DNA of 64,000 nucleotides from Endomychus coccineus (taxonomy: Eukaryota; Arthropoda; Insecta; Coleoptera; Endomychidae): assembly GCA_958510875.1 (NCBI GenBank), contig OY294068.1:160120388-160184387 (forward strand), written 5' to 3'. The notes beneath the pieces are model-generated. The model ran no database searches, was not told the origin of the DNA, and was given only the letters and a program-made list of their open reading frames with translations. The position numbers and the translations under genes were made by a program. Positions 1 through 64,000 of this stretch are shown here, in pieces (the stretch's first letter is position 1; each line of letters begins with the position of its first letter).

Positions 1-480
1 CAAAATTGGCCAATTTCGCACCCCTTATATGTTATTTTGCAATCTACGTGTTTTAGGCATTTCGAATGCACCAAGGAGGTTTTTTGGGTCGCTGATCACG
101 AATCCGTAGCCACATTTACTTGCTATCCATCGTAGGGGTGATAAAATCGATGAAATTGGCCAATTTTGCACCCCTATATGTTATTTCGCAATTTACGTGT
201 TTTTGGCATTTCGAATGCACCAAGAAGATTTTTTGGGTCGCTGAATACGATTCCGAAGCCAGATTTACTCCGAAGTAATTTTAAAATGCAAAAATAATAA
301 AAATTTAGAAGCGTGTCAAATTGCCATTTTTGTAAATTTCCCACCCCTACAATGATATTCGAGTAAATCTGGCTTCGGAATCGTATTCAGCGACCAAAAA
401 ACCTTCTTTGTGCATTCGAAATGCCTAAAACACGAAAATTGCATAATAACATATGGGGGTGCAAAATTGGCCAATTTATT
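1..480. repeat. Foldback (palindromic) repeat, copy 1
   Basis: Bases 1 to about 290 contain two tandem units of a sequence with 'GGCCAATTT', 'GGCATTTCGAATGCACCAAG' and 'CGTAGGGGTG'. From about 300 to 478 the same unit returns as its reverse complement, so the block can fold on itself. The same family recurs as a longer foldback at 52,590-53,535. No coding capacity is visible. It is probably a non-autonomous foldback-type element; the left end is cut off by the window. Confidence 0.7.
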
Positions 481-2985
481 TCTTATTTTCCATAGCCTGG
501 ACTATACTGATTTGGATCTTAATAGTAAGTACTTGTGGTAGATTTCATACCCATTGCAGTCTGAGGCTACAGTAAATACACGTTTTTCCCGTGTAACGTT
601 ACAATCAACATTGTTCCAAAATCTTCTATATCCTTAGTTGTGAAACTGCATAATTCTGCACTCCGACACTTTCATAACAGAAACGTATCGTTAGGAGCCT
701 CGTTCAAAAACTTTGTAACATTTTCCAGTGTTAAAACTTTTTTGTTTTTTTGGTTCATACTTGTTATGTTGACGTTCCAAGAAAGCGATTACCTTTTATA
801 TTGTGAAATATCCGTATTTTCATTAACTTGTATCGTACTCTATGAGTATATGTAGCCCATAAACCAGAAGATTTGAGGACTTTTGCTTAAAACAAATAAT
901 AAAATTAGTACCTATGTACAACACTTTAACCATATAAAATAACCAATCTATTCGTAAAAATAAGCCAGCTAGTACCTTCAAAGACACTTAAGGCACTGGC
1001 TCGGCTGTCGCGTTGTCGTTCTTAAGTTTCAAGACTGAATGCATATTTCAATCGGGTAGGAACATATGAAGGTGTGGAGAGACGTTAAATTATACTCGAT
1101 GTCAAAGGAAAGTTTATTTGAATTGACAACGGTATTTCTGTTATCGAGTGGTCTGTCTCAACTCTTTTGATCCTTCGATCTATGTAACTGTCTGTTTATG
1201 TAAATTGTACGTGGTTATAGGAGCTGTCAAAAACGTGAAAATATCGATTGCCGCTTACCCCCTTGGGGATTGAATTTCTAAAAATCCATTCTTAACGGAT
1301 ACCTATGTCGTATAAAGATTGCCCCATTTCAACTTGGTCGGCGCAAAATTATAAGTCAGTGAGTGGTAGTTACCTTTTATGGAAACGTTACCTGTCTTGT
1401 TGATGGGTTATATGTTCTCTACCATAAATAGTCTGAACCATAGTCAAAGTATTTTGACTATGTTCTGAACTGTGATCAAATCCAGTAATCTGCCTGTCAT
1501 AAATTGTACATGATTATATTAGCTGTCAAAAGCGCTAAAATATATCGGATCCATTTTACCTACCTAAATTCCAAGTCTGTCGATCTTATAGTTTCTCTTT
1601 AGTGAGTCAGTGAGTGGTAGTTGCCTTTCATGTAAACGTTACCTGTCTTGTTGATGGGTTATGAGTTGTCTGTCATAGCAGTCACAAACGTGAAAATATA
1701 TTGAATCTCTTTTACCCCGTTTGGTATTCAGTTTCGGCAAATCCGTTCTTCGCGAGTGCTTACGTCGTATAAGGAACATACCTGTCAACTTTCAAGTCGT
1801 TCTTCTCTCTAGATTCTGAGATTTCGTGATGAGTCAGTCAGTGAGTCAGTAGTATTTCTCTTTTTTTAGATAGTTCATTGTTCTGTGGTATCATGAAAAT
1901 CCTTACTTTCATAATTAATTTGAAGTTTCTAAAAGTGCGAAATTTCGCAATTTTATACGAATATTGTAACACTCAAAAGTCTTTAGCGCTTTGGACTCCG
2001 GGATTTTCACGTGGCCTATGGAAATGGGAAGGTTCGAATTATCTAAAAACATGATTGCATGAACGCCAGACGTCCTATATAATTAGCTACGAACGAAATC
2101 ATTTTTTGACATATGCCTCGAGGAGCTCGCTGCGCGTAAGTTAGAGTTTATACAGTTTGTTAATTTGGGGCCGTTTCTTGCCCCGTGCTACCGGCGCCAG
2201 TTGTAATAATGTGTTTTTGGCTATGGGCCGCTAGCTTTTACCCGCTTCGTGTATATTTTAGTCGCGAGAAAATACCCTTTGGTACGTCGCACTCAAACTG
2301 TTTTAATTAAATTTTCCTATTTAATGGACATTTATCGATACTAAATCTAACTACAAGGAGCGAAAACGGCACACGAAAAGTCGTCGTTAAGCCGTATTAG
2401 GTACAACCAGTTTGCACTTTTCTAACTCGCGTGCTACGGGCTTCTCACGTGAACGTCATTCGATTGAGGGAAAATTAACTATTTCAAAATAGTTTTTGAC
2501 CCGGATTGTGGCTATCACGACCTCTGAAAAGGTTCAAAGTTCACATAATTATTACATAATTTGTAGTTCATTATTGTTTTACAACTGAAATAAATAGCTA
2601 TGAAATTTGTAGGTTATTGATGATGTCAGTGTGACAGTGACATAATTATTTCAAACGTAAAGTAAGACACACGTTTTAGATTCCACAACCACCCTTGACC
2701 AAGATAATTTTTGATATCCCGGTATTTTTGATATTGCGTATGACAGCAAGTGTCAGTAAAGTATAAAACATAGATTCGTCACACATATTGTGTAGAACAT
2801 TTGAATATAATTTCAATGTAACATAGAGTATAACTTAACCTTTAATTACCCGTTTCTGAATATATTATGTCAATTCCTGTTCCTATAATCTTTCATTTTG
2901 ATACGAAGAAATGTCTAGAAGCAAAAATTTTGCTATCAAAATTGAAGAAAGTCAGTGATTGATTGATCGCAGTCCATTTAAATAT
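481..2985. other. No recognisable gene
   Basis: The reading frames here are short and resemble nothing I know. A 71-codon frame at 640-855 is hydrophobic and AT-rich and looks like chance. Diverged repeats lie at 1,205-1,850. Bases 2,100-2,460 are richer in GC than their surroundings but hold no open frame. Confidence 0.6.
1205..1850. repeat. Diverged direct repeats, about 250-bp spacing
   Basis: A segment with 'GAGCTGTCAAAAACGTGAAA' near 1,220 returns diverged near 1,520 and 1,680. The segment 'GTCAGTGAGTGGTAGTT' followed by 'AAACGTTACCTGTCTTGTTG' occurs at about 1,356-1,410 and 1,609-1,660. This is an old tandem array of unknown family. Confidence 0.65.
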
Positions 2986-2989
2986 TACT

Positions 2990-3290
2990 CGCTGCTGAAA
3001 CTTTTGAAGCAACATTCATTTCAAAATTTCTACTGGGATCCCAAGTGTGCGTCCGATTTTTCTAACTATAAGTTTCATCGTAAGGTTAGATATCGGGTGA
3101 CCGTGTCGGCCAGTTGAGGTTTTCAAATTTTGAAATGACACGATCAGGCATTCTTAAAGTTGCTATAGACAGTGTGGGAAGTGGAAATGGATGTCGTCGT
3201 TCACATTTATCCTCTAGACGTCCACGAGCATCCTGATGATATGGTACTCGAATCAATATCGACAGGAATTGTTGCATGAACAATCAACCT
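2990..3290 (-). pseudogene. Degenerate mariner-like transposase fragment
   Basis: On the minus strand the peptide ending near 3,086 reads 'ISKFENLNWPTRSPDI', then a stop. It resembles the block around the last catalytic acidic residue of mariner-like (ITm, DUF4817-type) insect transposases, where a WPxRSxDLTPxDFFLWG motif is usual. The preceding residues do not keep the frame and the rest of the DDE domain is missing. It is a short broken relic. A possible matching N-terminal helix-turn-helix relic lies far away at 56,988-57,130. Confidence 0.5.
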
Positions 3291-3676
3291 TTCCGACTTG
3301 ATTGCCTTCAAAGGTTTCAAAAAGACGAAAGACAGATTCATTAGTTTATTTTCACGTCGTATTTGTGCCCAGCTAGATATTTAGAACGACGTGATTACAA
3401 TAATACATGAGTGTATCTAACAATTGAAAAGACAGGAAACCACTGATGTACCTGTGTGTTATGCAATACGTTAATTTTTGTTTCATCAATACACGAGGTC
3501 TGTCTCAAAAGTATTCATATCTCCGCGCCGCAATACTCAGGCGACGAACGTCACCAGTAACTCCTAACCTTCTCCTCAGATGCCTTAGTTACCGATGAGA
3601 CGACTTAGTTTCCTCGCAGCAAGTATTTGTTTAATACATCTTTTTTGCGTTCGCCGGATTTCATTTATTACTAGAA

Positions 3677-4159
3677 ATGACGGAAAGAACTGAACAGCAA
3701 ATTTGCATAAAATTTTGTTTTAATCTTGGTAAAAGTTGTGAGGAAACTATTGAAATGTTCCAAAAGGCCTTTGGAGACGAGTGTATGGGCAAAACACAAA
3801 TAAAAGAGTGGTATAAGCAATTTAAAAGTGACCGCACATCTGTTGACAGTGATCTTCGTTCTGGTCAACCTTCGACGGGAACAACATCGGACAAGGTCGA
3901 GCGAGTGCGATTTGCGATTGTACAAGATCGTGGTTTTACTGTAAGGGGACTAGAAGATGACCTTGGAATACGAAACAGTACTGTTTGGCAAATTTTAAGC
4001 GAGAATTTGGGAATTACTCGTGTGTGTGCAAAATTCATCCCAAAACTGCTCTCAGAACAGCAAAAAAACCTTCGATTAGAAATCGCTCAGGACAATCTAG
4101 AAATGATCAATAGTGATACAAATTGTCTCAAGAAGGTTATTACTGGTGATGAATCATGA
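3677..4159 (+). pseudogene. Mariner transposase, N-terminal part
   Basis: This 160-codon frame carries the two helix-turn-helix segments of a mariner transposase ('KSCEETIEMFQKAFGDECM', then 'FTVRGLEDDLGIRNSTVWQI'). It continues to the first catalytic block 'VITGDES', where the expected tryptophan codon is a stop (TGA at 4,157). Recognisable coding ends around 4,200. Full family members run to about 345 residues, so this copy is truncated and cannot make active enzyme. The matching C-terminus lies at 13,975-14,055. Confidence 0.85.
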
Positions 4160-4199
4160 AAATCCCACCGACCCGACGACAAAGAGACTGTTGAAACTA

Positions 4200-6350
4200 A
4201 TGGGACGAATGCACTGAATGCGAGTAGGTATCCCGACACTTGGGGCGGCCAGACAGAGAGCCTTATCAGATGTAGGCAACCAGTGATACACTAGTGCATG
4301 CGCGGTATGCCCAGACAGGTATCGGTAAGTACTGACCCTGTATTACCGGCCTGGGTAGACGGTTAGGGTGTGGTCTCGCCTCTAACATCTAGGTGTTACC
4401 GGGTAGACGGTTAGGGTGTGGTCTCTGACCGCTAGGGGCCCTTCTGCTATGGTTGTATGATGGAGACCGAGTAGTGGTAATCAGCCTGTATATACAAGAT
4501 CGTTCAAGGTAGACAGCAAGCAATATGTGAGGTTAGGGAGAACTTCAATGTGAAGCAGCATCAAAATATTTTTTTCTACACACGGGAATCGAACCCGAGA
4601 AATGAAATCCAAAGCCAGCTCCTTAACCGCTCAGCTATGGAGGAATTGAGAACAAGCGATTTAAATGTTGTAGATATAACCGCAGGGTATCCGGTCTGAG
4701 TGATAAGTGCGAATATTGCAGTCTATATGATGCAGGTAATTGTTTTACATGACATCAGTCATGCAGGTATGTCACGTAGCCTACAGCGAGGTATGGAATG
4801 TGAGGCTTCATAGCGTCAGTCCTAGGGTTTTGAAATAGTGTTGTTTGTACATGTCGTCAGTCACGTGATTTTTGAAAGAGACCGGGGCTTCATCGAGGTA
4901 TCATGGGAGGGCTGCTGCTCCTTGAATGTATAGATGGAATGTTATACAGTACGGAAATGATATCTTCTTCTGCATTTCTCAAACGCGATGTTTTATAAGG
5001 AAATTACTTTCAAAAACGTTTATTCAAGCTGTCTGTACCTTACTTGATTGCTATATTACAAAATGCGATTTCAATCATCTTAAACATATATGGAAATTAT
5101 TTTTAGTATACAAAATGGAGTTGGAAGACTTCAATGGGGTATGTAATGTGAGGTTATACAGATTGTTTATGTATGACGTTAGTCATGTGAATTTGAATGA
5201 AGCTGGCCCGAGACAGGTGTGTATGTGAGGTTATACAGAGTGTGCAGGTATAATGATGTCTATCACGCAGGTCTTCAGCGAGATATCTACCTTGCAGGAG
5301 CCTTCAATGAAATGTGGGGTTGTTTGTACATGCCGTTAGTCGCAGGGTTTTGTCTGAGTTATAATGATATCGTACGCGGCGCATTGTCTGCCCCCACAAG
5401 TCTTCAATAAGGGGTCATAACATCTAACATGCGATAGTTTACAAAAAATGCTGCTTCTCATAATAGCGATATTATGAAGCGTTTGCAGAAATAACTATTA
5501 AATCATCTAAGGACTTTTTGCTTGATTAGTACTAGCGAGTACAATATTCGTTATAATATTATAAGTATGCATCATTAGCTTACTTGTGAGATAAGGTTGT
5601 GCTAAATCATGTCCAACAGCAATGTATTCAACTTGGAATTATCGTAATGATGTGCGATCCTTCAATGTTAAAGTAGTTTCATAAGTTATCCGAAAGTAAT
5701 ATGAATATATAAAATGTTTTTCCAAAATTAGTTCCGAAGTAAACATAATTCGCTATAATATTCATTCATGTATGTTTCATAAATTATCCGATATAAATCA
5801 AATAAGTTTATGCTAAATTTGTGCCATGTTGAACAATATTCACTATCATATTTTGCGGTAGAGCTACAGCTGGTTCGAGAGATAAGAAAGATACGCCGAT
5901 CACCTTCAAACGCGATGAGAATACTTTATTTTAAATCACACATGTAGTATGTATATATTCGAATCATATTGATTGTAAATCGCATAATATGACCCGAAAT
6001 CTAGCTGCTGCTGGGTGTAGCCCAATATCTATACAGAATCTAGACGAAGCGGTGTTACGCATCACGATGATTATTCGAACTGTCTGTACAGCTCGATTGC
6101 TATATAACAAAATACATTTTTAATCATCTTAAACATATAGATGTGCTAATATAAATTTTTCAGTATGCAAAAATATACTAATAAAACATTTTTCATCGAC
6201 ACACATTTCTTCATAGGATAGTTAGTTTTTATAAAATTCAATCAATTTCAATGGGAAACATATATGCGAGGGAGTTTTATAGAGATCGAACTCATTTCCC
6301 CAACCACCCAAGAGGTAGAACTATGATGAGGAATAGATGTGGATAATGAT
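4200..6350. other. Unassigned insert with diverged short repeats
   Basis: No convincing gene. A 24-bp segment, 'GGGTAGACGGTTAGGGTG' onward, occurs twice (about 4,357 and 4,400). A roughly 65-bp segment around 'ATCATCTTAAACATATA' occurs at 5,030-5,095 and again, diverged, at 6,085-6,150. Segments with 'GTGAGGTTATACAG' recur at 5,150-5,240. Two reading frames at 4,926-5,228 and 5,219-5,410 run through these repeats and have no recognisable domain. The stretch lies between the left mariner half and the virus-like element, so it is part of the same insertion history. Confidence 0.5.
4577..4643 (-). repeat. tRNA-derived sequence (SINE head or tRNA pseudogene)
   Basis: Read on the minus strand there is an A-box-like 'TAGCTGAGCGGTTAAGGAGC' and, about 30 bases on, a B-box-like 'GGGTTCGATTCCCG', followed by an A-rich tail. 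These are RNA polymerase III promoter boxes of a tRNA. The acceptor ends do not pair and the anticodon arm is irregular. A functional tRNA is unlikely; a SINE head or tRNA pseudogene fits better. Confidence 0.45.
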
Positions 6351-6352
6351 AA

Positions 6353-6857
6353 TAATCATATGAATATCTTCATAAGCGCTAATCTATATGACATTCAAAC
6401 ACATGCTTCATAAAAGTCTGAATATTGAGTAGAGCTATAGTATCTTCATCATAAGCGATCATTATCAACATTCAGACACTTGTTTAGCACGTGATTCAAC
6501 AGCCTGGCATCATCGTTCACGAACTATGATGGGCTGATGAGGAATAAAATACCAATAATAATTATATAAATATCTCCATTAGCAATCTGTACATTTTCCT
6601 TCACGAGCACAACTTTTACAAACTCCATACGTTCGCGTAAAAGATTATAATGATAAACACATTTTTGTTCACGGGTTTACATAATCATATGAATATCTTC
6701 ATAAACGCTAATCTATATGACATTCAAACACATGCTTCATAAAAGTCTGAACATTGAGTAGAGCTATAGTATCTTCATAAGCGATCATTATCAACATTCA
6801 GACACTTGTTTAGCACGTGATTCAACAGCCTGGCATCATCGTTCACGAAATATGATG
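6353..6857. repeat. Direct repeat pair of about 180 bp outside the left TIR
   Basis: The segment at 6,353-6,535 returns at 6,681-6,857 with a few differences. Each copy holds 'CATTCAGACACTTGTTTAGC' and 'CATCATCGTTCACGAA', which also occur, slightly changed, inside the virus-like element at 7,798-7,960. The flank is therefore related to the element's own control region and may be a relic of an older or larger copy. Confidence 0.75.
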
Positions 6858-7032
6858 GTTCGATGAGGACTCAAACATTGAACAGATGAATCTTTGAGGT
6901 TAAATATCTGCTGTAGAAATTACCCCACTTTTATTACCTTTTATTTGAGAATATCGATATTTCCCATGTAACGGATTATTGCCTAAAGCTATTTTGTATG
7001 CAACATTGTTATCATTTGCGAGCCTACGAGGG

Positions 7033-7230
7033 CCTGTGTGTTGGTCGGGAATAAATGAATATGTTTGACTATTATTACCTGTAGAGACTCATTTGAGATT
7101 CTTCAAGTTTGAGATTGATAACCCACATGAAGAAAGAAGCTTCAACGATTTGATATCAATGAATATTCGCTATCCTGAATGTGACAACTTTATCGGCTTC
7201 AACACTCGAGATAAGAGAGAATATTCACCG
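7033..7230. repeat. Left terminal inverted repeat
   Basis: It begins 'CCTGTGTGTTGGTCGGG' and matches the reverse complement of 13,772-13,973 with about 10 differences and a small indel in a GA microsatellite near its inner end. Similarity stops abruptly outside 7,033. The outermost bases do not show the AGT-type start often described for Polintons. Confidence 0.9.
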
Positions 7231-7356
7231 CTGATGTAGGGAAAATCAATATGATGCATACAAATTGGGGTGGGTGAGAACATCAGACTATAGCTTTATG
7301 TGTATCGGAATACATAAGGATTTGACGAGTAAGTGGTGTTTTATTGAATTGCAGAT

Positions 7357-7808
7357 CCGGCGATCATAGTTTACGAACGATGATGACGTCACTGCTTCAA
7401 GCCAATGACAGTAACTGATTCAATCCGGCGACCATAGTTTACGAACGATGATGACGTCACTGCTTCAAGCCAATGACAGTAACTGATTCAACCCGGCGAC
7501 CATAGTTTACGAACGATGATGACGTCACTGCTTCAAGGCAATGACAGTAACTGATTCAATCCGGCGACCATAGTTTACGAACGATGATGACGTCACTGCT
7601 TCAAGCCAATGACAGTAACTGATTCAACCCGGCGACCATAGTTTACGAACGATGATGACGTCACTGCTTCAAGTCAATGACAGTAACTGATTCAACCCGG
7701 CGACCATAGTTTACGAACGATGATGACGTCATTGCTTCAAGCCAATGACAGTAACTGATTCAATCCGGCGACCATAGTTTACGAACGATGATGACGTCAT
7801 CATCGTTC
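7357..7808. promoter_or_regulatory. 68-bp tandem array with seven TGACGTCA sites
   Basis: Units start 'CCGGCGA(C/T)CATAGTTTACG' at 7,357, 7,425 and every 68 bp thereafter. Each carries the palindrome TGACGTCA, at 7,384, 7,452, 7,520, 7,588, 7,656, 7,724 and 7,792. TGACGTCA is the full consensus site of the CREB/ATF family of bZIP factors. The last site sits at the centre of a perfect 26-bp palindrome (7,783-7,808), after which the sequence runs as an imperfect inverted copy of the unit start. The array lies about 400 bp upstream of the first gene, so an enhancer or origin role is plausible. Confidence 0.75.
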
Positions 7809-7917
7809 ACGAACTATGATGGGCTAATGAGGAATAAAATGTGAATAATCATAATGATTGTAATACATTCATGCACATGTTTTTTCGCATGATTCAACAC
7901 ATGCTTTAACATTCAGA

Positions 7918-8065
7918 CACGTGTTTCAACATTCAGACACGTGTTTCAGCATTCAGACACGTGTTTCAGACACGTGTTTCAACATTCAGACACGTGTTTC
8001 AGCATTCAGACACGTGTTTCAGACACGTGTTTCAGACACGTGTTTCAGCATTCAGACACGTGTTT
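7918..8065. promoter_or_regulatory. Short tandem array with nine CACGTG E-boxes
   Basis: The repeats read 'CAGACACGTGTTTCA' with spacers giving periods of 20 or 13 bp. CACGTG occurs at 7,918, 7,938, 7,958, 7,971, 7,991, 8,011, 8,024, 8,037 and 8,057. This is the palindromic E-box bound by bHLH proteins such as Myc/Max, USF or Clock/Cycle. It lies directly upstream of the first TATA box. A reading frame through it (7,961-8,170) is a repeat artefact. Confidence 0.7.
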
Positions 8066-8170
8066 CAGCATTCATACCTATTTAACATGTATTTGATACC
8101 TGATTTTGAGAGAAGCGTAGAAGTACCTAACCGCGTGATCAGACATACACAATATAACATCATCATCTAG

Positions 8171-8203
8171 TATATAAACAAATGCTTATTAACATATGTT
8201 CCA
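8171..8203 (+). promoter_or_regulatory. TATA box and initiator for the ATPase gene
   Basis: TATATAAA starts at 8,171. An initiator-like 'TTCCAGTAT', with A at 8,203, lies 32 bp downstream. A start at that A would fall just after the first ATG (8,196), in which case translation would begin at Met12 or Met13 (8,229/8,232). The spacing matches the other genes of the element. Confidence 0.5.
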
Positions 8204-8921
8204 GTATGATTTCGATTCGCCTTCAGGCATGATGAAGATTGTTAAGCAAAAAGACTCGTTGAGTATTATGAACTTAGGCTCAAGCAATGAGAATGTTGAA
8301 CAACCACAACGTCACAGCTCTTTGCTGCCTAATACTCTACGAACAATAATCTGTGGTCCAAGTAATTGTGGGAAAACAAATGTGATGTTATCTCTATTGT
8401 TAGATGCTAACGGCCTGAAATTTGAAAACGTGTACATATATTCAAAGTCTATACACCAACCAAAATACCAGTTACTAAAGGAGACATTGAAGAAAATTGA
8501 GGGGCTTGGATATTTTCCTCGTACCGAAAGTGATGAGGTCATAGACCCCACAGAAGCGAGGCCTAATTCAATCATAATATTCGATGACGTGATGTTTGAG
8601 AAACAGCAGAAAATTCGTGCTTATTTTTCAAGAGGGAGACACAACTCAATTGATAGTTTCTATCTTTGTCAGTCTTTTGCTAAATGTCCAAAACATGGAT
8701 TGCGCGACAATGCCAATTGCTTGATTATTTTCAAACAGGATGAGCTCAATTTGAAACATATATTCACCGATCATGTAAGCACCGACATGTCACTCGAAAA
8801 ATTCAAAGACATATGTAGCGTATGTTGGAAAGATAAATATGGGTTCCTTATGATAAACAAAGACTGTGATATGAACAAAGGACGTTATCGCAAAGGGTTT
8901 GATAGTTATATATACATCTAA
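8196..8921 (+). CDS. DNA-packaging ATPase (A32/FtsK-HerA-like)
   Basis: This is the motor that pumps DNA into the capsid, a hallmark gene of Polintons, adintoviruses and related double-jelly-roll viruses. The 241-residue frame has a Walker A P-loop 'GPSNCGKT' at residues 54-61 and a Walker B 'SIIIFDD' at 125-131. A conserved 'FYLCQSFAKCPKHGLRDNAN' stretch around 155-174 fits the sensor/arginine region of the family. The length is typical and the frame is intact. The first ATG may lie just upstream of the transcript start, so a start at 8,229 is possible. A TATA box precedes it by 25 bp. The next gene follows after 42 bp that contain its own TATA box. The fold assignment is firm; activity is inferred. 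Confidence 0.9.
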   Translation: MFQYDFDSPSGMMKIVKQKDSLSIMNLGSSNENVEQPQRHSSLLPNTLRTIICGPSNCGKTNVMLSLLLDANGLKFENVYIYSKSIHQPKYQLLKETLKKIEGLGYFPRTESDEVIDPTEARPNSIIIFDDVMFEKQQKIRAYFSRGRHNSIDSFYLCQSFAKCPKHGLRDNANCLIIFKQDELNLKHIFTDHVSTDMSLEKFKDICSVCWKDKYGFLMINKDCDMNKGRYRKGFDSYIYI

Positions 8922-8925
8922 CATG

Positions 8926-8961
8926 TATATATACCTTCATTTGAAATAGACAACCCGCTCA
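8926..8961 (+). promoter_or_regulatory. TATA box and initiator for the DUF8207 gene
   Basis: TATATATA at 8,926-8,933 sits only five bases after the ATPase stop codon. An initiator-like 'GCTCAGC', with A at 8,961, is 35 bp downstream and only three bases before the ATG at 8,964. Confidence 0.5.
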
Positions 8962-8963
8962 GC

Positions 8964-10019
8964 ATGGACGTGGGTGTGAGTAACATGCTAAAAGAAAAAC
9001 AACAATTGAAGAAAAAAATTTGGGAGTTAGCAAACGTTGTGAGGAAAAAACATATGGCTGTGAAATTGGGTAAAGCTGAAAATGATGAGATTCTAGATAA
9101 TATGTTCAGGAATGTATCTAAACCTCTGGAGGAAATTGCGAAAAATGCTGAAATAATCAAACAAAATTCGTTGGTTAAACCTAAAAGTATTGTTTCTACA
9201 GCAACACAAATGGAGAACATACCAATCCCAAATATTGTAACTGAAGGGGAAGAGTTCGTATATAACCCCCAAAATACTGAGGAGGATGTGTTTACCCTCG
9301 AACCTACTATCGATCAGATTCGTGAAGAATTCAGAAAACATAAGAAAGATAATGCAGAGGCTACAGAGGAGTTTCTGCAACAATACCCCACATTAGCACG
9401 TTATTACTTGGAAGGATTCCTATTGGATGATGATGTCAAGAAATACGATGATAGAATGGGATTGCAATATAATTCAACTTTAGACAAATGGTTCATGGGT
9501 AATCAACCGATAGAAATTGATAGTGAGAGTAATATAATTATCAAGGGTACTCCGTTCAAGGGTACCACAGGACTGTACAATTTGATATTTTACAGAGATG
9601 TTCTACCTGATACTTACACTGTGGAAGATGGGAAAAATTACAGTCAAATGATGGAAATGACTAGTGCCCATAGACGTAATAACGATCCAGCTGATCGGAT
9701 AAGAAACATTGTAAAATACAAAAATGTACTGAAACCTTTGATTAATTCTATGAAAAAACCCAGAGCCAAAACATACACTGGAAGTGCATATATCAAAAAT
9801 GATATGCTTGAATATAACGAGAAACCTATCGAATATGTTTATTGGGATGACGTTAACGAAATTGTGGATAGACTGAGACTTCTTGTTGCATCCTCGCATG
9901 CAGGTAACCATAATGAGATAATCTCTATAATAGAAGAATTGATAGAGGCAGGGGTAATTGAACAAAAACCAGGTGTAAGACAAATTCATCACAGTTATAA
10001 AGATGGTTTCAATGGATAA
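8964..10019 (+). CDS. DUF8207-domain virion-module protein
   Basis: This 351-residue protein matches a family I recognise from insect genomes, always near capsid genes of Polinton-type elements. Its signature is the C-terminal 'EYVYWDDVNEIVDRLRLLVA' (about 291-310), followed by a histidine/asparagine stretch and 'NEIISIIEELIEAGVI'. Residues 8-45 are lysine-rich and helical. Residues about 160-215 hold the middle block with 'TPFKGTTGLYNLIFY'. The biochemical role is unknown; a core or capsid-assembly protein is a guess from context. It overlaps the next gene by 8 bases if that gene starts at 10,012. The frame is intact. Confidence 0.8.
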   Translation: MDVGVSNMLKEKQQLKKKIWELANVVRKKHMAVKLGKAENDEILDNMFRNVSKPLEEIAKNAEIIKQNSLVKPKSIVSTATQMENIPIPNIVTEGEEFVYNPQNTEEDVFTLEPTIDQIREEFRKHKKDNAEATEEFLQQYPTLARYYLEGFLLDDDVKKYDDRMGLQYNSTLDKWFMGNQPIEIDSESNIIIKGTPFKGTTGLYNLIFYRDVLPDTYTVEDGKNYSQMMEMTSAHRRNNDPADRIRNIVKYKNVLKPLINSMKKPRAKTYTGSAYIKNDMLEYNEKPIEYVYWDDVNEIVDRLRLLVASSHAGNHNEIISIIEELIEAGVIEQKPGVRQIHHSYKDGFNG

Positions 10020-10656
10020 GTTTGGCAGAGCCTCCTCTTCCATGTGGATATATGATACAAATGTATTTAATAATAATTTCAAACAAGTTCACGGACAAGG
10101 ATTATTCCTAACGAGCGATGGGAGTTTTGATATGGAAAATCGTAGATTGTGCAACGTAAAATCACCGAATGATGATGGAGATGTTGCAAATAAAGTGTAT
10201 GTTGATAAATTAACACACAAACTGAATCTGAAAACGGAAACTAGTCTTAAAGATACCTTCAATGTTAGGGTTGATAATTTGATCAAAGATATCAACAAGG
10301 ACCTGGATGAACATAACTTAACGAATGAGAAGGTTATTCTCAACATTGATAAACATCTGATGGACATTCAGAATAAATATAATGAAATGGGAATCTATAT
10401 AAAATCAGAGTATAAAACAATCAGTGATAGTGTGAGGGAAAACAGAAATGAATTGAAAGAGATCAATAACACATTTAACAGTGTGAACATGCGTCTAAAT
10501 GACATTACTAGTAAAGTGGAGGCGTTAGAACGACGGCTGACATCTGTGGAACCTTCTAAGAAGAGACCCTCATCATCCACAACAACAAAGCAGGGCTCTG
10601 TGAAACGTATATCTCCAAATCCTGTGAATATACCCAAAAAATTAATTCTACACTAG
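10012..10656 (+). CDS. Fibre-like coiled-coil protein
   Basis: The 214-residue protein starts at 'MDKFGR', the usual start of its insect relatives; an ATG nine bases upstream (10,003) is also in frame. Residues about 38-58 ('DMENRRLCNVKSP' and 'DVANKVYVDKL') are the short shaft motif shared by phage tail fibres and adenovirus-like fibres. Residues about 65-180 are charged, heptad-like and predicted coiled coil. The tail is rich in Ser, Thr, Lys and Pro. I infer a trimeric vertex fibre or attachment spike. No receptor-binding head is recognisable. The start lies inside the end of the upstream gene. A polyadenylation signal follows at 10,835. Confidence 0.7.
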   Translation: MDKFGRASSSMWIYDTNVFNNNFKQVHGQGLFLTSDGSFDMENRRLCNVKSPNDDGDVANKVYVDKLTHKLNLKTETSLKDTFNVRVDNLIKDINKDLDEHNLTNEKVILNIDKHLMDIQNKYNEMGIYIKSEYKTISDSVRENRNELKEINNTFNSVNMRLNDITSKVEALERRLTSVEPSKKRPSSSTTTKQGSVKRISPNPVNIPKKLILH

Positions 10657-10918
10657 ATTTCCACATTGATGAGATGAGTAGAGAACAAGTTGTGCATGAG
10701 CTTCATGAGCACAGAAGAAAGAACTTTTACCAGCATATGCAATACGACTAGGACGATGAATCAAGAGTCAAGATTGAGATATTCGAAACATATATTGTTA
10801 AGATTATACTTAAGTCTTTTGTATTGAGAAAATTAATAAAAAGATTATTTTGAGATCTTTGGTCTTCCTCCCACCCCTCGTTAAATAACGGTGCAATCTT
10901 GAATTCTCATCAGTCTGT
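10657..10918 (+). other. Spacer with polyadenylation signal and next promoter
   Basis: AATAAA lies at 10,835-10,840 within an A/T-rich stretch, fitting a 3' end for the upstream genes. The spacer then runs into the TATA-like and initiator pair of the phospholipase relic. No gene is seen. Confidence 0.55.
10881..10912 (+). promoter_or_regulatory. TATA-like box and initiator for the phospholipase gene
   Basis: TTAAATAA at 10,881 is followed 31 bp later by an arthropod-type initiator 'TCAGTC' (A at 10,912). The ATG is at 10,919, giving a leader of about seven bases. Confidence 0.5.
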
Positions 10919-11158
10919 ATGGAAGCGTACGTAGGAGAAGGTGTTCCCAATACGCTTATAAACAAGCTCCCGTTTGAACTACAAATCAATACCAGGGGCA
11001 AAATTAGAAGAACGGTTGAGGAGATTCAGGGTATCAATTCATTCGATAAAGCTTGCCGTCTACACGATATTTCATGCAATATAACACTTATAATTGTAGC
11101 CAGTTATATTTGGAATTCCTCTCTAACTCTTCAGTTGTGGCCGATTAGCATTTATTAG
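10919..11158 (+). pseudogene. Phospholipase A2-domain minor virion protein, decayed
   Basis: The frame opens 'YVGEGVPNTLINKLPFEL', a lead-in typical of parvovirus-type PLA2 domains in insect Polinton-like elements. It also keeps 'FDKACRLHDIS', which contains the catalytic His-Asp pair. Between them the calcium-binding loop is missing from the main frame; residues resembling the following helix appear in the neighbouring frame at about 10,995-11,025. The tail after the His-Asp pair is hydrophobic and unlike the family, and the frame ends at 79 codons. In adintoviruses this domain lies in a minor virion protein thought to help particles leave endosomes. Here it should be catalytically dead. Confidence 0.65.
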
Positions 11159-11191
11159 TATATAAATAGATTGTTGATGAAGTTTTCATCA
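11159..11191 (+). promoter_or_regulatory. TATA box and initiator for the penton-like gene
   Basis: TATATAAA starts at 11,159, immediately after the stop of the phospholipase relic. An initiator-like 'ATCAATC', with A at 11,191, is 32 bp downstream and four bases before the ATG at 11,195. ATG 11,177 would lie upstream of this transcript start. Confidence 0.5.
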
Positions 11192-11194
11192 ATC

Positions 11195-11938
11195 ATGTCT
11201 CAGACGTTCACTATCACGGGTAAGAGCTCCCGCTTATCTGTAGATTTTCACCCACCTATAGAACTAGATCCTCATTCATATTATTCTATCGCACTTGTTG
11301 GTTTGCATACGTACAATAGCATCCCGAACATTGAAGAAGGTTTTAATAAATTTTATTATAAAAATGTGAAGGGTGAGGAAAAAGTAGTTACTATACCTAC
11401 GGGGTCCTACGAGTTGACAGACATCGAGGATTTCATACAAAGTGCAGTTTGTGGGATAGGAGTGAAGCAAGAAGAACGTGACCGGAAATTATCAATAAAA
11501 TCTAACAACAACACTCTACACACAGAGCTGAAGAGTGATTTTGAAGTGAATTTTATTCCTAAAGATAGTATTAGCGAACTGTTGGGATTCAGCAAAAAGA
11601 AATTGACATCTCGCGAACTACACGTATCTGATCGACCTATAAACATAATCAAAGTTCAAACAATACGTGTTGAGTGTAACTTAACCGCAGGAGCATATTA
11701 TAACAATAAGATAGCTCATACGATATATGAGTTCTCACCTCTTGTACCACCTGGGTTTTCCATTGATATAGAGCCGAAGAATCTTATTCATCTACCGGTC
11801 ATCAGCAAGACGTCCTTCGATAACATCACGCTGAATATTTCAGATCAGAATTGGAAACCGGTAAATTTTCGTGGAGAAGAAATTATTATACGATTGGAAT
11901 TGAAAAAGATCGCTAGGGATTATGGCTCACAACAATAA
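11195..11938 (+). CDS. Penton-like minor capsid protein (single jelly roll)
   Basis: The 247-residue protein forms, by family analogy, the pentameric vertices of the capsid. I chose the ATG at 11,195 because the product then begins 'MSQTFTITGKSSRL', as in insect relatives, and because the TATA/initiator pair points there. Family signatures are 'HPPIELDPHSYYSIALVGLH' near the N-terminus, 'SELLGF' in the middle and a C-terminal 'VNFRGEEIIIRLELK' strand. The frame is intact and length is normal. An AATAAA overlaps the stop codon (11,934-11,939). Together with the ATPase and major capsid protein this is the conserved trio of double-jelly-roll viruses. Confidence 0.85.
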   Translation: MSQTFTITGKSSRLSVDFHPPIELDPHSYYSIALVGLHTYNSIPNIEEGFNKFYYKNVKGEEKVVTIPTGSYELTDIEDFIQSAVCGIGVKQEERDRKLSIKSNNNTLHTELKSDFEVNFIPKDSISELLGFSKKKLTSRELHVSDRPINIIKVQTIRVECNLTAGAYYNNKIAHTIYEFSPLVPPGFSIDIEPKNLIHLPVISKTSFDNITLNISDQNWKPVNFRGEEIIIRLELKKIARDYGSQQ

Positions 11939-12018
11939 ATAATAATCCAATACTCACCACCACTCATTATATGAAAGGAATTCAACTGAGAAGGTTGCAG
12001 TAGCCATCACTTGAGAAC
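11939..12018 (+). other. Short spacer with a degenerate repeat
   Basis: The spacer contains a diverged first copy of the 'GAGAAGGTTGC' repeat (about 11,989) that recurs inside the next small reading frame. Confidence 0.4.
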
Positions 12019-12234
12019 ATGGGTTTGGATTTTAGCAATAAAAGACATCTCCATAGTGGTCATCAGTCATTATCTACAACGAGCTCGAGGGAGAAGGTTG
12101 CTTCTGCATCACTGTCATTGAAGAAGGAGAAGGTTGCTTCTGCATCACTATCGTTGGAAAATATAAATTTTTTGAAGTCTCTTGGTTACAATGTCGGAAA
12201 AACTTCAAATATTCAACGAGCCAAACTTCATTGA
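12019..12234 (+). CDS. Small basic protein overlapping the capsid gene (uncertain)
   Basis: The 71-codon frame ends 44 bases inside the major capsid gene in another frame. It contains an exact internal repeat, 'EKVASASLSL' twice, encoded by a 36-bp DNA duplication, then 'NINFLKSLGYNVGK'. A short 'FLKSLG' tail motif is familiar from small proteins beside Polinton-type capsid genes in insects, which is my only reason to call it. It has eight Lys/Arg in the first 47 residues. It could be a small virion protein, a displaced C-terminus of the phospholipase protein, or chance. Confidence 0.4.
   Translation: MGLDFSNKRHLHSGHQSLSTTSSREKVASASLSLKKEKVASASLSLENINFLKSLGYNVGKTSNIQRAKLH
12160..12190 (+). 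promoter_or_regulatory. TATA box for the major capsid gene
   Basis: AATATAAA at 12,160-12,167 lies 31 bp before the capsid ATG (12,191), with 'TTACAATG' at the expected transcript start. A transcript starting there would be leaderless or nearly so. The box lies inside the small upstream reading frame. Confidence 0.45.
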
Positions 12235-13393
12235 AGACATCATCCGGGAAGAAACTCATACCTGCTATCCACACACAACACCTTTTGGCAACAGCGATGA
12301 AATTGAGATATTAATCAATCAACAAGATGTGTTGGTAGATTTGGCATCGTCTGCTTTATTCATCGAGGCAGAATTCCAGCCAGAAGCAAGTGGTGATGGT
12401 GAATGTAAACTAACGAATAATTTCGGAGCGTTTCTCTTCGAATATATCAGTTATGAATTGAATGGAAAAGAGATAGACAAAGTACGTGATCCTGGTATTG
12501 TCAGCACCATCAGAGCTTATCTAACATATGCCAAACATGAATCTATACCTCTAGCTATTTCTGGATGGTCATTTAAGGATGCATTGAGTTCAGTCTACAA
12601 TAATAAAATCAATTTATGGATACCGTTGAATTTTCTACTAGGCCTATTCATTGACTATAACAAAGTTTTGAGTGGAAAACATAAGCTGCGCTTGATAAGG
12701 TCTCGAACCGATAACGATTGCTATACTAATAGCACAGGCACGAAAACGGCTAAAATAAATGTGAAGACGATAGCATTAAAAGTGCGACATGTGTTTCCAA
12801 GTGATCAGGTTAAATTTCAAATGTTGGAGAATTTGAGTGCTGAGAAGCCTATTTTGATTCCATTTCGCAGCTGGGATCTGCATGAAAATCCGTTGATGAA
12901 GGAGAGCACTCGTGACATTTGGGCTGTTAAAACTTCAATGAATTTGGAACGTCCCAGATATGTGATTCTAGCTTCCCAAACTGATCGAAAGAATAATCCT
13001 GTTAAGCACAGTGCATATTTCGATAATATAAACTTGCTAAATGTAAAATTATACTTGAATTCAGAGTGTTATCCATATGAAGCAATGAAATTGAATTTCA
13101 CCGACCAGCAATACGTGGAAGCATACCAGATGTACTATGATTTCCAGAAATCATTTTCAAATAAAATAATAAGTGAACCCATGTTAGATTATATAGCATT
13201 CAAGAATAGAGCAATTTTTGTGATTGACTGTTCAAAACAAAACGATGCTATAAAGTCATCAACAGTTGACGTCAAACTAGAGATGGAAAGTTTCCTGAAT
13301 TTCCCCAAAAACACCAGGGCTTATTGCATCATCATTAACGATCGTATAATGGAGTATTCTCCAATTACAGGATCAGTTCGGAGTTTAGTGTGA
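12191..13393 (+). CDS. Major capsid protein (double jelly roll)
   Basis: The 400-residue protein matches the double-jelly-roll capsid family of Polinton/adintovirus-type elements in insects. Characteristic blocks are the start 'MSEKLQIFNEP', 'NSDEIEILINQQDVLV' (about 34-49), 'YELNGKEIDKVRDPGIVST', 'WIPLNFLLGLFIDYNKV' with 'HKLRLIRSRTDND' (first-barrel end), and 'LLNVKLYLNSECYPYEAMKL' in the second barrel. I start at 12,191 because relatives begin there and the codons before it lack an ATG. The frame has no breaks. Trimers of this protein would form the capsid shell. A polyadenylation signal follows at 13,460. Confidence 0.92.
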   Translation: MSEKLQIFNEPNFIEDIIREETHTCYPHTTPFGNSDEIEILINQQDVLVDLASSALFIEAEFQPEASGDGECKLTNNFGAFLFEYISYELNGKEIDKVRDPGIVSTIRAYLTYAKHESIPLAISGWSFKDALSSVYNNKINLWIPLNFLLGLFIDYNKVLSGKHKLRLIRSRTDNDCYTNSTGTKTAKINVKTIALKVRHVFPSDQVKFQMLENLSAEKPILIPFRSWDLHENPLMKESTRDIWAVKTSMNLERPRYVILASQTDRKNNPVKHSAYFDNINLLNVKLYLNSECYPYEAMKLNFTDQQYVEAYQMYYDFQKSFSNKIISEPMLDYIAFKNRAIFVIDCSKQNDAIKSSTVDVKLEMESFLNFPKNTRAYCIIINDRIMEYSPITGSVRSLV

Positions 13394-13771
13394 AGAAACA
13401 TGAATCATAATGTTATTATTTTAATTCTAAATGATGTACTATCAAAATGTATTTTTCTAAATAAATGTTATTATTATTATTTTTGGTATTTTATTTCTCT
13501 TACTTTCCCGCAAGACATCACAATAATGAACGAGCCGTTTGGTAAAGTACAGTCCCTTGGATCAACCCATCAGGATTGTAATCTAAATTATAAATATCGC
13601 TTCAGAGTTAGAAACAAAAAAAATTTCTGTTACTATCTAATTAATAAATATAAATATACTTTTGTTTTATTACATGTTTACATATAATGTTCCTCAAAAA
13701 GTGATTCAGATTATTATGTTATCTTTTCAATTATTATAATATGTAGTACCTAGTGGTTATAAGACAGTTTG
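13394..13771 (+). terminator. 3' region of the capsid gene with AATAAA
   Basis: AATAAA at 13,460-13,465 is followed by a T-rich stretch, a plausible cleavage and polyadenylation site. A 95-codon frame (13,400-13,687) in this region is low in complexity and unrecognised; I do not call it a gene. The right terminal repeat begins at 13,772. Confidence 0.5.
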
Positions 13772-13973
13772 CGGTAAATATTCTCTCTCTCTCTTATCTC
13801 GAGTGTTGAAGCCGATAAAGTTGTCACATTCAGAATAACGAATATTCATTGATATCAATTCGTTGAAGCTTCTTTCTTCATGTGGGTTATCAATCTCAAA
13901 CTTGAAGAATCTCAAATAAATCTACAGGTAATAATAGTCAAACATATTCATTTAGCCCCGACCAACACACAGG
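13772..13973. repeat. Right terminal inverted repeat
   Basis: It is the reverse complement of 7,033-7,230. It carries an expanded CT microsatellite at its inner end and ends 'CCAACACACAGG'. The very next bases belong to a mariner C-terminus, so this side is a clean insertion junction. Confidence 0.9.
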
Positions 13974-13974
13974 T

Positions 13975-14055
13975 CATTTCATTCCAAAAACTGACTTTCA
14001 AGACTGCTTTAGAAAGTGGAAACATCGATGCCACCAACTGGATGACGAAGAATAA
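13975..14055 (+). pseudogene. Mariner transposase, last 26 codons
   Basis: The peptide 'IPKTDFQDCFRKWKHRC', then a stop, is the characteristic C-terminus of mariner transposases. The inverted terminal repeat follows 30 bp on (14,085-14,106). It completes the left half at 3,493-4,200. Confidence 0.75.
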
Positions 14056-14106
14056 GTAAAGCGCCGAGAAATCGAGGTAGTCGGATACTTTTGGGACAGA
14101 CCTCGT

Positions 14107-15280
14107 ATTAGCAGATGATGGATGAGAGCACATTTCTTTACATAATAGACATGTTCATAAAAATATCGAATAATTACATAACCCAAAGTTTCGAAGTGAA
14201 TTGTCTTCTGATATTATAGTCTAGTGTTTTGAATATGTCGAGATTAAACAACGTGTTAACATTCACTGTGTATATGGAGGATACAGAGGGCAAAGTTTGA
14301 AAACAAATTTTAATCTAAAAGTTTCGAAACATTAAAAATAAAAAGCTAAACATCTTGCCTAGGTTATCTTGATTATTATGAGTCGCTTCCAAGCACTTTG
14401 CTTGTAGTTCTCTGATTGGCACAAATCCTCATATCCCGCTGGGGAATGTTTTAATCAGTCTCACACTCGTAGCTGATTGCCTTCCTCTTACCCTTCAGAC
14501 AGTTCTGCACGCCACTGAAATAAATTAATGAATAAGTTGGCTCCGACTTGGCGTTCTAGAAGCAATTTCAAACGTCGATTGGAAGCACCGATGCCATGAT
14601 TAAATTTAACTTTGTATTATAAATTATTTTGTAGGAAAATATAGATTATTACAGACGTTAGGGGAAAAATACTGATGGAATGCCTTCATTTGATGACATT
14701 GATTCATGTCTATTCTGGTTTTTCTTCAATATTCCAAATGCCATCTACCTAGACGTAGATGGCGTTTGGAACACTTGGTACTCTGGCATTTCCAAATGAG
14801 GTTTCTGTAATCTGGCCTGATGTGATCAATTTGTTCAAGATTGGAACGGCTGCCTGGGGCTGACCAAAACTCTCCATAGTACAAGGCTAAAATGATCCAC
14901 AGTTAAAGCTGGTCCAGTACATTTCAGCACAATGCTGCAACACCAACAGTAAAACAAATGCTTTATTTATTCCTTATTACATGAAGATATAGATCTCCAG
15001 TTTAAACAGATGTGAATCGAGTCCTTAGTTTGCACCCTATTTGTTATTGATGTAAAAAACCAGTCTTCCAATGGTTCTGTTTGAAATTTTCCTAACAATA
15101 TGTAATTTAAATTAAGCTCATTGAAACAATACGAAATTATTTCTAAAACTTCGTGAACTGTCTGTGTCCATGCAGTACCTATGTATTGGTGTTGTATAAT
15201 TTATTTTAAGTCCAAGTAGACTTTCACGTATCTAACCAATTTAATACATTCTTTAAAAAATTGATTTTCGAATCACGCTA
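14107..15280. other. No gene; one 40-bp palindrome
   Basis: No recognisable coding or repeat family. An inverted repeat at 14,732-14,771 has 17-bp arms ('TTCCAAATGCCATCTAC' and its complement, one mismatch) around six bases. Confidence 0.5.
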
Positions 15281-15282
15281 CT

Positions 15283-15530
15283 TTAAACGACAGCTTCCTG
15301 GGAAATGTCCATTAATCGTTGCCTTTTAAGGGGAGTTTTTACATTCATTATTTTCCACTGAGTTGATATAATATTCATAAACTGGGCTGTGAATTTAGAA
15401 TGCTCTTTATTTGGACCAAATTGAAATAGAGCCTGTATAACATATTTATTGAATACCCTAAGGGCTAATTTAACATTTTCACGTTCCAAATCTGTAGAAT
15501 AAAGAGCTCTCAAATTCAAAGAATACCCAA
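15283..15530 (-). pseudogene. P-element/THAP-type transposase fragment
   Basis: The 78-codon minus-strand frame includes 'TDLERENVKLALRVFNKYVI' and 'QWKIMNVKTPLKRQRLMDIS'. These fit the GTP-binding/central region of P-element transposases (THAP9 relatives). The N-terminal zinc finger and the rest of the catalytic core are absent, so this is a relic. Confidence 0.65.
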
Positions 15531-15555
15531 ATTTTAACAGTTTACCATGTTTTAG

Positions 15556-15780
15556 TTATGGAAATCAAACCACTAATTTACACTAAATAGACTATGAATG
15601 TTTTTATTATCCACTATTGCTTATATATATTTCAACACACAGTGTCATCATCTGAACTAAGTTATAAACTGAAGTTAGCTCAGATGATGACACGGTGTGT
15701 TGAAAAATATGTAAGCCATAGTGGATAATGAAAAAATTCATTGTCTATTTAGAGTAAATCAGTAGTTTCATTTCCACAAC
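15556..15780. mobile_element. Palindromic MITE of about 220 bp
   Basis: The left half ('AAACCACTAATTTACACT' through 'TTTTATTATCCACTA' and 'CACAGTGTCATCATCTGA') returns inverted in the right half. The arms are about 105 bp with scattered mismatches. Each arm ends near a 'GATGATGACAC' with 'GTGTGTTGAAAA' that resembles a decayed hammerhead core of the type seen in the Penelope 3' ends of this window. Confidence 0.75.
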
Positions 15781-17260
15781 TTTATAGGTTAAAAATGAAT
15801 TTACACGTTCTTAGTCAAAGTTGGGATACTGCATAATTTGATAGTGTTTTGAATTCAGCCAATTATTCCTTATACACGAATTGAATAGTTAAAATAATGG
15901 TTCTGAATAATCAACTGGATGAGGATACACGATACTTAACTTGTTATGTTTAGAAAAATTGTTCATGTCTTTGCTGTTTACTGCATTATGGTCACTCATA
16001 GTACAGAATATTATTTATCCAATTTGATTTAATTAGTTGACCAAATTTTACACTTACTACGGTGTAACTACCAGAATTTTGGTCTGTTATTGTTGTTACC
16101 ATGAAATCTTTCACAGGGACAGCCGATATCCATTGTTTCCGTATTATCCGTATTTAGGAAAACTATACATTCGAATTTTTGGCTCATTTTTGTAATTTCT
16201 CTTGCATCCAGGAACATAACATTTATTCGGCATAAAACGTACGACACCAAACGTGGGAAGTACCAACATAAGCATTCACTTAGGAAACTCTTTTGCACCA
16301 TTCTTTATTCAGTCATAACACTCTTATACACTCTTATTTAGAGCTAAAAATGACTTTTAAATCATACGAGGACACTTCAATGTAATTCTAATATTTATCA
16401 TCTGTCTTATTGTATACTGGCTACGCGCCATCAACACTAAGCGATAATGTCGTAAGCACTAACTTTTGTACGTTCAGGCCTTGTACTATATGAATGGACT
16501 GACAGACGTTTTGTCACTGTTCGACCTAGAAAAACCTTAACTACTAACAGGAAAAGGTGTTTGTAATGTATCAAATGCATTAACATCAGAGATGGTTCAA
16601 ATTAGAGAAAGTTTATCGATTGGAACTCTTCTTAGAAACAGTAAGAAAGGAGGCGTACATTTTAATTTCAGAATATAATTACTTATAGAACACTCGCGTT
16701 AGAATATTCTGCCACGTTTCCACTTGAAGATTGAAGTCAGGGCTGGATTTGGAGGTCTGGAGGCTTCGGGGCAACAAAGGAGTGGAAGCCCCCTGGCCCC
16801 AAATTATTTTCCAAATGAAATGAACAATATTTTCAGTCGAGTTTTTCAATAAATAATTTATTGTCAAACCAAGTAAATTCTTTTAGTATTTAACAAACGT
16901 ATATAAATATAATCGGAAACAAGAACTAGCGAAAAAAATATTAAAGGAAAAGTTGTTTACTAGTGTTTACTAGACGGAATTTAGAATATTTTTTTTTCCG
17001 AAGTCTATTATGGGGGCCCCACTTTTGTGGCCATGATTGAGGTACCTACGTCCTATATGAAATGAAATACATATCTGGAAAATATCTGATTGAAGATATA
17101 CGAGAATGACATGATAGATTGAACTTTCTTTAGAAAGACATTTTCAATAGTTTGATAAATAAAACATATCCTTCATGAATGTTCTGTTAACTATAAATAC
17201 TCGACAGAACATTCTTTGTAAAAAATTACATCCGAAATCGTAAAAACAATACTATGGCAC
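15781..17260. other. No recognisable gene
   Basis: Two minus-strand frames (16,068-16,301 and 16,679-16,867) have no recognisable domain. A GC-richer patch around 16,740-16,805 and 17,005-17,025 ('GGGGGCCCC') is unassigned. Confidence 0.5.
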
Positions 17261-17269
17261 TAGTTCGCG

Positions 17270-17900
17270 ATTACTGGGATACAGAACCATGGCTATCAAC
17301 ACTGGTGTTCCATAGGGATATGTCTTGACACCAACTTAGTTTCTGCTCCATATCAACGATCTACTGGAAGTAACCACCTGTCCAGTCTATAGCTTTGCAG
17401 ATGATGATACACTCAACACTTCAGATCGCTTTGTTATATAGAGCCCCTATACCATCCAATAAAGTCATAGGAGCGAGACAGAGACAGGTTGACGTAATTG
17501 ATAGAGATCTGGCAAAGATTTTAAGATGGGTATCTGATAATCTGGTAGAGTTTAATGGAACCAAAAATCAAGATTGCGTCTTCTACCGGAAAGCTAGGAT
17601 CTCACAATCCCTGATATGATGATGTCAGCTACAACTATTCCTATAAAGTCTTCCATAACGATGCTCGGGATAACCACCAACAGCACCCTCTCGTGGGATG
17701 ATCATGTGAGGTCCATTGCGAAAATCGCTTCACAAAAACTTGGTTTTCTATTCCGTGCCAAGAGCTACTTTACATCCCAGAGCTTCTCATAATCTACAAA
17801 GCACAGATTCGAACTATCCTGGAGTACTGTACACATGTTTGGAGTTCGGTTTTCAAGCATATGCTGAAGCTCTTGGAGTCTGTTGTTCCACCACGACAGA
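17270..17900 (+). pseudogene. LINE reverse transcriptase fragment (jockey/CR1-like)
   Basis: Across several frames there are 'NTGVP' followed by a stop, 'LLHINDLLEV', 'YSFADDDTLN' (the catalytic block) and then 'SWDDHVRSIAKIASQKLGFL'. These are motifs B, C and the thumb region of a non-LTR reverse transcriptase. The gene is broken by at least three stops or frameshifts and lacks its endonuclease. Confidence 0.75.
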
Positions 17901-18640
17901 TTCCAGGTAGACGGACTAGACGAGCTCGAACTAGTCATCCCTTCACTGTCAAGCTTACAATAGGCATTGGTATTACATCAAATTTTGTCGAAAGTAATTG
18001 TAACTCATACAAACCTGTTAAGTATTTAAGCAAAGTGCCTCAACCCACACAAGAATATATAGATTTGAAATATTATGTAGATGGGTATATAGTATCATTA
18101 ACTAATGTATACAGATTCTTGGAGTACCTCATATGGTGTACATTCTAACTTTGGAATTCTAATTTAATAATTGCTTTATGTATAATGAACCTATCTAGGT
18201 AATACCTATACATTTTGTAGTATTTATAAAAAAATTCAATTCCTTGGCAATTATCATAAGTATATTAGGGGAGTTATTAAGTTTATGGTTATTAGGTCAC
18301 AACGGCTATTTTTCGATTGCTCCTTTGTCTTATTTTAAAATGTTTCTGAGTCACTTGCGTTTATAGGTTATGTTATTCTTTTATTTTCAAAATCTGAGAA
18401 TTACTTTCTTCCCAACATTCCATGGAGCATCGGATGTGATCATCTTCATAAACTTTTAATCTACCAATCTACAGATTGAGAATAATAGCAAAGAACAACC
18501 AAACCTCGAACCTAAAACAACTAAGGAACCAAGAAGTGACGAAACGACATCCCGAACCAAGGTTATAGCTGTAGCATTCTATTCCTTTTAATTCTCATTC
18601 CTACTTCTTAGGGACTTTTGGTACACTGTCGCCACTACAA
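17901..18640. other. No recognisable gene
   Basis: A 95-codon frame crosses 17,861-18,148 but matches nothing I know beyond its LINE-derived start. The rest is AT-rich unique-looking sequence. Confidence 0.5.
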
Positions 18641-19191
18641 ACTGCAAATCATAAAGTTGTAATGATTATTGGTGATTGCAAGAATTCTATGGTTCTTCTT
18701 TATGAACATCGATGATAAACTGCAATACCAACGTCTATCTTTTCTCCCTATATTCCACTACTGGCTCACACAATGTTCTTCGACGTCATAAGTTTCCCTC
18801 TCGTGTAATCAGAGAATAATAAAAAGACTTCATAATCGAAGATGGGAAGATCATTAAACATATGAATTGTTAAGAAATAATGGTATTCAAGAAAACATTT
18901 GGCACAAATGTTCAGTACTGCAAATCATAAAGTTGTAATGATTATTGGTGATATCAAGAATTCTATGGTTCTTCTTTATGAACATCGATGATAAACTGCA
19001 ATACCAATGTCTATCTCCTCTCCCTATATTCCACTACTGGCTCACACAATGTTCTTCGACGTCATAAGTTTCCCTCTCGTGTAATCAAAGAATAATAAAA
19101 AGACTTCATAATCGAAGATGGGAAGATCATCAAACATATGAATTGTTAAGAAATAATGGTATTCAAGAAAACATTTGGCACAAATGTTCAA
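18641..19191. repeat. Tandem duplication, 276-bp unit
   Basis: The segment starting 'ACTGCAAATCATAAAG' at 18,641 is repeated almost identically from 18,917. The two copies differ at fewer than ten positions, which implies a recent duplication. No gene is visible in the unit. Confidence 0.9.
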
Positions 19192-20936
19192 AAAAATCAT
19201 TTTGAGTAATATCTAAAAGATTAATACCTTTATTCACAGCAAACCATCAAATCAGTATGAGCCCCTCTCTATCGAGCAGACGAAAAAGAATGAAGGACCA
19301 GAATCCAGAATTTGCGTTAGAATAGTTCTTGATGTCCTTATTCTAGCATGTTGAATGAAAAATATTTCGACCTAGTCGGAATAGAACTTTTAATCATAAT
19401 TTCAAATGAAATAATTCTCGTTGAATGTGATTCCGGTAAGTTCAATTATTTTACAATTATGTGTGATAAGAAATTGATGAAGCTATAATTGATGAAAACA
19501 TATTAATCTTTACTTATGAGATTGTTATATCACTACCGTTATTGGATTGATTACTTTCTGCAGTAGTCAAGAGATACAGATAGCAAATACATTGTATACT
19601 TCCGAATCTTTCGCAAACCCAAATTTATCATAATTGCCACTCCTGGTCAACAGAAGACGTGCTGTCATCTCCCTCCTTCTTCCTGCTGAAGTTAATCCAC
19701 GATGAATAGATGTACACAAATAGCTGTGCAAATTCTACCAAATGCCATACTTCATGCAATATGAATATGTTGAAATATGTAAACAATATTTTGAAAGATA
19801 TATTATCTTGATACGGAATTCATTAGATAGTGGAATTCAATGGATTCGATAATTAAATCATATATTCTGATTCTGAAATACCATGGTGAATTCATAATAT
19901 TCGCGTAAACTTCATTATTTGTTTGAACCGACTAACTTTGTTAATAATCAACAAATATGCCGTAACCAACCTCAAAATAAATCTAATTAATATAATCAAA
20001 CATTACTCTCTTGGTCGAAATGTTATAGTTTGAAAGTTTATTTCATGAAATATCTACTGGATAAATATAAATATATATACATATCTCAAAAAGCTAAAAT
20101 CTGATGTTGTGCTTCCAGCTGGTGATCAAAAAACACAATTATTCTTCAAAGCAAGTTGCTGTATCATGAACTTCTCATCCACCTAATGATTATATCTCAA
20201 TTTCAAATGAACGTTGTATCGTGTCTATCCCTTTAAAGATATGTAACAAACTGAAACATGCTAACAATTTTTTTAAAAATAATTAATTAAAAATCACTAT
20301 GAAAATTAAGAGCTACTTGCTTTATCAAATTAGAAGTATCAATAAATCTTTGGCATGTTACAATGTGTCATTATCTGAAACGAAAAAGAGATTTTCTTTT
20401 CAGGTTTTCCACAGTTTTTCGGAAATTTTTCTGGTTTTGGTTTACTTTGGATCGAAATACGCGACTGCCAACATCTTTTATGTATAAAACTACAATCGCA
20501 TGAAAAATGAGCAATTTTGTATGAAAATGATGGAATTTCCCTGATTTTTCACACATTGAATGAGTTTTCCGAGAAAGTGACCACGAATTCGTGTTCAGCG
20601 ACTCTAGAAACTTACCGGAACCCATTTTGAAGGCTTAATTTTCATTTATTATAAATAAAAAAATATTTTGAAAAAGGGGTGAAAATAGGGTTAATTTAGT
20701 GTTTAGGGGTGAATGTGAGGTCACAGAAGCACAGCTCAACCCCTACGAATGATCCATGTCGGCTATAGAACATCATGCAAAAAAAATTTACGTAATACGA
20801 CGTCCTACTTTCCTTCCGCAAAGACATCTGACCATTTACATTTGAACTATTTACACTATATATAAATTTCCAGAATTGTTCACTTAAACTTACTGAAAAT
20901 TGTTTCCTTGCTTCATCGGAAAACGTTGTTACATAT
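19192..20936. other. No gene; foldback-family remnant at about 20,560-20,720
   Basis: Around 20,575-20,610 there is 'CGAATTCGTGTTCAGCGAC', and around 20,680-20,715 'GGGGTGAAAATAGG'. Both resemble the foldback family at 1-480 and 52,590-53,535. The remainder is AT-rich and without recognisable content. Confidence 0.45.
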
Positions 20937-21404
20937 TAGTCCAGTCAAAACTGTTAGAAATCGGGCGTATCCTCTAAAATTCATATACTGAACCGATTTG
21001 AAACATTTTTTTTTGTCTTTGGTTGGGCTTCTAGACCATTTGTGAACAACAAAATTTTTCCGCAGATGATTTTTACTATTAATAAACAAGGAAAAATCAT
21101 TTTCATTTAACAACGTTTATAACAAATATTACATCTTGGGATATTTTGAATCAATGTTCCTGAAATTTGGTATTTGGGGTTTTCAGGTCTCCTGGAATCC
21201 GAATCTGGAGTAGGAAAATGGAAAATCAGTTCCCTTTCCCGAAAAATCTGTGAAATTCGACCAAATTTGACCTACAAACTAAATTTTCTCTGTGAATTGA
21301 ATGATATTGATATGATAAGGTTACGTGATGATTATAGCAACAAAGTTCACCATTAAAAAATGAAAATTCTGGAAAATTGGTTTTTCACAGTTTTGACTGG
21401 ACTA
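20937..21404. mobile_element. MITE with perfect 18-bp inverted ends
   Basis: 'TAGTCCAGTCAAAACTGT' at 20,937-20,954 is exactly inverted at 21,387-21,404. The 468-bp interior has no transposase. The short ends and size fit a non-autonomous DNA transposon of unknown superfamily. Confidence 0.75.
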
Positions 21405-21494
21405 TACCTACAATGTATATTTCGAGATTTACTCACAGTATAAACTATAAAAGAGTTCACAATGTGGACATATTATAACACGCTTGAGAAATAA

Positions 21495-21715
21495 GCACCT
21501 TTATCCATTAAAAAAATACTATCAAAGTCCCGAGGACCTTTTGGCCACCAAGTAGCCATCATCATGGTAAACAACTAATGATGAGTTTACTCTGATGATG
21601 GCTGATGATGATGATGGAGTAAACTCATCAGATGTTTACTCTGATTATGGCTATTTGGTTGCCGAAAGTTTCTCGGTACTTTAATAGTATTTTTAGTGGA
21701 TAGGGGTGGTTATTC
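21495..21715. mobile_element. Palindromic MITE of about 220 bp
   Basis: 'CCATTAAAAAAATACTATC' and 'GCCACCAAGTAGCCATCATC' on the left return inverted on the right ('GGCTATTTGGTTGCC', then 'TAATAGTATTTTTAGTGGAT'). A fragment of the same family lies at about 35,090-35,140. Confidence 0.7.
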
Positions 21716-22740
21716 CTCATCAATGGTACATATCAATATTATTAGTTCATATTATTTAACACTGGGTCATTTGCTCTGAGTGTAATAGAAATTAACTGTG
21801 ATCAGATATCTTCGTGTTAGGTGAAGTTAATTTCAAGACACATATTTTGTTGAAATACATTGTATTCTGAATGAAACAAAATCGAACAGGTGAAACTAAA
21901 CGTCCCTTTTGATGAAATACGTGATCTGAATTAAGTCAGGTATCGTAAGCGTCGTGTTGCAGGAAATTGAACTATTGGATGTCCTGGAGTGGAGGTCGTT
22001 ATGAAGACGACACTTTAATGCTACTCTTGTCTCTAATCAAGAGCAATAAATGAGATGACTTCACAGTTTTATTTCAACGCTATGCAAATTCGTTCTGTCA
22101 AGTCTAGCGAAAAAGTTTGAGCTAGTTACGACCTCCCGTTTAATTAGATTGTATATGACGAAGTTTTATGTGAAATCGTAGTAACTTTTCGGATCCTAAT
22201 GATTGGGGATGGCTTCATTAAACTTTTGAACTAGTCAAGTTTTTAATGCGTTGGGTCAGTCGAAGACGTATGGAAAATTCTCGATATTGTTTGGAATTTC
22301 TGAACTGATCTTTGAAAGAGTTCAGCTATAGATACATTTGGGAATCCTTACTTCATTCTTGATTTAATTTCTGGTAGGTGTTAAATTTTAGTTGTTCATC
22401 GTATTTCTACATACTATACCGACCTACTGCAAACTACTATTTGCATTTATTCCAGCTGAAACATTCGAACATAATATGAAAAATTATGTTTTCAAATATT
22501 ACTAATGTCTAATTGAATTGAGAATAATTTATTTACTTCTTCCAAATATCCACTGAGAAAAAGGAATAGTAATTAGTGGAAATATTTTTATTTGGGATCT
22601 ATTTTTCTTATTGGATAAATATTTCCAATAACAATACAATATACCAACTAGCAAGTTTTTCTAGATAACAATCAGATTATATCACAATCAAATAGCATAC
22701 TACTGGTTTAGATAAGTAGATGCTGTTTCATCCTTCTTCA
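21716..22740. other. No recognisable gene
   Basis: AT-rich DNA without long frames or repeats that I can assign. Confidence 0.5.
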
Positions 22741-23815
22741 TAGATACATCACGACAATTGAATGATTTCTTACCCTTCATTAATAATATCCATCCTAATA
22801 TTAAGTTCACTCTAGAAACTGAGGAAGATAACAAAGTAAATTGCCTAGACCTTACATTCATGCACCATAATAATAATATCATTACTTACAAATTTATAAA
22901 AAACCTACATTCACAGATACAACTATTGCCAATTCATGATGACACATAGATCCTTTTCACTTCCCCTTTCTCCTGAAAACAAGAATAAAGAATTGAATAT
23001 AATCAAGGTTATAGCCATTAACAATGGTTTTGAACCTCAACTCATATCCAAATTAATTTACAGAAAAAGCAGAAATTAACTTACTCTTATCTGTCCCTTT
23101 ACAAAAAATTCTGATTCTTCATCAAAATACGTTTCTCTCACATATTTTATACCGTAACTGAAAGAATTGCAGACATTTTCTGGAAACATAATCTAAAAGT
23201 TAGCTTCAAACCTCAAAATAAATTGTCCTATTTTTTGTTCAATGCTAAAGATAACATGAATATGTTTAATAAACCTGGAGTATATAAATTAACCTGTTCA
23301 GAGTGTGATAACTTTTACATCGGTAGATCTAGTCGTAATATAGAAATTAGATATATGGAACACTTTCTATCTTTTTGACTTAATGAAACAGAGTCATCTT
23401 TCTCTAACCATATTTTAGAAACAGGGCACACTTTCCCAAATTTAGATGAAGTTTTACATAACAAGAGTAGAGGCTTTCGATCTAACACACTAGAATCAAT
23501 AGAAATTTCCAAAGGGATTAAAAATAATGACAATAAAATTTTAAATGATCAATTAGATGTTTACTACAACATCCTGCTTAATGTCTTGATAACTTAAAAT
23601 TTCCCATAATAATCTTCAGCTTTCCTAGTATATCTCCGTATTAAAATTTCCTCATCACAATATTAACTCTACCTCATTATCCAATTTTAATTATACTTTA
23701 TTTCCCCAACCGCAACACCACTTGTTACCTATGTCTTATAAAGTACCATTAATACCCAAGATTATTCTCATACATTAGTACTGTTTGAAGATGACACGCT
23801 AGTGTCGAGACTATA
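22741..23815 (+). mobile_element. Penelope-like element relic (RT end, GIY-YIG, 3' end)
   Basis: The plus strand encodes 'NNIHPNIKFTLETEED' and 'CLDLTFMHHNNN' (end of the reverse transcriptase). After several stops comes 'KPGVYKLTCSECDNFYIG', the start of a GIY-YIG endonuclease, then 'NILNDQLDVY'-like tail residues to about 23,580. It is a different subfamily from the copies at 27 kb and 49 kb. The 3' region carries a hammerhead-like motif at 23,785-23,811. It is broken and not functional. Confidence 0.8.
23785..23811 (+). ncRNA. Decayed hammerhead-ribozyme-like motif
   Basis: TTGAAGA, a GACAC-GCTA-GTGTC hairpin, then GAGAC. This follows the core order CUGANGA, stem II, GAAAC with one change in each box. 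Penelope-like elements are known to carry hammerheads in their terminal repeats. It is probably inactive. Confidence 0.45.
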
Positions 23816-24347
23816 GTCACGATTTGTTTCAATAACACTAGTGATAAAAAACAAAGTGAAAGTTTTTGTTTTATTATATCAATATGATAAATTACCACAA
23901 AATAACGACTTCCACCATTGAAAATTTTGAAATAGTTTGTTATCCTAAAATAAATTTGTTATTTGCCAAACAAAGTTATTTCAAGTTTTTTTCCAAGGAT
24001 ATTGAGTATTGTTGTCGCGTTTTTATATTTACTTATCTTCCGAACACAAGGAACATTATGATAATAATAATTGTCTCTATTATTCTTAACGCTGATATAA
24101 TCGGGTACAGGATGATTATGTAAGACATATTACAGAGTATCTATATTACACAGGATGTTAAAAATTATATGCATTAGCATTGCTATCTGGGCAAGAAGGA
24201 GGAAAAAACAAGAAATCAATTTTCCTTTTTACTATTTCATGGTTATATTACTGATAATTTTAAGAAACGAGGGTTACTTTCTTATGCTCTTCGACAGAAT
24301 AATTTTAGTTTTGTGCTACGATGTTTCGTTTTGTAGATACCCACTTT
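23816..24347. other. No recognisable gene
   Basis: Frames at 23,866-24,123 and 24,155-24,406 are hydrophobic, AT-rich and unrecognised. Confidence 0.4.
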
Positions 24348-25024
24348 TACTTTATTCATTTAATTACGGACTTGGATTTCTTATTTCAGTCTTGGGTAGC
24401 TTTTGACTGCCCAAAACTAATGATGTATCACACGTTTTGCTTGCAGGATACAAACAACATGAAAAAATTAAAATCTCATCCTTGTATATTTTATGACAAG
24501 TTTGAAAGTAAGGTGAAAAGTCGAGCGACCACGCTGGCCAGGCTATGAAGCCACCATTACCATCTGGTGTTTTTGGTTTGCTTCAAAGTCATAGCCTAAT
24601 CTTCAGTTAACAAAAACAAGTACATAACTCCTATAGCACACAATTCAGCGACAAGCGTGATAAATCATTAGTTTTGAGAGAGGTTTACTTTATCCATTTA
24701 ATTACGGACCTGGATTTCTCATTTCAGTCTTGGGTAGCTTTTGACTGCCCAAAACTAATGATGTATCACACGTTTCGTTTGCAAGATACAATCAACATGG
24801 AAAAATTAAAATCTCATCCTTGAATATTTTATGACAAATTCGAAAGTAAGGTGAAAAGTCGGGCGACCACGCTGGCGAGGCAATGAAGCCACCATTACCA
24901 TCTGATGTCTTTGGTTTGCTTCAAAGTCATAGCCTAATCTTCAGTTATCAAAAACAAGTACATAACTCCTATAGCACACAATTCAGCGACAAGCGTGATA
25001 CATCATTGGTTTTGAGAGGTTAAA
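24348..25024. repeat. Tandem pair of 336-bp units, each MITE-like
   Basis: 'TTACTTTATTCATTTAATTA' at 24,348 restarts, nearly identical, at 24,684. Inside each copy, 'GTAGCTTTTGACTGCCC' and 'AAAACTAATGATGTATCAC' near the start return inverted near the end. The unit therefore looks like a duplicated MITE with inverted arms. Confidence 0.8.
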
Positions 25025-25857
25025 AGCTACTCAAAAACGGAATAAAAAAATCCAGGTATGTATTTAAAACAATAAAGTTATTGTGAGTGTCTCAAAAAGG
25101 TATATGAAAAATAGATTATAGCATAAAACAGTGCCTCTAGAAAGTGCTCTTCGTTTTTCAAAATAGTAGGTAATAAAATCTTAAAAGGATAAATGTGAAA
25201 ATTGATTATTTCGGTTCTTCCGGATATCTCCGGAAGTAATCGGCATATTTTAACAAATTATTCAGCATAGTAATGCTGCTTCGGCTCCATACAACTAACT
25301 CTCGTTATATCTTTTAGTTAGATAGCAATGCAAAAGCATCGAATTTGTGCCACACTCCATTCATTTTTGCCAACCGCCTTGTTTTGAGTATCAAAATTGC
25401 AAAGAGCGACATCTGTACATTCATGTGAAATAGTGGGAAATTGAAATGAAAGTTCTCATTTGAACACCAATAGTGAAAGCCGAAATTATCGAACCAGTCG
25501 TTAATATACGAAGAGTATATTAACGGCTATTTCGAAAATTTCGATGTCCCATTGCTACTCAAGCTATTTCTAAAATCCTTGAAAAATTCCTCCACCATAC
25601 TATTTTCCTTCGAATTTTAAGCAGCTTAAAAAAATCCGTCTGCCTGCCTGCCCGTTACGAATTGCTATTCTATAAGATAACCCAAAAACGGAGAGTACGT
25701 ATTATAATCAAACTGTGACAAAAATCGTTTGCTGTTCAATAACGTCGTTGAACATAGGAAAAACCCCCAAAGGATATATTGAATCGATTTAAAACTTTTG
25801 CAGTAAATTCACGTTAATTTAAGACTGCTTTTACCCTAATTTCAACATGGTTCTTTA
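25025..25857. other. No recognisable gene
   Basis: Unassigned AT-rich sequence with no long frame and no repeat family I can name. Confidence 0.45.
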
Positions 25858-26560
25858 ATGAACTCAATGAGTCAGGTCAAAGAGTTCATTAAAGAACCAT
25901 CGCCAAAATTCACGGAGTACCTACTAAGCCAGAATAGAAGATCAACTAGAATCATGGTTGGGCTCCTGACAGGGCATTGTAAACTCAACAAACACATGAA
26001 CAACATCGGAGTGGCAGACACAACCTTATGCAGGTTCTGCCAAGAAGACCCCAGAACACATACTGTGCTACTGCGAAGGCCTAACAAGGCTAACGTTCTC
26101 AACGACAGGAAATGAAAAAAACAACCCTCGCATTATATGGAGGACCTGAGGTCTGACCTATGGAGTCTAGTAATGAAGACGGGTCTAGACAGGGAACTCT
26201 AACGTAACAAAAGGGCATACACAATAGATCTGCAAAGGTCGCGGTCAACTAGAATCATGGTTGGGCTCCTGACAGGGCATTGTAGATTCAACGAGCACAT
26301 GAACAACATCGGACTGGCAGACACAACCCTATGCAGGTTCTGCCAAGAAGACGAGGAGACCTCAGTACACACACTGTGATACTGCACAGGCCTAACAAGG
26401 CTAAGAATCTGAACGACAGGAAGGGCAAACACAATCCTTCCATTATATGGAGGACCTGAAGTCTGACCTATGGAGTCTAGTAATAAAGATGGGTCTAAAC
26501 AAGGCACTCTAACATAACAAGAGGGCATACACAATAGATCTGCAAAGCTCGCGGTGGTGA
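25858..26560 (+). pseudogene. Two tandem C-terminal relics of a jockey/R1-type LINE
   Basis: The first copy (25,858-26,200) reads 'STRIMVGLLTGHCKLNKHM', 'NNIGVADTTLCRFCQED'. The second (about 26,240-26,560) repeats the same segment with small differences. This is the C-terminal zinc-knuckle region that follows RNase H in jockey/R1-type elements (CxxC...HxxxxC pattern). Both have frameshifts. The tandem layout suggests duplication rather than two insertions. Confidence 0.75.
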
Positions 26561-27430
26561 GGCTCCCAACTGAAACGGACCGCTTCGGGTCGGGTTTTAA
26601 TGGCCCAACTAGCTCAAATGAAAGTAATTAGTCTCAGGGCTCGTGCTGAAACGTGCCCTGTGATTTTAGACTTGTGAATTGCTTGAGCGCCAACTGCCTA
26701 GTAATAACTACAAAAATAAATGAATTCATAGTCAAGAATACAGGCACTACGAGATGGTTTTATAGTTGATGCAAATTCAGAAAAACAATACAAGTTCAAC
26801 TTAAAAATTTTTATTCCAAACGGAATTTGGTAATAATTAAAGAAAGTACAATCTTGATTACATGAATTAAAATTGAATTTAATAACACAAAATAAATGAA
26901 CATCAATTTTAGATAAGAGATTGAAATCAAATATTTAATTGAAAAAAAAATTATCGAATGCTGAGAATTAAAATGAACCTCAAACGGGTTCTACAAAATT
27001 AGTGGAATACAACTTCAGTTGAATAACACAATCAGAGAAATGAAATCATGGTCATTCAAACAAAAAATTTTACCTTCCTCGAAACTTGATGGATCTGGAT
27101 GTCGGTCCGGCCAGGAGATTCACAAAATCGTCTCGAGAAGAAGAGAGGCACCTCAGTTGTTCTTACCCTGTTATGTCAAAAAACGAACAGAACCTGGCCT
27201 AAGTTCAAAGGACAAGCAACACAGTCAATTGGAATAACCATGAAATTCCACAACTGACTATGTTCTCTTCCAAAATTGTAGAAACACTAATACAAAATTG
27301 AAACCTTGAAGAGATATCAATTTGAACAACGATCTAAATCAATCTGAAAGAATTAAGTTACTACAATTGATACTTAAATTACCGAAGAATTAAAATGTGA
27401 CTATAAGAATAATAATAAAAATGTGACTGA
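26561..27430. other. No recognisable gene
   Basis: The first 100 bases may be the LINE 3' untranslated region ('ACCGCTTCGGGTCGGG'). The rest is AT-rich and unassigned. Confidence 0.45.
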
Positions 27431-27550
27431 AAATATATCTATGGTTTCGGCGTTTACGTAGTGTAAATTCATAATACTTCAGAAGTTGGAGAATAAAACT
27501 CAAATTTTACACAAAACTTTTAACATTTAATTTAAAAATGCTGACAAAAT

Positions 27551-27577
27551 GTTTCACCACACTGTGGCATTATCAAA
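27551..27577 (-). ncRNA. Hammerhead-like relic in Penelope 3' region
   Basis: On the minus strand: TTTGATAA, a CCAC-AGT-GTGG hairpin, then TGAAAC. The inverted copy is at 29,815-29,841. Box 1 differs from CUGANGA at two positions, so cleavage is doubtful. Confidence 0.4.
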
Positions 27578-27625
27578 GCGAGGAGTTATCAACTAAAGCT
27601 AAATCTAAAAGTATGTCCTTAAATA

Positions 27626-29431
27626 TCAGGGATCAGAATGTGGTGCAAATTGAGGGATGGGGGTGGATAATGGTGGGAGTGTGTTTACAAAATTGTTAAC
27701 AAGCGGTGAATTATATGTGTCGATTTGATCATTTAATATTACATTATTATTGTTTTTTGCGTGTTTCAAAATTTCTATGGATTCTAATATATTAAGTTTA
27801 TGTCCTTTTTCCTGAATATGTAGAATATCAGGATTAAGGGTGAAATTGTGGTTATGTTCTAACAGGTGATTTGCGTAATTAGAGTCTTCTTTTTTGAGCC
27901 TGTAACTTCTCAAATGTTCATTGAACCTTACGCTGAAACTGCGTCCAGTTTGTCCTATGTACAAAGCACTACAGTCATCACATCTCAGTCTGTAAACTCC
28001 AGATTTCTTTAAGTTATCTTTTTTAGATTTCGAGTTATTAATATACGAGCATAGGTTATTTGTTGTTTTAAAGGCGACGTTTTTATTCTGTTTTTTAAGG
28101 AATTGAGATATTTTTAGTGAATGTTTACCTAAATATGTTAGACATGTGAAATTTGATTTTGTATTATTATTAATTTGCGGATAAATTATGCTTAAGGCTT
28201 TTTTATTGAGTTTATTTTGGAGTATTTTATTGATTATCTTGACATTATAACCGTTATTTTTGGCAATATCTACGATTCTGTTTAATTCTAAATGGAAATT
28301 ATCTTTACTTAATGGGACATTAATTAATCTATGTATCATACAATTATATGCTGCTAGCTTATGTGATTGTGGATGTAAAGAAGTGTTGTGTATTGTGGTA
28401 TCTGTGTGGGTGGGCTTGTGATAAATAGCGAAAGAAAAGTAATTATTTGTGTGTGAAATTGTCAGATCTAAAAAGTTTAAGGACTTGTTGTTTTCCATCT
28501 CTAATGTGAATTCTATATTTGGGTGTAAGTTGTTGATATAGGTGAGAAAAGAATTTATTTGACGGTTACTGCCTGTATAGCAAGCGATTACGTCGTCAAC
28601 ATAGCGATACCAATATACAAACATGTGCTGAAAATTGGAATTTAAAATCTTAGTTTCCAAGTAATTCATAAATATTTCTGCTAGCAACGGAGATAATGGC
28701 GAACCCATGGGGAGTCCGATGTTCTGTTTGTAATATTTATCGTTAATTGTGAAATAATTTTGGTCTATGCAAAGTGAGATTAAACTTAATATTTCCTGTG
28801 TTATTGCCGGTAAAGTATTATTGCGGATTAAAAGATCTTCAATTAGAGTGATGGTCAGTTGTGTGGGAATACTTGGAAAAAGGTTCTTGACATCAAAAGA
28901 TACAAGTTTGATATTTGTCTTTAGTTCTACATCTTTTATTTTTTCTATTAACTGGAAAGAGTTTTTTATACTGTATTTAGGTTTAAAGTTTGTATATGTT
29001 GATATTATGTTGACTAACTTTTTCGCTATTTTTTGACAGGGTGCATTGATATATGAACAGACGGGTCTTATGGGAGTATCGTCTTTGTGAATTTTTAATA
29101 AACCATAAAGAGAAGGTGGTTGAGGATTCATGTTCATTAAACGAGGCTTCTCATATTCAGTCAAAATATATTGGATATTTTTGAGAGAATTTTTAATATT
29201 TGCCTGGAATTTCATTGTAGGGTCTGATTTTAGTTCTATAAATTTTGTTGGATCTAAAAATTGATCAATTTTTTCTAAATATGTAGGTTTATCTATTGCA
29301 ATTATTGTATTACCTTTGTCGGCTTTAGTGAACACGATATTATTTTTAATTGTCTTTTCATTAAGTATTTTAGCAATTTTAATTTCTGGATTTACGAATT
29401 TGCTAGAAGTTAATTTAGTAGAATTTATCAA
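27626..29431 (-). CDS. Penelope-like reverse transcriptase with GIY-YIG endonuclease
   Basis: The 601-codon open frame is the longest in the window. Reverse transcriptase motifs are 'FTKADKGNTIIAID' (about 34-47), 'PSLYGLLKIHKDD' (106-118), 'VSFDVKNLFPSIP' with catalytic Asp 180, 'GLPMGSPLSPLLAEIF' (239-254) and 'YWYRYVDDVIA' with YVDD at 277-280. From residue 478, 'GVYRLRCDDCSALYIGQTGR' opens the GIY-YIG nuclease that nicks the target. The usual N-terminal 150-250 residues are missing, so the first ATG is simply the first in a truncated copy. All catalytic residues are present and the frame is unbroken, which points to a recent insertion. Confidence 0.88.
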   Translation of the reverse strand: MINSTKLTSSKFVNPEIKIAKILNEKTIKNNIVFTKADKGNTIIAIDKPTYLEKIDQFLDPTKFIELKSDPTMKFQANIKNSLKNIQYILTEYEKPRLMNMNPQPPSLYGLLKIHKDDTPIRPVCSYINAPCQKIAKKLVNIISTYTNFKPKYSIKNSFQLIEKIKDVELKTNIKLVSFDVKNLFPSIPTQLTITLIEDLLIRNNTLPAITQEILSLISLCIDQNYFTINDKYYKQNIGLPMGSPLSPLLAEIFMNYLETKILNSNFQHMFVYWYRYVDDVIACYTGSNRQINSFLTYINNLHPNIEFTLEMENNKSLNFLDLTISHTNNYFSFAIYHKPTHTDTTIHNTSLHPQSHKLAAYNCMIHRLINVPLSKDNFHLELNRIVDIAKNNGYNVKIINKILQNKLNKKALSIIYPQINNNTKSNFTCLTYLGKHSLKISQFLKKQNKNVAFKTTNNLCSYINNSKSKKDNLKKSGVYRLRCDDCSALYIGQTGRSFSVRFNEHLRSYRLKKEDSNYANHLLEHNHNFTLNPDILHIQEKGHKLNILESIEILKHAKNNNNVILNDQIDTYNSPLVNNFVNTLPPLSTPIPQFAPHSDP

Positions 29432-29925
29432 TATATTGCTTGCATTATATTTAATTTTTGTTTTGGTTCAATGAACATTTGAGAAGTTACAGGCTCAAAA
29501 AAGAAGACTCTAATTACGCAAATCACCTGTTAGAACATAACCACAATTTCACCCTTAATCCTGATATTCTACATATTCAGGAAAAAGGACATAAACTTAA
29601 TATATTAGAATCCATAGAAATTTTGAAACACGCAAAAAACAATAATAATGTAATATTAAATGATCAAATCGACACATATAATTCACCGCTTGTTAACAAT
29701 TTTGTAAACACACTCCCACCATTATCCACCCCCATCCCTCAATTTGCACCACATTCTGATCCCTGATATTTAAGGACATACTTTTAGATTTAGCTTTAGT
29801 TGATAACTCCTCGCTTTGATAATGCCACAGTGTGGTGAAACATTTTGTCAGCATTTTTAAATTAAATGTTAAAAGTTTTGTGTAAAATTTGAGTTTTATT
29901 CTCCAACTTCTGAAGTATGTGACTG

Positions 29926-31048
29926 AAAGAACAATAATAAAAATGTGACTGAAAGAACAATAATAAAAATGTTAGAACTTGTCAGTTAGCATAAAATCTG
30001 AATTACTTGAATTGAAATGCACAAATGGATTCATATTGTAATTTGTATTAACTCTGAACGAGCGTAACAGACGTAATATATATGTATACCCAATAAGCAG
30101 TAATTGGGTTACTTACTTTGTGCTAACCCTTAACAACCTTTACTGCACGTTTTGTCTAATAAGACCATTCTGTGTACTTTGTACTAGGATCACAAAATGG
30201 CGATTTTCAAAATCGCTCAACCATGTGCAATTTGTGGGGTTAACTACAAAGATGAAGATTAAATATTATCGGTATATACTGCCCACGTCTCGTTAGATTG
30301 ATTTCATACAACTATTACAACAATCCCTGTAATGATGGAAAAGATATTCATAGAATCATGGTAAATACAAATTGATTGTGTGATATGCCGTGAGATAGGT
30401 TGATAATTACTTCCACTGAAATATAACCTATTCAGGGACTGAGCATTCAGTATTCTAATTATAGAAACAGATCAAATTAAATGGTCCCTGGGATTAGTTA
30501 TATTTCAATAGCAGAATTTAAGGAATGATTAACAAGCAAAGAATTATTGAATCAACGTACCTCTAATAACACTGTCACCACAATGACCGCTTGAGACTTC
30601 CGTTCTGATATTTCCCCATCCCCGTGATACTCACGCTATCGAACCTGAGGTAAACTAATTTCAATAGTCAATGTTATTGAACGAACGCATAGATGACTCT
30701 GAAATATCATTGGAACAGTTTCCTAACCGAAAAGAAATCTTAAACGGTTCATTACAGTGTTCTTTAATTCACGTAATACTTCACGTAACGGCTAACCCGT
30801 TACACAACCCATAAGCCCCATACAAATCTGATCTTATATAATTTCAACATAATTGTTCAGCAACAACAACAAAGAAAATGTAAATTTAAATTTTCACCGC
30901 ACATTAGCTGTTAACAAACTGCGATGAACCGAAGGTGAGGATACCGGGTTCCGATTCAGTAGGCTTGGGTTCGAATCCCACAAACGGAAAATTTCTTTTT
31001 GTAATGACATTTTCTTACTACTATTATTAAATTGAATATCATTTAGTT
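29926..31048. other. No recognisable gene
   Basis: A tRNA B-box-like 'GGGTTCGAATCCCAC' occurs near 30,968-30,982 without a matching A box. Otherwise AT-rich unassigned DNA. Confidence 0.45.
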
Positions 31049-31093
31049 GTGTGAAGATAATGAAATAAATAATTTAATTCATTATCTTCACAC
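31049..31093. repeat. Perfect hairpin with 16-bp arms
   Basis: 'GTGTGAAGATAATGAA' at 31,049-31,064 is exactly inverted at 31,078-31,093, around a 13-base A/T loop. Function unknown; possibly a MITE end pair. Confidence 0.7.
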
Positions 31094-32066
31094 TGAGAAG
31101 AGTATCTTCTAGAATGTTAAACAATTATATGAGTAATCGGAGAGTGACTACGTCACTCACAAAATTCGTCTATTCTTCAAGCGCACTAGTTTCAGTTTAA
31201 GAATATACTCAGAAAGTCTGAACTTTTCAGTTACATGTTCCTGACATGATCTCAAATGTCGCAAATCATGAATGAATCCGATTCACCTTTTACTCGGAAA
31301 TATTTACATTGAAAATATACCCAGCATAGTTCTGCGTAATAATCTTACTTTTCATTTCCTGTATCTCAATTTGATACAAACTATATGGACCACAACGATC
31401 GTTAAATCAAAACTGACTACACCGGTTCCGATTGGGACTGAAGTGGATAATACTATTGCAGAATCATATCCTCCAGATCTGATTGTATATGTAATGGTCA
31501 GACCGCTGAGGTGTCAGTCAGACCTTTCCTCTAATTGAAAAAGGTGTCACTGACCACGGCGTGGCGACAGATCGCACCCGGATTCGCTTGACAGCTCGCA
31601 GATTGGAAATACAGCGACGAATAGCGGAAGGCGAAATACTAAAAAACTCATTCGAACTTCAATTTAGTGTGCCATCATTGTAGCCGATCCGATACAAAAC
31701 TATTACCTTCATTCTATTCCGATGAACGATCTGACAATGAACTGAACTGGAAAACAAAGAGGCAACACAAGAATCGAATGAGACATGTTTCCATAAAGAT
31801 TTCGTGAATTGAAAATATATCTATTAAGGTTTTCAGTGAGATCGAAAATAAAAGATTTGATCAACTGATCACGGGAATTTCCTCACTCGTTAATGTTGGT
31901 TACGTTGGACTTGACTAAATACTTTTAATTACTCAACCAATTTCATGATGAACTTAAACAAGTTTTAATTTTGAAGCGTTTTTAACCTATAATTTCTTTT
32001 TCATTATCTGAGAATTCGTTATTTTATGTAATTTCTTCCGATTCTGAAGATTATAATGATGTTTAT
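31094..32066. other. No recognisable gene
   Basis: An 88-codon frame at 31,272-31,538 has no recognisable domain. The DNA looks unique. Confidence 0.4.
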
Positions 32067-32612
32067 GTGAAACGTACTGAAACTTATAACAAAAGGAAGA
32101 ATATGGAAATGTATGTAGTTGCAAGGGCGTTTCCAAACTACAGCCAAATCGAATTTTGGACTTTTTATTGCACGAACACTTTTTCGGAGTTGTTGAATAT
32201 TGAAAAGCATGTAATTCTTATACATTTGCACCTAGTGCCAAGATTTTTTATCAAGGCAATCTCTTGGAGCTGGCCAGTTAATTTAGTAGGTTTAATGGAA
32301 TGCACGAACACAGTTTCTAACGTGGTGGAAAATGTTTGTTATTGTTGCCTGTTGTTGAAAAAACGCATGGCAAGATTTTTTAGACCAAAAATAGACTTTT
32401 TGACCTCTTTACGGCTAAAACAGGTGCATTGCGACAAAATATTTGGCACCGTGTCAAATACGTTTAATTTGGTTCCAAAGCATAACCAATATGGATGCCA
32501 ATGTTTTTTTCCGAATACAATACCTCCCTCTACCCCGAAAACCTCTCCCAAAGAAAAAATCAACAATTTTGATATGAATAAATTTGATTTGATAAATTAC
32601 GCAATTATTTAG
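32067..32612 (+). other. Orphan 181-codon reading frame
   Basis: I do not recognise it. The product would be rich in Phe, Asn, Cys and Lys, with no signal peptide and no clear domain. 'MARFFRPKIDF' and 'VPRFFIKAISW' hint at an internal repeat. It is long for chance in DNA this AT-rich but shows no codon bias I can see. It could be a decayed transposon gene or chance. Confidence 0.2.
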
Positions 32613-32739
32613 ACTTCGACAGCGGTTGAATATCAAAATTACTGAATTTTTCTGTGGGGAAGGTTCTCGAGGTTGAGGGAGGGGTTATATTGGGAATAAA
32701 ACATTGCCACTCATATTGGTTATTCTTTGATATCATATT

Positions 32740-33600
32740 AACGTAGCTACAGCAAGCAACGTCCTTTGCGCGTGTCACGAGATAAGGGACTTCTCGGGGC
32801 GAAACTACAAGTTCTCACTGCAAGAGATCCGGTGAACTGTGCACCACATACATTTCACCAATAAAACATGATGATCGTACCTTCTTATCTCAGAACTCTG
32901 GCCGAAATGGATTCACGGGCTTGGTAGACATATGCGGTAGGCTATTTGAACGAAGCCGAACGGTCATTGTTAAAACGTTCCTGGTAAAACAGGTAACACG
33001 AGGAGGTGAGAGTTGGCTATAGCCCAGAAGGGGCAATAATATAGTCTAGCAAGCAGTGCCCGTTATGGGTCCGCCTAAAGTAGACCTTACACGGGCGAAA
33101 GAACAGCTGCCTCTGCGTGGGTAAATGCTTCACCACATGGCTTTACTCCTAAAGTCCGGTGTCTGTGCTTCTTATCCCAGGTTTCTGGGTAACGTATTCA
33201 CGGTCAGGGCAATGATATGTAGTAGGCCGATGATACGAGGCCGACGGCTACTCGTCAAATGAAAGCTGTTTAACACTGAACACTAGTAGGCAGGGGATAG
33301 GGGGCCGAATGCTTCAAAAGACCGTCTCCTCTCCAATTGAGTCATTGAAGCGTTGGTCTCTGCCGGGCAGTAGGCGTGCTGTTGAAAGTAGTAGAGGGCG
33401 CTACGTGACATGTCTAAAGTCCACTGGATGGGAAGGTAGGGAGATTAAAACCCCTACAGTTATTACCTGTAGCTTAATTCTAGACAAACTGCGGCTCGCG
33501 GTCTTTATAGGCCGTGTGTCTGTAGAACGAAGTCTTTCCTCCTTTCGGCTAACTCACTCACACCGCCTTAACCCTCTAAACGGATAACAGTAAATAAAAA
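32740..33600. other. GC-richer block without a gene
   Basis: Base composition is visibly richer in G and C than either side, with sharp edges. Frames are short; the longest, 33,309-33,587, is unrecognised. It looks like inserted DNA, perhaps the untranslated part of a retroelement, but I cannot name the family. Confidence 0.4.
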
Positions 33601-33754
33601 TGCAAATTCTCTATCTTTGGTCGAACATCTGTTATCACTTGATCTAATGTTATTCGCATATGTATTGGTTCTTCAGCCGTGGATCGCCATGTTTCCAATA
33701 TGACGGATTAGTTGCTGGAAGACTTGGTCGATCTAGTAGGTAGTACCTTCTAAT

Positions 33755-33788
33755 GGAACCAGACAGCCGTTTCGCTCATCAGGGGAAC
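33755..33788 (-). ncRNA. Collapsed hammerhead ribozyme
   Basis: It keeps CTGATGA and GAAAC, but stem II is reduced to two bases (GC) and stem I no longer pairs. It should be inactive. It marks the second unit of the tandem repeat. Confidence 0.6.
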
Positions 33789-34135
33789 GACCATGTTTGC
33801 AACGTTACTGAACGATCTCTGTTGAAGGTAGTCATATCCGGCCAACAACATGGTAAAAAGATGAGAAGTATCTCACACCATCTATGAATAGATGTCCCAC
33901 TAAGAAATCAAAAAACGTACACATTGACTGATAGATTTCTCGAGTTTTACAAAAGTTACGGGGAATGTGAGACTACTTGATTGCGCCAGATGACGACACC
34001 TAACCAAACTCATGTAAGAGAATTACAAATAAATGAATATATGAGAATATACTCATTTCTCTCATGTTGACTTTTCCAGATGACAATGATAAGATCTTTC
34101 CGGACCAGATCGATCAGTCATGTCACAAACTTATT

Positions 34136-34182
34136 GTTCCAGACAGCTGTTTCGCTCTTCTCATAAAGCTCATCAGTGGAAC
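34136..34182 (-). ncRNA. Type I hammerhead ribozyme, complete consensus
   Basis: The 47-base minus-strand sequence folds as follows. Stem I is GTTCCA with TGGAAC, six perfect pairs. Next come core CTGATGA, a five-pair stem II (GCTTT/AGAGC with one G-T) and a six-base loop, then GAAA. Stem III is the self-complementary ACAGCTGT, followed by C at the cleavage position. Every invariant base of the family is present. The tiny loopless stem III is typical of satellite- and retrozyme-borne hammerheads that cleave best as dimers. A role in processing a tandem transcript into unit-length RNA is inferred. Confidence 0.85.
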
Positions 34183-34380
34183 GAGCAAATTTGCGATGTT
34201 ACTGAACGATCTCTGTTGAAGATAGTCATAACCGGCCATTAACATGGTAAAAAACCAAAAGCATCTCACGCCATCTGGGAATAGATGCCCCACTGTCGTT
34301 GCTCCCACAAATGGGAACGAACTATAGCTGGTAATTGTTTTACCGTTCTCCTCAGAAAAGTTCAAATCATAATGAGGTGT

Positions 34381-35540
34381 AGTCTAAGCAATTTTGTAAG
34401 ATAATCCCTGGTAAATTCATACCTCCGAGTGGAAATATCCTATATTTTACAAATCCTTCATATTTCCGTGTTTCGTTGCGATGGGCTTAATTTTCCACGT
34501 AGCTAGCCACTCTCCAAAATTAGCTAACATAAGTCGAGCCATTATGAAGAAGTTTCACGTTTTCTCAGTTCATTGATCGCACGATGAACCGAAAGTCTTG
34601 ACATAAAGATTCATCAAATAATTGATCCATTAGTTAAACATTGACTTATATTCCAATAGAATGTGATACATTTTCCCTAGGAAGTTTCAAGTTTGTGCGG
34701 ATGGAAATCATTTGTGATATAGTTTATCCACAATGTGAACTCCTCTATTATTTATTAAATTCTCAAATGTAAAAGGAAAAACCTAAATAAAACCAACTAT
34801 TTGTGAATCAACAAATACTTGAAATCAGACAATGATATATTATGCAAGTCTGTGACTATACCATTCTTTTTTCTGAAGTAAGATACAGTTAACACTCAAG
34901 TAATCGAAGGAGAATACCTACCACCCCTACACCCCTTAGGTCTGATATATTATTTGGAAATCTTTCCTCAGTTGAAGTTAAAATGTTATTCGATAACTTT
35001 CAAATATAAATGAAAAAAAATCAACCTTATCCAGTAAAAGAACTGCTCAATTACAGAGAATCTTTCAACTCTGATGCCTTTTGCTTGTCGAAAGGTCTTT
35101 TGTACTTTAATAGTATTTTTAGTGGATAATGGTGATTATTTCTTATTTAGTGATATAGTTTATCCACAATGTGAACTCTTTTAATATTTATTAAATTCTC
35201 CAATGTAAAAGATGTCTAAGCAATTTTGTAAGATAATCCCTGGAAAATTCATACCTCCGAGTGGAAATATCCTATATTTTACAAATCCTTCATATTTCCG
35301 TGTTTCGTTGCGATGGGTTTAATTTTCCACGTAGCTAGTCACTCTCCAAAATTAGCTAACACAAACCGAGCCATTATGAAGAAGTTTCACGTTTTCTCAG
35401 TTCATTGATCGCACGATGAACCGAAAGTCTTGACATAAAGCTTCATCAAATAATTGATCCATTAGTTAAGCATTGACTTATATTCCAATAGAATGTGATA
35501 CATTTCCCTTAGGAAGTTTCAAGTTTGTGCGGATGGAAAT
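34381..35540. repeat. Direct repeat of about 330 bp, in A-B...B-A layout
   Basis: Segment A ('GTCTAAGCAATTTTGTAAGA' through 'GTTTGTGCGGATGGAAAT') lies at 34,381-34,708 and 35,212-35,540, with few differences. Segment B ('GATATAGTTTATCCACAATG' onward) follows the first A (34,715-34,772) and precedes the second A (35,153-35,211). All copies are in the same orientation, as expected from an array that lost its middle. No gene is visible. A MITE fragment lies at about 35,090-35,140. Confidence 0.85.
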
Positions 35541-36650
35541 GGAGCTGTTACGATATTAAAATATAAAACAAACTTTTAATAGAACAAGCTATTTATTCCG
35601 ACGAATTCATAAAAAACGACCACTTTGCAATTCAACGAATGGAAGGCAAAATGTAATGTTCCGTTATACATTATTATACGGTCGATAATTTCTCAATAAA
35701 CTTCAGACCGCAGTGAAAAAGTTTGGGAACGCCCCTGGTTGACGAGTCGATTCCTTCCCGGTTATCCTTCTCTGCAATGTTCATCTCTCTCTCTATCGTT
35801 TTTAATTACATTCCATTACATTTAATTTATATTTACATCGGTGATTCGGTTTTTTCTACCCTTATTCAGGTCGGTTTATTTCGAACGCATCGTGATTCAT
35901 TAAGACGGACTTCTTGCAAATAGTCATTTCTCATGAATGTTTCATTAGGGCATATCGTCTTTTGTGATATTTTTGTATCGCAGTTTCGCCAATTAGAAAG
36001 CTTTATCTGCCTCCACAATTCACCATAGTCCTCCAATTATGGGAGCAATTAAGCTGCATCCAGTTTATCTCGTTAATTATAGTTTCAAGTGGAAATTTCA
36101 TTTCATTTCGGCGCTCTCTCGACGTGCCTGCGCGCTACTTGCTTGCATATGTTTATTTAGACAACGCCCACACTAGGCCCCCCTCCACCCCCTTCATTTG
36201 TTTATACTAATCACGTAACTTGATCAAATTAACATTCATCCAGGATATTTAATTTACCAATTATTAAATCCTAGGACCCATACCCGTCGGCTTAATTTCT
36301 ACACATTATGAGGCTCTTAGAATTAATGTTATTCGAGGGAGGCAAACATAAATTTCAATTAAATTCACTAAATAGCTACACCATCAAATTTCATTGTTTG
36401 AGCGTATCGGAAAGTCCACATATCTTTGATTCAGTGGAACATTCGGAATTACTTCATATCCTACATACGTACATACCTACCGCAAAATCATCCCCTTTAG
36501 AATCCGCATCTCGTCGGTAGATTCACAGACCGGCTTTTTACATAAACGTATCAGCTATAAAATGGCGAGTCTTCCTCATTTTGAATTCTGAATTGTAATA
36601 AAAGTTGCCAAATGCTTCTACTCAAAGCCGGATCAAGACCATCACAGACC
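35541..36650. other. No gene; unique-looking DNA
   Basis: Less repetitive and more complex than its surroundings, with AATTA/TAATTA-type sites. Frames at 35,723-35,923 and 36,308-36,520 are unrecognised. It may be host non-coding DNA. Confidence 0.4.
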
Positions 36651-36859
36651 CAAATAAAACTGCAGGAAACGTTTGATCGGTTGTGTGTGAAAGATTATTG
36701 TATGGCTTATTATCGAATTGATTCACTTGAAATGGATTGAATCTAGTTAATTAAATATGTAGGATACTATTCTATGATTTACAAATCTGAATATATCTAT
36801 GATTATTTCATGAATTACATTTTCTTTGATTTACATTCCATTTCTATTACTATAATAAC

Positions 36860-39023
36860 TAGAGGGCGGAATATATGCAAAGTGCATATATTTTGCATAT
36901 TTTGCACATTTTTCCAAATTCATAGAAAATTGCATATTTCGTCAAAAATAAAATTTGTGTGCATATTTTTATGATTTCCGTTTTATCAAAAGATTAAGTG
37001 CGACCCTTGCAGATAATTGAAATAATTTAAAAGGTGGGTAGGTTTTATTATTATATGGTTTATGGACCCATTTTATTATTATATGGTTTATTGCCGGCAT
37101 TTATTGGATGTTTAGGAATTTCCAAGTAATCAACTTGCCTAATTCACCGAACAGAAACAAGGCTTGAAGCTCCACCCCTAATGTTGTATATTTCGCTGGC
37201 ACACTTAAATAATCCCTGGTGGTGCCAAGTCGTGTTCGGTGGTAGTAAGTATTGTCACCGAACAGAAACTTCTGTTTGGTGCGCGGGGGTCTAGTTGGAA
37301 TGCGGCGGCTTGCTTTTATAGTTCAGACTTCAAAGTACCGACGCCAAGTGAACCTTCTTGTCTTGTTTCTTTTCGGTGCCTAGTTGGAGAGCAAATGTGG
37401 TCTCTTCTTCTGTATAGTTTAGTTTTCGATAGATTCCAGTGTGAAAAGAGTGATTTCGAAAATATTTATTTCAAACGCCTAAAATGCCGAAAGCCGCTTC
37501 GTGGATTGAAAATTTTCCTGAGTTGGAGTTTAGTGGGGATAAAGTGTTTTGCAAAGTTTGTGCCAAAATCATTGTTTGTGAAAAGAAGTTCCAAATTGAT
37601 CAACACTTGAAAACCGCTATGCATAAAGCTAAGATGCAGAAAACTAAATCTGTGCCTGTTCAGCAGTGTCTGCAAACCGCATTTCGTAATGTCAAACCAA
37701 AGAGTGAAAAGGAGGTGTTTCATCAAGACTTATTTATACCTTATACCTTTGAAGAAACTGCAAAGTTTCACTGGGCGATGAACATTTTTATATTATTGTT
37801 GATAAAAGCACAGACTCATGTGGTCGATATATCGCACATCTTATTATTGGAGGGCCTCAAGAAAATGAGCCAGGGAAGCCATATTTAATATCTTCTAAAC
37901 AGTTAGACAAAAAAAATAATGTGACCGTAACTCGATTTATTCAGCAGTCTCTATCAAATTTTTTTTTACCAAATCCAGTTCCAGTAGAGAAGTATTTAGT
38001 GTTTTTGTCTGACGCAACGGTTATGGTTAAAGTAGGCCAAAACTTAAAAATATTTCATCCCAATATGGTACATGTCACTCGCCTTTTACACGGGATGAAC
38101 AGAGTTGCAGAAACTATTAGAACAGCATATCCCTTGGTGAACAAATTAATTTCAAATGTAAAGAAAGTGCCTCTAAGAGTGCAGATCTATAGAGAGAAAT
38201 TGCCAGGAGTTAGTTTACCTCCAGAGCCCGTAATTACTCGATGGGGAACATGGATTAAGGCCGCGATATTCTACGCAGACCATTTTGAAGCCATTAAAGA
38301 CATAGTTTTAGATTTAGAAGACAATTCACAGTGTGTAGTGCAAATTCAAGCAGTATTCAAAAATGTAAATTTAGCTAAGGAACTTTTTTTTATTAAGGTT
38401 AATTTCAGTTTTATACCAGATATAATAACTTCGTTAGAAAGTAGGAATATGAGTTTAAGAGAATCAATTAATATTGTTGAAACTTTTCCGACAAATGCAA
38501 AAAAGTTCCCGGTGATGTAGGAAATCAAGTAAGAAGTAAACTCGAAGTTATTGGGCGAAAAAAATGAAGGCTTTAAGTATTTAATGGAAGTCAAAAATAT
38601 TTTTGATACTAAACCATCCAACGAAGTAATACCTTGGCCTTATAACTTACTACCCAAATTAAAATATTGCCAGATCACATCGGTAGATGTTGAAAGATCT
38701 TTTTCTTTCTACAAACATATTTTTACAGACAGAAGGCAAACACTTTTATTGGAAAATTTTGAAAAATATATCGTTATAAATGCATTTTATACTATTTCAG
38801 GTTAAAAATGTTACCCTATTATATTTTTCTTTTAATTTTACTTAAAATAAATAATTTTTGTAAGAGTCGGCGTTTCTTTATTTCTATTTTTCCATGTTAT
38901 TTCCAAGGCATATAATTGCATATTTTGACAAATAAATGTATATTGTTGCATATTTCAAAGAAAAACTATGCATATATATGCGCATATTTTAACTGAATTG
39001 ACGTGCATATATTCCGCCCTTTA
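36860..39023 (+). mobile_element. hAT DNA transposon with 8-bp target duplication
   Basis: Terminal repeats are 'TAGAGGGCGGAATATATGCA' on the left and its near-perfect inverse on the right. ATAATAAC flanks both ends (36,852-36,859 and 39,024-39,031), the 8-bp duplication expected for hAT. The 2.16-kb body holds a broken transposase gene. Confidence 0.9.
37484..38805 (+). pseudogene. hAT transposase with BED-type zinc finger, broken
   Basis: The N-terminal part (37,484-37,888) has 'DKVFCKVCAKIIVCEKKFQI' with a downstream 'DQHLKTAMHKAK', a CxxC...HxxxxH finger. The middle (about 37,780-38,518) has 'FLSDATVMVKVGQNL', 'MVHVTRLLHGMNRVAE' and 'PVITRWGTWIKAA', family blocks of the catalytic core. 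The end (38,551-38,805) has 'SVDVERSFSFYKHIFTDRR', the dimerisation motif. A frameshift near 37,780 and a stop plus frameshift near 38,518 break it. Confidence 0.85.
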
Positions 39024-39545
39024 ATAATAACTAATCAACATTCAAGATATATCTATAGAAGTGTCATAAATGTAACAATGTCAGATAATAGATTATCTTT
39101 TTAGGTTGAATTAAATAGACAACAGAAAGTGTTAATTCAAAATATCTGAATTTGGTAAAGTTTGAATCAGATCATTATAAAGTTTTGAATGATTAGCATC
39201 AATTTTATTATCAACACAATTGTTTCTTCTAATTTGGATACTTTTTAATATTAAACGTTTATCATTATTTTTGTGAACATTCAAATTTTTTTGTATTGTT
39301 GTTGTCAAATGACTACAACAATACAAAAATTTGATTAGTTATTATAGTGATAGGAATGAAATGTAAATCATAGAATAAGTAATTCATAAGATATGTGGAT
39401 TTGTAAATTATAGAATAGTAGTTTAGGTATTTAATTAGATAATTAGATTCAATCCATTCCAAGTAAATCAATTAAATAATTAACCATACCTACATTACTC
39501 TTTCACACACAACCGTTCTAATATTTTCTGCAGTTTTAAATGGAT

Positions 39546-40600
39546 TTAAAAAAACACAAGTTGGCTGCAGACGCATTCCTTTAATCAAAGTCATCTATCC
39601 TTTTCCAAATTACATGGAAAGACAAAATATCGAAACGTCAAAAAGAAAAAAATCTTATTTTTTTTTCTAGTAGTATTAAAGAACTAAAATACCATATATA
39701 TACATACCTACATATACCGAAACTCTTCAAAAGAGAAGATTGTTTTACTTCAGATAAGCCAGCAAAAGAAAAATATATAAATACGTCGAGATTTTCTTTT
39801 GTGGGTTTATCTGAACTAAGTACGATGTATCTTGATGAAACAACCTTCTCATTTGACGCGTTCCGGCTTTCGCCTTCTACGGAAATTAATTTTTTATTTA
39901 CATTTGAAGTAACTTTATTTTAAGGGAGCACATAGTCATCTTGGCTTTCAAATTCAGACTGAATTCGTTTCCCCAATAAGGTTTTATGTTTTGCTGACTA
40001 GCTGTATACTTATTTTATTTTGAATGGGATTTACGTTTTTTAAAGATGAACTGAAGAGTGTAGAGTTACTAAAGTTCTATAGTCGCTTGTACGAAACCAC
40101 CCCATGGTGTCAGAAAGTACCTCCACTATTGTCTGAAAGTGCCTCACTCGGGGCAAATTTTCCCAAATTCCAAATTAGAGGAAAATCACTCTCACTTATT
40201 AACCCTCTAAAATGACCATTTGTATTTCTTATCTTGAACTCAAATTTATATGCTGCTTCTGAATTATTTTCATTGAGTCCTGAATCAATTAAGTAAAAAG
40301 AAAAAAAAATTAAAAGCGGTACGAAAGGTCCCATTATTTATCCTGGCTCAAATAAGAGCACGTTATGAGTTCAAACCCACGTAAAATTCATATTTTATTT
40401 TATATTTCATTATCGTTGGAATATGGTAATGGAAAAATAATTCCTATTCAGGCAAATTGATATTGATGAAGAATTGTTCTATAGTAGTAGTAGTGCTTTT
40501 TAACCCTATATTAAAAAATGTCAAAAAGCACAAAAGTGATTGTTTGGGAAAGCCTTCAGTCATCGGAACAATGAGGACAAATGAAGACAATTTTATAACT
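39546..40600. other. No recognisable gene
   Basis: Short unrecognised frames only (for example 40,024-40,215). Confidence 0.45.
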
Positions 40601-40601
40601 G

Positions 40602-42340
40602 TTGTTAATCCAACACGTTATTCATGGACATACCTCTAGCATGATCAACATAGACTTAGTTGCTCATCCAGCTGACAGAAAACAAAATAAGTTACTCAAT
40701 TTTTGTTCTCAACCTTCCTATTGTTATGAATGGGAGGTTGTTCCTGTTTCAGTGCTTATCTCTTTGAGGAATTTTTCCCGCCTGACTTCATTTGTTGTAG
40801 GTTCATTGGAATCATATTTCTTTTATCTCATAGTAAAGAAAAAATTGGAACATGGAGACTACCTGGCAAATACATTATGGAATAAAAGAAAACTGATTCC
40901 AATGAACGTACAACCGCCGAAACTATACGGGCTAATCAAGCTTCATAAGGAAGAAAAATCTGTTAAACCAGTAGTCTCTTATGTGAACGTTCCATCAGAG
41001 AAGTTAGCCAACTTTTTAAATCATAAATTACAAGAAATAACGAAATTCCATCCTCAGCATACCATTTTAAATCGTATACATTTTATAAATAAAGCTTCTA
41101 ACCACACCTTTAAAAATAATTTCAAATTAGTCTCACTCGATGTAAGCAACATGTTCCCAAACATTCAACAGATGAGAGTATTCCTTCAACTAAAGATATT
41201 CTCACCAATAATTATACTTCCCCACATATCATTGACGAATTTTGCAAACTCCTACAAATTTGCTGATCTTAAAATTGTTTTCAATATGAATCAGAGTTTT
41301 ATAAACAAAACTCATGCCTACCCAGTGGTTCACCACTTAGCTCACTATTAGCAGATATTTTTATGAATAATCCAGAAAAATCTATTTTGGACACAGGAAC
41401 ATATCCTCTTCTGGTACCGTTATGTTGATGATATTTTAGTAGGTTTCCAAGGATTCAATAGACAGATAGATCAGTTTTTATACTTGCTAAATAATCACCA
41501 TATTAATATTAAGTTCACTGCTATAATCGAGAACAGTTCCATAAACTTTATGGATTTGACAATTCCTAAACAAAACTTTCATATAATATTTATAGAAAAG
41601 ACACCTTCACCGACCATTTCTGTGGAAACTTTCAGTCATATTAGTCATAAATCTCATAAATTAGTAGCTTATAATTCAATGATCCACCTTTTCTATCCCT
41701 ATATCAGAAAAAGATTTCAAGACAGAAATCAGTAGTATTAAACAGACAGCTTTAAATAGCAATATTCCTATTCACTTTATTAATAAAATCATTAATCGTA
41801 AAGAACAAAAACAAATTTCGCAGCTATTATATTTCATAACAGAACCACCAGAAAAGAAATATGCATGTTTTAGTTATGTTGGCGAATTATAAAACATTAT
41901 GAGTAACTATTTTTCAAAAACAAATACAAAATAACCGGATATTTTGTATTTGTTTTTGAAACGATTGTTTTTACACGATTGAATGTGGTGAGTGCGCAAT
42001 GGTCTATGTCGGGCAGACGGGTCGCAGTTTTGAATCACGTTTCAAAGAAAATATTTCCTCCAATAGTAAATCATCAATCTTCGAACATATTAATATCTCA
42101 AATAATAAAATGATAATAGATAATCTCAAAATCTTTCATACTTGCGATAAAGGGAAAAGTCAATAAATCTGTTGCATAGTTTTTAGATTAACAAACTGTG
42201 TAAACACCCCAGATTTGATACACTTAATAGCCAATTTTCTCTCAACCCCTCCCTAATACTGAATCTGTGAAATTTATGTATAAATAAATCTACCTGTTGT
42301 TTCTATATTCATTTGATAACGATGTAAAAGTCGAAACCGG
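40602..42340 (+). mobile_element. Penelope-like element, third subfamily, decayed
   Basis: The reverse transcriptase is read across frames: 'QPPKLYGLIKLHKEEKSVKP' (about 40,912-40,971), 'KLVSLDVSNMFPNI' (motif A), 'FWYRYVDDILVGF' near 41,410-41,445 (motif C), 'INFMDLTI'. Motif B is damaged around 41,320. GIY-YIG residues 'MVYVGQTGRSFESRFKEN' follow at about 41,998-42,052. At least four frame breaks. The 3' end carries TTTGATAA and GAAAC at 42,312-42,337, the spacing of a decayed hammerhead. It is clearly diverged from the 27-kb copy. Confidence 0.8.
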
Positions 42341-44478
42341 TTGCGTTTATTGAAAAATAGAATGTCTTGTGGAAATTACACAAAAATTGTTTTATTTCAT
42401 TTTATTAAAATGGATTCCCATAAAATATATAGTTCATCACTATCTCAGATTATGTTAATAGAACCATTGTCGCAAAGCATTTATTTTCAACTAGCGATTC
42501 CTTTTTATAGCCTGCCGTATAATGAATCCTTAAATTTGATCTCTTTAACTAATCTCTTTTGGTTGGTTATATCTAGTAGGAGCATTGTGCACATTACGTG
42601 AATATAGGTATATGAGAAATTATAGGCACTTCCATTATGTTCGACCAACATTTTAATTAATTCCAGTAGGTAATAAATGTACTAAATTGGCAAAAATTCA
42701 TCCATAACACGCTACGAAACCAAATTAAACTTTTAATTTAATGTACTGGTATTATGATTCAATGAATGCAAAATATCAGAAAGTCGCGTCCGGGTAAAAA
42801 TGAGATAAATATCGCATCAACTCGATAAATTGTTACATATATATGCTAGATTAATTAAATTTTTCAATTACATGAGGCATATTGTAGGCAACACAATTTA
42901 AACAAATCAATTCTTCGTTGATAATTTAATTAAAACATGCTGCCACTCTTTTAATTCACGTTTCATGCAAACTGTTTTTATTTAAAACGTTAACAAGTTA
43001 CAGTTACAATAAAATTTAATTTGTTTTTGAACAAGATGTCTGTCTCTGTTTTGAAACGAATTCAATTTGCTTGATATTGACAACATCAACGAGCTTTTTA
43101 TTTAATATGGAAACGTATATTCATTTGTGAACTTTCGGAATCAATGCTGCGAAGTTACTTTTGGTCGAGTTTTTAGGTACGATTCATTTCGACCGTATTC
43201 AGGAAAGACTTTCCATGAAAAAAATGTTCATAATATCGAGAAACAAATGTCAGCTACGTCACCAAATTTACTTGCGTACTCATGAAACCGTTCTCTTGTC
43301 TGACAAATAGACTATCGCCTTAACAAACTTTTCATGAATCATGATCCACTTGTAGATTTTTTAATTCACGCATCTATCCTCGACCTAATTCTGCTACCAA
43401 GGTTAATCGCCGACGCCGGGGAGCACATTTCCCTAACCAAGAATTTTGCCGAACCCTATGCTATTTCAACTAGAAATAGTAATCTTTTACGATCCCAACC
43501 TCCATGGACTCGGGGGCGCTGGCTTAACGTCCCCTTAGAAGGACGACATATCTTCAATATATCGGTGACAGGTAAATTATTCCAGAGCAATTTTTCGAAT
43601 TCAATTCTTCCAACGGATATTCATTCGAAATTAGGTATTTTCAGATGTCGAATCTAAGGATTACAATACATTTTATCACACTCTCGCCATCTTGCATTAT
43701 ACCTGCTTTTTTATTCTTAGGTTAGGTTAGGATAGGTTTAGCATATCTATTGAATAAAATTGTTCATTTTAAGTTTTTGTGGCTATTTCATAATTCTCGG
43801 TAAAATCGCCAAGATCGCATTATAACAATTTTCATTTCGAAAAAAGATCCTTCTTTAGAAAATTGATTCTTATTTAGAAAAATGATCATTCCTTCAAACA
43901 ATGATCTTCTTTTCCAAAAATTATCATTCTTTCGAAAAATTACCATTCTTTCAAAAAGATTTCTTCGATAAATGATTCTTTATTCTAAAAATGATTCTTT
44001 TATCGACTCTTTGGAAGAATCTTTATTTCATTTTATTGTTTTTTTTTGTAATCCTCGGTGAAATCTACTTATCTCTGTGTCTATGGTTTATGCGATAAAA
44101 TTGTATTACAACAATTTTCATTCCGAAAAATGTACCTTCTTTCGAAGAATCTTCATTACGAACAATTTTCATCTCGAAGAATTGAATTCAAACAATATTC
44201 CTTCCAATAATGGTTATCGAATAAATTTCCCAGATTCAGCATATCTTGTTCTTATCAATATGTTTACCTGCGAGCTGTGATATGCTACTTCGCTGAAGTG
44301 GTTCGGACTCTCAGTGCGAGCTGTCTCTGCATAAGGTCGCCCTCCAAGTAATAATAGCGCTCTGTAGCATCATATTTCTCAAGAATGCCGTTCCAAAGTC
44401 CAAGTAAGCATATGAATTTTGATTTCTTCAAACCAGAGAGCAATATCTGGGCTTCATTCCAGATGATAGCGTTCTTTA
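42341..44478. other. No gene; short TTAGG run and low-complexity DNA
   Basis: Three TTAGG units lie at about 43,719-43,733, an insect telomere-type repeat inside the chromosome. From about 43,830 to 44,220 there is degenerate A/T-rich DNA with recurring 'TCATTCTTTCGAAAAAT'-like words. Frames at 42,341-42,601, 43,334-43,657 and 44,077-44,280 are unrecognised. Confidence 0.5.
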
Positions 44479-45345
44479 TGGTGTAATGTCCTTTTTACTT
44501 CACCATAATTCACCTCGATGCTGTTATCAGCTTTACCATGAGTAGATCACCGAGTCTGGGATAGGCTATTTACAACTTTTGACTCGCTGTTTTGTTCCAG
44601 AACGTATTGTTTCAAATACCACTAAAAAGTGGGCCACTTACGAAATTATTTGAGAATGGTGTAATGTACTTTTTACTGCACCGTAATTCACTGCGATGCT
44701 GTTATCAGCTTTAGCACGACCAGACCACCGAGTTTGGGATAGGCTCTCTACAACTTTTGACCCGCTGCTTTGTTTTCAGAACGTATTGTTTCGAATACCA
44801 TCAAAAAGCGCGCCACTTGCAAAATCATTTGAGAATGGTGTAATGTACTTTTTACTGTACCATAATTCACTTCGATGCTGTTATCAGCTTTAGAACGAGC
44901 AGACCACCGAGTTTGGGATAAGCCCTCTGCAACTTTTGACCCGCTGTTTTGTTTTCAGAACGTATTGTTTCAGATACCACTAAAAAGCGCGCCACTTGCG
45001 AAATCATTTGAGAATGGTGTAATGTACCTCTTACTGCACCATAATTCACTGCGATGCTGTTATCAGCTTTAGCACGAGGAGATCACAGAGTTTTGGAAAG
45101 GCTCTTTACAACTTTTGAGCCGCTGTTTTTTTTTTCAGAACGTATTGTTTCAGATACCACTAACAAGCGCGCCACTTACGAAATAATTTGAGAATGGTGT
45201 AATGTAATTTCTACTGCACCATAATTCACCACCGAGTTTGGGATAGGCTCTTTCCAACTTTTGACCCGCTCTTTAATTTTTTCAGATCGTTATGTTTCAG
45301 ATACTTACCAAAAAAAAGCGCGCCACATGCGAAATCATTGGAGAC
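44479..45345. repeat. Satellite array, five units of about 179 bp
   Basis: Units start 'AATGGTGTAATGT' at 44,479, 44,655, 44,834, 45,013 and 45,193. Each contains 'TTTGGGATAGGCTCT' and 'CAGAACGTATTGTTTC'. The last is partial and diverged. Two 65-codon frames (44,696 and 44,875) are the same frame in successive units and are artefacts of the repeat. Confidence 0.9.
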
Positions 45346-45689
45346 GTTGGCGTCAGTCCGTTTCGGAAGACTCGTGCCACGATAAGTTTTGCCTGCATGG
45401 GTTGATGATTTGCAACACATCGTATAGACCCCCGCGTCACATAAATACCAAAGGTTCAAACATTGTCTAGACTCTACATCAAAAGAAATATAAATTTCGA
45501 ATAATAAACAAATGTCATTCTGATCTGAAGATTATTCCTTTTAATTTGGCGCCTGTAAAATATGCCACTGAAAACAGTCGCTCCTTCTGCTTCATAGCTG
45601 ATACGTCACTGATTATATTCTTCAAGGAGAGAAGTTATTCATGATTCATTAAAAATGTAATGATTCATTAATGAAACTCTCATCCCCTA

Positions 45690-46570
45690 CCACCAGGTGA
45701 GCTCGTATGGTTCACAGGCGGGTCCAAGGCAGGTCAGGCTTCTGGGGCGGGAGTGTACCTAAAAAGGCCAAAGGTCACTATCTCAGTGACTCTAGGTGCT
45801 CACTGCATGGTTTTCCCCAGGCGAAGATCTACGCAATATTGATTTGTGCCATGAAAAACCTGCCAAAAAAAACTATGTAAATAGGCGCATATATACTTGC
45901 ATAGACAGCCGGTAGGCTCTGGGAACTCTCAAGTCACCCAGAGTCACATCAAGGCTTGTCAAAGAATGCAGAGATACACTAGCTGAACTAACCAGGAGAA
46001 ACAAAGTTTAACTCATCTGGGTCCCTGAACGCTGTGGAGTTGAAGGAAATGAATCCGCCCTTGTCGGACCAGAGCCAATGGTCGCTTTAGCAAATTGCGC
46101 GAGGGTCTCGCCTTTCTAGGACAACTGAATAAAAACTGTGGCCACAATCACAATGCACGAGGCAGGCCAAGGTCTCCATCAAAGAGCCTGCGTCTAGGCT
46201 CTCAAAGAAACTCCTTCCCTGAACAGAAGGGACATGAGAGAGTTGACTGAAATCCTAAACAGTCACTGTCATCTTAACAAACACCTTCATACTATGGACA
46301 TCGCGAATGATCCTATATGTAGGAAAAGCAGAGACGCGGAAGAAACTGCCTCTCACATCCTGTAGGAATGCCCCGCATTGACACTCCTCCGGGAGCGTCA
46401 CTTCGGAGAATCAAAACTGCTCCCAGAAGAACTTATGGAAGCCAGCATTGACAATATGCTGGGCTTCTGGCGGGCAACAAACCTGCTAGAATATAATAGG
46501 CTTCTGACCACAGGGGGAACAATGAGCCCAACCAAGTGAACTGAGTGCATTTGGAGTCCCTTCTCTCAAA
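45690..46570 (+). pseudogene. RNase H and C-terminal region of a jockey/R1-type LINE
   Basis: Across frames: 'ELVWFTGGSKAGQASGAGVY' (RNase H start, with one catalytic Asp changed), 'AILICAMKNL', 'WVPERCGVEGNESA' (RNase H), then 'EILNSHCHLNKHLHTMDIA', 'CPALTLLRERHFGE' and 'IDNMLGFWRATNLLE'. Several stops and shifts; no reverse transcriptase remains. Composition is GC-richer than neighbouring DNA, as is common for this clade. Confidence 0.75.
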
Positions 46571-47884
46571 TGATGATGATTCATTAATAATTTCGAATCA
46601 GAGAAGCATGATTTCAAACAGTCCAGAGTTAATGGGTTAAGCTGTTGTGACTGCCATCTCAAATGGATACGCCAGATGCAGTTTCAGTTATATTCCTTCA
46701 AGAAATCACGAAAATACAGAAAAATGAAACAACTTACTCTAAACACCCGCTAGAATATAGTTAACATTTACCCATCATACCCCCAACATTGCAATCAATT
46801 GAATGATATTTAACAAAGTGATCTCTTATTTGTACAACGTTTTAGATTCCAAATCGAATTACTTCCTGAGATAATTGGATCACGTCATACTCTATAGTTT
46901 CCATTTGACAATTGTGGCATCTATAGGGAGCCATTATAATCTGTAACAGCGAAAATTGCAGATAATCATGCTAAAGAATGCTGCTCAGTTTTATAATGCG
47001 ATTATTTGAAAAATGTGGGAAGTCTCTGATCAACTTCTAGGCATATAACGTTGCATAGCAATAATAACTAACGCGAGGGATCAATATTTTTTAATTTAGT
47101 TAAGACGCTCAATCCCTCAATAGGTAGGAGGCGTAACATCCGTGAAATTGCACTAGATGTGCGGAGGAATTTTTCAATATTTTACGTCCTGTCCAAGTAA
47201 TATTTCTCTTATTCACTAAAGCAGACCTTTCTCGCTTATTCAATTTCGCCGTTTCAATTTCAAAACTACAGAACGATCTGCCTTTTTCGTCGACCAATAA
47301 TCACAAGAATGTTTAATAGAACGTTTCGTTCAGGCCCGGCTTTGGGTCAAAGCTTTATAACTTTATATCCCTCATATCTTCTTTCTGAAATATCCACAGT
47401 ATTGTATTCTTCACCAAATTCCAATCCCCTCGTAAACAATTGGGAGGAATGAATTAGGAGTCATATAAAACAATTATATCCAAAAAGATGTCCACGTAAC
47501 AGAATCGTTACTCCTGAAAGTTTAATAACTTCAGTAATTTTAGAAATACAGATTCAACTTCTTTTACAATTTAGAACGTCAACTGATATTAGATTGCAAG
47601 AAAAAATATAGTCATGAACGAGGAAAGAATACATTAATTGTGGAAATATATATTACAACAATAGAAGAGTTGTTAACAATCTTACTACGAATCGACAGAT
47701 TGTTTCGATTTGTTGGATTTATCAGGATCGTGGAGTAAACGAAGATACATCTAGAAAGTCCAACTATTAGTACAGTCATTTTAGACGAGAAAATGGCAAC
47801 TATTGGAATATCTTTGTACAGTTCATCTTTGTCTGAAACTTGTTGCAAAATGTTTTCGATGTCCTAAGAATCATTGGTTACTCA
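46571..47884. other. No recognisable gene
   Basis: Short frames on both strands only (47,109-47,297; 47,612-47,848), none recognised. Confidence 0.45.
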
Positions 47885-49000
47885 GTCTCAACATGGGATA
47901 TTGGTACAACAATTGTTTTATTAACAAATTGACCGTTTATAAACAATTTAAATCAACAAATTTCTCAGATCCCTAAAAAATTGGTATTTTGAGACAGAAA
48001 TACCCACTCGGAGGTTTTTGGGGTCTTTAATTACGATTCCGAAGTCAAAATAACGGAATTATCCATCAGCACCTGGAAATTGGCAAATTGGCAGCGGAAA
48101 ATGATGATATTCAACATAATTTATACCTTTTTCTTGCAAAAAATGGACTCAATTGGATTTTTTGAGCTAGCAATTACTATGTCGCATGAATGTAATGACG
48201 AACTGTAAATGTAAAAATAATAATAAGTAACTACAACTTTTTATTCATTTATTGCCCTCAAATGTGGTATGTTATAATTAAAATATAATTATCACTGATT
48301 TTTTTAATATGTCATAGGAATGTGGAACAACAAATCTTATGCACTTCATCAACTTCCGGTTCCAACTAGTCAATTTTCGGACTCTTATAGATTGATATTT
48401 CATCTTTGTATTTGGTATACTGATTGTTAGCTCCAAAAAACAAATTGAATCCATTTTTTGCAAGAAAAAGGTCTATATTTTGGTAAATTCCATCAATTTC
48501 CGGCTCTAATTGGCCAATTTCCGGGCGACTATGAATGATCTCGTTATCTTTGAATTTGGTATAAAGATGAAGATAGCTCAAAAAAACCAATTGAGTTAAT
48601 TTTTTTGCAAGAAAATTTCTAAATAATGGAGATTTCCATCAACTTCATGTTCCAGTTGACCAACTTCCGAGCGATTATGAATGACCTTGTCATCTCTGGA
48701 ATCGGTATAGTGATTGCTAGCTCAACAAAAACCAATTGAATCCATTTTTTGCAAGAAAAAGGTATAAATTATGTTGAATATCATCAACTTCCGGTGCCAT
48801 TTGACCAATTTTCAGGTGATGATGAAGACTTCGGAATCTCAATTGGAGACCCCAAAAGCCCCCGACTGGGTATTTCTGTCTCAAAATAACAAATTTTTTG
48901 GGATCTGGAAAATTTGATAATATAAATTGTTTATAAACGGTCAATTTATTACTAATACAATTGTTGTGCCAATTTTCCATGGTGAGACTGGGTGATCAAT
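47885..49000. mobile_element. Foldback element of about 1.1 kb
   Basis: Left arm 47,885-48,160 and right arm about 48,717-48,990 are inverted copies. Shared words include 'CAATTTGTAAACGG'-like ends, 'GACAGAAATACCCA' and 'CTTGCAAAAAATGGA'. Between the arms lie three diverged units of about 150 bp with 'TTTTTTGCAAGAAAA' and 'CATCAACTTCCGG'. No gene. Confidence 0.75.
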
Positions 49001-49435
49001 GATCCTTATGACATCAAAACCTTTTTTTACAACAAGTTTCAGACAAAGATCAACTGTACAACTATATTCCGGAATAAAATCTTTGAATGACTACTATATT
49101 CATAATTGTATATACTTTGTTCACGATAACTAAAAATGACTCATGGATCAAGGTCAGCCATTATTGTTAGGTTGAGCAAGTTTTCATTGTTTTTGAATAC
49201 AACGAACCATTTGATTCAATAAACTGTTTACAAACAAATTTAGGAGTTCCTTTCTTATTATATCCAATAATACAAATTATTTGTAATTTTTAATGTAAGT
49301 GTTTACCAAATGTGTGAAGGAAAATAGAGTAAATGCTTATTGTACTTGTATAGAATTCAAAATCAATAGAACGAAATAATGTATATTTGTATATTAAATG
49401 GCGTGAATGTCAAAATAAAAGCTTAACTCTATTTT
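49001..49435. other. No recognisable gene
   Basis: AT-rich spacer between a foldback element and a Penelope copy. Confidence 0.45.
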
Positions 49436-51180
49436 TCGGAAGTTGGAGAATAAAACTCAAATTTTACACAAAACTTCTAACATTTAATTTAAAAATGCTG
49501 ACAAATTGTTTCACCACACTGTGGCATTTTCAAAGCAAGGAGTTATCAACTGAAGCTAAATCTAAAAGTATGTCCTTAAATATTAGGGATTAGAGTGTGG
49601 TACAAAATGAGGGATGGGGGTGGATAATGGTAGGAATGTGTTTACAAAATTGTTAACAAGCGGTGAATTATATGTGTCGATTTGATCATTTAATATTACA
49701 TTATTATTGTTTTTTGAACGTTTCAATATTTCTATGGATTCTAATATATTAAGTTTATGTCGTTTTTTCTGAAAATGTAGGATATCGGGATTAAGGGTGG
49801 AATTGTGGTTATGTTCTAACAGGTGATTTGCGTAATTAGAGTCCTCTCTTTTGAGCCTGTCACTTCTCAAATGTTCGTTGAACCTTACGCTGAAACTGCG
49901 TCCAGTGTGTCCTATGTACAAAGCTCTACAGTCATCACATCTCAGTCTGTAAACTCCAGATTTCTTCAATTTATCTTTTTTAGATTTCGAGTTACTAATA
50001 TACGAGCATAGGTTGTTTGTTGTTTTATAGGCGACGTTTTTATTCTGTTTTTTAAGGAATTGAGATATTTTTAGTGAATGCTAAATATGTTAGACATGTG
50101 AAATTTGATTTTGTATTATTATTAATTTGTGAATAGATTACGTTTAAGGCTTTTTTATTGAGTTTATTTTGGAGTATTTTATTAATTATCTTGACATCAT
50201 AACCGTTATTTTTGGCAATATCTATGATTCTGTTTAATTCCAAATGGAAATTATCTTTACTTAATGGGACATTAATTAATCTATGTTTCATACAATTATA
50301 TGCTGCTAACTTGTGTGATTGGAAAGTAAAGAAGTGTTGTGTATTGTGGTATCTGTGTGGGTGGGTTTGTGATAAATAGCGAAAGAAAAGTAATTATTTG
50401 TATGTGAAATGGTCAGATCTAAAAAGTTTAAGAACTTGTTGTTTTCCATCTCTAATGTGAATTCTATATTTGGGTGTAAGTTGTTAATATCTCGTAGATG
50501 AGAAAAGAATTTATTTGACGGTACTGGCTAACATTTAGGTAAAAATTTACTAAAAATATCTCAATTCATCAAAAAACAGAATAAAAACGTCGCCTTTAAA
50601 ACAACAAATAACCTATGCTCGTATATTAATAACTCGAGATGTGATGACTGTGGTGCTTTGTACATAGGACAAACTGGACGCAGTTTCAGCGTAAGGTTCA
50701 ACGAACATTTGAGAAGTTACAGGCTCAAACAAGAGCAAATCACCTGTTAGAACATAACCACAATTTCACCCTTAATCCCTATATTCTACATATTCAGGAA
50801 AAAGGACATAAACTCAATATATTAGAATCCATAGAAATATTGAAACACTCAAAAAACAATAATAATGTAATATTAAATGATCAAATCGATACATATAATT
50901 CACCGCTTGTTAACAATTTTGTAAACACATTCCCACCATTATCCAACCCCATCCATCAATTTATTCCACATTCTGATCCCTGATATTTAAAGACATACTT
51001 TTAGATTTAGCTTTAGTTGATAACTCCTTGCTTTAAAAATGCCACAGTGTGGTAAAAGAATTTGTCAGCATTTTTAAATTAAATGTTAAAAGTTTTGTGT
51101 AAAATTTGAGTTTTAATCTCCAACTTCCGGAGTATTATGAATTTACAATACGTAAACGCCGAAACCATAGATATATGTTT
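49436..51180 (-). mobile_element. Penelope-like element, second head-to-head copy
   Basis: The minus strand carries a GIY-YIG domain (49,583-49,969) and the end of the reverse transcriptase (50,052-50,520), about 90% identical to the 27-kb copy and broken in several places. From about 50,535 the plus strand carries the GIY-YIG domain and 3' region again, with its own differences, out to about 51,180. The main body is deleted. The two arms differ from each other, so they have had time to diverge or came from different templates. Confidence 0.85.
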
Positions 51181-51509
51181 ATCTCTATTACAAAATGCTT
51201 TTTAAGAGTTCACTTGATCGGTAATTAACATAAAACTGAATGTACACCTGAAAGAATTAAATAAATATGGAAAATTAACTCTCAGTTTCAAATTCATATT
51301 GTGACGTTAAAGAGAGGATTATTATTTATAGAACCAAAAGACTCAGAATATTAACAACATTTTCATATCAATGCATTATTTCCAAATTTACTTTCGATAA
51401 TTTCAGTAACACATTTTAAAAGGATGAATATTGTATTTTACTAAATATTCAATGAACAATAATACATAATTCCACTTTGTCAGTATGTAATATAGACTTC
51501 GCTCATATT
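51181..51509. other. No recognisable gene
   Basis: AT-rich unassigned DNA. Confidence 0.4.
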
Positions 51510-51985
51510 TCTGGTTTTGGTTTTCCTAGCCTCATTCCACATAGCCACTCAGTTTTCCGCCGAATTGCCATATGTGCCAACTCGATCCCTGTAGTAGGTA
51601 ATTTTAACCAAAATGTGTTGAATGGGGTTAAAATGTAATGGTGAGAGGTTACATGAAGCACTTTGTTAGCCATATTTTTCAGTTAATAATTATCATTATC
51701 TGCCATGTATAATGGTTGTGACTTATTATCTTTTACCGAGATAGTAAAGATGTTATTCTAATGTTGGTATATTATACTCAACCATTCTTGAATATCACAT
51801 TTCTTGGGGGTGCTTATTGGAAGTTTATTCATTAGCTACAACGATGGTGGTGGTTCTTCTCAATTCACTAAACGTTGGAATTCATACCTATTTAGGAAGT
51901 TGTGATAAATTTCACCATGATAATCGGCATCATTTGTTTTTCAAGAAAATATTAGGTCTTTACTAGGGATAAAATCTTCTGTATC
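51510..51985 (-). pseudogene. DDE-superfamily transposase relic
   Basis: Minus-strand translation over several frames gives 'NDADYHGEIYHNFLNR', then 'TPKKCDIQEWL', then 'NPIQHILVKI'. This is the order of blocks in a DDE_3-type insect transposase: first strand, the PxxxKxxIQxWL segment, and the LNPIExxWxxIK block with the last acidic residue. Both catalytic regions are damaged. A relic only. Confidence 0.5.
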
Positions 51986-52589
51986 AATATCTTATCTGTA
52001 TTAAAATCTCTGCTGAGTTTTGAGGTAATTCTTTAGGGTAACAACTACCAGCTTGAGATGATATTCAGGCAGCAAAAAAGAGTCATACGATTAATATACA
52101 TGTATCAATCCCTTCTTTTTACTTTCAAACATTGAAGATTTTTAGTAGATTTCAAAAATTCTTTCAATTACAACACACGTAACATTTGATATATATTATG
52201 TATCCAGCTTACACTCAAAGAGAAAAATTGTTCCTGTATGTACATAAATTTTTTCCAACTTCTTTCCAATAGATATTCAATGTATAAAGAATTTCTGTGA
52301 ATTTAAAAATAAAATATCCAATATAATAGTGCAATGTGAACCACACACGGTTAATGAATACTTGAATGAGTAATTTATTGTTTTTGTATTTTATTTTAAA
52401 TTTGTTCTTAGTTCAGTCAAAAGGGTGAAAAAAATTTTATAGACAGCACGAAAATGCAAAATTATTTTTGCATTGTGTTCGGGATGGCTTACACATCAGA
52501 GTAAAAGGGCTCGTGATTATTACTATTAATAAACAAAGAAAATTCATTTCCAATTAACAGTAACAATAACTTCCGTACAAACCCAGCAA
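51986..52589. other. No recognisable gene
   Basis: Unassigned AT-rich DNA. Confidence 0.4.
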
Positions 52590-53535
52590 ACACGACAAAT
52601 TTTTAATTAGGAGGTTCTCAGAATCATTCATAAACCTTAAAACCTCTTCGGAACCCCAATCCCACCCATTGGGGTGAAAATGGCCCGGAATCTCCAAGTC
52701 TTGAATTGTATTTTCTACAAAAAAAGGTATTTTGGCATTTCGAGTGCACCTAGGGTTTTTTTTGGGTCGCTGAACACGAATCCGTAGCCAGATTCACTTG
52801 CAATCCATCGTAGGGGTGGTCAAATCGACAAAATTGGCCAATTTCGCCCCCCTAATATGTCGTTTTGCAATTTACGTGTTTTAGACATTTCGAATGCATC
52901 AAGGAGGTTTTTTGGGTCGCTGATCACGAATCCGTAGCCATATTTACTTGCAATCCATCGTAGGGGTGGTAAAATCGACGAAATTGGCCAATTTTGCACT
53001 CCTATATGTTATTTTGCAATTTACGTGTTTTTGGCATTTCGAATGCACCAAGGAGGTTATTGGGGTCGCCGAATACGATTCCGAAGCCAGATTCACTCCG
53101 AAGTAATTTTAAAATGCAAAAATAAAAAAAATTTAAAATGTGAAGTTAGCCGTTTTTGTAAATTTCCCACCCCTACGATGATATTCGAGTGAATCTGGCT
53201 TCGTAATCGTATTCAGCGACCCAAAAAACCATTCTTGGTGCATTCGAAATGCCTAAAACACGTTAATTGCAAAATAACATATTAGTGGTGCAAAAATGGC
53301 CAATTTTGTCAGTTTTATCACCCCTACGATGGATTGCAAGTAAATCTGGCTACGGATTCGTGTTCAGCGACCTAAAAAACCCTCTGGGTGCACTCGAAAT
53401 GTCAAAATACCTTCTTTTGTAGAAAATACAATTCAAGACTTGGATATTTCGAACCATTTTCGCCCCCAATGGGTGGGGGTTGGGGTTCATAAGAGGTTTT
53501 AAGGTATATGAATGATCCTGAGAACCTCCTTAAGT
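52590..53535. mobile_element. Foldback element, long copy of the 1-480 family
   Basis: The outer ends 'GGAGGTTCTCAGAATCATTC' and the inverted 'GAATGATCCTGAGAACCTCC' match with one mismatch. Each arm (about 400 bp) holds two to three internal repeats with 'GGCATTTCGA(A/G)TGCACC' and 'CGTAGGGGTGG'. The centre is near 53,120. No gene. A non-autonomous foldback-type transposon is the best reading. Confidence 0.8.
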
Positions 53536-53629
53536 TAATGCAAAAAAATTTTTTGACTCGAACTTACATTTTTTTTTTTTCATTATAGCTAAAATCCCGG
53601 TTCATAGTTTGGACTAGTAGAAAATTATA

Positions 53630-55312
53630 GGCCAATCTCTCCGATTAGTGATATTGCATCAATCATTATAAAATATAATTTAATCTCGGAGAAACAATAT
53701 GAACTTCAAAAACAAAACAGTCCAACGGAAGATGGCATGTTTCACCTTACAAACCTAATAGGTAATTTACTGGACAAAGGGCAAAAAGCATTAGCAGTAT
53801 TTATTGATTTAAAAAATGCATTCGACACGGTACCGCGCGATCACTTAATGCGCAACTTACAAGATATTGGTATACGGAATAATTAATTAAAATTGTTTCA
53901 AAGTTACTTATTCAATAGCAGGCAACATGTAAAGATAGGTAAAGAGATGAGCGAGTCAATAAATACAAAGTTTTGAATTCCACAAGGTACGGTTATCGGA
54001 CCGATTTCATTTAATATATATCTATATATTAATAATATATTCGCTATCAATTCCCAAAGGGAAATTATCAGTTTCGCTGATGACACTGTTGTATTTCACG
54101 AAGATACGTTCTGGGATAATATTAAACTTAAAGTAGAATTAGATCTGATAAAAATTGAAAAATGAATTAATTACAAATGAATCACGTTAAAGTTTGAAGA
54201 AACCGTGTTCGTGCCTTTTGGTTTATATAAAACTTCATTGCCTGAGTTTAACAGTTTATGTCTAAAACTAGAAAATGAGTTACAAATTGGAATAAAATGG
54301 CAAAGCACACAGTATCTCGGTATTATAATAGATGCTCATCTGAAATGGGATCTTCATATAAATTACGTAGTTCAGAAATTGAGGAACATGGTTTATAAAT
54401 TTAAACATTTGAAAGAAGTTCTAGATTTAAAACATTTGAAAATATTCTATTATTCGCGTTTTCAAAAGGCACATACACTCATTAGATATTATAAAGAAAC
54501 GGTTCATTCGTGTAATACTTATAAAGAATCGTGTTATTGTACATCAGACAGTTTGTTTAAAAATTCAAAACTATTAGATATCACACAGCTTTTTATTATT
54601 ACACAGTTTTACAGAGAGAGTTCCTCAAAAAAAGATTTACAAATTTAAATTTACATGAACACGATACCAGCCATAGAAAACAATATCCTTCACATCCTTT
54701 TGCGGATAAATCTTTTGAACAGAGATCTCATACCTTTTTAGCTCCTGCATTTTTCAATGATTACCACAAAATATTATTAATTCAAAATATTTCAGAAATT
54801 TTAAAATTAATTTATTCAATTACATTCAAAAATTGATCTGAAAAATTATTATCAAGTATCAAAATAAACAAAAAAGTTTAATTCCGTTGCAGTATCAACA
54901 TCTTGATTATATTAAGCATAATGTATTTAGGTAAGTGTGTATTCTTTATATTTTTTGTATTTTCAGGAATACGTTCTTCTATTAGGTGAATACACAAATA
55001 ATTTAAAACACTACGACTACTTCATTATGTATATTTTCACGAATCACGGTTGAATTTCAAGCATGAATGATTCGAGTGAGTCTCATAAGTTGTTGTTCTA
55101 ATGAATATTATTGATCTATAAATGTTCATGTAATCGGTATACATTTTGTAATGCATTTTAGTATAGTTCTATCTTATAATTTTCATCACATACAAGAATT
55201 ATCTTTTATGATTATCTTAATTTAATTGTGATAAACGTATTTATGTAATTAAGCATTATTTATTACAAATAAATCTTATTGTTATTATTATTACTATTAT
55301 TATTATATGTAT
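53630..55312 (+). pseudogene. LINE copy A: reverse transcriptase and 3' end
   Basis: The reverse transcriptase runs from 'RPISPISDIASIIIK' through 'KALAVFIDLKNAFDTVPRDH' (motif A), 'IPQGTVIGPISFNIYLYIN' (motif B) and 'IISFADDTVVFHED' (motif C, near 54,065-54,100) to 'STQYLGIIIDAHLKWDLHIN' (thumb, 54,205-54,648). At least four stops or shifts. The 5' half with the endonuclease is missing, as in most truncated LINEs. The copy ends in a TTATTATTA-type tail at 55,277-55,312. Related to copy B at 57,690. Confidence 0.85.
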
Positions 55313-56987
55313 TTATTCTGCAATTATGACAGTGTCTGGAAACAGCTGCTGCTGATACAATCATTCTAGAAATATAGCCACTAAAATGCGGAATACTCAT
55401 TGTCTCTTCATAAATATGTTGTTCAAATCAGACAACTGAATTTTATGCTCAAGTGTAATCTACAGTATCAAAACTAACGACTCATGTATATTTATGTTTA
55501 CTCTGTTGAATGGCTAAAAATCTTACACAGACTGTGTATCATGTTTGTACGGTAATTATTTATACTACGGCTTAAATTAAAGTGGGCAGATGCAACTGAC
55601 ATGACGGTGGTGTGGGAGATGTGAGCAGTAGTTAGCGCTTGCTTTTGGATCTTGTTTGCTTAATTATCTTCCTCGACATTCAGATGTCCAACTCTAACTA
55701 AAATACCTAGACAATTTAACTTTGCCGTTCTTACTTTGCCCAATTGTGTTTGTTCATAATTAAGACTGTTTTATGGAAAACTTTCACGCCGGATTCTGCA
55801 GAGCTACCGACGATTGGAGCACACAACTCCATGTTGTGATCTTGAAAATTCGACTAAATGATGAGTTACTGTTCCGTATGCTTTGATACACTCATTCATT
55901 TGTTCAATCGATATCATACCAGAAAATAGAAGTTCATTACAAGCAAAAACGGATGGGTTTCTAACAAACAGTATCCCTGAAAATTTTATAACTCCAACTA
56001 TCCTAAGATAATTTCAATAAAATCGTCAGACGGAACTAAGATCAATAGATTTATGATCAAAGTTCTGAATTTTATTAGGCTCAAATTTGAATCAATTATT
56101 AGAAGACATTTCACTATTTTTGGCACAACGTTATTGCTATATTTGACTCATTAAAAGCAATATTTAACCTACAAATGTACAATAATTGTGGATTTTTTCG
56201 TTACATTTCCTGATTTAGCTATTTCAAAACCATGAACATACCTTTGCCATATATCACAAATCGTTAAATATACAGTGTCATCATTAAAGTCGGCACCATA
56301 TGGAAACTTTTTCTAAAAATAACTTTGATGTCTGGAACAGTTTTAGGTTCAAATTAGAGCAAAAATGACATTAACTGTTGTGGCCAAGCGATATTCGTTA
56401 GCTATCAAATTTGAAATTTGTTGCAGAAAAAGGCGGAAAATGGAATTTTTACATCGAATTTGAAAAAGCTGTTTCTGCTGCAATTTGATGTACGTGTGCA
56501 AATTTTGGAAAGTCTAGGATGAAGTTGCAATTTTTGATATTTCCATCAAATAAGATATCTTTCCAAATCCAAACATTACATAACTGGTGAAAGTTAATTT
56601 ACCTGTGTAATAATTACACAAATTGCCACTCATCAGTTCCGTGATAAATATTTTATTCATTCCTTATTTAAAAAAATTAAAATTGTATCCATAAAAAATG
56701 TTGGCACGAACGGTGCAAAGTTCCAATGATTTTATGGTTCTTCTGAAAAGACACGAGTATTCAATTTTATGAATTAATAAATGCATGTAAAATATAGGGA
56801 AACTGTCAGAAGAAGGCATTGTTTTAATTAGATATTAGTTTTCGCACCTTTCCTGGAAACATAATATCTTGTGATTAGTAAATTGTTAAAACAGCAAGTT
56901 GGCCATGGTAAATAAATTTTAAGTTAGCGGTCACATTGACATTGTTGTAATCAAGTCAAAATATTCAGTGTGGTAACCATATCCAAT
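55313..56987. other. No gene; partly unique-looking DNA
   Basis: Around 55,560-55,790 the DNA is less AT-rich and non-repetitive and may be host non-coding sequence. No long frames. Confidence 0.4.
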
Positions 56988-57130
56988 GTTATCCCATCAA
57001 GAAAAAGTAGAAATTGCTCTAATATGCGGCAGGAATACACAACCGGCAAGTAGCTAATATTTTTAATGAACACCATTCAGGGAAAAATGTTCAAAATAGT
57101 ACCGAACCTAGAAAATTTGATTCTATGAAC
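56988..57130 (+). pseudogene. Helix-turn-helix relic of a DUF4817-type transposase
   Basis: The peptide 'LSHQEKVEIALICGRNTQPA', then a stop, then 'NEHHSGKNVQN' in another frame, follows the N-terminal helix-turn-helix of DUF4817-type mariner relatives (consensus start YxxEEKVEIVLIYG). Only this domain remains. Confidence 0.55.
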
Positions 57131-57689
57131 GGATTTTGATGTAATAGGGCCCATTCGATTCGACAACGTGAGAAGATAAAATGTGGGGCAATGGATTTTC
57201 TTGGGAAAACTTTGTTTATTATAAGACTTCAGTAATGAAGCCCAAAATTAGCTGGAATTGGTTACTGGATGATTTTCGAGGGTGCTGAACATGAATATGT
57301 TGTTCAAAAGACTCTAGGAGACACGGGGGAGATAGATAACCCAGGATATAAGGTCATCTACAGGCGATTTTTCAGAAATTTTACTGGTTTACTCGAACAT
57401 AATAAAATTATTTGTATCTTCGAATCTCAGGTCTGTGTGTCATTCCAAGGTCCTTGTATAAAAAAATTTATATTTTATACCTGGGAACCCGTCCCAAAAT
57501 TTCTTTTATTTATGCGTGACTCCGTATAATATAGAGTCCGCCTGAGTAAACATTCTATATCATATTCAGGGTTTCCAACCTGAAGGTGAGTCTTATAAAT
57601 ATTATGATCGTATTCAGCACCAACGAAATTTTGTTCCATTTTCAATCGAATTTCTGAAAAATCATCTGTGGATGACGTTAAATCCAGGG
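57131..57689. other. No recognisable gene
   Basis: An 86-codon frame at 57,269-57,529 is unrecognised. The end of this stretch may belong to the LINE that follows. Confidence 0.4.
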
Positions 57690-57699
57690 GTACCTATCC

Positions 57700-59032
57700 C
57701 CAGGTGTCAATATATAAGGCAAGATATCATAAAGCTTTATCAAATTATAGACCTATCACGCTAATATCCTCTATTGCAAAAATTGTGGAGAAAGCAATGA
57801 ATGAGCGATTAGTAATTCTTTTGACAAATGTCAATTTATATCGCCTCGTCAGTTTGGGTTTAGAAAAAATACTTCCACAGAGCACCCTTTCGCACACCTA
57901 ACAAAGCATTTATATAGGTCATTAAAGGAACGTACACCTATAATGTATTTATTTTTAGATTTAACAAAGGCCTTCGACACTATCGATCACAACATCTTAC
58001 TACATAAGCTTGAAAAGTACGGTATTAGAGGAATCCCCTTAAATCTTATAAAGAGTTATCTATCTCAACGCAAACAATACGTACAACTGGAAAATAAAAA
58101 CAGTGAACCTCTTACTATAAAATATGGAGTACCCCAAGGTACAATACTGGGCCCATTGTTATTTACAATCTACATCAACGATTTATCAACGGTACCTTGC
58201 TCAGAAGGAGTTATCAGTTTCGCCGACGACACTGTAATTATTTTCAAATCAACATCCTGGGAGAATTTAAAAAATAAAATTGAAAGTGGAATGAGAATAA
58301 TTAAATCCTGGTATGAATCAAATTCATCAACTTCAAACTGTTCAAAAAGTTGTTGGTTATACTTTACCTCACTAGCAAAAAATATACCACCATATCGTTC
58401 AATAAATGTAAATAAAGCATCTGAAAACAGCCTTGAAATTGAAATGAGAACTCCTGTTGAATATTTAGGTGTAATAATAGATAGCCATCTGCGCGGGAAT
58501 GAACATATCAATTACGTCATTAAAAAACTGCGTTACCTAAAATAAAATTTATGAGAGAATACTTGAATCCTGAAAATCTACTGGTAATGTACTATGCACT
58601 TGTTCAATCACAACTAGGTTATGAAATAATAGGTCGGGGAGGAGCAGTACAAAAAAGATTTTTGAAAATAATTGCCAACAAAAAACGTACTCATCAGACC
58701 TTCTATTTAAGGATGCTAAGGTAATAGATTTAAGACAACTCTATTGTTTAAGTATCCTAGATAAAGTTTTTATCAATAAAAACAACTTAAATTATCCGAT
58801 GCATGATAGTACACGAAATAAATTGAATTTGACAATGAAACCAAAATCGTTGAAAACCATAGGGCAAAAAAATCATACTCATCTTGTTAGTGTTCTTATT
58901 GATATGCTTCCTGCTAATATCAAATTTTTGAATAATTTAAAACATTATAAATGCAAAATTAAACTTTGGATATTAAATACAACTAGAAAAACTTTTCACA
59001 ATATTGATAACTTAAAACACATTTCGAAATAG
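57700..59032 (+). pseudogene. LINE reverse transcriptase, broken
   Basis: Blocks in order: 'SNYRPITLISSIAKIVEKAM' (RT1), a frameshift near 57,840, then 200 open codons (57,943-58,545) with 'LFLDLTKAFDTIDHNILLHK' (motif A, Asp-Thr), 'YGVPQGTILGPLLFTIYIND' (motif B), 'ISFADDTVIIF' (motif C), and 'TPVEYLGVIIDSHLRGNEHI' (thumb). After another shift the C-terminal part continues to 'MKPKSLKTIGQKNHTHLVSV' (about 58,840). No endonuclease remains. CR1/jockey-like by motif style; the exact clade is uncertain. Confidence 0.85.
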
Positions 59033-59181
59033 CTCTACCTTAGTATAGAAACTAACTTATCTCTGGTGATTCATTTCTTGAAAAAAAATAGATTATTACT
59101 CAATGAAAACCAAATATATTTCATTTTTGTATTGTCTATGTCATAAGTATTATGCAATATGTTTTCAATGTTTTATATCTT

Positions 59182-59410
59182 CTTGGATAGTAGACTTCCG
59201 CGGACAGCTAATCTTGAAAAATCTTGACTTCCGGATGGATTCCGCGTCACAATAGCTCGACTTGATGCCGACGTTTCGCCAACCATTACAGGTGTTTCAG
59301 TTCAAGCCTCAAGCCTGCCCTGAAGATGCCACCTGTAATGGTTGGCGAAACGTCGGCATCAAGTCGAGCTATTGTGACGCGGAATCCATCCGGAAGTCAA
59401 GATTTTTCAA
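59182..59410. mobile_element. Palindromic insertion with 82-bp perfect arms
   Basis: Arms 59,213-59,294 and 59,330-59,411 are exact inverted copies around 35 bases. The insertion is flanked by GTTTTATATCTT on both sides (59,170-59,181 and 59,411-59,422), a 12-bp target-site duplication; the last arm base overlaps it. No gene. A hammerhead-like core spans the centre and right arm. Mode of movement unknown; a Penelope- or retrozyme-derived unit is my inference. Confidence 0.8.
59320..59354 (+). ncRNA. Hammerhead-like core in the palindrome
   Basis: CTGAAGA (59,320-59,326) is followed by a stem II-like hairpin (GCCACC...GGTTGGC with one bulge), then GAAAC (59,347-59,351) and GTC. Stem III can form with the left arm (about 59,260-59,270, GATGCCGACG). 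Stem I is poor and the base at the cleavage position appears to be T. It may be weak or inactive. Confidence 0.5.
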
Positions 59411-59641
59411 GTTTTATATCTTGCTTATTAGTCTAGAAATTACTTCATTAATTTTGAGATGTATTTTATCTTGAGAGTATATTTAAATTAAAATTATATT
59501 TTTCACAAACAAAGTTCATATATGTTGTACATATATGAACTTTCGTGAATTAATTATGTAGTTTATTATAACTATTTTTGTAAATTGTACTGCCGATAAA
59601 CCAGTTTATATATAATAAACGTTATCATTATTATTATTATT

Positions 59642-60792
59642 GTTCAATTTTGTAGGTTCCAAATTATAATTGAACACTACATATCTACAAAATGTTTATT
59701 CTTTGGTCTATTCCCATAAACCGATGTTAGAGATGCGTTATATTTAGATTATTCTCTAGTTTTCTCTTGTTTTCAGAAATTCCATACATGTAACTCAGTC
59801 AATGTTTGTTAATAAGTATCAGATAGCAATAATTCTCCGATCCAAACCAGACATACACCTTGTGATCTCCTAATTAACTTCTCACATATCGCATTGTACA
59901 CACGGTACAGAGTAAGGGGAATGCATGGCTTCGCCTCGCTATATACTCAGTTGTTGGTGTTTAATTATAATTAGAAAGGGAAGGGTGTCGTCGTCGGCAT
60001 CAACCACCACAGGCAGCTAAGTAACGTCATTCATTACGCGATTCAGGCCCGGCATTATCTGGTATTAAGTTTAATCCCGCCAAGTATTCCAAGTGCGCTA
60101 GTAATTAATGCAGTATACATGTCGTTAACATTCTTAGGTCAGCTCTGTAGGCATCGTCGGGCTCATTATTCGCAAATGTTATGTGGAGACCCCGCTACTT
60201 TGCGGATGTATATACTCACTCGCTGCCATAAATATACCTATAAATTAACTTAATGATACATTTTCCATAATAAACAATATCAATCGTTTATCACAACTAC
60301 TATGGTTAATTAAGTAAATTAAAGTGCCTTGTTTCATCTGTCGTTTGTATCTGCTATAAACGCTTTAGATTTATGTAAACAGCATTATTATTAGATTGAT
60401 CATTCCAGTTCACTCCAGGAAAACATTTTGTTGAAACTGTAAGACAGGATTAAATATAGTCGAGATTCCATAACAATGAACATTTCACGTAATACTGCTG
60501 TATAGGTTATGTGACGTGCTTTATTTCCTTTTCGACCTGTTTTTTTATTTCAAATTCAGGTGTCTCAACGCCACAGGTCATTGACACAGTTGGATCAATT
60601 GATTTATAATGTAGTCTATATATTATTTACAAATAATGTTTAAATCATATTTACATTTTTTTTGTTTGTTACGGAGGTGAAGAAAACCCTTTATGAAGAG
60701 GTTATGAGTCTTTGATTCGCAAGGTCTACTGTGAGAGTCACCATTCCAGGCATACTCACTAAAAACTTCACCCTCTTTGTAGGCTTGTCTAG
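59642..60792. other. No gene; unique-looking DNA
   Basis: From about 59,870 to 60,440 the sequence is of balanced composition, non-repetitive and dotted with TAATTA-type sites. This is the best candidate in the window for host regulatory or intronic DNA. A minus-strand frame at 60,623-60,811 is the tail of the next LINE relic. Confidence 0.4.
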
Positions 60793-61188
60793 CTATTGTC
60801 TCCGGTGACACTTAGGCCTGCTGGCCCATTGTATCTCGCCTATGTTTCGTCCCTTTACGGTATACACTCGAGTATTTTTGTCTGTATACCAGATCCTTCC
60901 TTGTAGAATATCGGGCAAGTTTGTATGTTCACATTCAGTCCTTTCTGGTATTGATATCCCGAATGTGTTGTTAAAAAAGTATCGCTTTGGAATGTGATCT
61001 GTTCTCATGCCTAACACGTCCCTGGTCACGATTTTTACGATATTCATATGTCCTGGCCCAATGTGAACATTCTCCAGTGTATTTTGTATTCTGAAAGCAC
61101 CAAGCCTGGCCTCTCCTTGGATTACCATTTTGAGGGGGGGGGGCAATCCCAGTAGTGTCTCCATTGCTGTAGTGGGCGTAGATTTCAT
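60793..61188 (-). pseudogene. R1/jockey-type LINE relic: RT end and RNase H start
   Basis: The minus strand reads 'MKSTPTTAMETLLGLPPP', the conserved turn after the reverse transcriptase thumb, then about 80 residues, then 'GRIWYTDKNTRVYTVKG' (start of RNase H, first catalytic Asp present). It is cut off afterwards. GC-richer than its surroundings. Confidence 0.75.
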
Positions 61189-61440
61189 GGCCCCTGTGAT
61201 TCCAAGAAAAGCAAGTCTCTGGACCTTGGTGGTCAGTCTTGTCTCGGTCCCTCTTTGTTGTGTGTATATTTACATTTATGTAATGTTCTATTTTCTACAA
61301 CGAGTTGTATACGTTGCTTTCTTTGAGGAAAGGCATTAAATTGTTTAAATTAAGCACATTTGTGTCTAGGATTTAATGTAGGTTGTCGCTCTGTAACTAT
61401 TGGTTCCGTTGTTGCCTATATTTAGGATAGATTATCAAAA

Positions 61441-61860
61441 TTATTCAACAGTATTTGGCACATTACATACTTCACACCCCGGCGCAGGCTGTCTATCTAG
61501 AATATGCTTATGAGTTAGCAGTGTATGTCCTATTCTAAGTCTTCTTACAATAACTTGCTCTCTTCTTTTCATGTGATTGAGTTCTCTGTATTGGGTTGTT
61601 GTTTCTATGTCGTTGAGTTTCGTACTTTGCGATGACCAGTACGTTTGAAGTTTGGTTCTCAGCTGCTCTTTGCTATTCACCATTACGTCTTGAAGAAGTT
61701 GTATTTGTTCTTCGGTGTCTTACATTGTGGCTCCGCGAGCAAGTTTGTCTGCTACTTTTAACGGCTTGAAACGGTCCTTCAACTTTTCTGGATCTAAATC
61801 CAGTTGATCTAACTGATTTTTGGGCGCCAAATTTTATGGGTGGCTTACTCCTCGTCGACA
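61441..61860 (-). pseudogene. R1/jockey-type LINE relic: C-terminus
   Basis: The minus strand reads 'LRTKLQTYWSSQSTKLNDIE' and 'QVIVRRLRIGHTLLTHKHIL', with 'PGCEVCNVPNTVE' at the end. This is the post-RNase H region with its zinc knuckle. It lies upstream of the 60,793 relic on the same strand although it should follow it, so the two are separate pieces or rearranged. Confidence 0.7.
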
Positions 61861-62530
61861 ACTTCTGCTAGGGTCCTCAATATAAAGCTATCTCAATGCT
61901 GTCTATGGACAGTTTTCTCCCGGGTTGTATCTCAGTGGATAAGATAATCAGAGCCCAGATGACGGAAAGAATGTTCAACACTTAATTACAGACTTACGTG
62001 TATTTGATGCTTGCCGGTTAATTCTTTAACTACTATTAGAGATGGAGCAGAATTAGAATACGAGACCTTTCCAGTACTGAATTTACTTAGGAAAATGCAC
62101 AAATTATTCAAACGAAACGAATCAATGTAAAAAATTAAAGCTACGTAGATGAAAGCAGAGGAACTCAATACTGAGTGGAGGAACTGGAGGCGAGTATGAA
62201 AAATCTACTACGGGATTATCAAATCAAACCCTTAATATTTACTAAGGAAATGGTTCTACTCACTACGCGGATAGGCTAATACTTCCGGATAGCCAAGCTA
62301 GAAAGAAACGGATGTCTATCTTTACCTCAAACCAGTTGTACAATTAATTCACAATCAAAACAGTATGTGGTATGTGGGACTCACAAGCAAAGCAGGTGAA
62401 CAATGGATCAGAGCGGTACTCTCTCAGTTTCGCTTCATCCTCGCTGGTACGCTAAATAATCCTCCTACTAACCAGTAATTGTCAATGGTTCCAGATCGTT
62501 TATAGAATACTCTTTGAAATGCTTAATATT
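61861..62530. other. No recognisable gene
   Basis: Unassigned DNA; only a short minus-strand frame (61,986-62,168). Confidence 0.4.
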
Positions 62531-62770
62531 GACAGATTCTTACTGCAAGGGATACTATATATGCAAGAACTGTCAATATTTCGTCAAAATGGTCACCTAT
62601 TACTAGAGATACTGATTGTATGGATGAACCTTGATACCCTCATTCACTCTTACAGATTCTTACTGTAAGGTATACTGTGTATGAAACAATTGGAGGTAAA
62701 TTAATTAACAACGGCCATCTATTACTAGAGATACTGAGCGTATAGAATGGAACTTGTGATTCTCATTCAG
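62531..62770. repeat. Diverged tandem pair, about 120 bp
   Basis: 'ACAGATTCTTACTG(C/T)AAGG' and 'CTATTACTAGAGATACTGA' occur in the same order at 62,531-62,620 and 62,650-62,740. Confidence 0.7.
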
Positions 62771-62829
62771 ATTTGCAATTAACAACCCTGGTATCTTACA
62801 TACATGCAAGGTGAAAAGTCCCTGAAAAA

Positions 62830-63388
62830 TGAAACAAGAAATGACCTAATCTACCTACTATCTACCTAATCTTCTTGTAGCCCCATACACTTCGTTCAAC
62901 GTTTTTCTGATTGTTCGATCCTTTCCAAATAATACGATTTCGACAGTCCTTCAGAATAGGCGTTTGTTTCAGCGTGACCTCATCGTTGGAGTCAAATCTC
63001 TTTCCGCCGAGCCATATCATCAAATTTGGAATCCAATGTTTCGACTCTTCTCTGGTCTCTGGTGTGTTGTGATGGATTCATGTTTCGTCCACAGTTATGA
63101 AACGGCGCAAAAAGTTCTTTTTATCGTGCTTGAACATCGCTTGATGTTAACAGAGAGCAAATGCGGCACCCATCTGGCAGACAGCTTTCTCATATTCAGG
63201 CTCATAACCTCAGCAATCTCGTGCACTTTAACTCGCCGATCGTATGCGGTGTAATTACGATTATTAATGATCGATATGGATATAGTCGGAATAAATTGAT
63301 TTCGGACAATGTGAACAATTATTACTATTTCAACTTCTGATACTGTATCGGAAACGATACAAAAAGCGGTCGATGGAACGGTATTCAC
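62830..63388 (-). pseudogene. Second mariner transposase relic
   Basis: The minus strand has 'YDRRVKVHEIAEV', a deletion, 'MRKLSARWVPHLLSV', then 'KHDKKNFLRRFITVDET' with a stop in place of the next tryptophan, 'IHHNTPETREESKHW', and 'VWGYKK' near 62,880. The block order is that of a mariner, but it belongs to a different lineage from the split mariner at 3,493 (different linker residues). Several stops and shifts. Confidence 0.7.
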
Positions 63389-63864
63389 TATCTAGATGAG
63401 CAATGTTCAATATTAAACGATTCGAATTCTCACTTAAATTCAAACTCGGTTATAAAATAATTTGCACCAGTATGGTCTTCATTCGAGGGTTTTCCCAAAG
63501 GTATAATACTAACTATACTCTGGTGCATCGTGATGCGACCTATATATTCTCGTTGAGTTACTTCAGTAGTTCTAGCACATCCTTTTTTCATACATTTTGC
63601 GCTCATGATGGTTCACCAATTCCTGAATTTTGTGCCAAAGTTTTTTTATCTATGACAGTTGTTCCCCTATCTTATAGTGACACGATATATCCACGGTTTC
63701 AACTGGAATTGAATATACACGATTATGAATTGGAACGAATGCAACATTGACCTTCATAACCTAGATGTCAACTCCCTGTACTATCTATTTTCCTTTATAA
63801 CAACTGTCCGGAAAAAAACAATTCTTTCAAAAAAGATGAGGAGACCCTTCTCAATATTCATAGA
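63389..63864. other. No recognisable gene
   Basis: A 115-codon frame (63,403-63,750) is unrecognised. The stretch may include the 5' part of the mariner relic. Confidence 0.35.
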
Positions 63865-64000
63865 GCCATTGAACTATTATCTGTGATCTCTGAAGTAATG
63901 AAGAAAGCAATCAACATCAAGCTAATCCAATACCTAGAGAGCTCCAAAATCGTGAATGACCGGCTATGAGGCTTTCGTTAGCAGAAATCAATAGAATACC
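63865..64000 (+). pseudogene. LINE reverse transcriptase start, runs off the window
   Basis: The plus strand reads 'LLSVISEVMKKAINIKLIQY', then 'SSKIVNDRL', a stop, and 'GFR'. This is the first conserved block (LPxxSKxxEKxIxxxLxxYL...SxxQYGFR) of a non-LTR reverse transcriptase. The rest lies beyond 64,000. Confidence 0.7.

What the first reader, a model, noticed from the sequence alone, without database searches (positions are those of the whole stretch)
7033..13973. Compact element holding only the virion-building half of a Polinton-type virus
Seen: about 200-bp inverted repeats enclose an intact packaging ATPase, DUF8207 protein, fibre-like protein, penton-like protein and double-jelly-roll capsid protein, all on one strand in 5.2 kb. 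Known: Polintons and adintoviruses also carry polymerase B, integrase and usually a protease. None of those is visible here. Inference: this may be a packaging unit or satellite that builds particles but borrows replication and integration, or a deletion derivative whose capsid genes are still maintained.
Basis: partly seen in the sequence, partly recalled or inferred. Interest (0 to 1): 0.88.

Follow-up and report, generated by a model that had tools for sequence, protein, structure and literature searches.

The report
Capsid-only half of a split virus-transposon
This is one of more than a hundred copies of a mobile DNA element, probably in a beetle, that carries only virus-shell genes and seems to share its ends with separate elements that carry the DNA-copying gene, as if one virus-like transposon had split into two parts.

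Summary
Five virion genes lie on one strand at 8196-13393. The "200-bp" repeats are the inner ends of ~3-kb inverted repeats: the left arm starts at 4223, the right arm is cut at 13973. A complete sister copy is 12,448 bp, with 2.88-kb arms 99.9% alike, AGTAGG ends and a 6-bp target duplication (Polinton-type integration). All 20 sister copies fetched carry the same gene set; 98 of the 103 best-scoring capsid loci lack in-frame stops. Variants shared between copies in ATPase, penton and capsid are 7 replacement to 47 silent. Polymerase B sits elsewhere, in elements with the same 23-base terminus: of 61 listed terminus pairs, 19 hold the capsid family without a listed polymerase, 4 hold polymerase without a listed capsid gene, none both, 38 are unassigned. 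Best reading: a non-autonomous, selectively maintained virion module mobilised in trans by polymerase-bearing Polintons with common termini. Not shown: the integrase, particles, transcripts, or whether complete Polintons also exist. My literature searches found no precedent.

The parts
4223..7231 (+). left terminal inverted repeat (arm) of the element; begins AGTAGGTATCCCGACACTTGGGG
   Evidence: 94-95% match to the arms of a complete sister copy; terminus read
   Evidence: I1 and I3, 96% complementary to 13788-13973
7287..7898 (.). 68-bp tandem array holding TGACGTCA palindromes
   Evidence: 7 TGACGTCA in 7033-8195
7879..8077 (.). 20/13-bp array with repeated ACACGTGT (CACGTG); copy number varies between sisters
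   Evidence: 9 CACGTG in 7033-8195; 6-51 over whole copies of 20 sisters
8196..8921 (+). A32-like packaging ATPase, 241 aa
   Evidence: Pfam Pox_A32 27.2 bits over cut-off
8964..10019 (+). DUF8207 protein, 351 aa
   Evidence: PF26634 on all 120 listed homologues of 227; predicted fold (pLDDT 71.6) has one match at E <= 0.001, a bracovirus DUF8207 protein
10003..10656 (+). fibre-like coiled-coil protein, 217 aa
   Evidence: weak matches to coiled-coil, minor head and tail-fibre families
11195..11938 (+). penton protein (ORF opens at 11171; start conserved in relatives at 11195)
12191..13393 (+). [quoted passage not shown]
   Evidence: PF21738 E 1e-88; 440 homologues, those with a species name among the 120 listed are in beetles
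13788..13973 (-). remnant of the right arm; the rest of that arm is missing in this copy
   Evidence: no further arm sequence right of 13973 in the window

Best explanation
A non-autonomous Polinton family of about 12.2 kb that carries only the virion module. Polymerase-bearing Polintons in the same genome, ending in the same 23-base sequence, supply replication (and themselves or a third element supply the integrase). The capsid-only element supplies ATPase, penton, capsid and two further virion-module proteins, which package its own DNA and plausibly that of the helper. SHOWN: multi-copy family, Polinton-type ends, a 6-bp target duplication in the one copy tested, termini shared with polymerase elements, purifying selection on core virion genes. 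INFERRED: trans replication and integration, and packaging into particles.
For: The first 20 convergent 20-mer pairs of the listing, all on C1, were fetched, and all 20 match all five proteins. The inner 20-mer has 351 hits against 1 for the control. 98 of the 103 capsid loci scored (the best of 4480 candidates) have no stop. One complete copy has AGTAGG ends, 6-bp duplication GCTGTT and 2,880-bp arms 99.9% alike. Of 61 listed terminus pairs, 19 hold the capsid family without a listed polymerase, 17 of them 11.1-12.7 kb; 4 hold polymerase without a listed capsid gene; 0 both. 9 of 76 listed polymerase loci have listed termini nearby; all 13 such termini have the right orientation. A polymerase locus read for 10 kb shows one 1249-aa PolB gene between its own inverted arms and no capsid gene. 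The closest listed polymerase-capsid distance is 23.6 kb, 76 against 103 loci. Variants shared by two or more copies in ATPase, penton and capsid: 7 replacement, 47 silent, p 1e-22 against neutrality.
Against: The integrase was not located: none of the top 150 of 6521 rve candidates lies in or within 12 kb of the pairs examined, but retroelements probably swamp that list. 38 of 61 terminus pairs are unassigned because the capsid, polymerase and 20-mer lists are cut off, so complete Polintons could be among them; a capsid gene of another family would also go unlisted. A second polymerase group (ORFs to 1764 aa) with a related terminus was not read. Apart from the outermost 23 bases, the arms of the two element types show only one 58-bp match at 79% in the part read. 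Silent diversity of the capsid gene (0.0175) is about a third of that of the ATPase (0.060), so recombination or a recent burst shapes these genes. Selection was measured on open copies only. No transcript or particle data.
Confidence: 0.6

Rival explanations
1. Deletion derivative as passenger: a complete Polinton lost its replication half once, the remnant kept its ends and was amplified in trans; the capsid genes no longer matter and only look conserved because amplification is recent.
For: Many copies are recent (arms 96.9-100% alike in the eight of 11 flanked loci whose arms align over 790 bp or more); about 40 of 103 capsid loci tie at one score; only 7 of 22 copies examined have all five frames open; variants seen in one copy only run 155 replacement to 87 silent over the five genes.
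Against: Variants shared between copies, which should be older and within the family, run 34 replacement to 71 silent over the five genes (Fisher p 6e-8 against the single-copy variants) and 7 to 47 in the three core genes.
Confidence: 0.2
2. Ordinary satellite of a complete Polinton: full-length elements with every gene and the same ends exist in this genome (for example the polymerase group with ORFs to 1764 aa); the capsid-only form is a packaging-competent parasite of them.
For: Two loci of the second polymerase group have a related terminus 2-3 kb away (C5:63379003, C1:167274870); unassigned terminus pairs of 15-27 kb exist.
Against: No listed capsid gene lies within 23 kb of any of 76 listed polymerase loci; but capsid genes of another family, or poorly scoring ones, would not be on that list.
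Confidence: 0.15
3. Host-domesticated capsid gene cluster or dead viral insertion.
For: The window copy itself is truncated on the right.
Against: Over a hundred dispersed copies, many with paired ends, and a target-site duplication in the copy tested.
Confidence: 0.03

Closest known systems
Polintons / Mavericks (Eupolintoviridae; adintoviruses)
   Same: AG-starting inverted repeats, 6-bp target duplication, DJR capsid, penton, A32-like ATPase
   Different: Polymerase and integrase, and the usual protease, were not found in the element; some described Polintons lack the capsid half instead (PMC4028283, passages)
Bidnaviruses (two-segment insect viruses with Polinton-type PolB)
   Same: Genome in two linear parts with conserved ends, PolB derived from Polintons (PMC4061559, passages)
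   Different: ssDNA, parvovirus-type capsid, and capsid protein and PolB are on the same main segment; not known to me as integrating families (recalled)
Transpovirons and cytoplasmic linear plasmids
   Same: Half-modules split off from Polinton-like ancestors
   Different: They keep replication and lose the morphogenetic module (PMC11071308, section 11); here the reverse
Virophages (mavirus)
   Same: Penton fold, capsid module, dependence on another element
   Different: They carry their own replication genes and parasitise giant viruses (and recalled)
Bracoviruses (polydnaviriforms)
   Same: A DUF8207 protein is found in a bracovirus
   Different: Domesticated wasp viral system, different capsid lineage (recalled)

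Membership tests
Polinton / Maverick | terminal inverted repeats starting AG, with 6-bp target-site duplication | tested here: met
   One copy with both ends read: AGTAGG ends, GCTGTT on both sides; duplication tested in that one copy only
[quoted passage not shown]
   PF21738 E 1e-88
Polinton / Maverick | penton protein | tested here: met
Polinton / Maverick | A32-like packaging ATPase | tested here: met
   Pox_A32 27.2 bits, cut-off 22.8
Polinton / Maverick | protein-primed polymerase B in the same element | tested here: not met
   no PF03175 match in the eight ORFs scanned, and none of the listed genome matches (about 150 of 201) lies in the window's element
Polinton / Maverick | retroviral-type integrase in the same element | tested here: not met
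   no rve match among the eight + strand ORFs scanned; the largest open frame seen in the outer arms of the complete copy is 164 aa
Polinton / Maverick | adenovirus-type maturation protease | tested here: not met
   no protease family among the eight ORFs scanned; a diverged protease inside an unassigned protein is not excluded
Satellite / multipartite virus system | termini shared with the helper or partner segment | tested here: met
   23-base termini within 3 mismatches on capsid and polymerase elements, reversed-pattern control 0
Satellite / multipartite virus system | parts packaged and transmitted together | not testable with these tools
   needs particle-associated DNA
Satellite / multipartite virus system | partner lacks the complementary module | tested here: inconclusive
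   4 of 4 assigned polymerase pairs lack a listed copy of this capsid gene, but only the 103 best capsid loci were listed; one polymerase element read for 10 of 17.1 kb shows PolB only

The most novel reading that the evidence does not exclude
A multipartite Polinton virus: virion genes and replicase genes live as separate integrating elements with common termini, replicated by one protein-primed polymerase and packaged separately in the same capsids, with the integrase on one of them or on a third.
Probability: 0.35. Interest if true: 0.92.

Novelty: new variant of a known kind. Interest (0 to 1): 0.8.

Why it matters
Loss of the capsid half of Polintons is known; an amplified, selectively maintained family that keeps only the capsid half is the mirror case, and I found no report of it in my searches. 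Because the virion genes travel on an element in which no replication gene was found, selection on them can hardly be explained by linkage to a polymerase; it therefore speaks directly to the open question whether Polintons make particles. It also gives a testable dsDNA precedent for how a genome can become multipartite.

Tried and rejected
Relatives in IMG/VR: scans with the capsid protein, PolB (50), a capsid alignment (55) and a penton alignment (87) found none. Solved structures by sequence: no match for the capsid profile; the penton profile gave three hits that look like chance (adiponectin E 8e-4, another adiponectin and a cytokinesis protein). NCBIfam gave nothing above cut-off. The integrase search with rve was probably swamped by retroelements. 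The idea that the PolB element and the capsid element share long arms was rejected for the stretch read: one 58-bp match at 79% only; beyond that, only the outermost termini are shown to be shared. DUF8207 fold: low-confidence model (pLDDT 71.6), no functional match. Family search for other capsid genes (PF21738, own genome) did not complete. Literature: searched open-licence PMC only; the original adintovirus paper is not held.

Full report

THE ELEMENT IS BIGGER. Reading outward on a sister copy gives the true ends: 12,448 bp, arms of 2,880 bp with 99.9% identity (2 mismatches, 1 gap), starting AGTAGGCAGGGAGTCACTTGGG, flanked by the direct repeat GCTGTT. This duplication was checked in one copy only. 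The window copy has the same kind of left end at 4223 and a left arm to about 7231; the right arm stops at 13973 and no more of it is found in the window. In the eight of 11 flanked loci whose arms align over 790 bp or more, the main arm blocks are 96.9-100% alike (one has a further block at 95.9%); the other three have broken or short arms. Insertions thus range from very recent to older.

HOW MANY AND HOW INTACT. The inner 20-mer occurs 173 + 178 times with up to 2 mismatches against 0 + 1 for the control. I fetched the first 20 convergent 20-mer pairs of that listing, all on C1, so not a random sample. All 20 have matches to all five proteins. Counting a frame as open if it covers at least 97% of the window's protein, of 22 copies (window, the 20, and one more) 20 have the ATPase open, 15 DUF8207, 19 the coiled coil, 18 the penton and 15 the capsid gene; 7 have all five open. 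Genome-wide, the best 103 of 4480 capsid candidates were scored; 98 of the 103 (the window's included) have no in-frame stop. About 40 of them tie at one score, which suggests a recent burst.

SELECTION. Counted gene by gene on open copies: variants seen in a single copy have replacement/silent ratios, per site, of 0.42-0.73; variants shared by two or more copies have 0.04 (ATPase), 0.05 (penton), 0.05 (capsid), 0.36 (DUF8207) and 0.30 (coiled coil). For the three core genes this is 7 replacement to 47 silent, p 1e-22 against neutrality; over all five genes, shared variants 34 to 71 against single-copy variants 155 to 87, Fisher p 6e-8; the DUF8207 and coiled-coil genes are under weaker constraint (27 to 24, p 2e-4). 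Thus the lineage that makes new copies seems to keep these genes working, while inserted copies drift. Limits: closed copies were excluded, variants are not independent of the tree, changes of more than one base in a codon were left out, and silent diversity of the capsid gene (0.0175) is about a third of that of the ATPase (0.060), which points to recombination or a sweep.

WHERE THE POLYMERASE IS. The genome has many Polinton-type polymerase genes: 201 PF03175 matches from 76 scored of 1486 candidates, in two groups by profile coverage and frame length. I read 10 kb around one: a single open 1249-aa PolB (PF03175, E 6e-47) between inverted arms that include the 3' end of PolB itself, and no other ORF above 117 aa. 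Its arms, in the part read, match those of the capsid element over one 58-bp stretch only, at 79%. But the outermost 23 bases are shared: a search with the capsid element's terminus finds the polymerase element's two ends at C1:302428549 and 302445653 (17,105 bp, 3 mismatches), with both arms measuring about 6.62 kb from the end to the inner boundary (the outer 2.15 kb on the right and 4.95 kb on the left were not read). Reversed-pattern controls gave 0. Putting both terminus lists together (100 places listed of 121, and 100 of 186) gives 173 distinct termini and 61 convergent pairs under 30 kb: 19 hold a marker of the capsid family and no listed polymerase (17 are 11.1-12.7 kb, two are 22.8 and 25.1 kb), 4 hold polymerase and no listed capsid marker (13.8-19.5 kb), none both, 38 unassigned, 16 of which are 11.4-12.6 kb. 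The marker lists are cut off (103 capsid loci, 76 polymerase loci, 100 of 351 20-mers), hence the unassigned pairs. Nine of the 76 polymerase loci have 13 listed termini nearby (nearest two within 20 kb), all correctly oriented; the other 67 have none listed within 15 kb. The closest listed polymerase-capsid distance is 23.6 kb.

MECHANISM. Common termini are what a protein-primed polymerase and an integrase recognise (established Polinton biology, recalled), so the capsid-only element could be copied and inserted by proteins from the polymerase element. Kept virion genes on an element in which no replication gene was found suggest that making particles pays for this element: it packages itself and perhaps its partner. 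The integrase is the missing piece: no rve match among the top 150 lies in or within 12 kb of the pairs examined, but that list is probably dominated by retroelements, so this says little.

COMPARISON. Vertebrate Mavericks have AG-type ends, 6-bp duplications and, in cyprinids, core genes under strong purifying selection (PMC8097293, passages). Polintons without capsid genes, and plasmids and transpovirons that lost the morphogenetic module, are described (PMC4028283, passages; PMC11071308, section 11). Bidnaviruses are two-part with Polinton-type polymerase and conserved ends, but capsid protein and polymerase share the main segment (PMC4061559, passages). I saw no report of an amplified capsid-only Polinton family, which cover open-licence papers only. 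By the membership test it is not a Polinton in the full sense (no polymerase, integrase or protease found in it) but it moves and is built like the virion half of one.

Noticed in passing
7287-8077: Between the left arm and the ATPase lie arrays rich in TGACGTCA and CACGTG palindromes (7 and 9 here; 1-8 and 6-51 in 20 sister copies, counted over the whole copy); they vary in length between copies and look like a host-factor-responsive promoter or enhancer (inference).
   Followed up: partly
L042:1-7199 (C1:302433501-302440699): Polymerase element is palindromic: its inverted arms run into the 3' end of PolB, so the last part of the gene is present twice in inverse order.
   Followed up: partly
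C3:47898860-47907745, C2:35384335-35393020, C2:108049781-108058081: Inverted pairs 8.3-8.9 kb apart carry a 94% copy of part of the polymerase element's arm but no listed polymerase: possibly a third element class, a candidate home for the integrase.
   Followed up: no
C1:23657728, C5:38369070, C1:293454634, C4:212729, C1:167970347, C1:70685815: Terminus pairs only 240-3331 bp apart, not read: probably miniature derivatives that use the same ends.
   Followed up: no
C5:63379003, C1:167274870 and others: A second polymerase group with open frames to 1764 aa; two of its loci have a related terminus 2-3 kb away. Not read, may be complete Polintons.
   Followed up: no
L040:3365-3856, L041:135-626: A 164-aa ORF is open in both arms of the complete copy; a shorter, 100-aa version is in the window at 4926-5228. 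Probably not a gene, untested.
   Followed up: no
3677-4159: 160-aa ORF that looks like a mariner-type transposase fragment (by eye, not searched) directly outside the left terminus.
   Followed up: no
27629-29467: 613-aa open frame on the minus strand resembling a reverse transcriptase (by eye, not searched).
   Followed up: no
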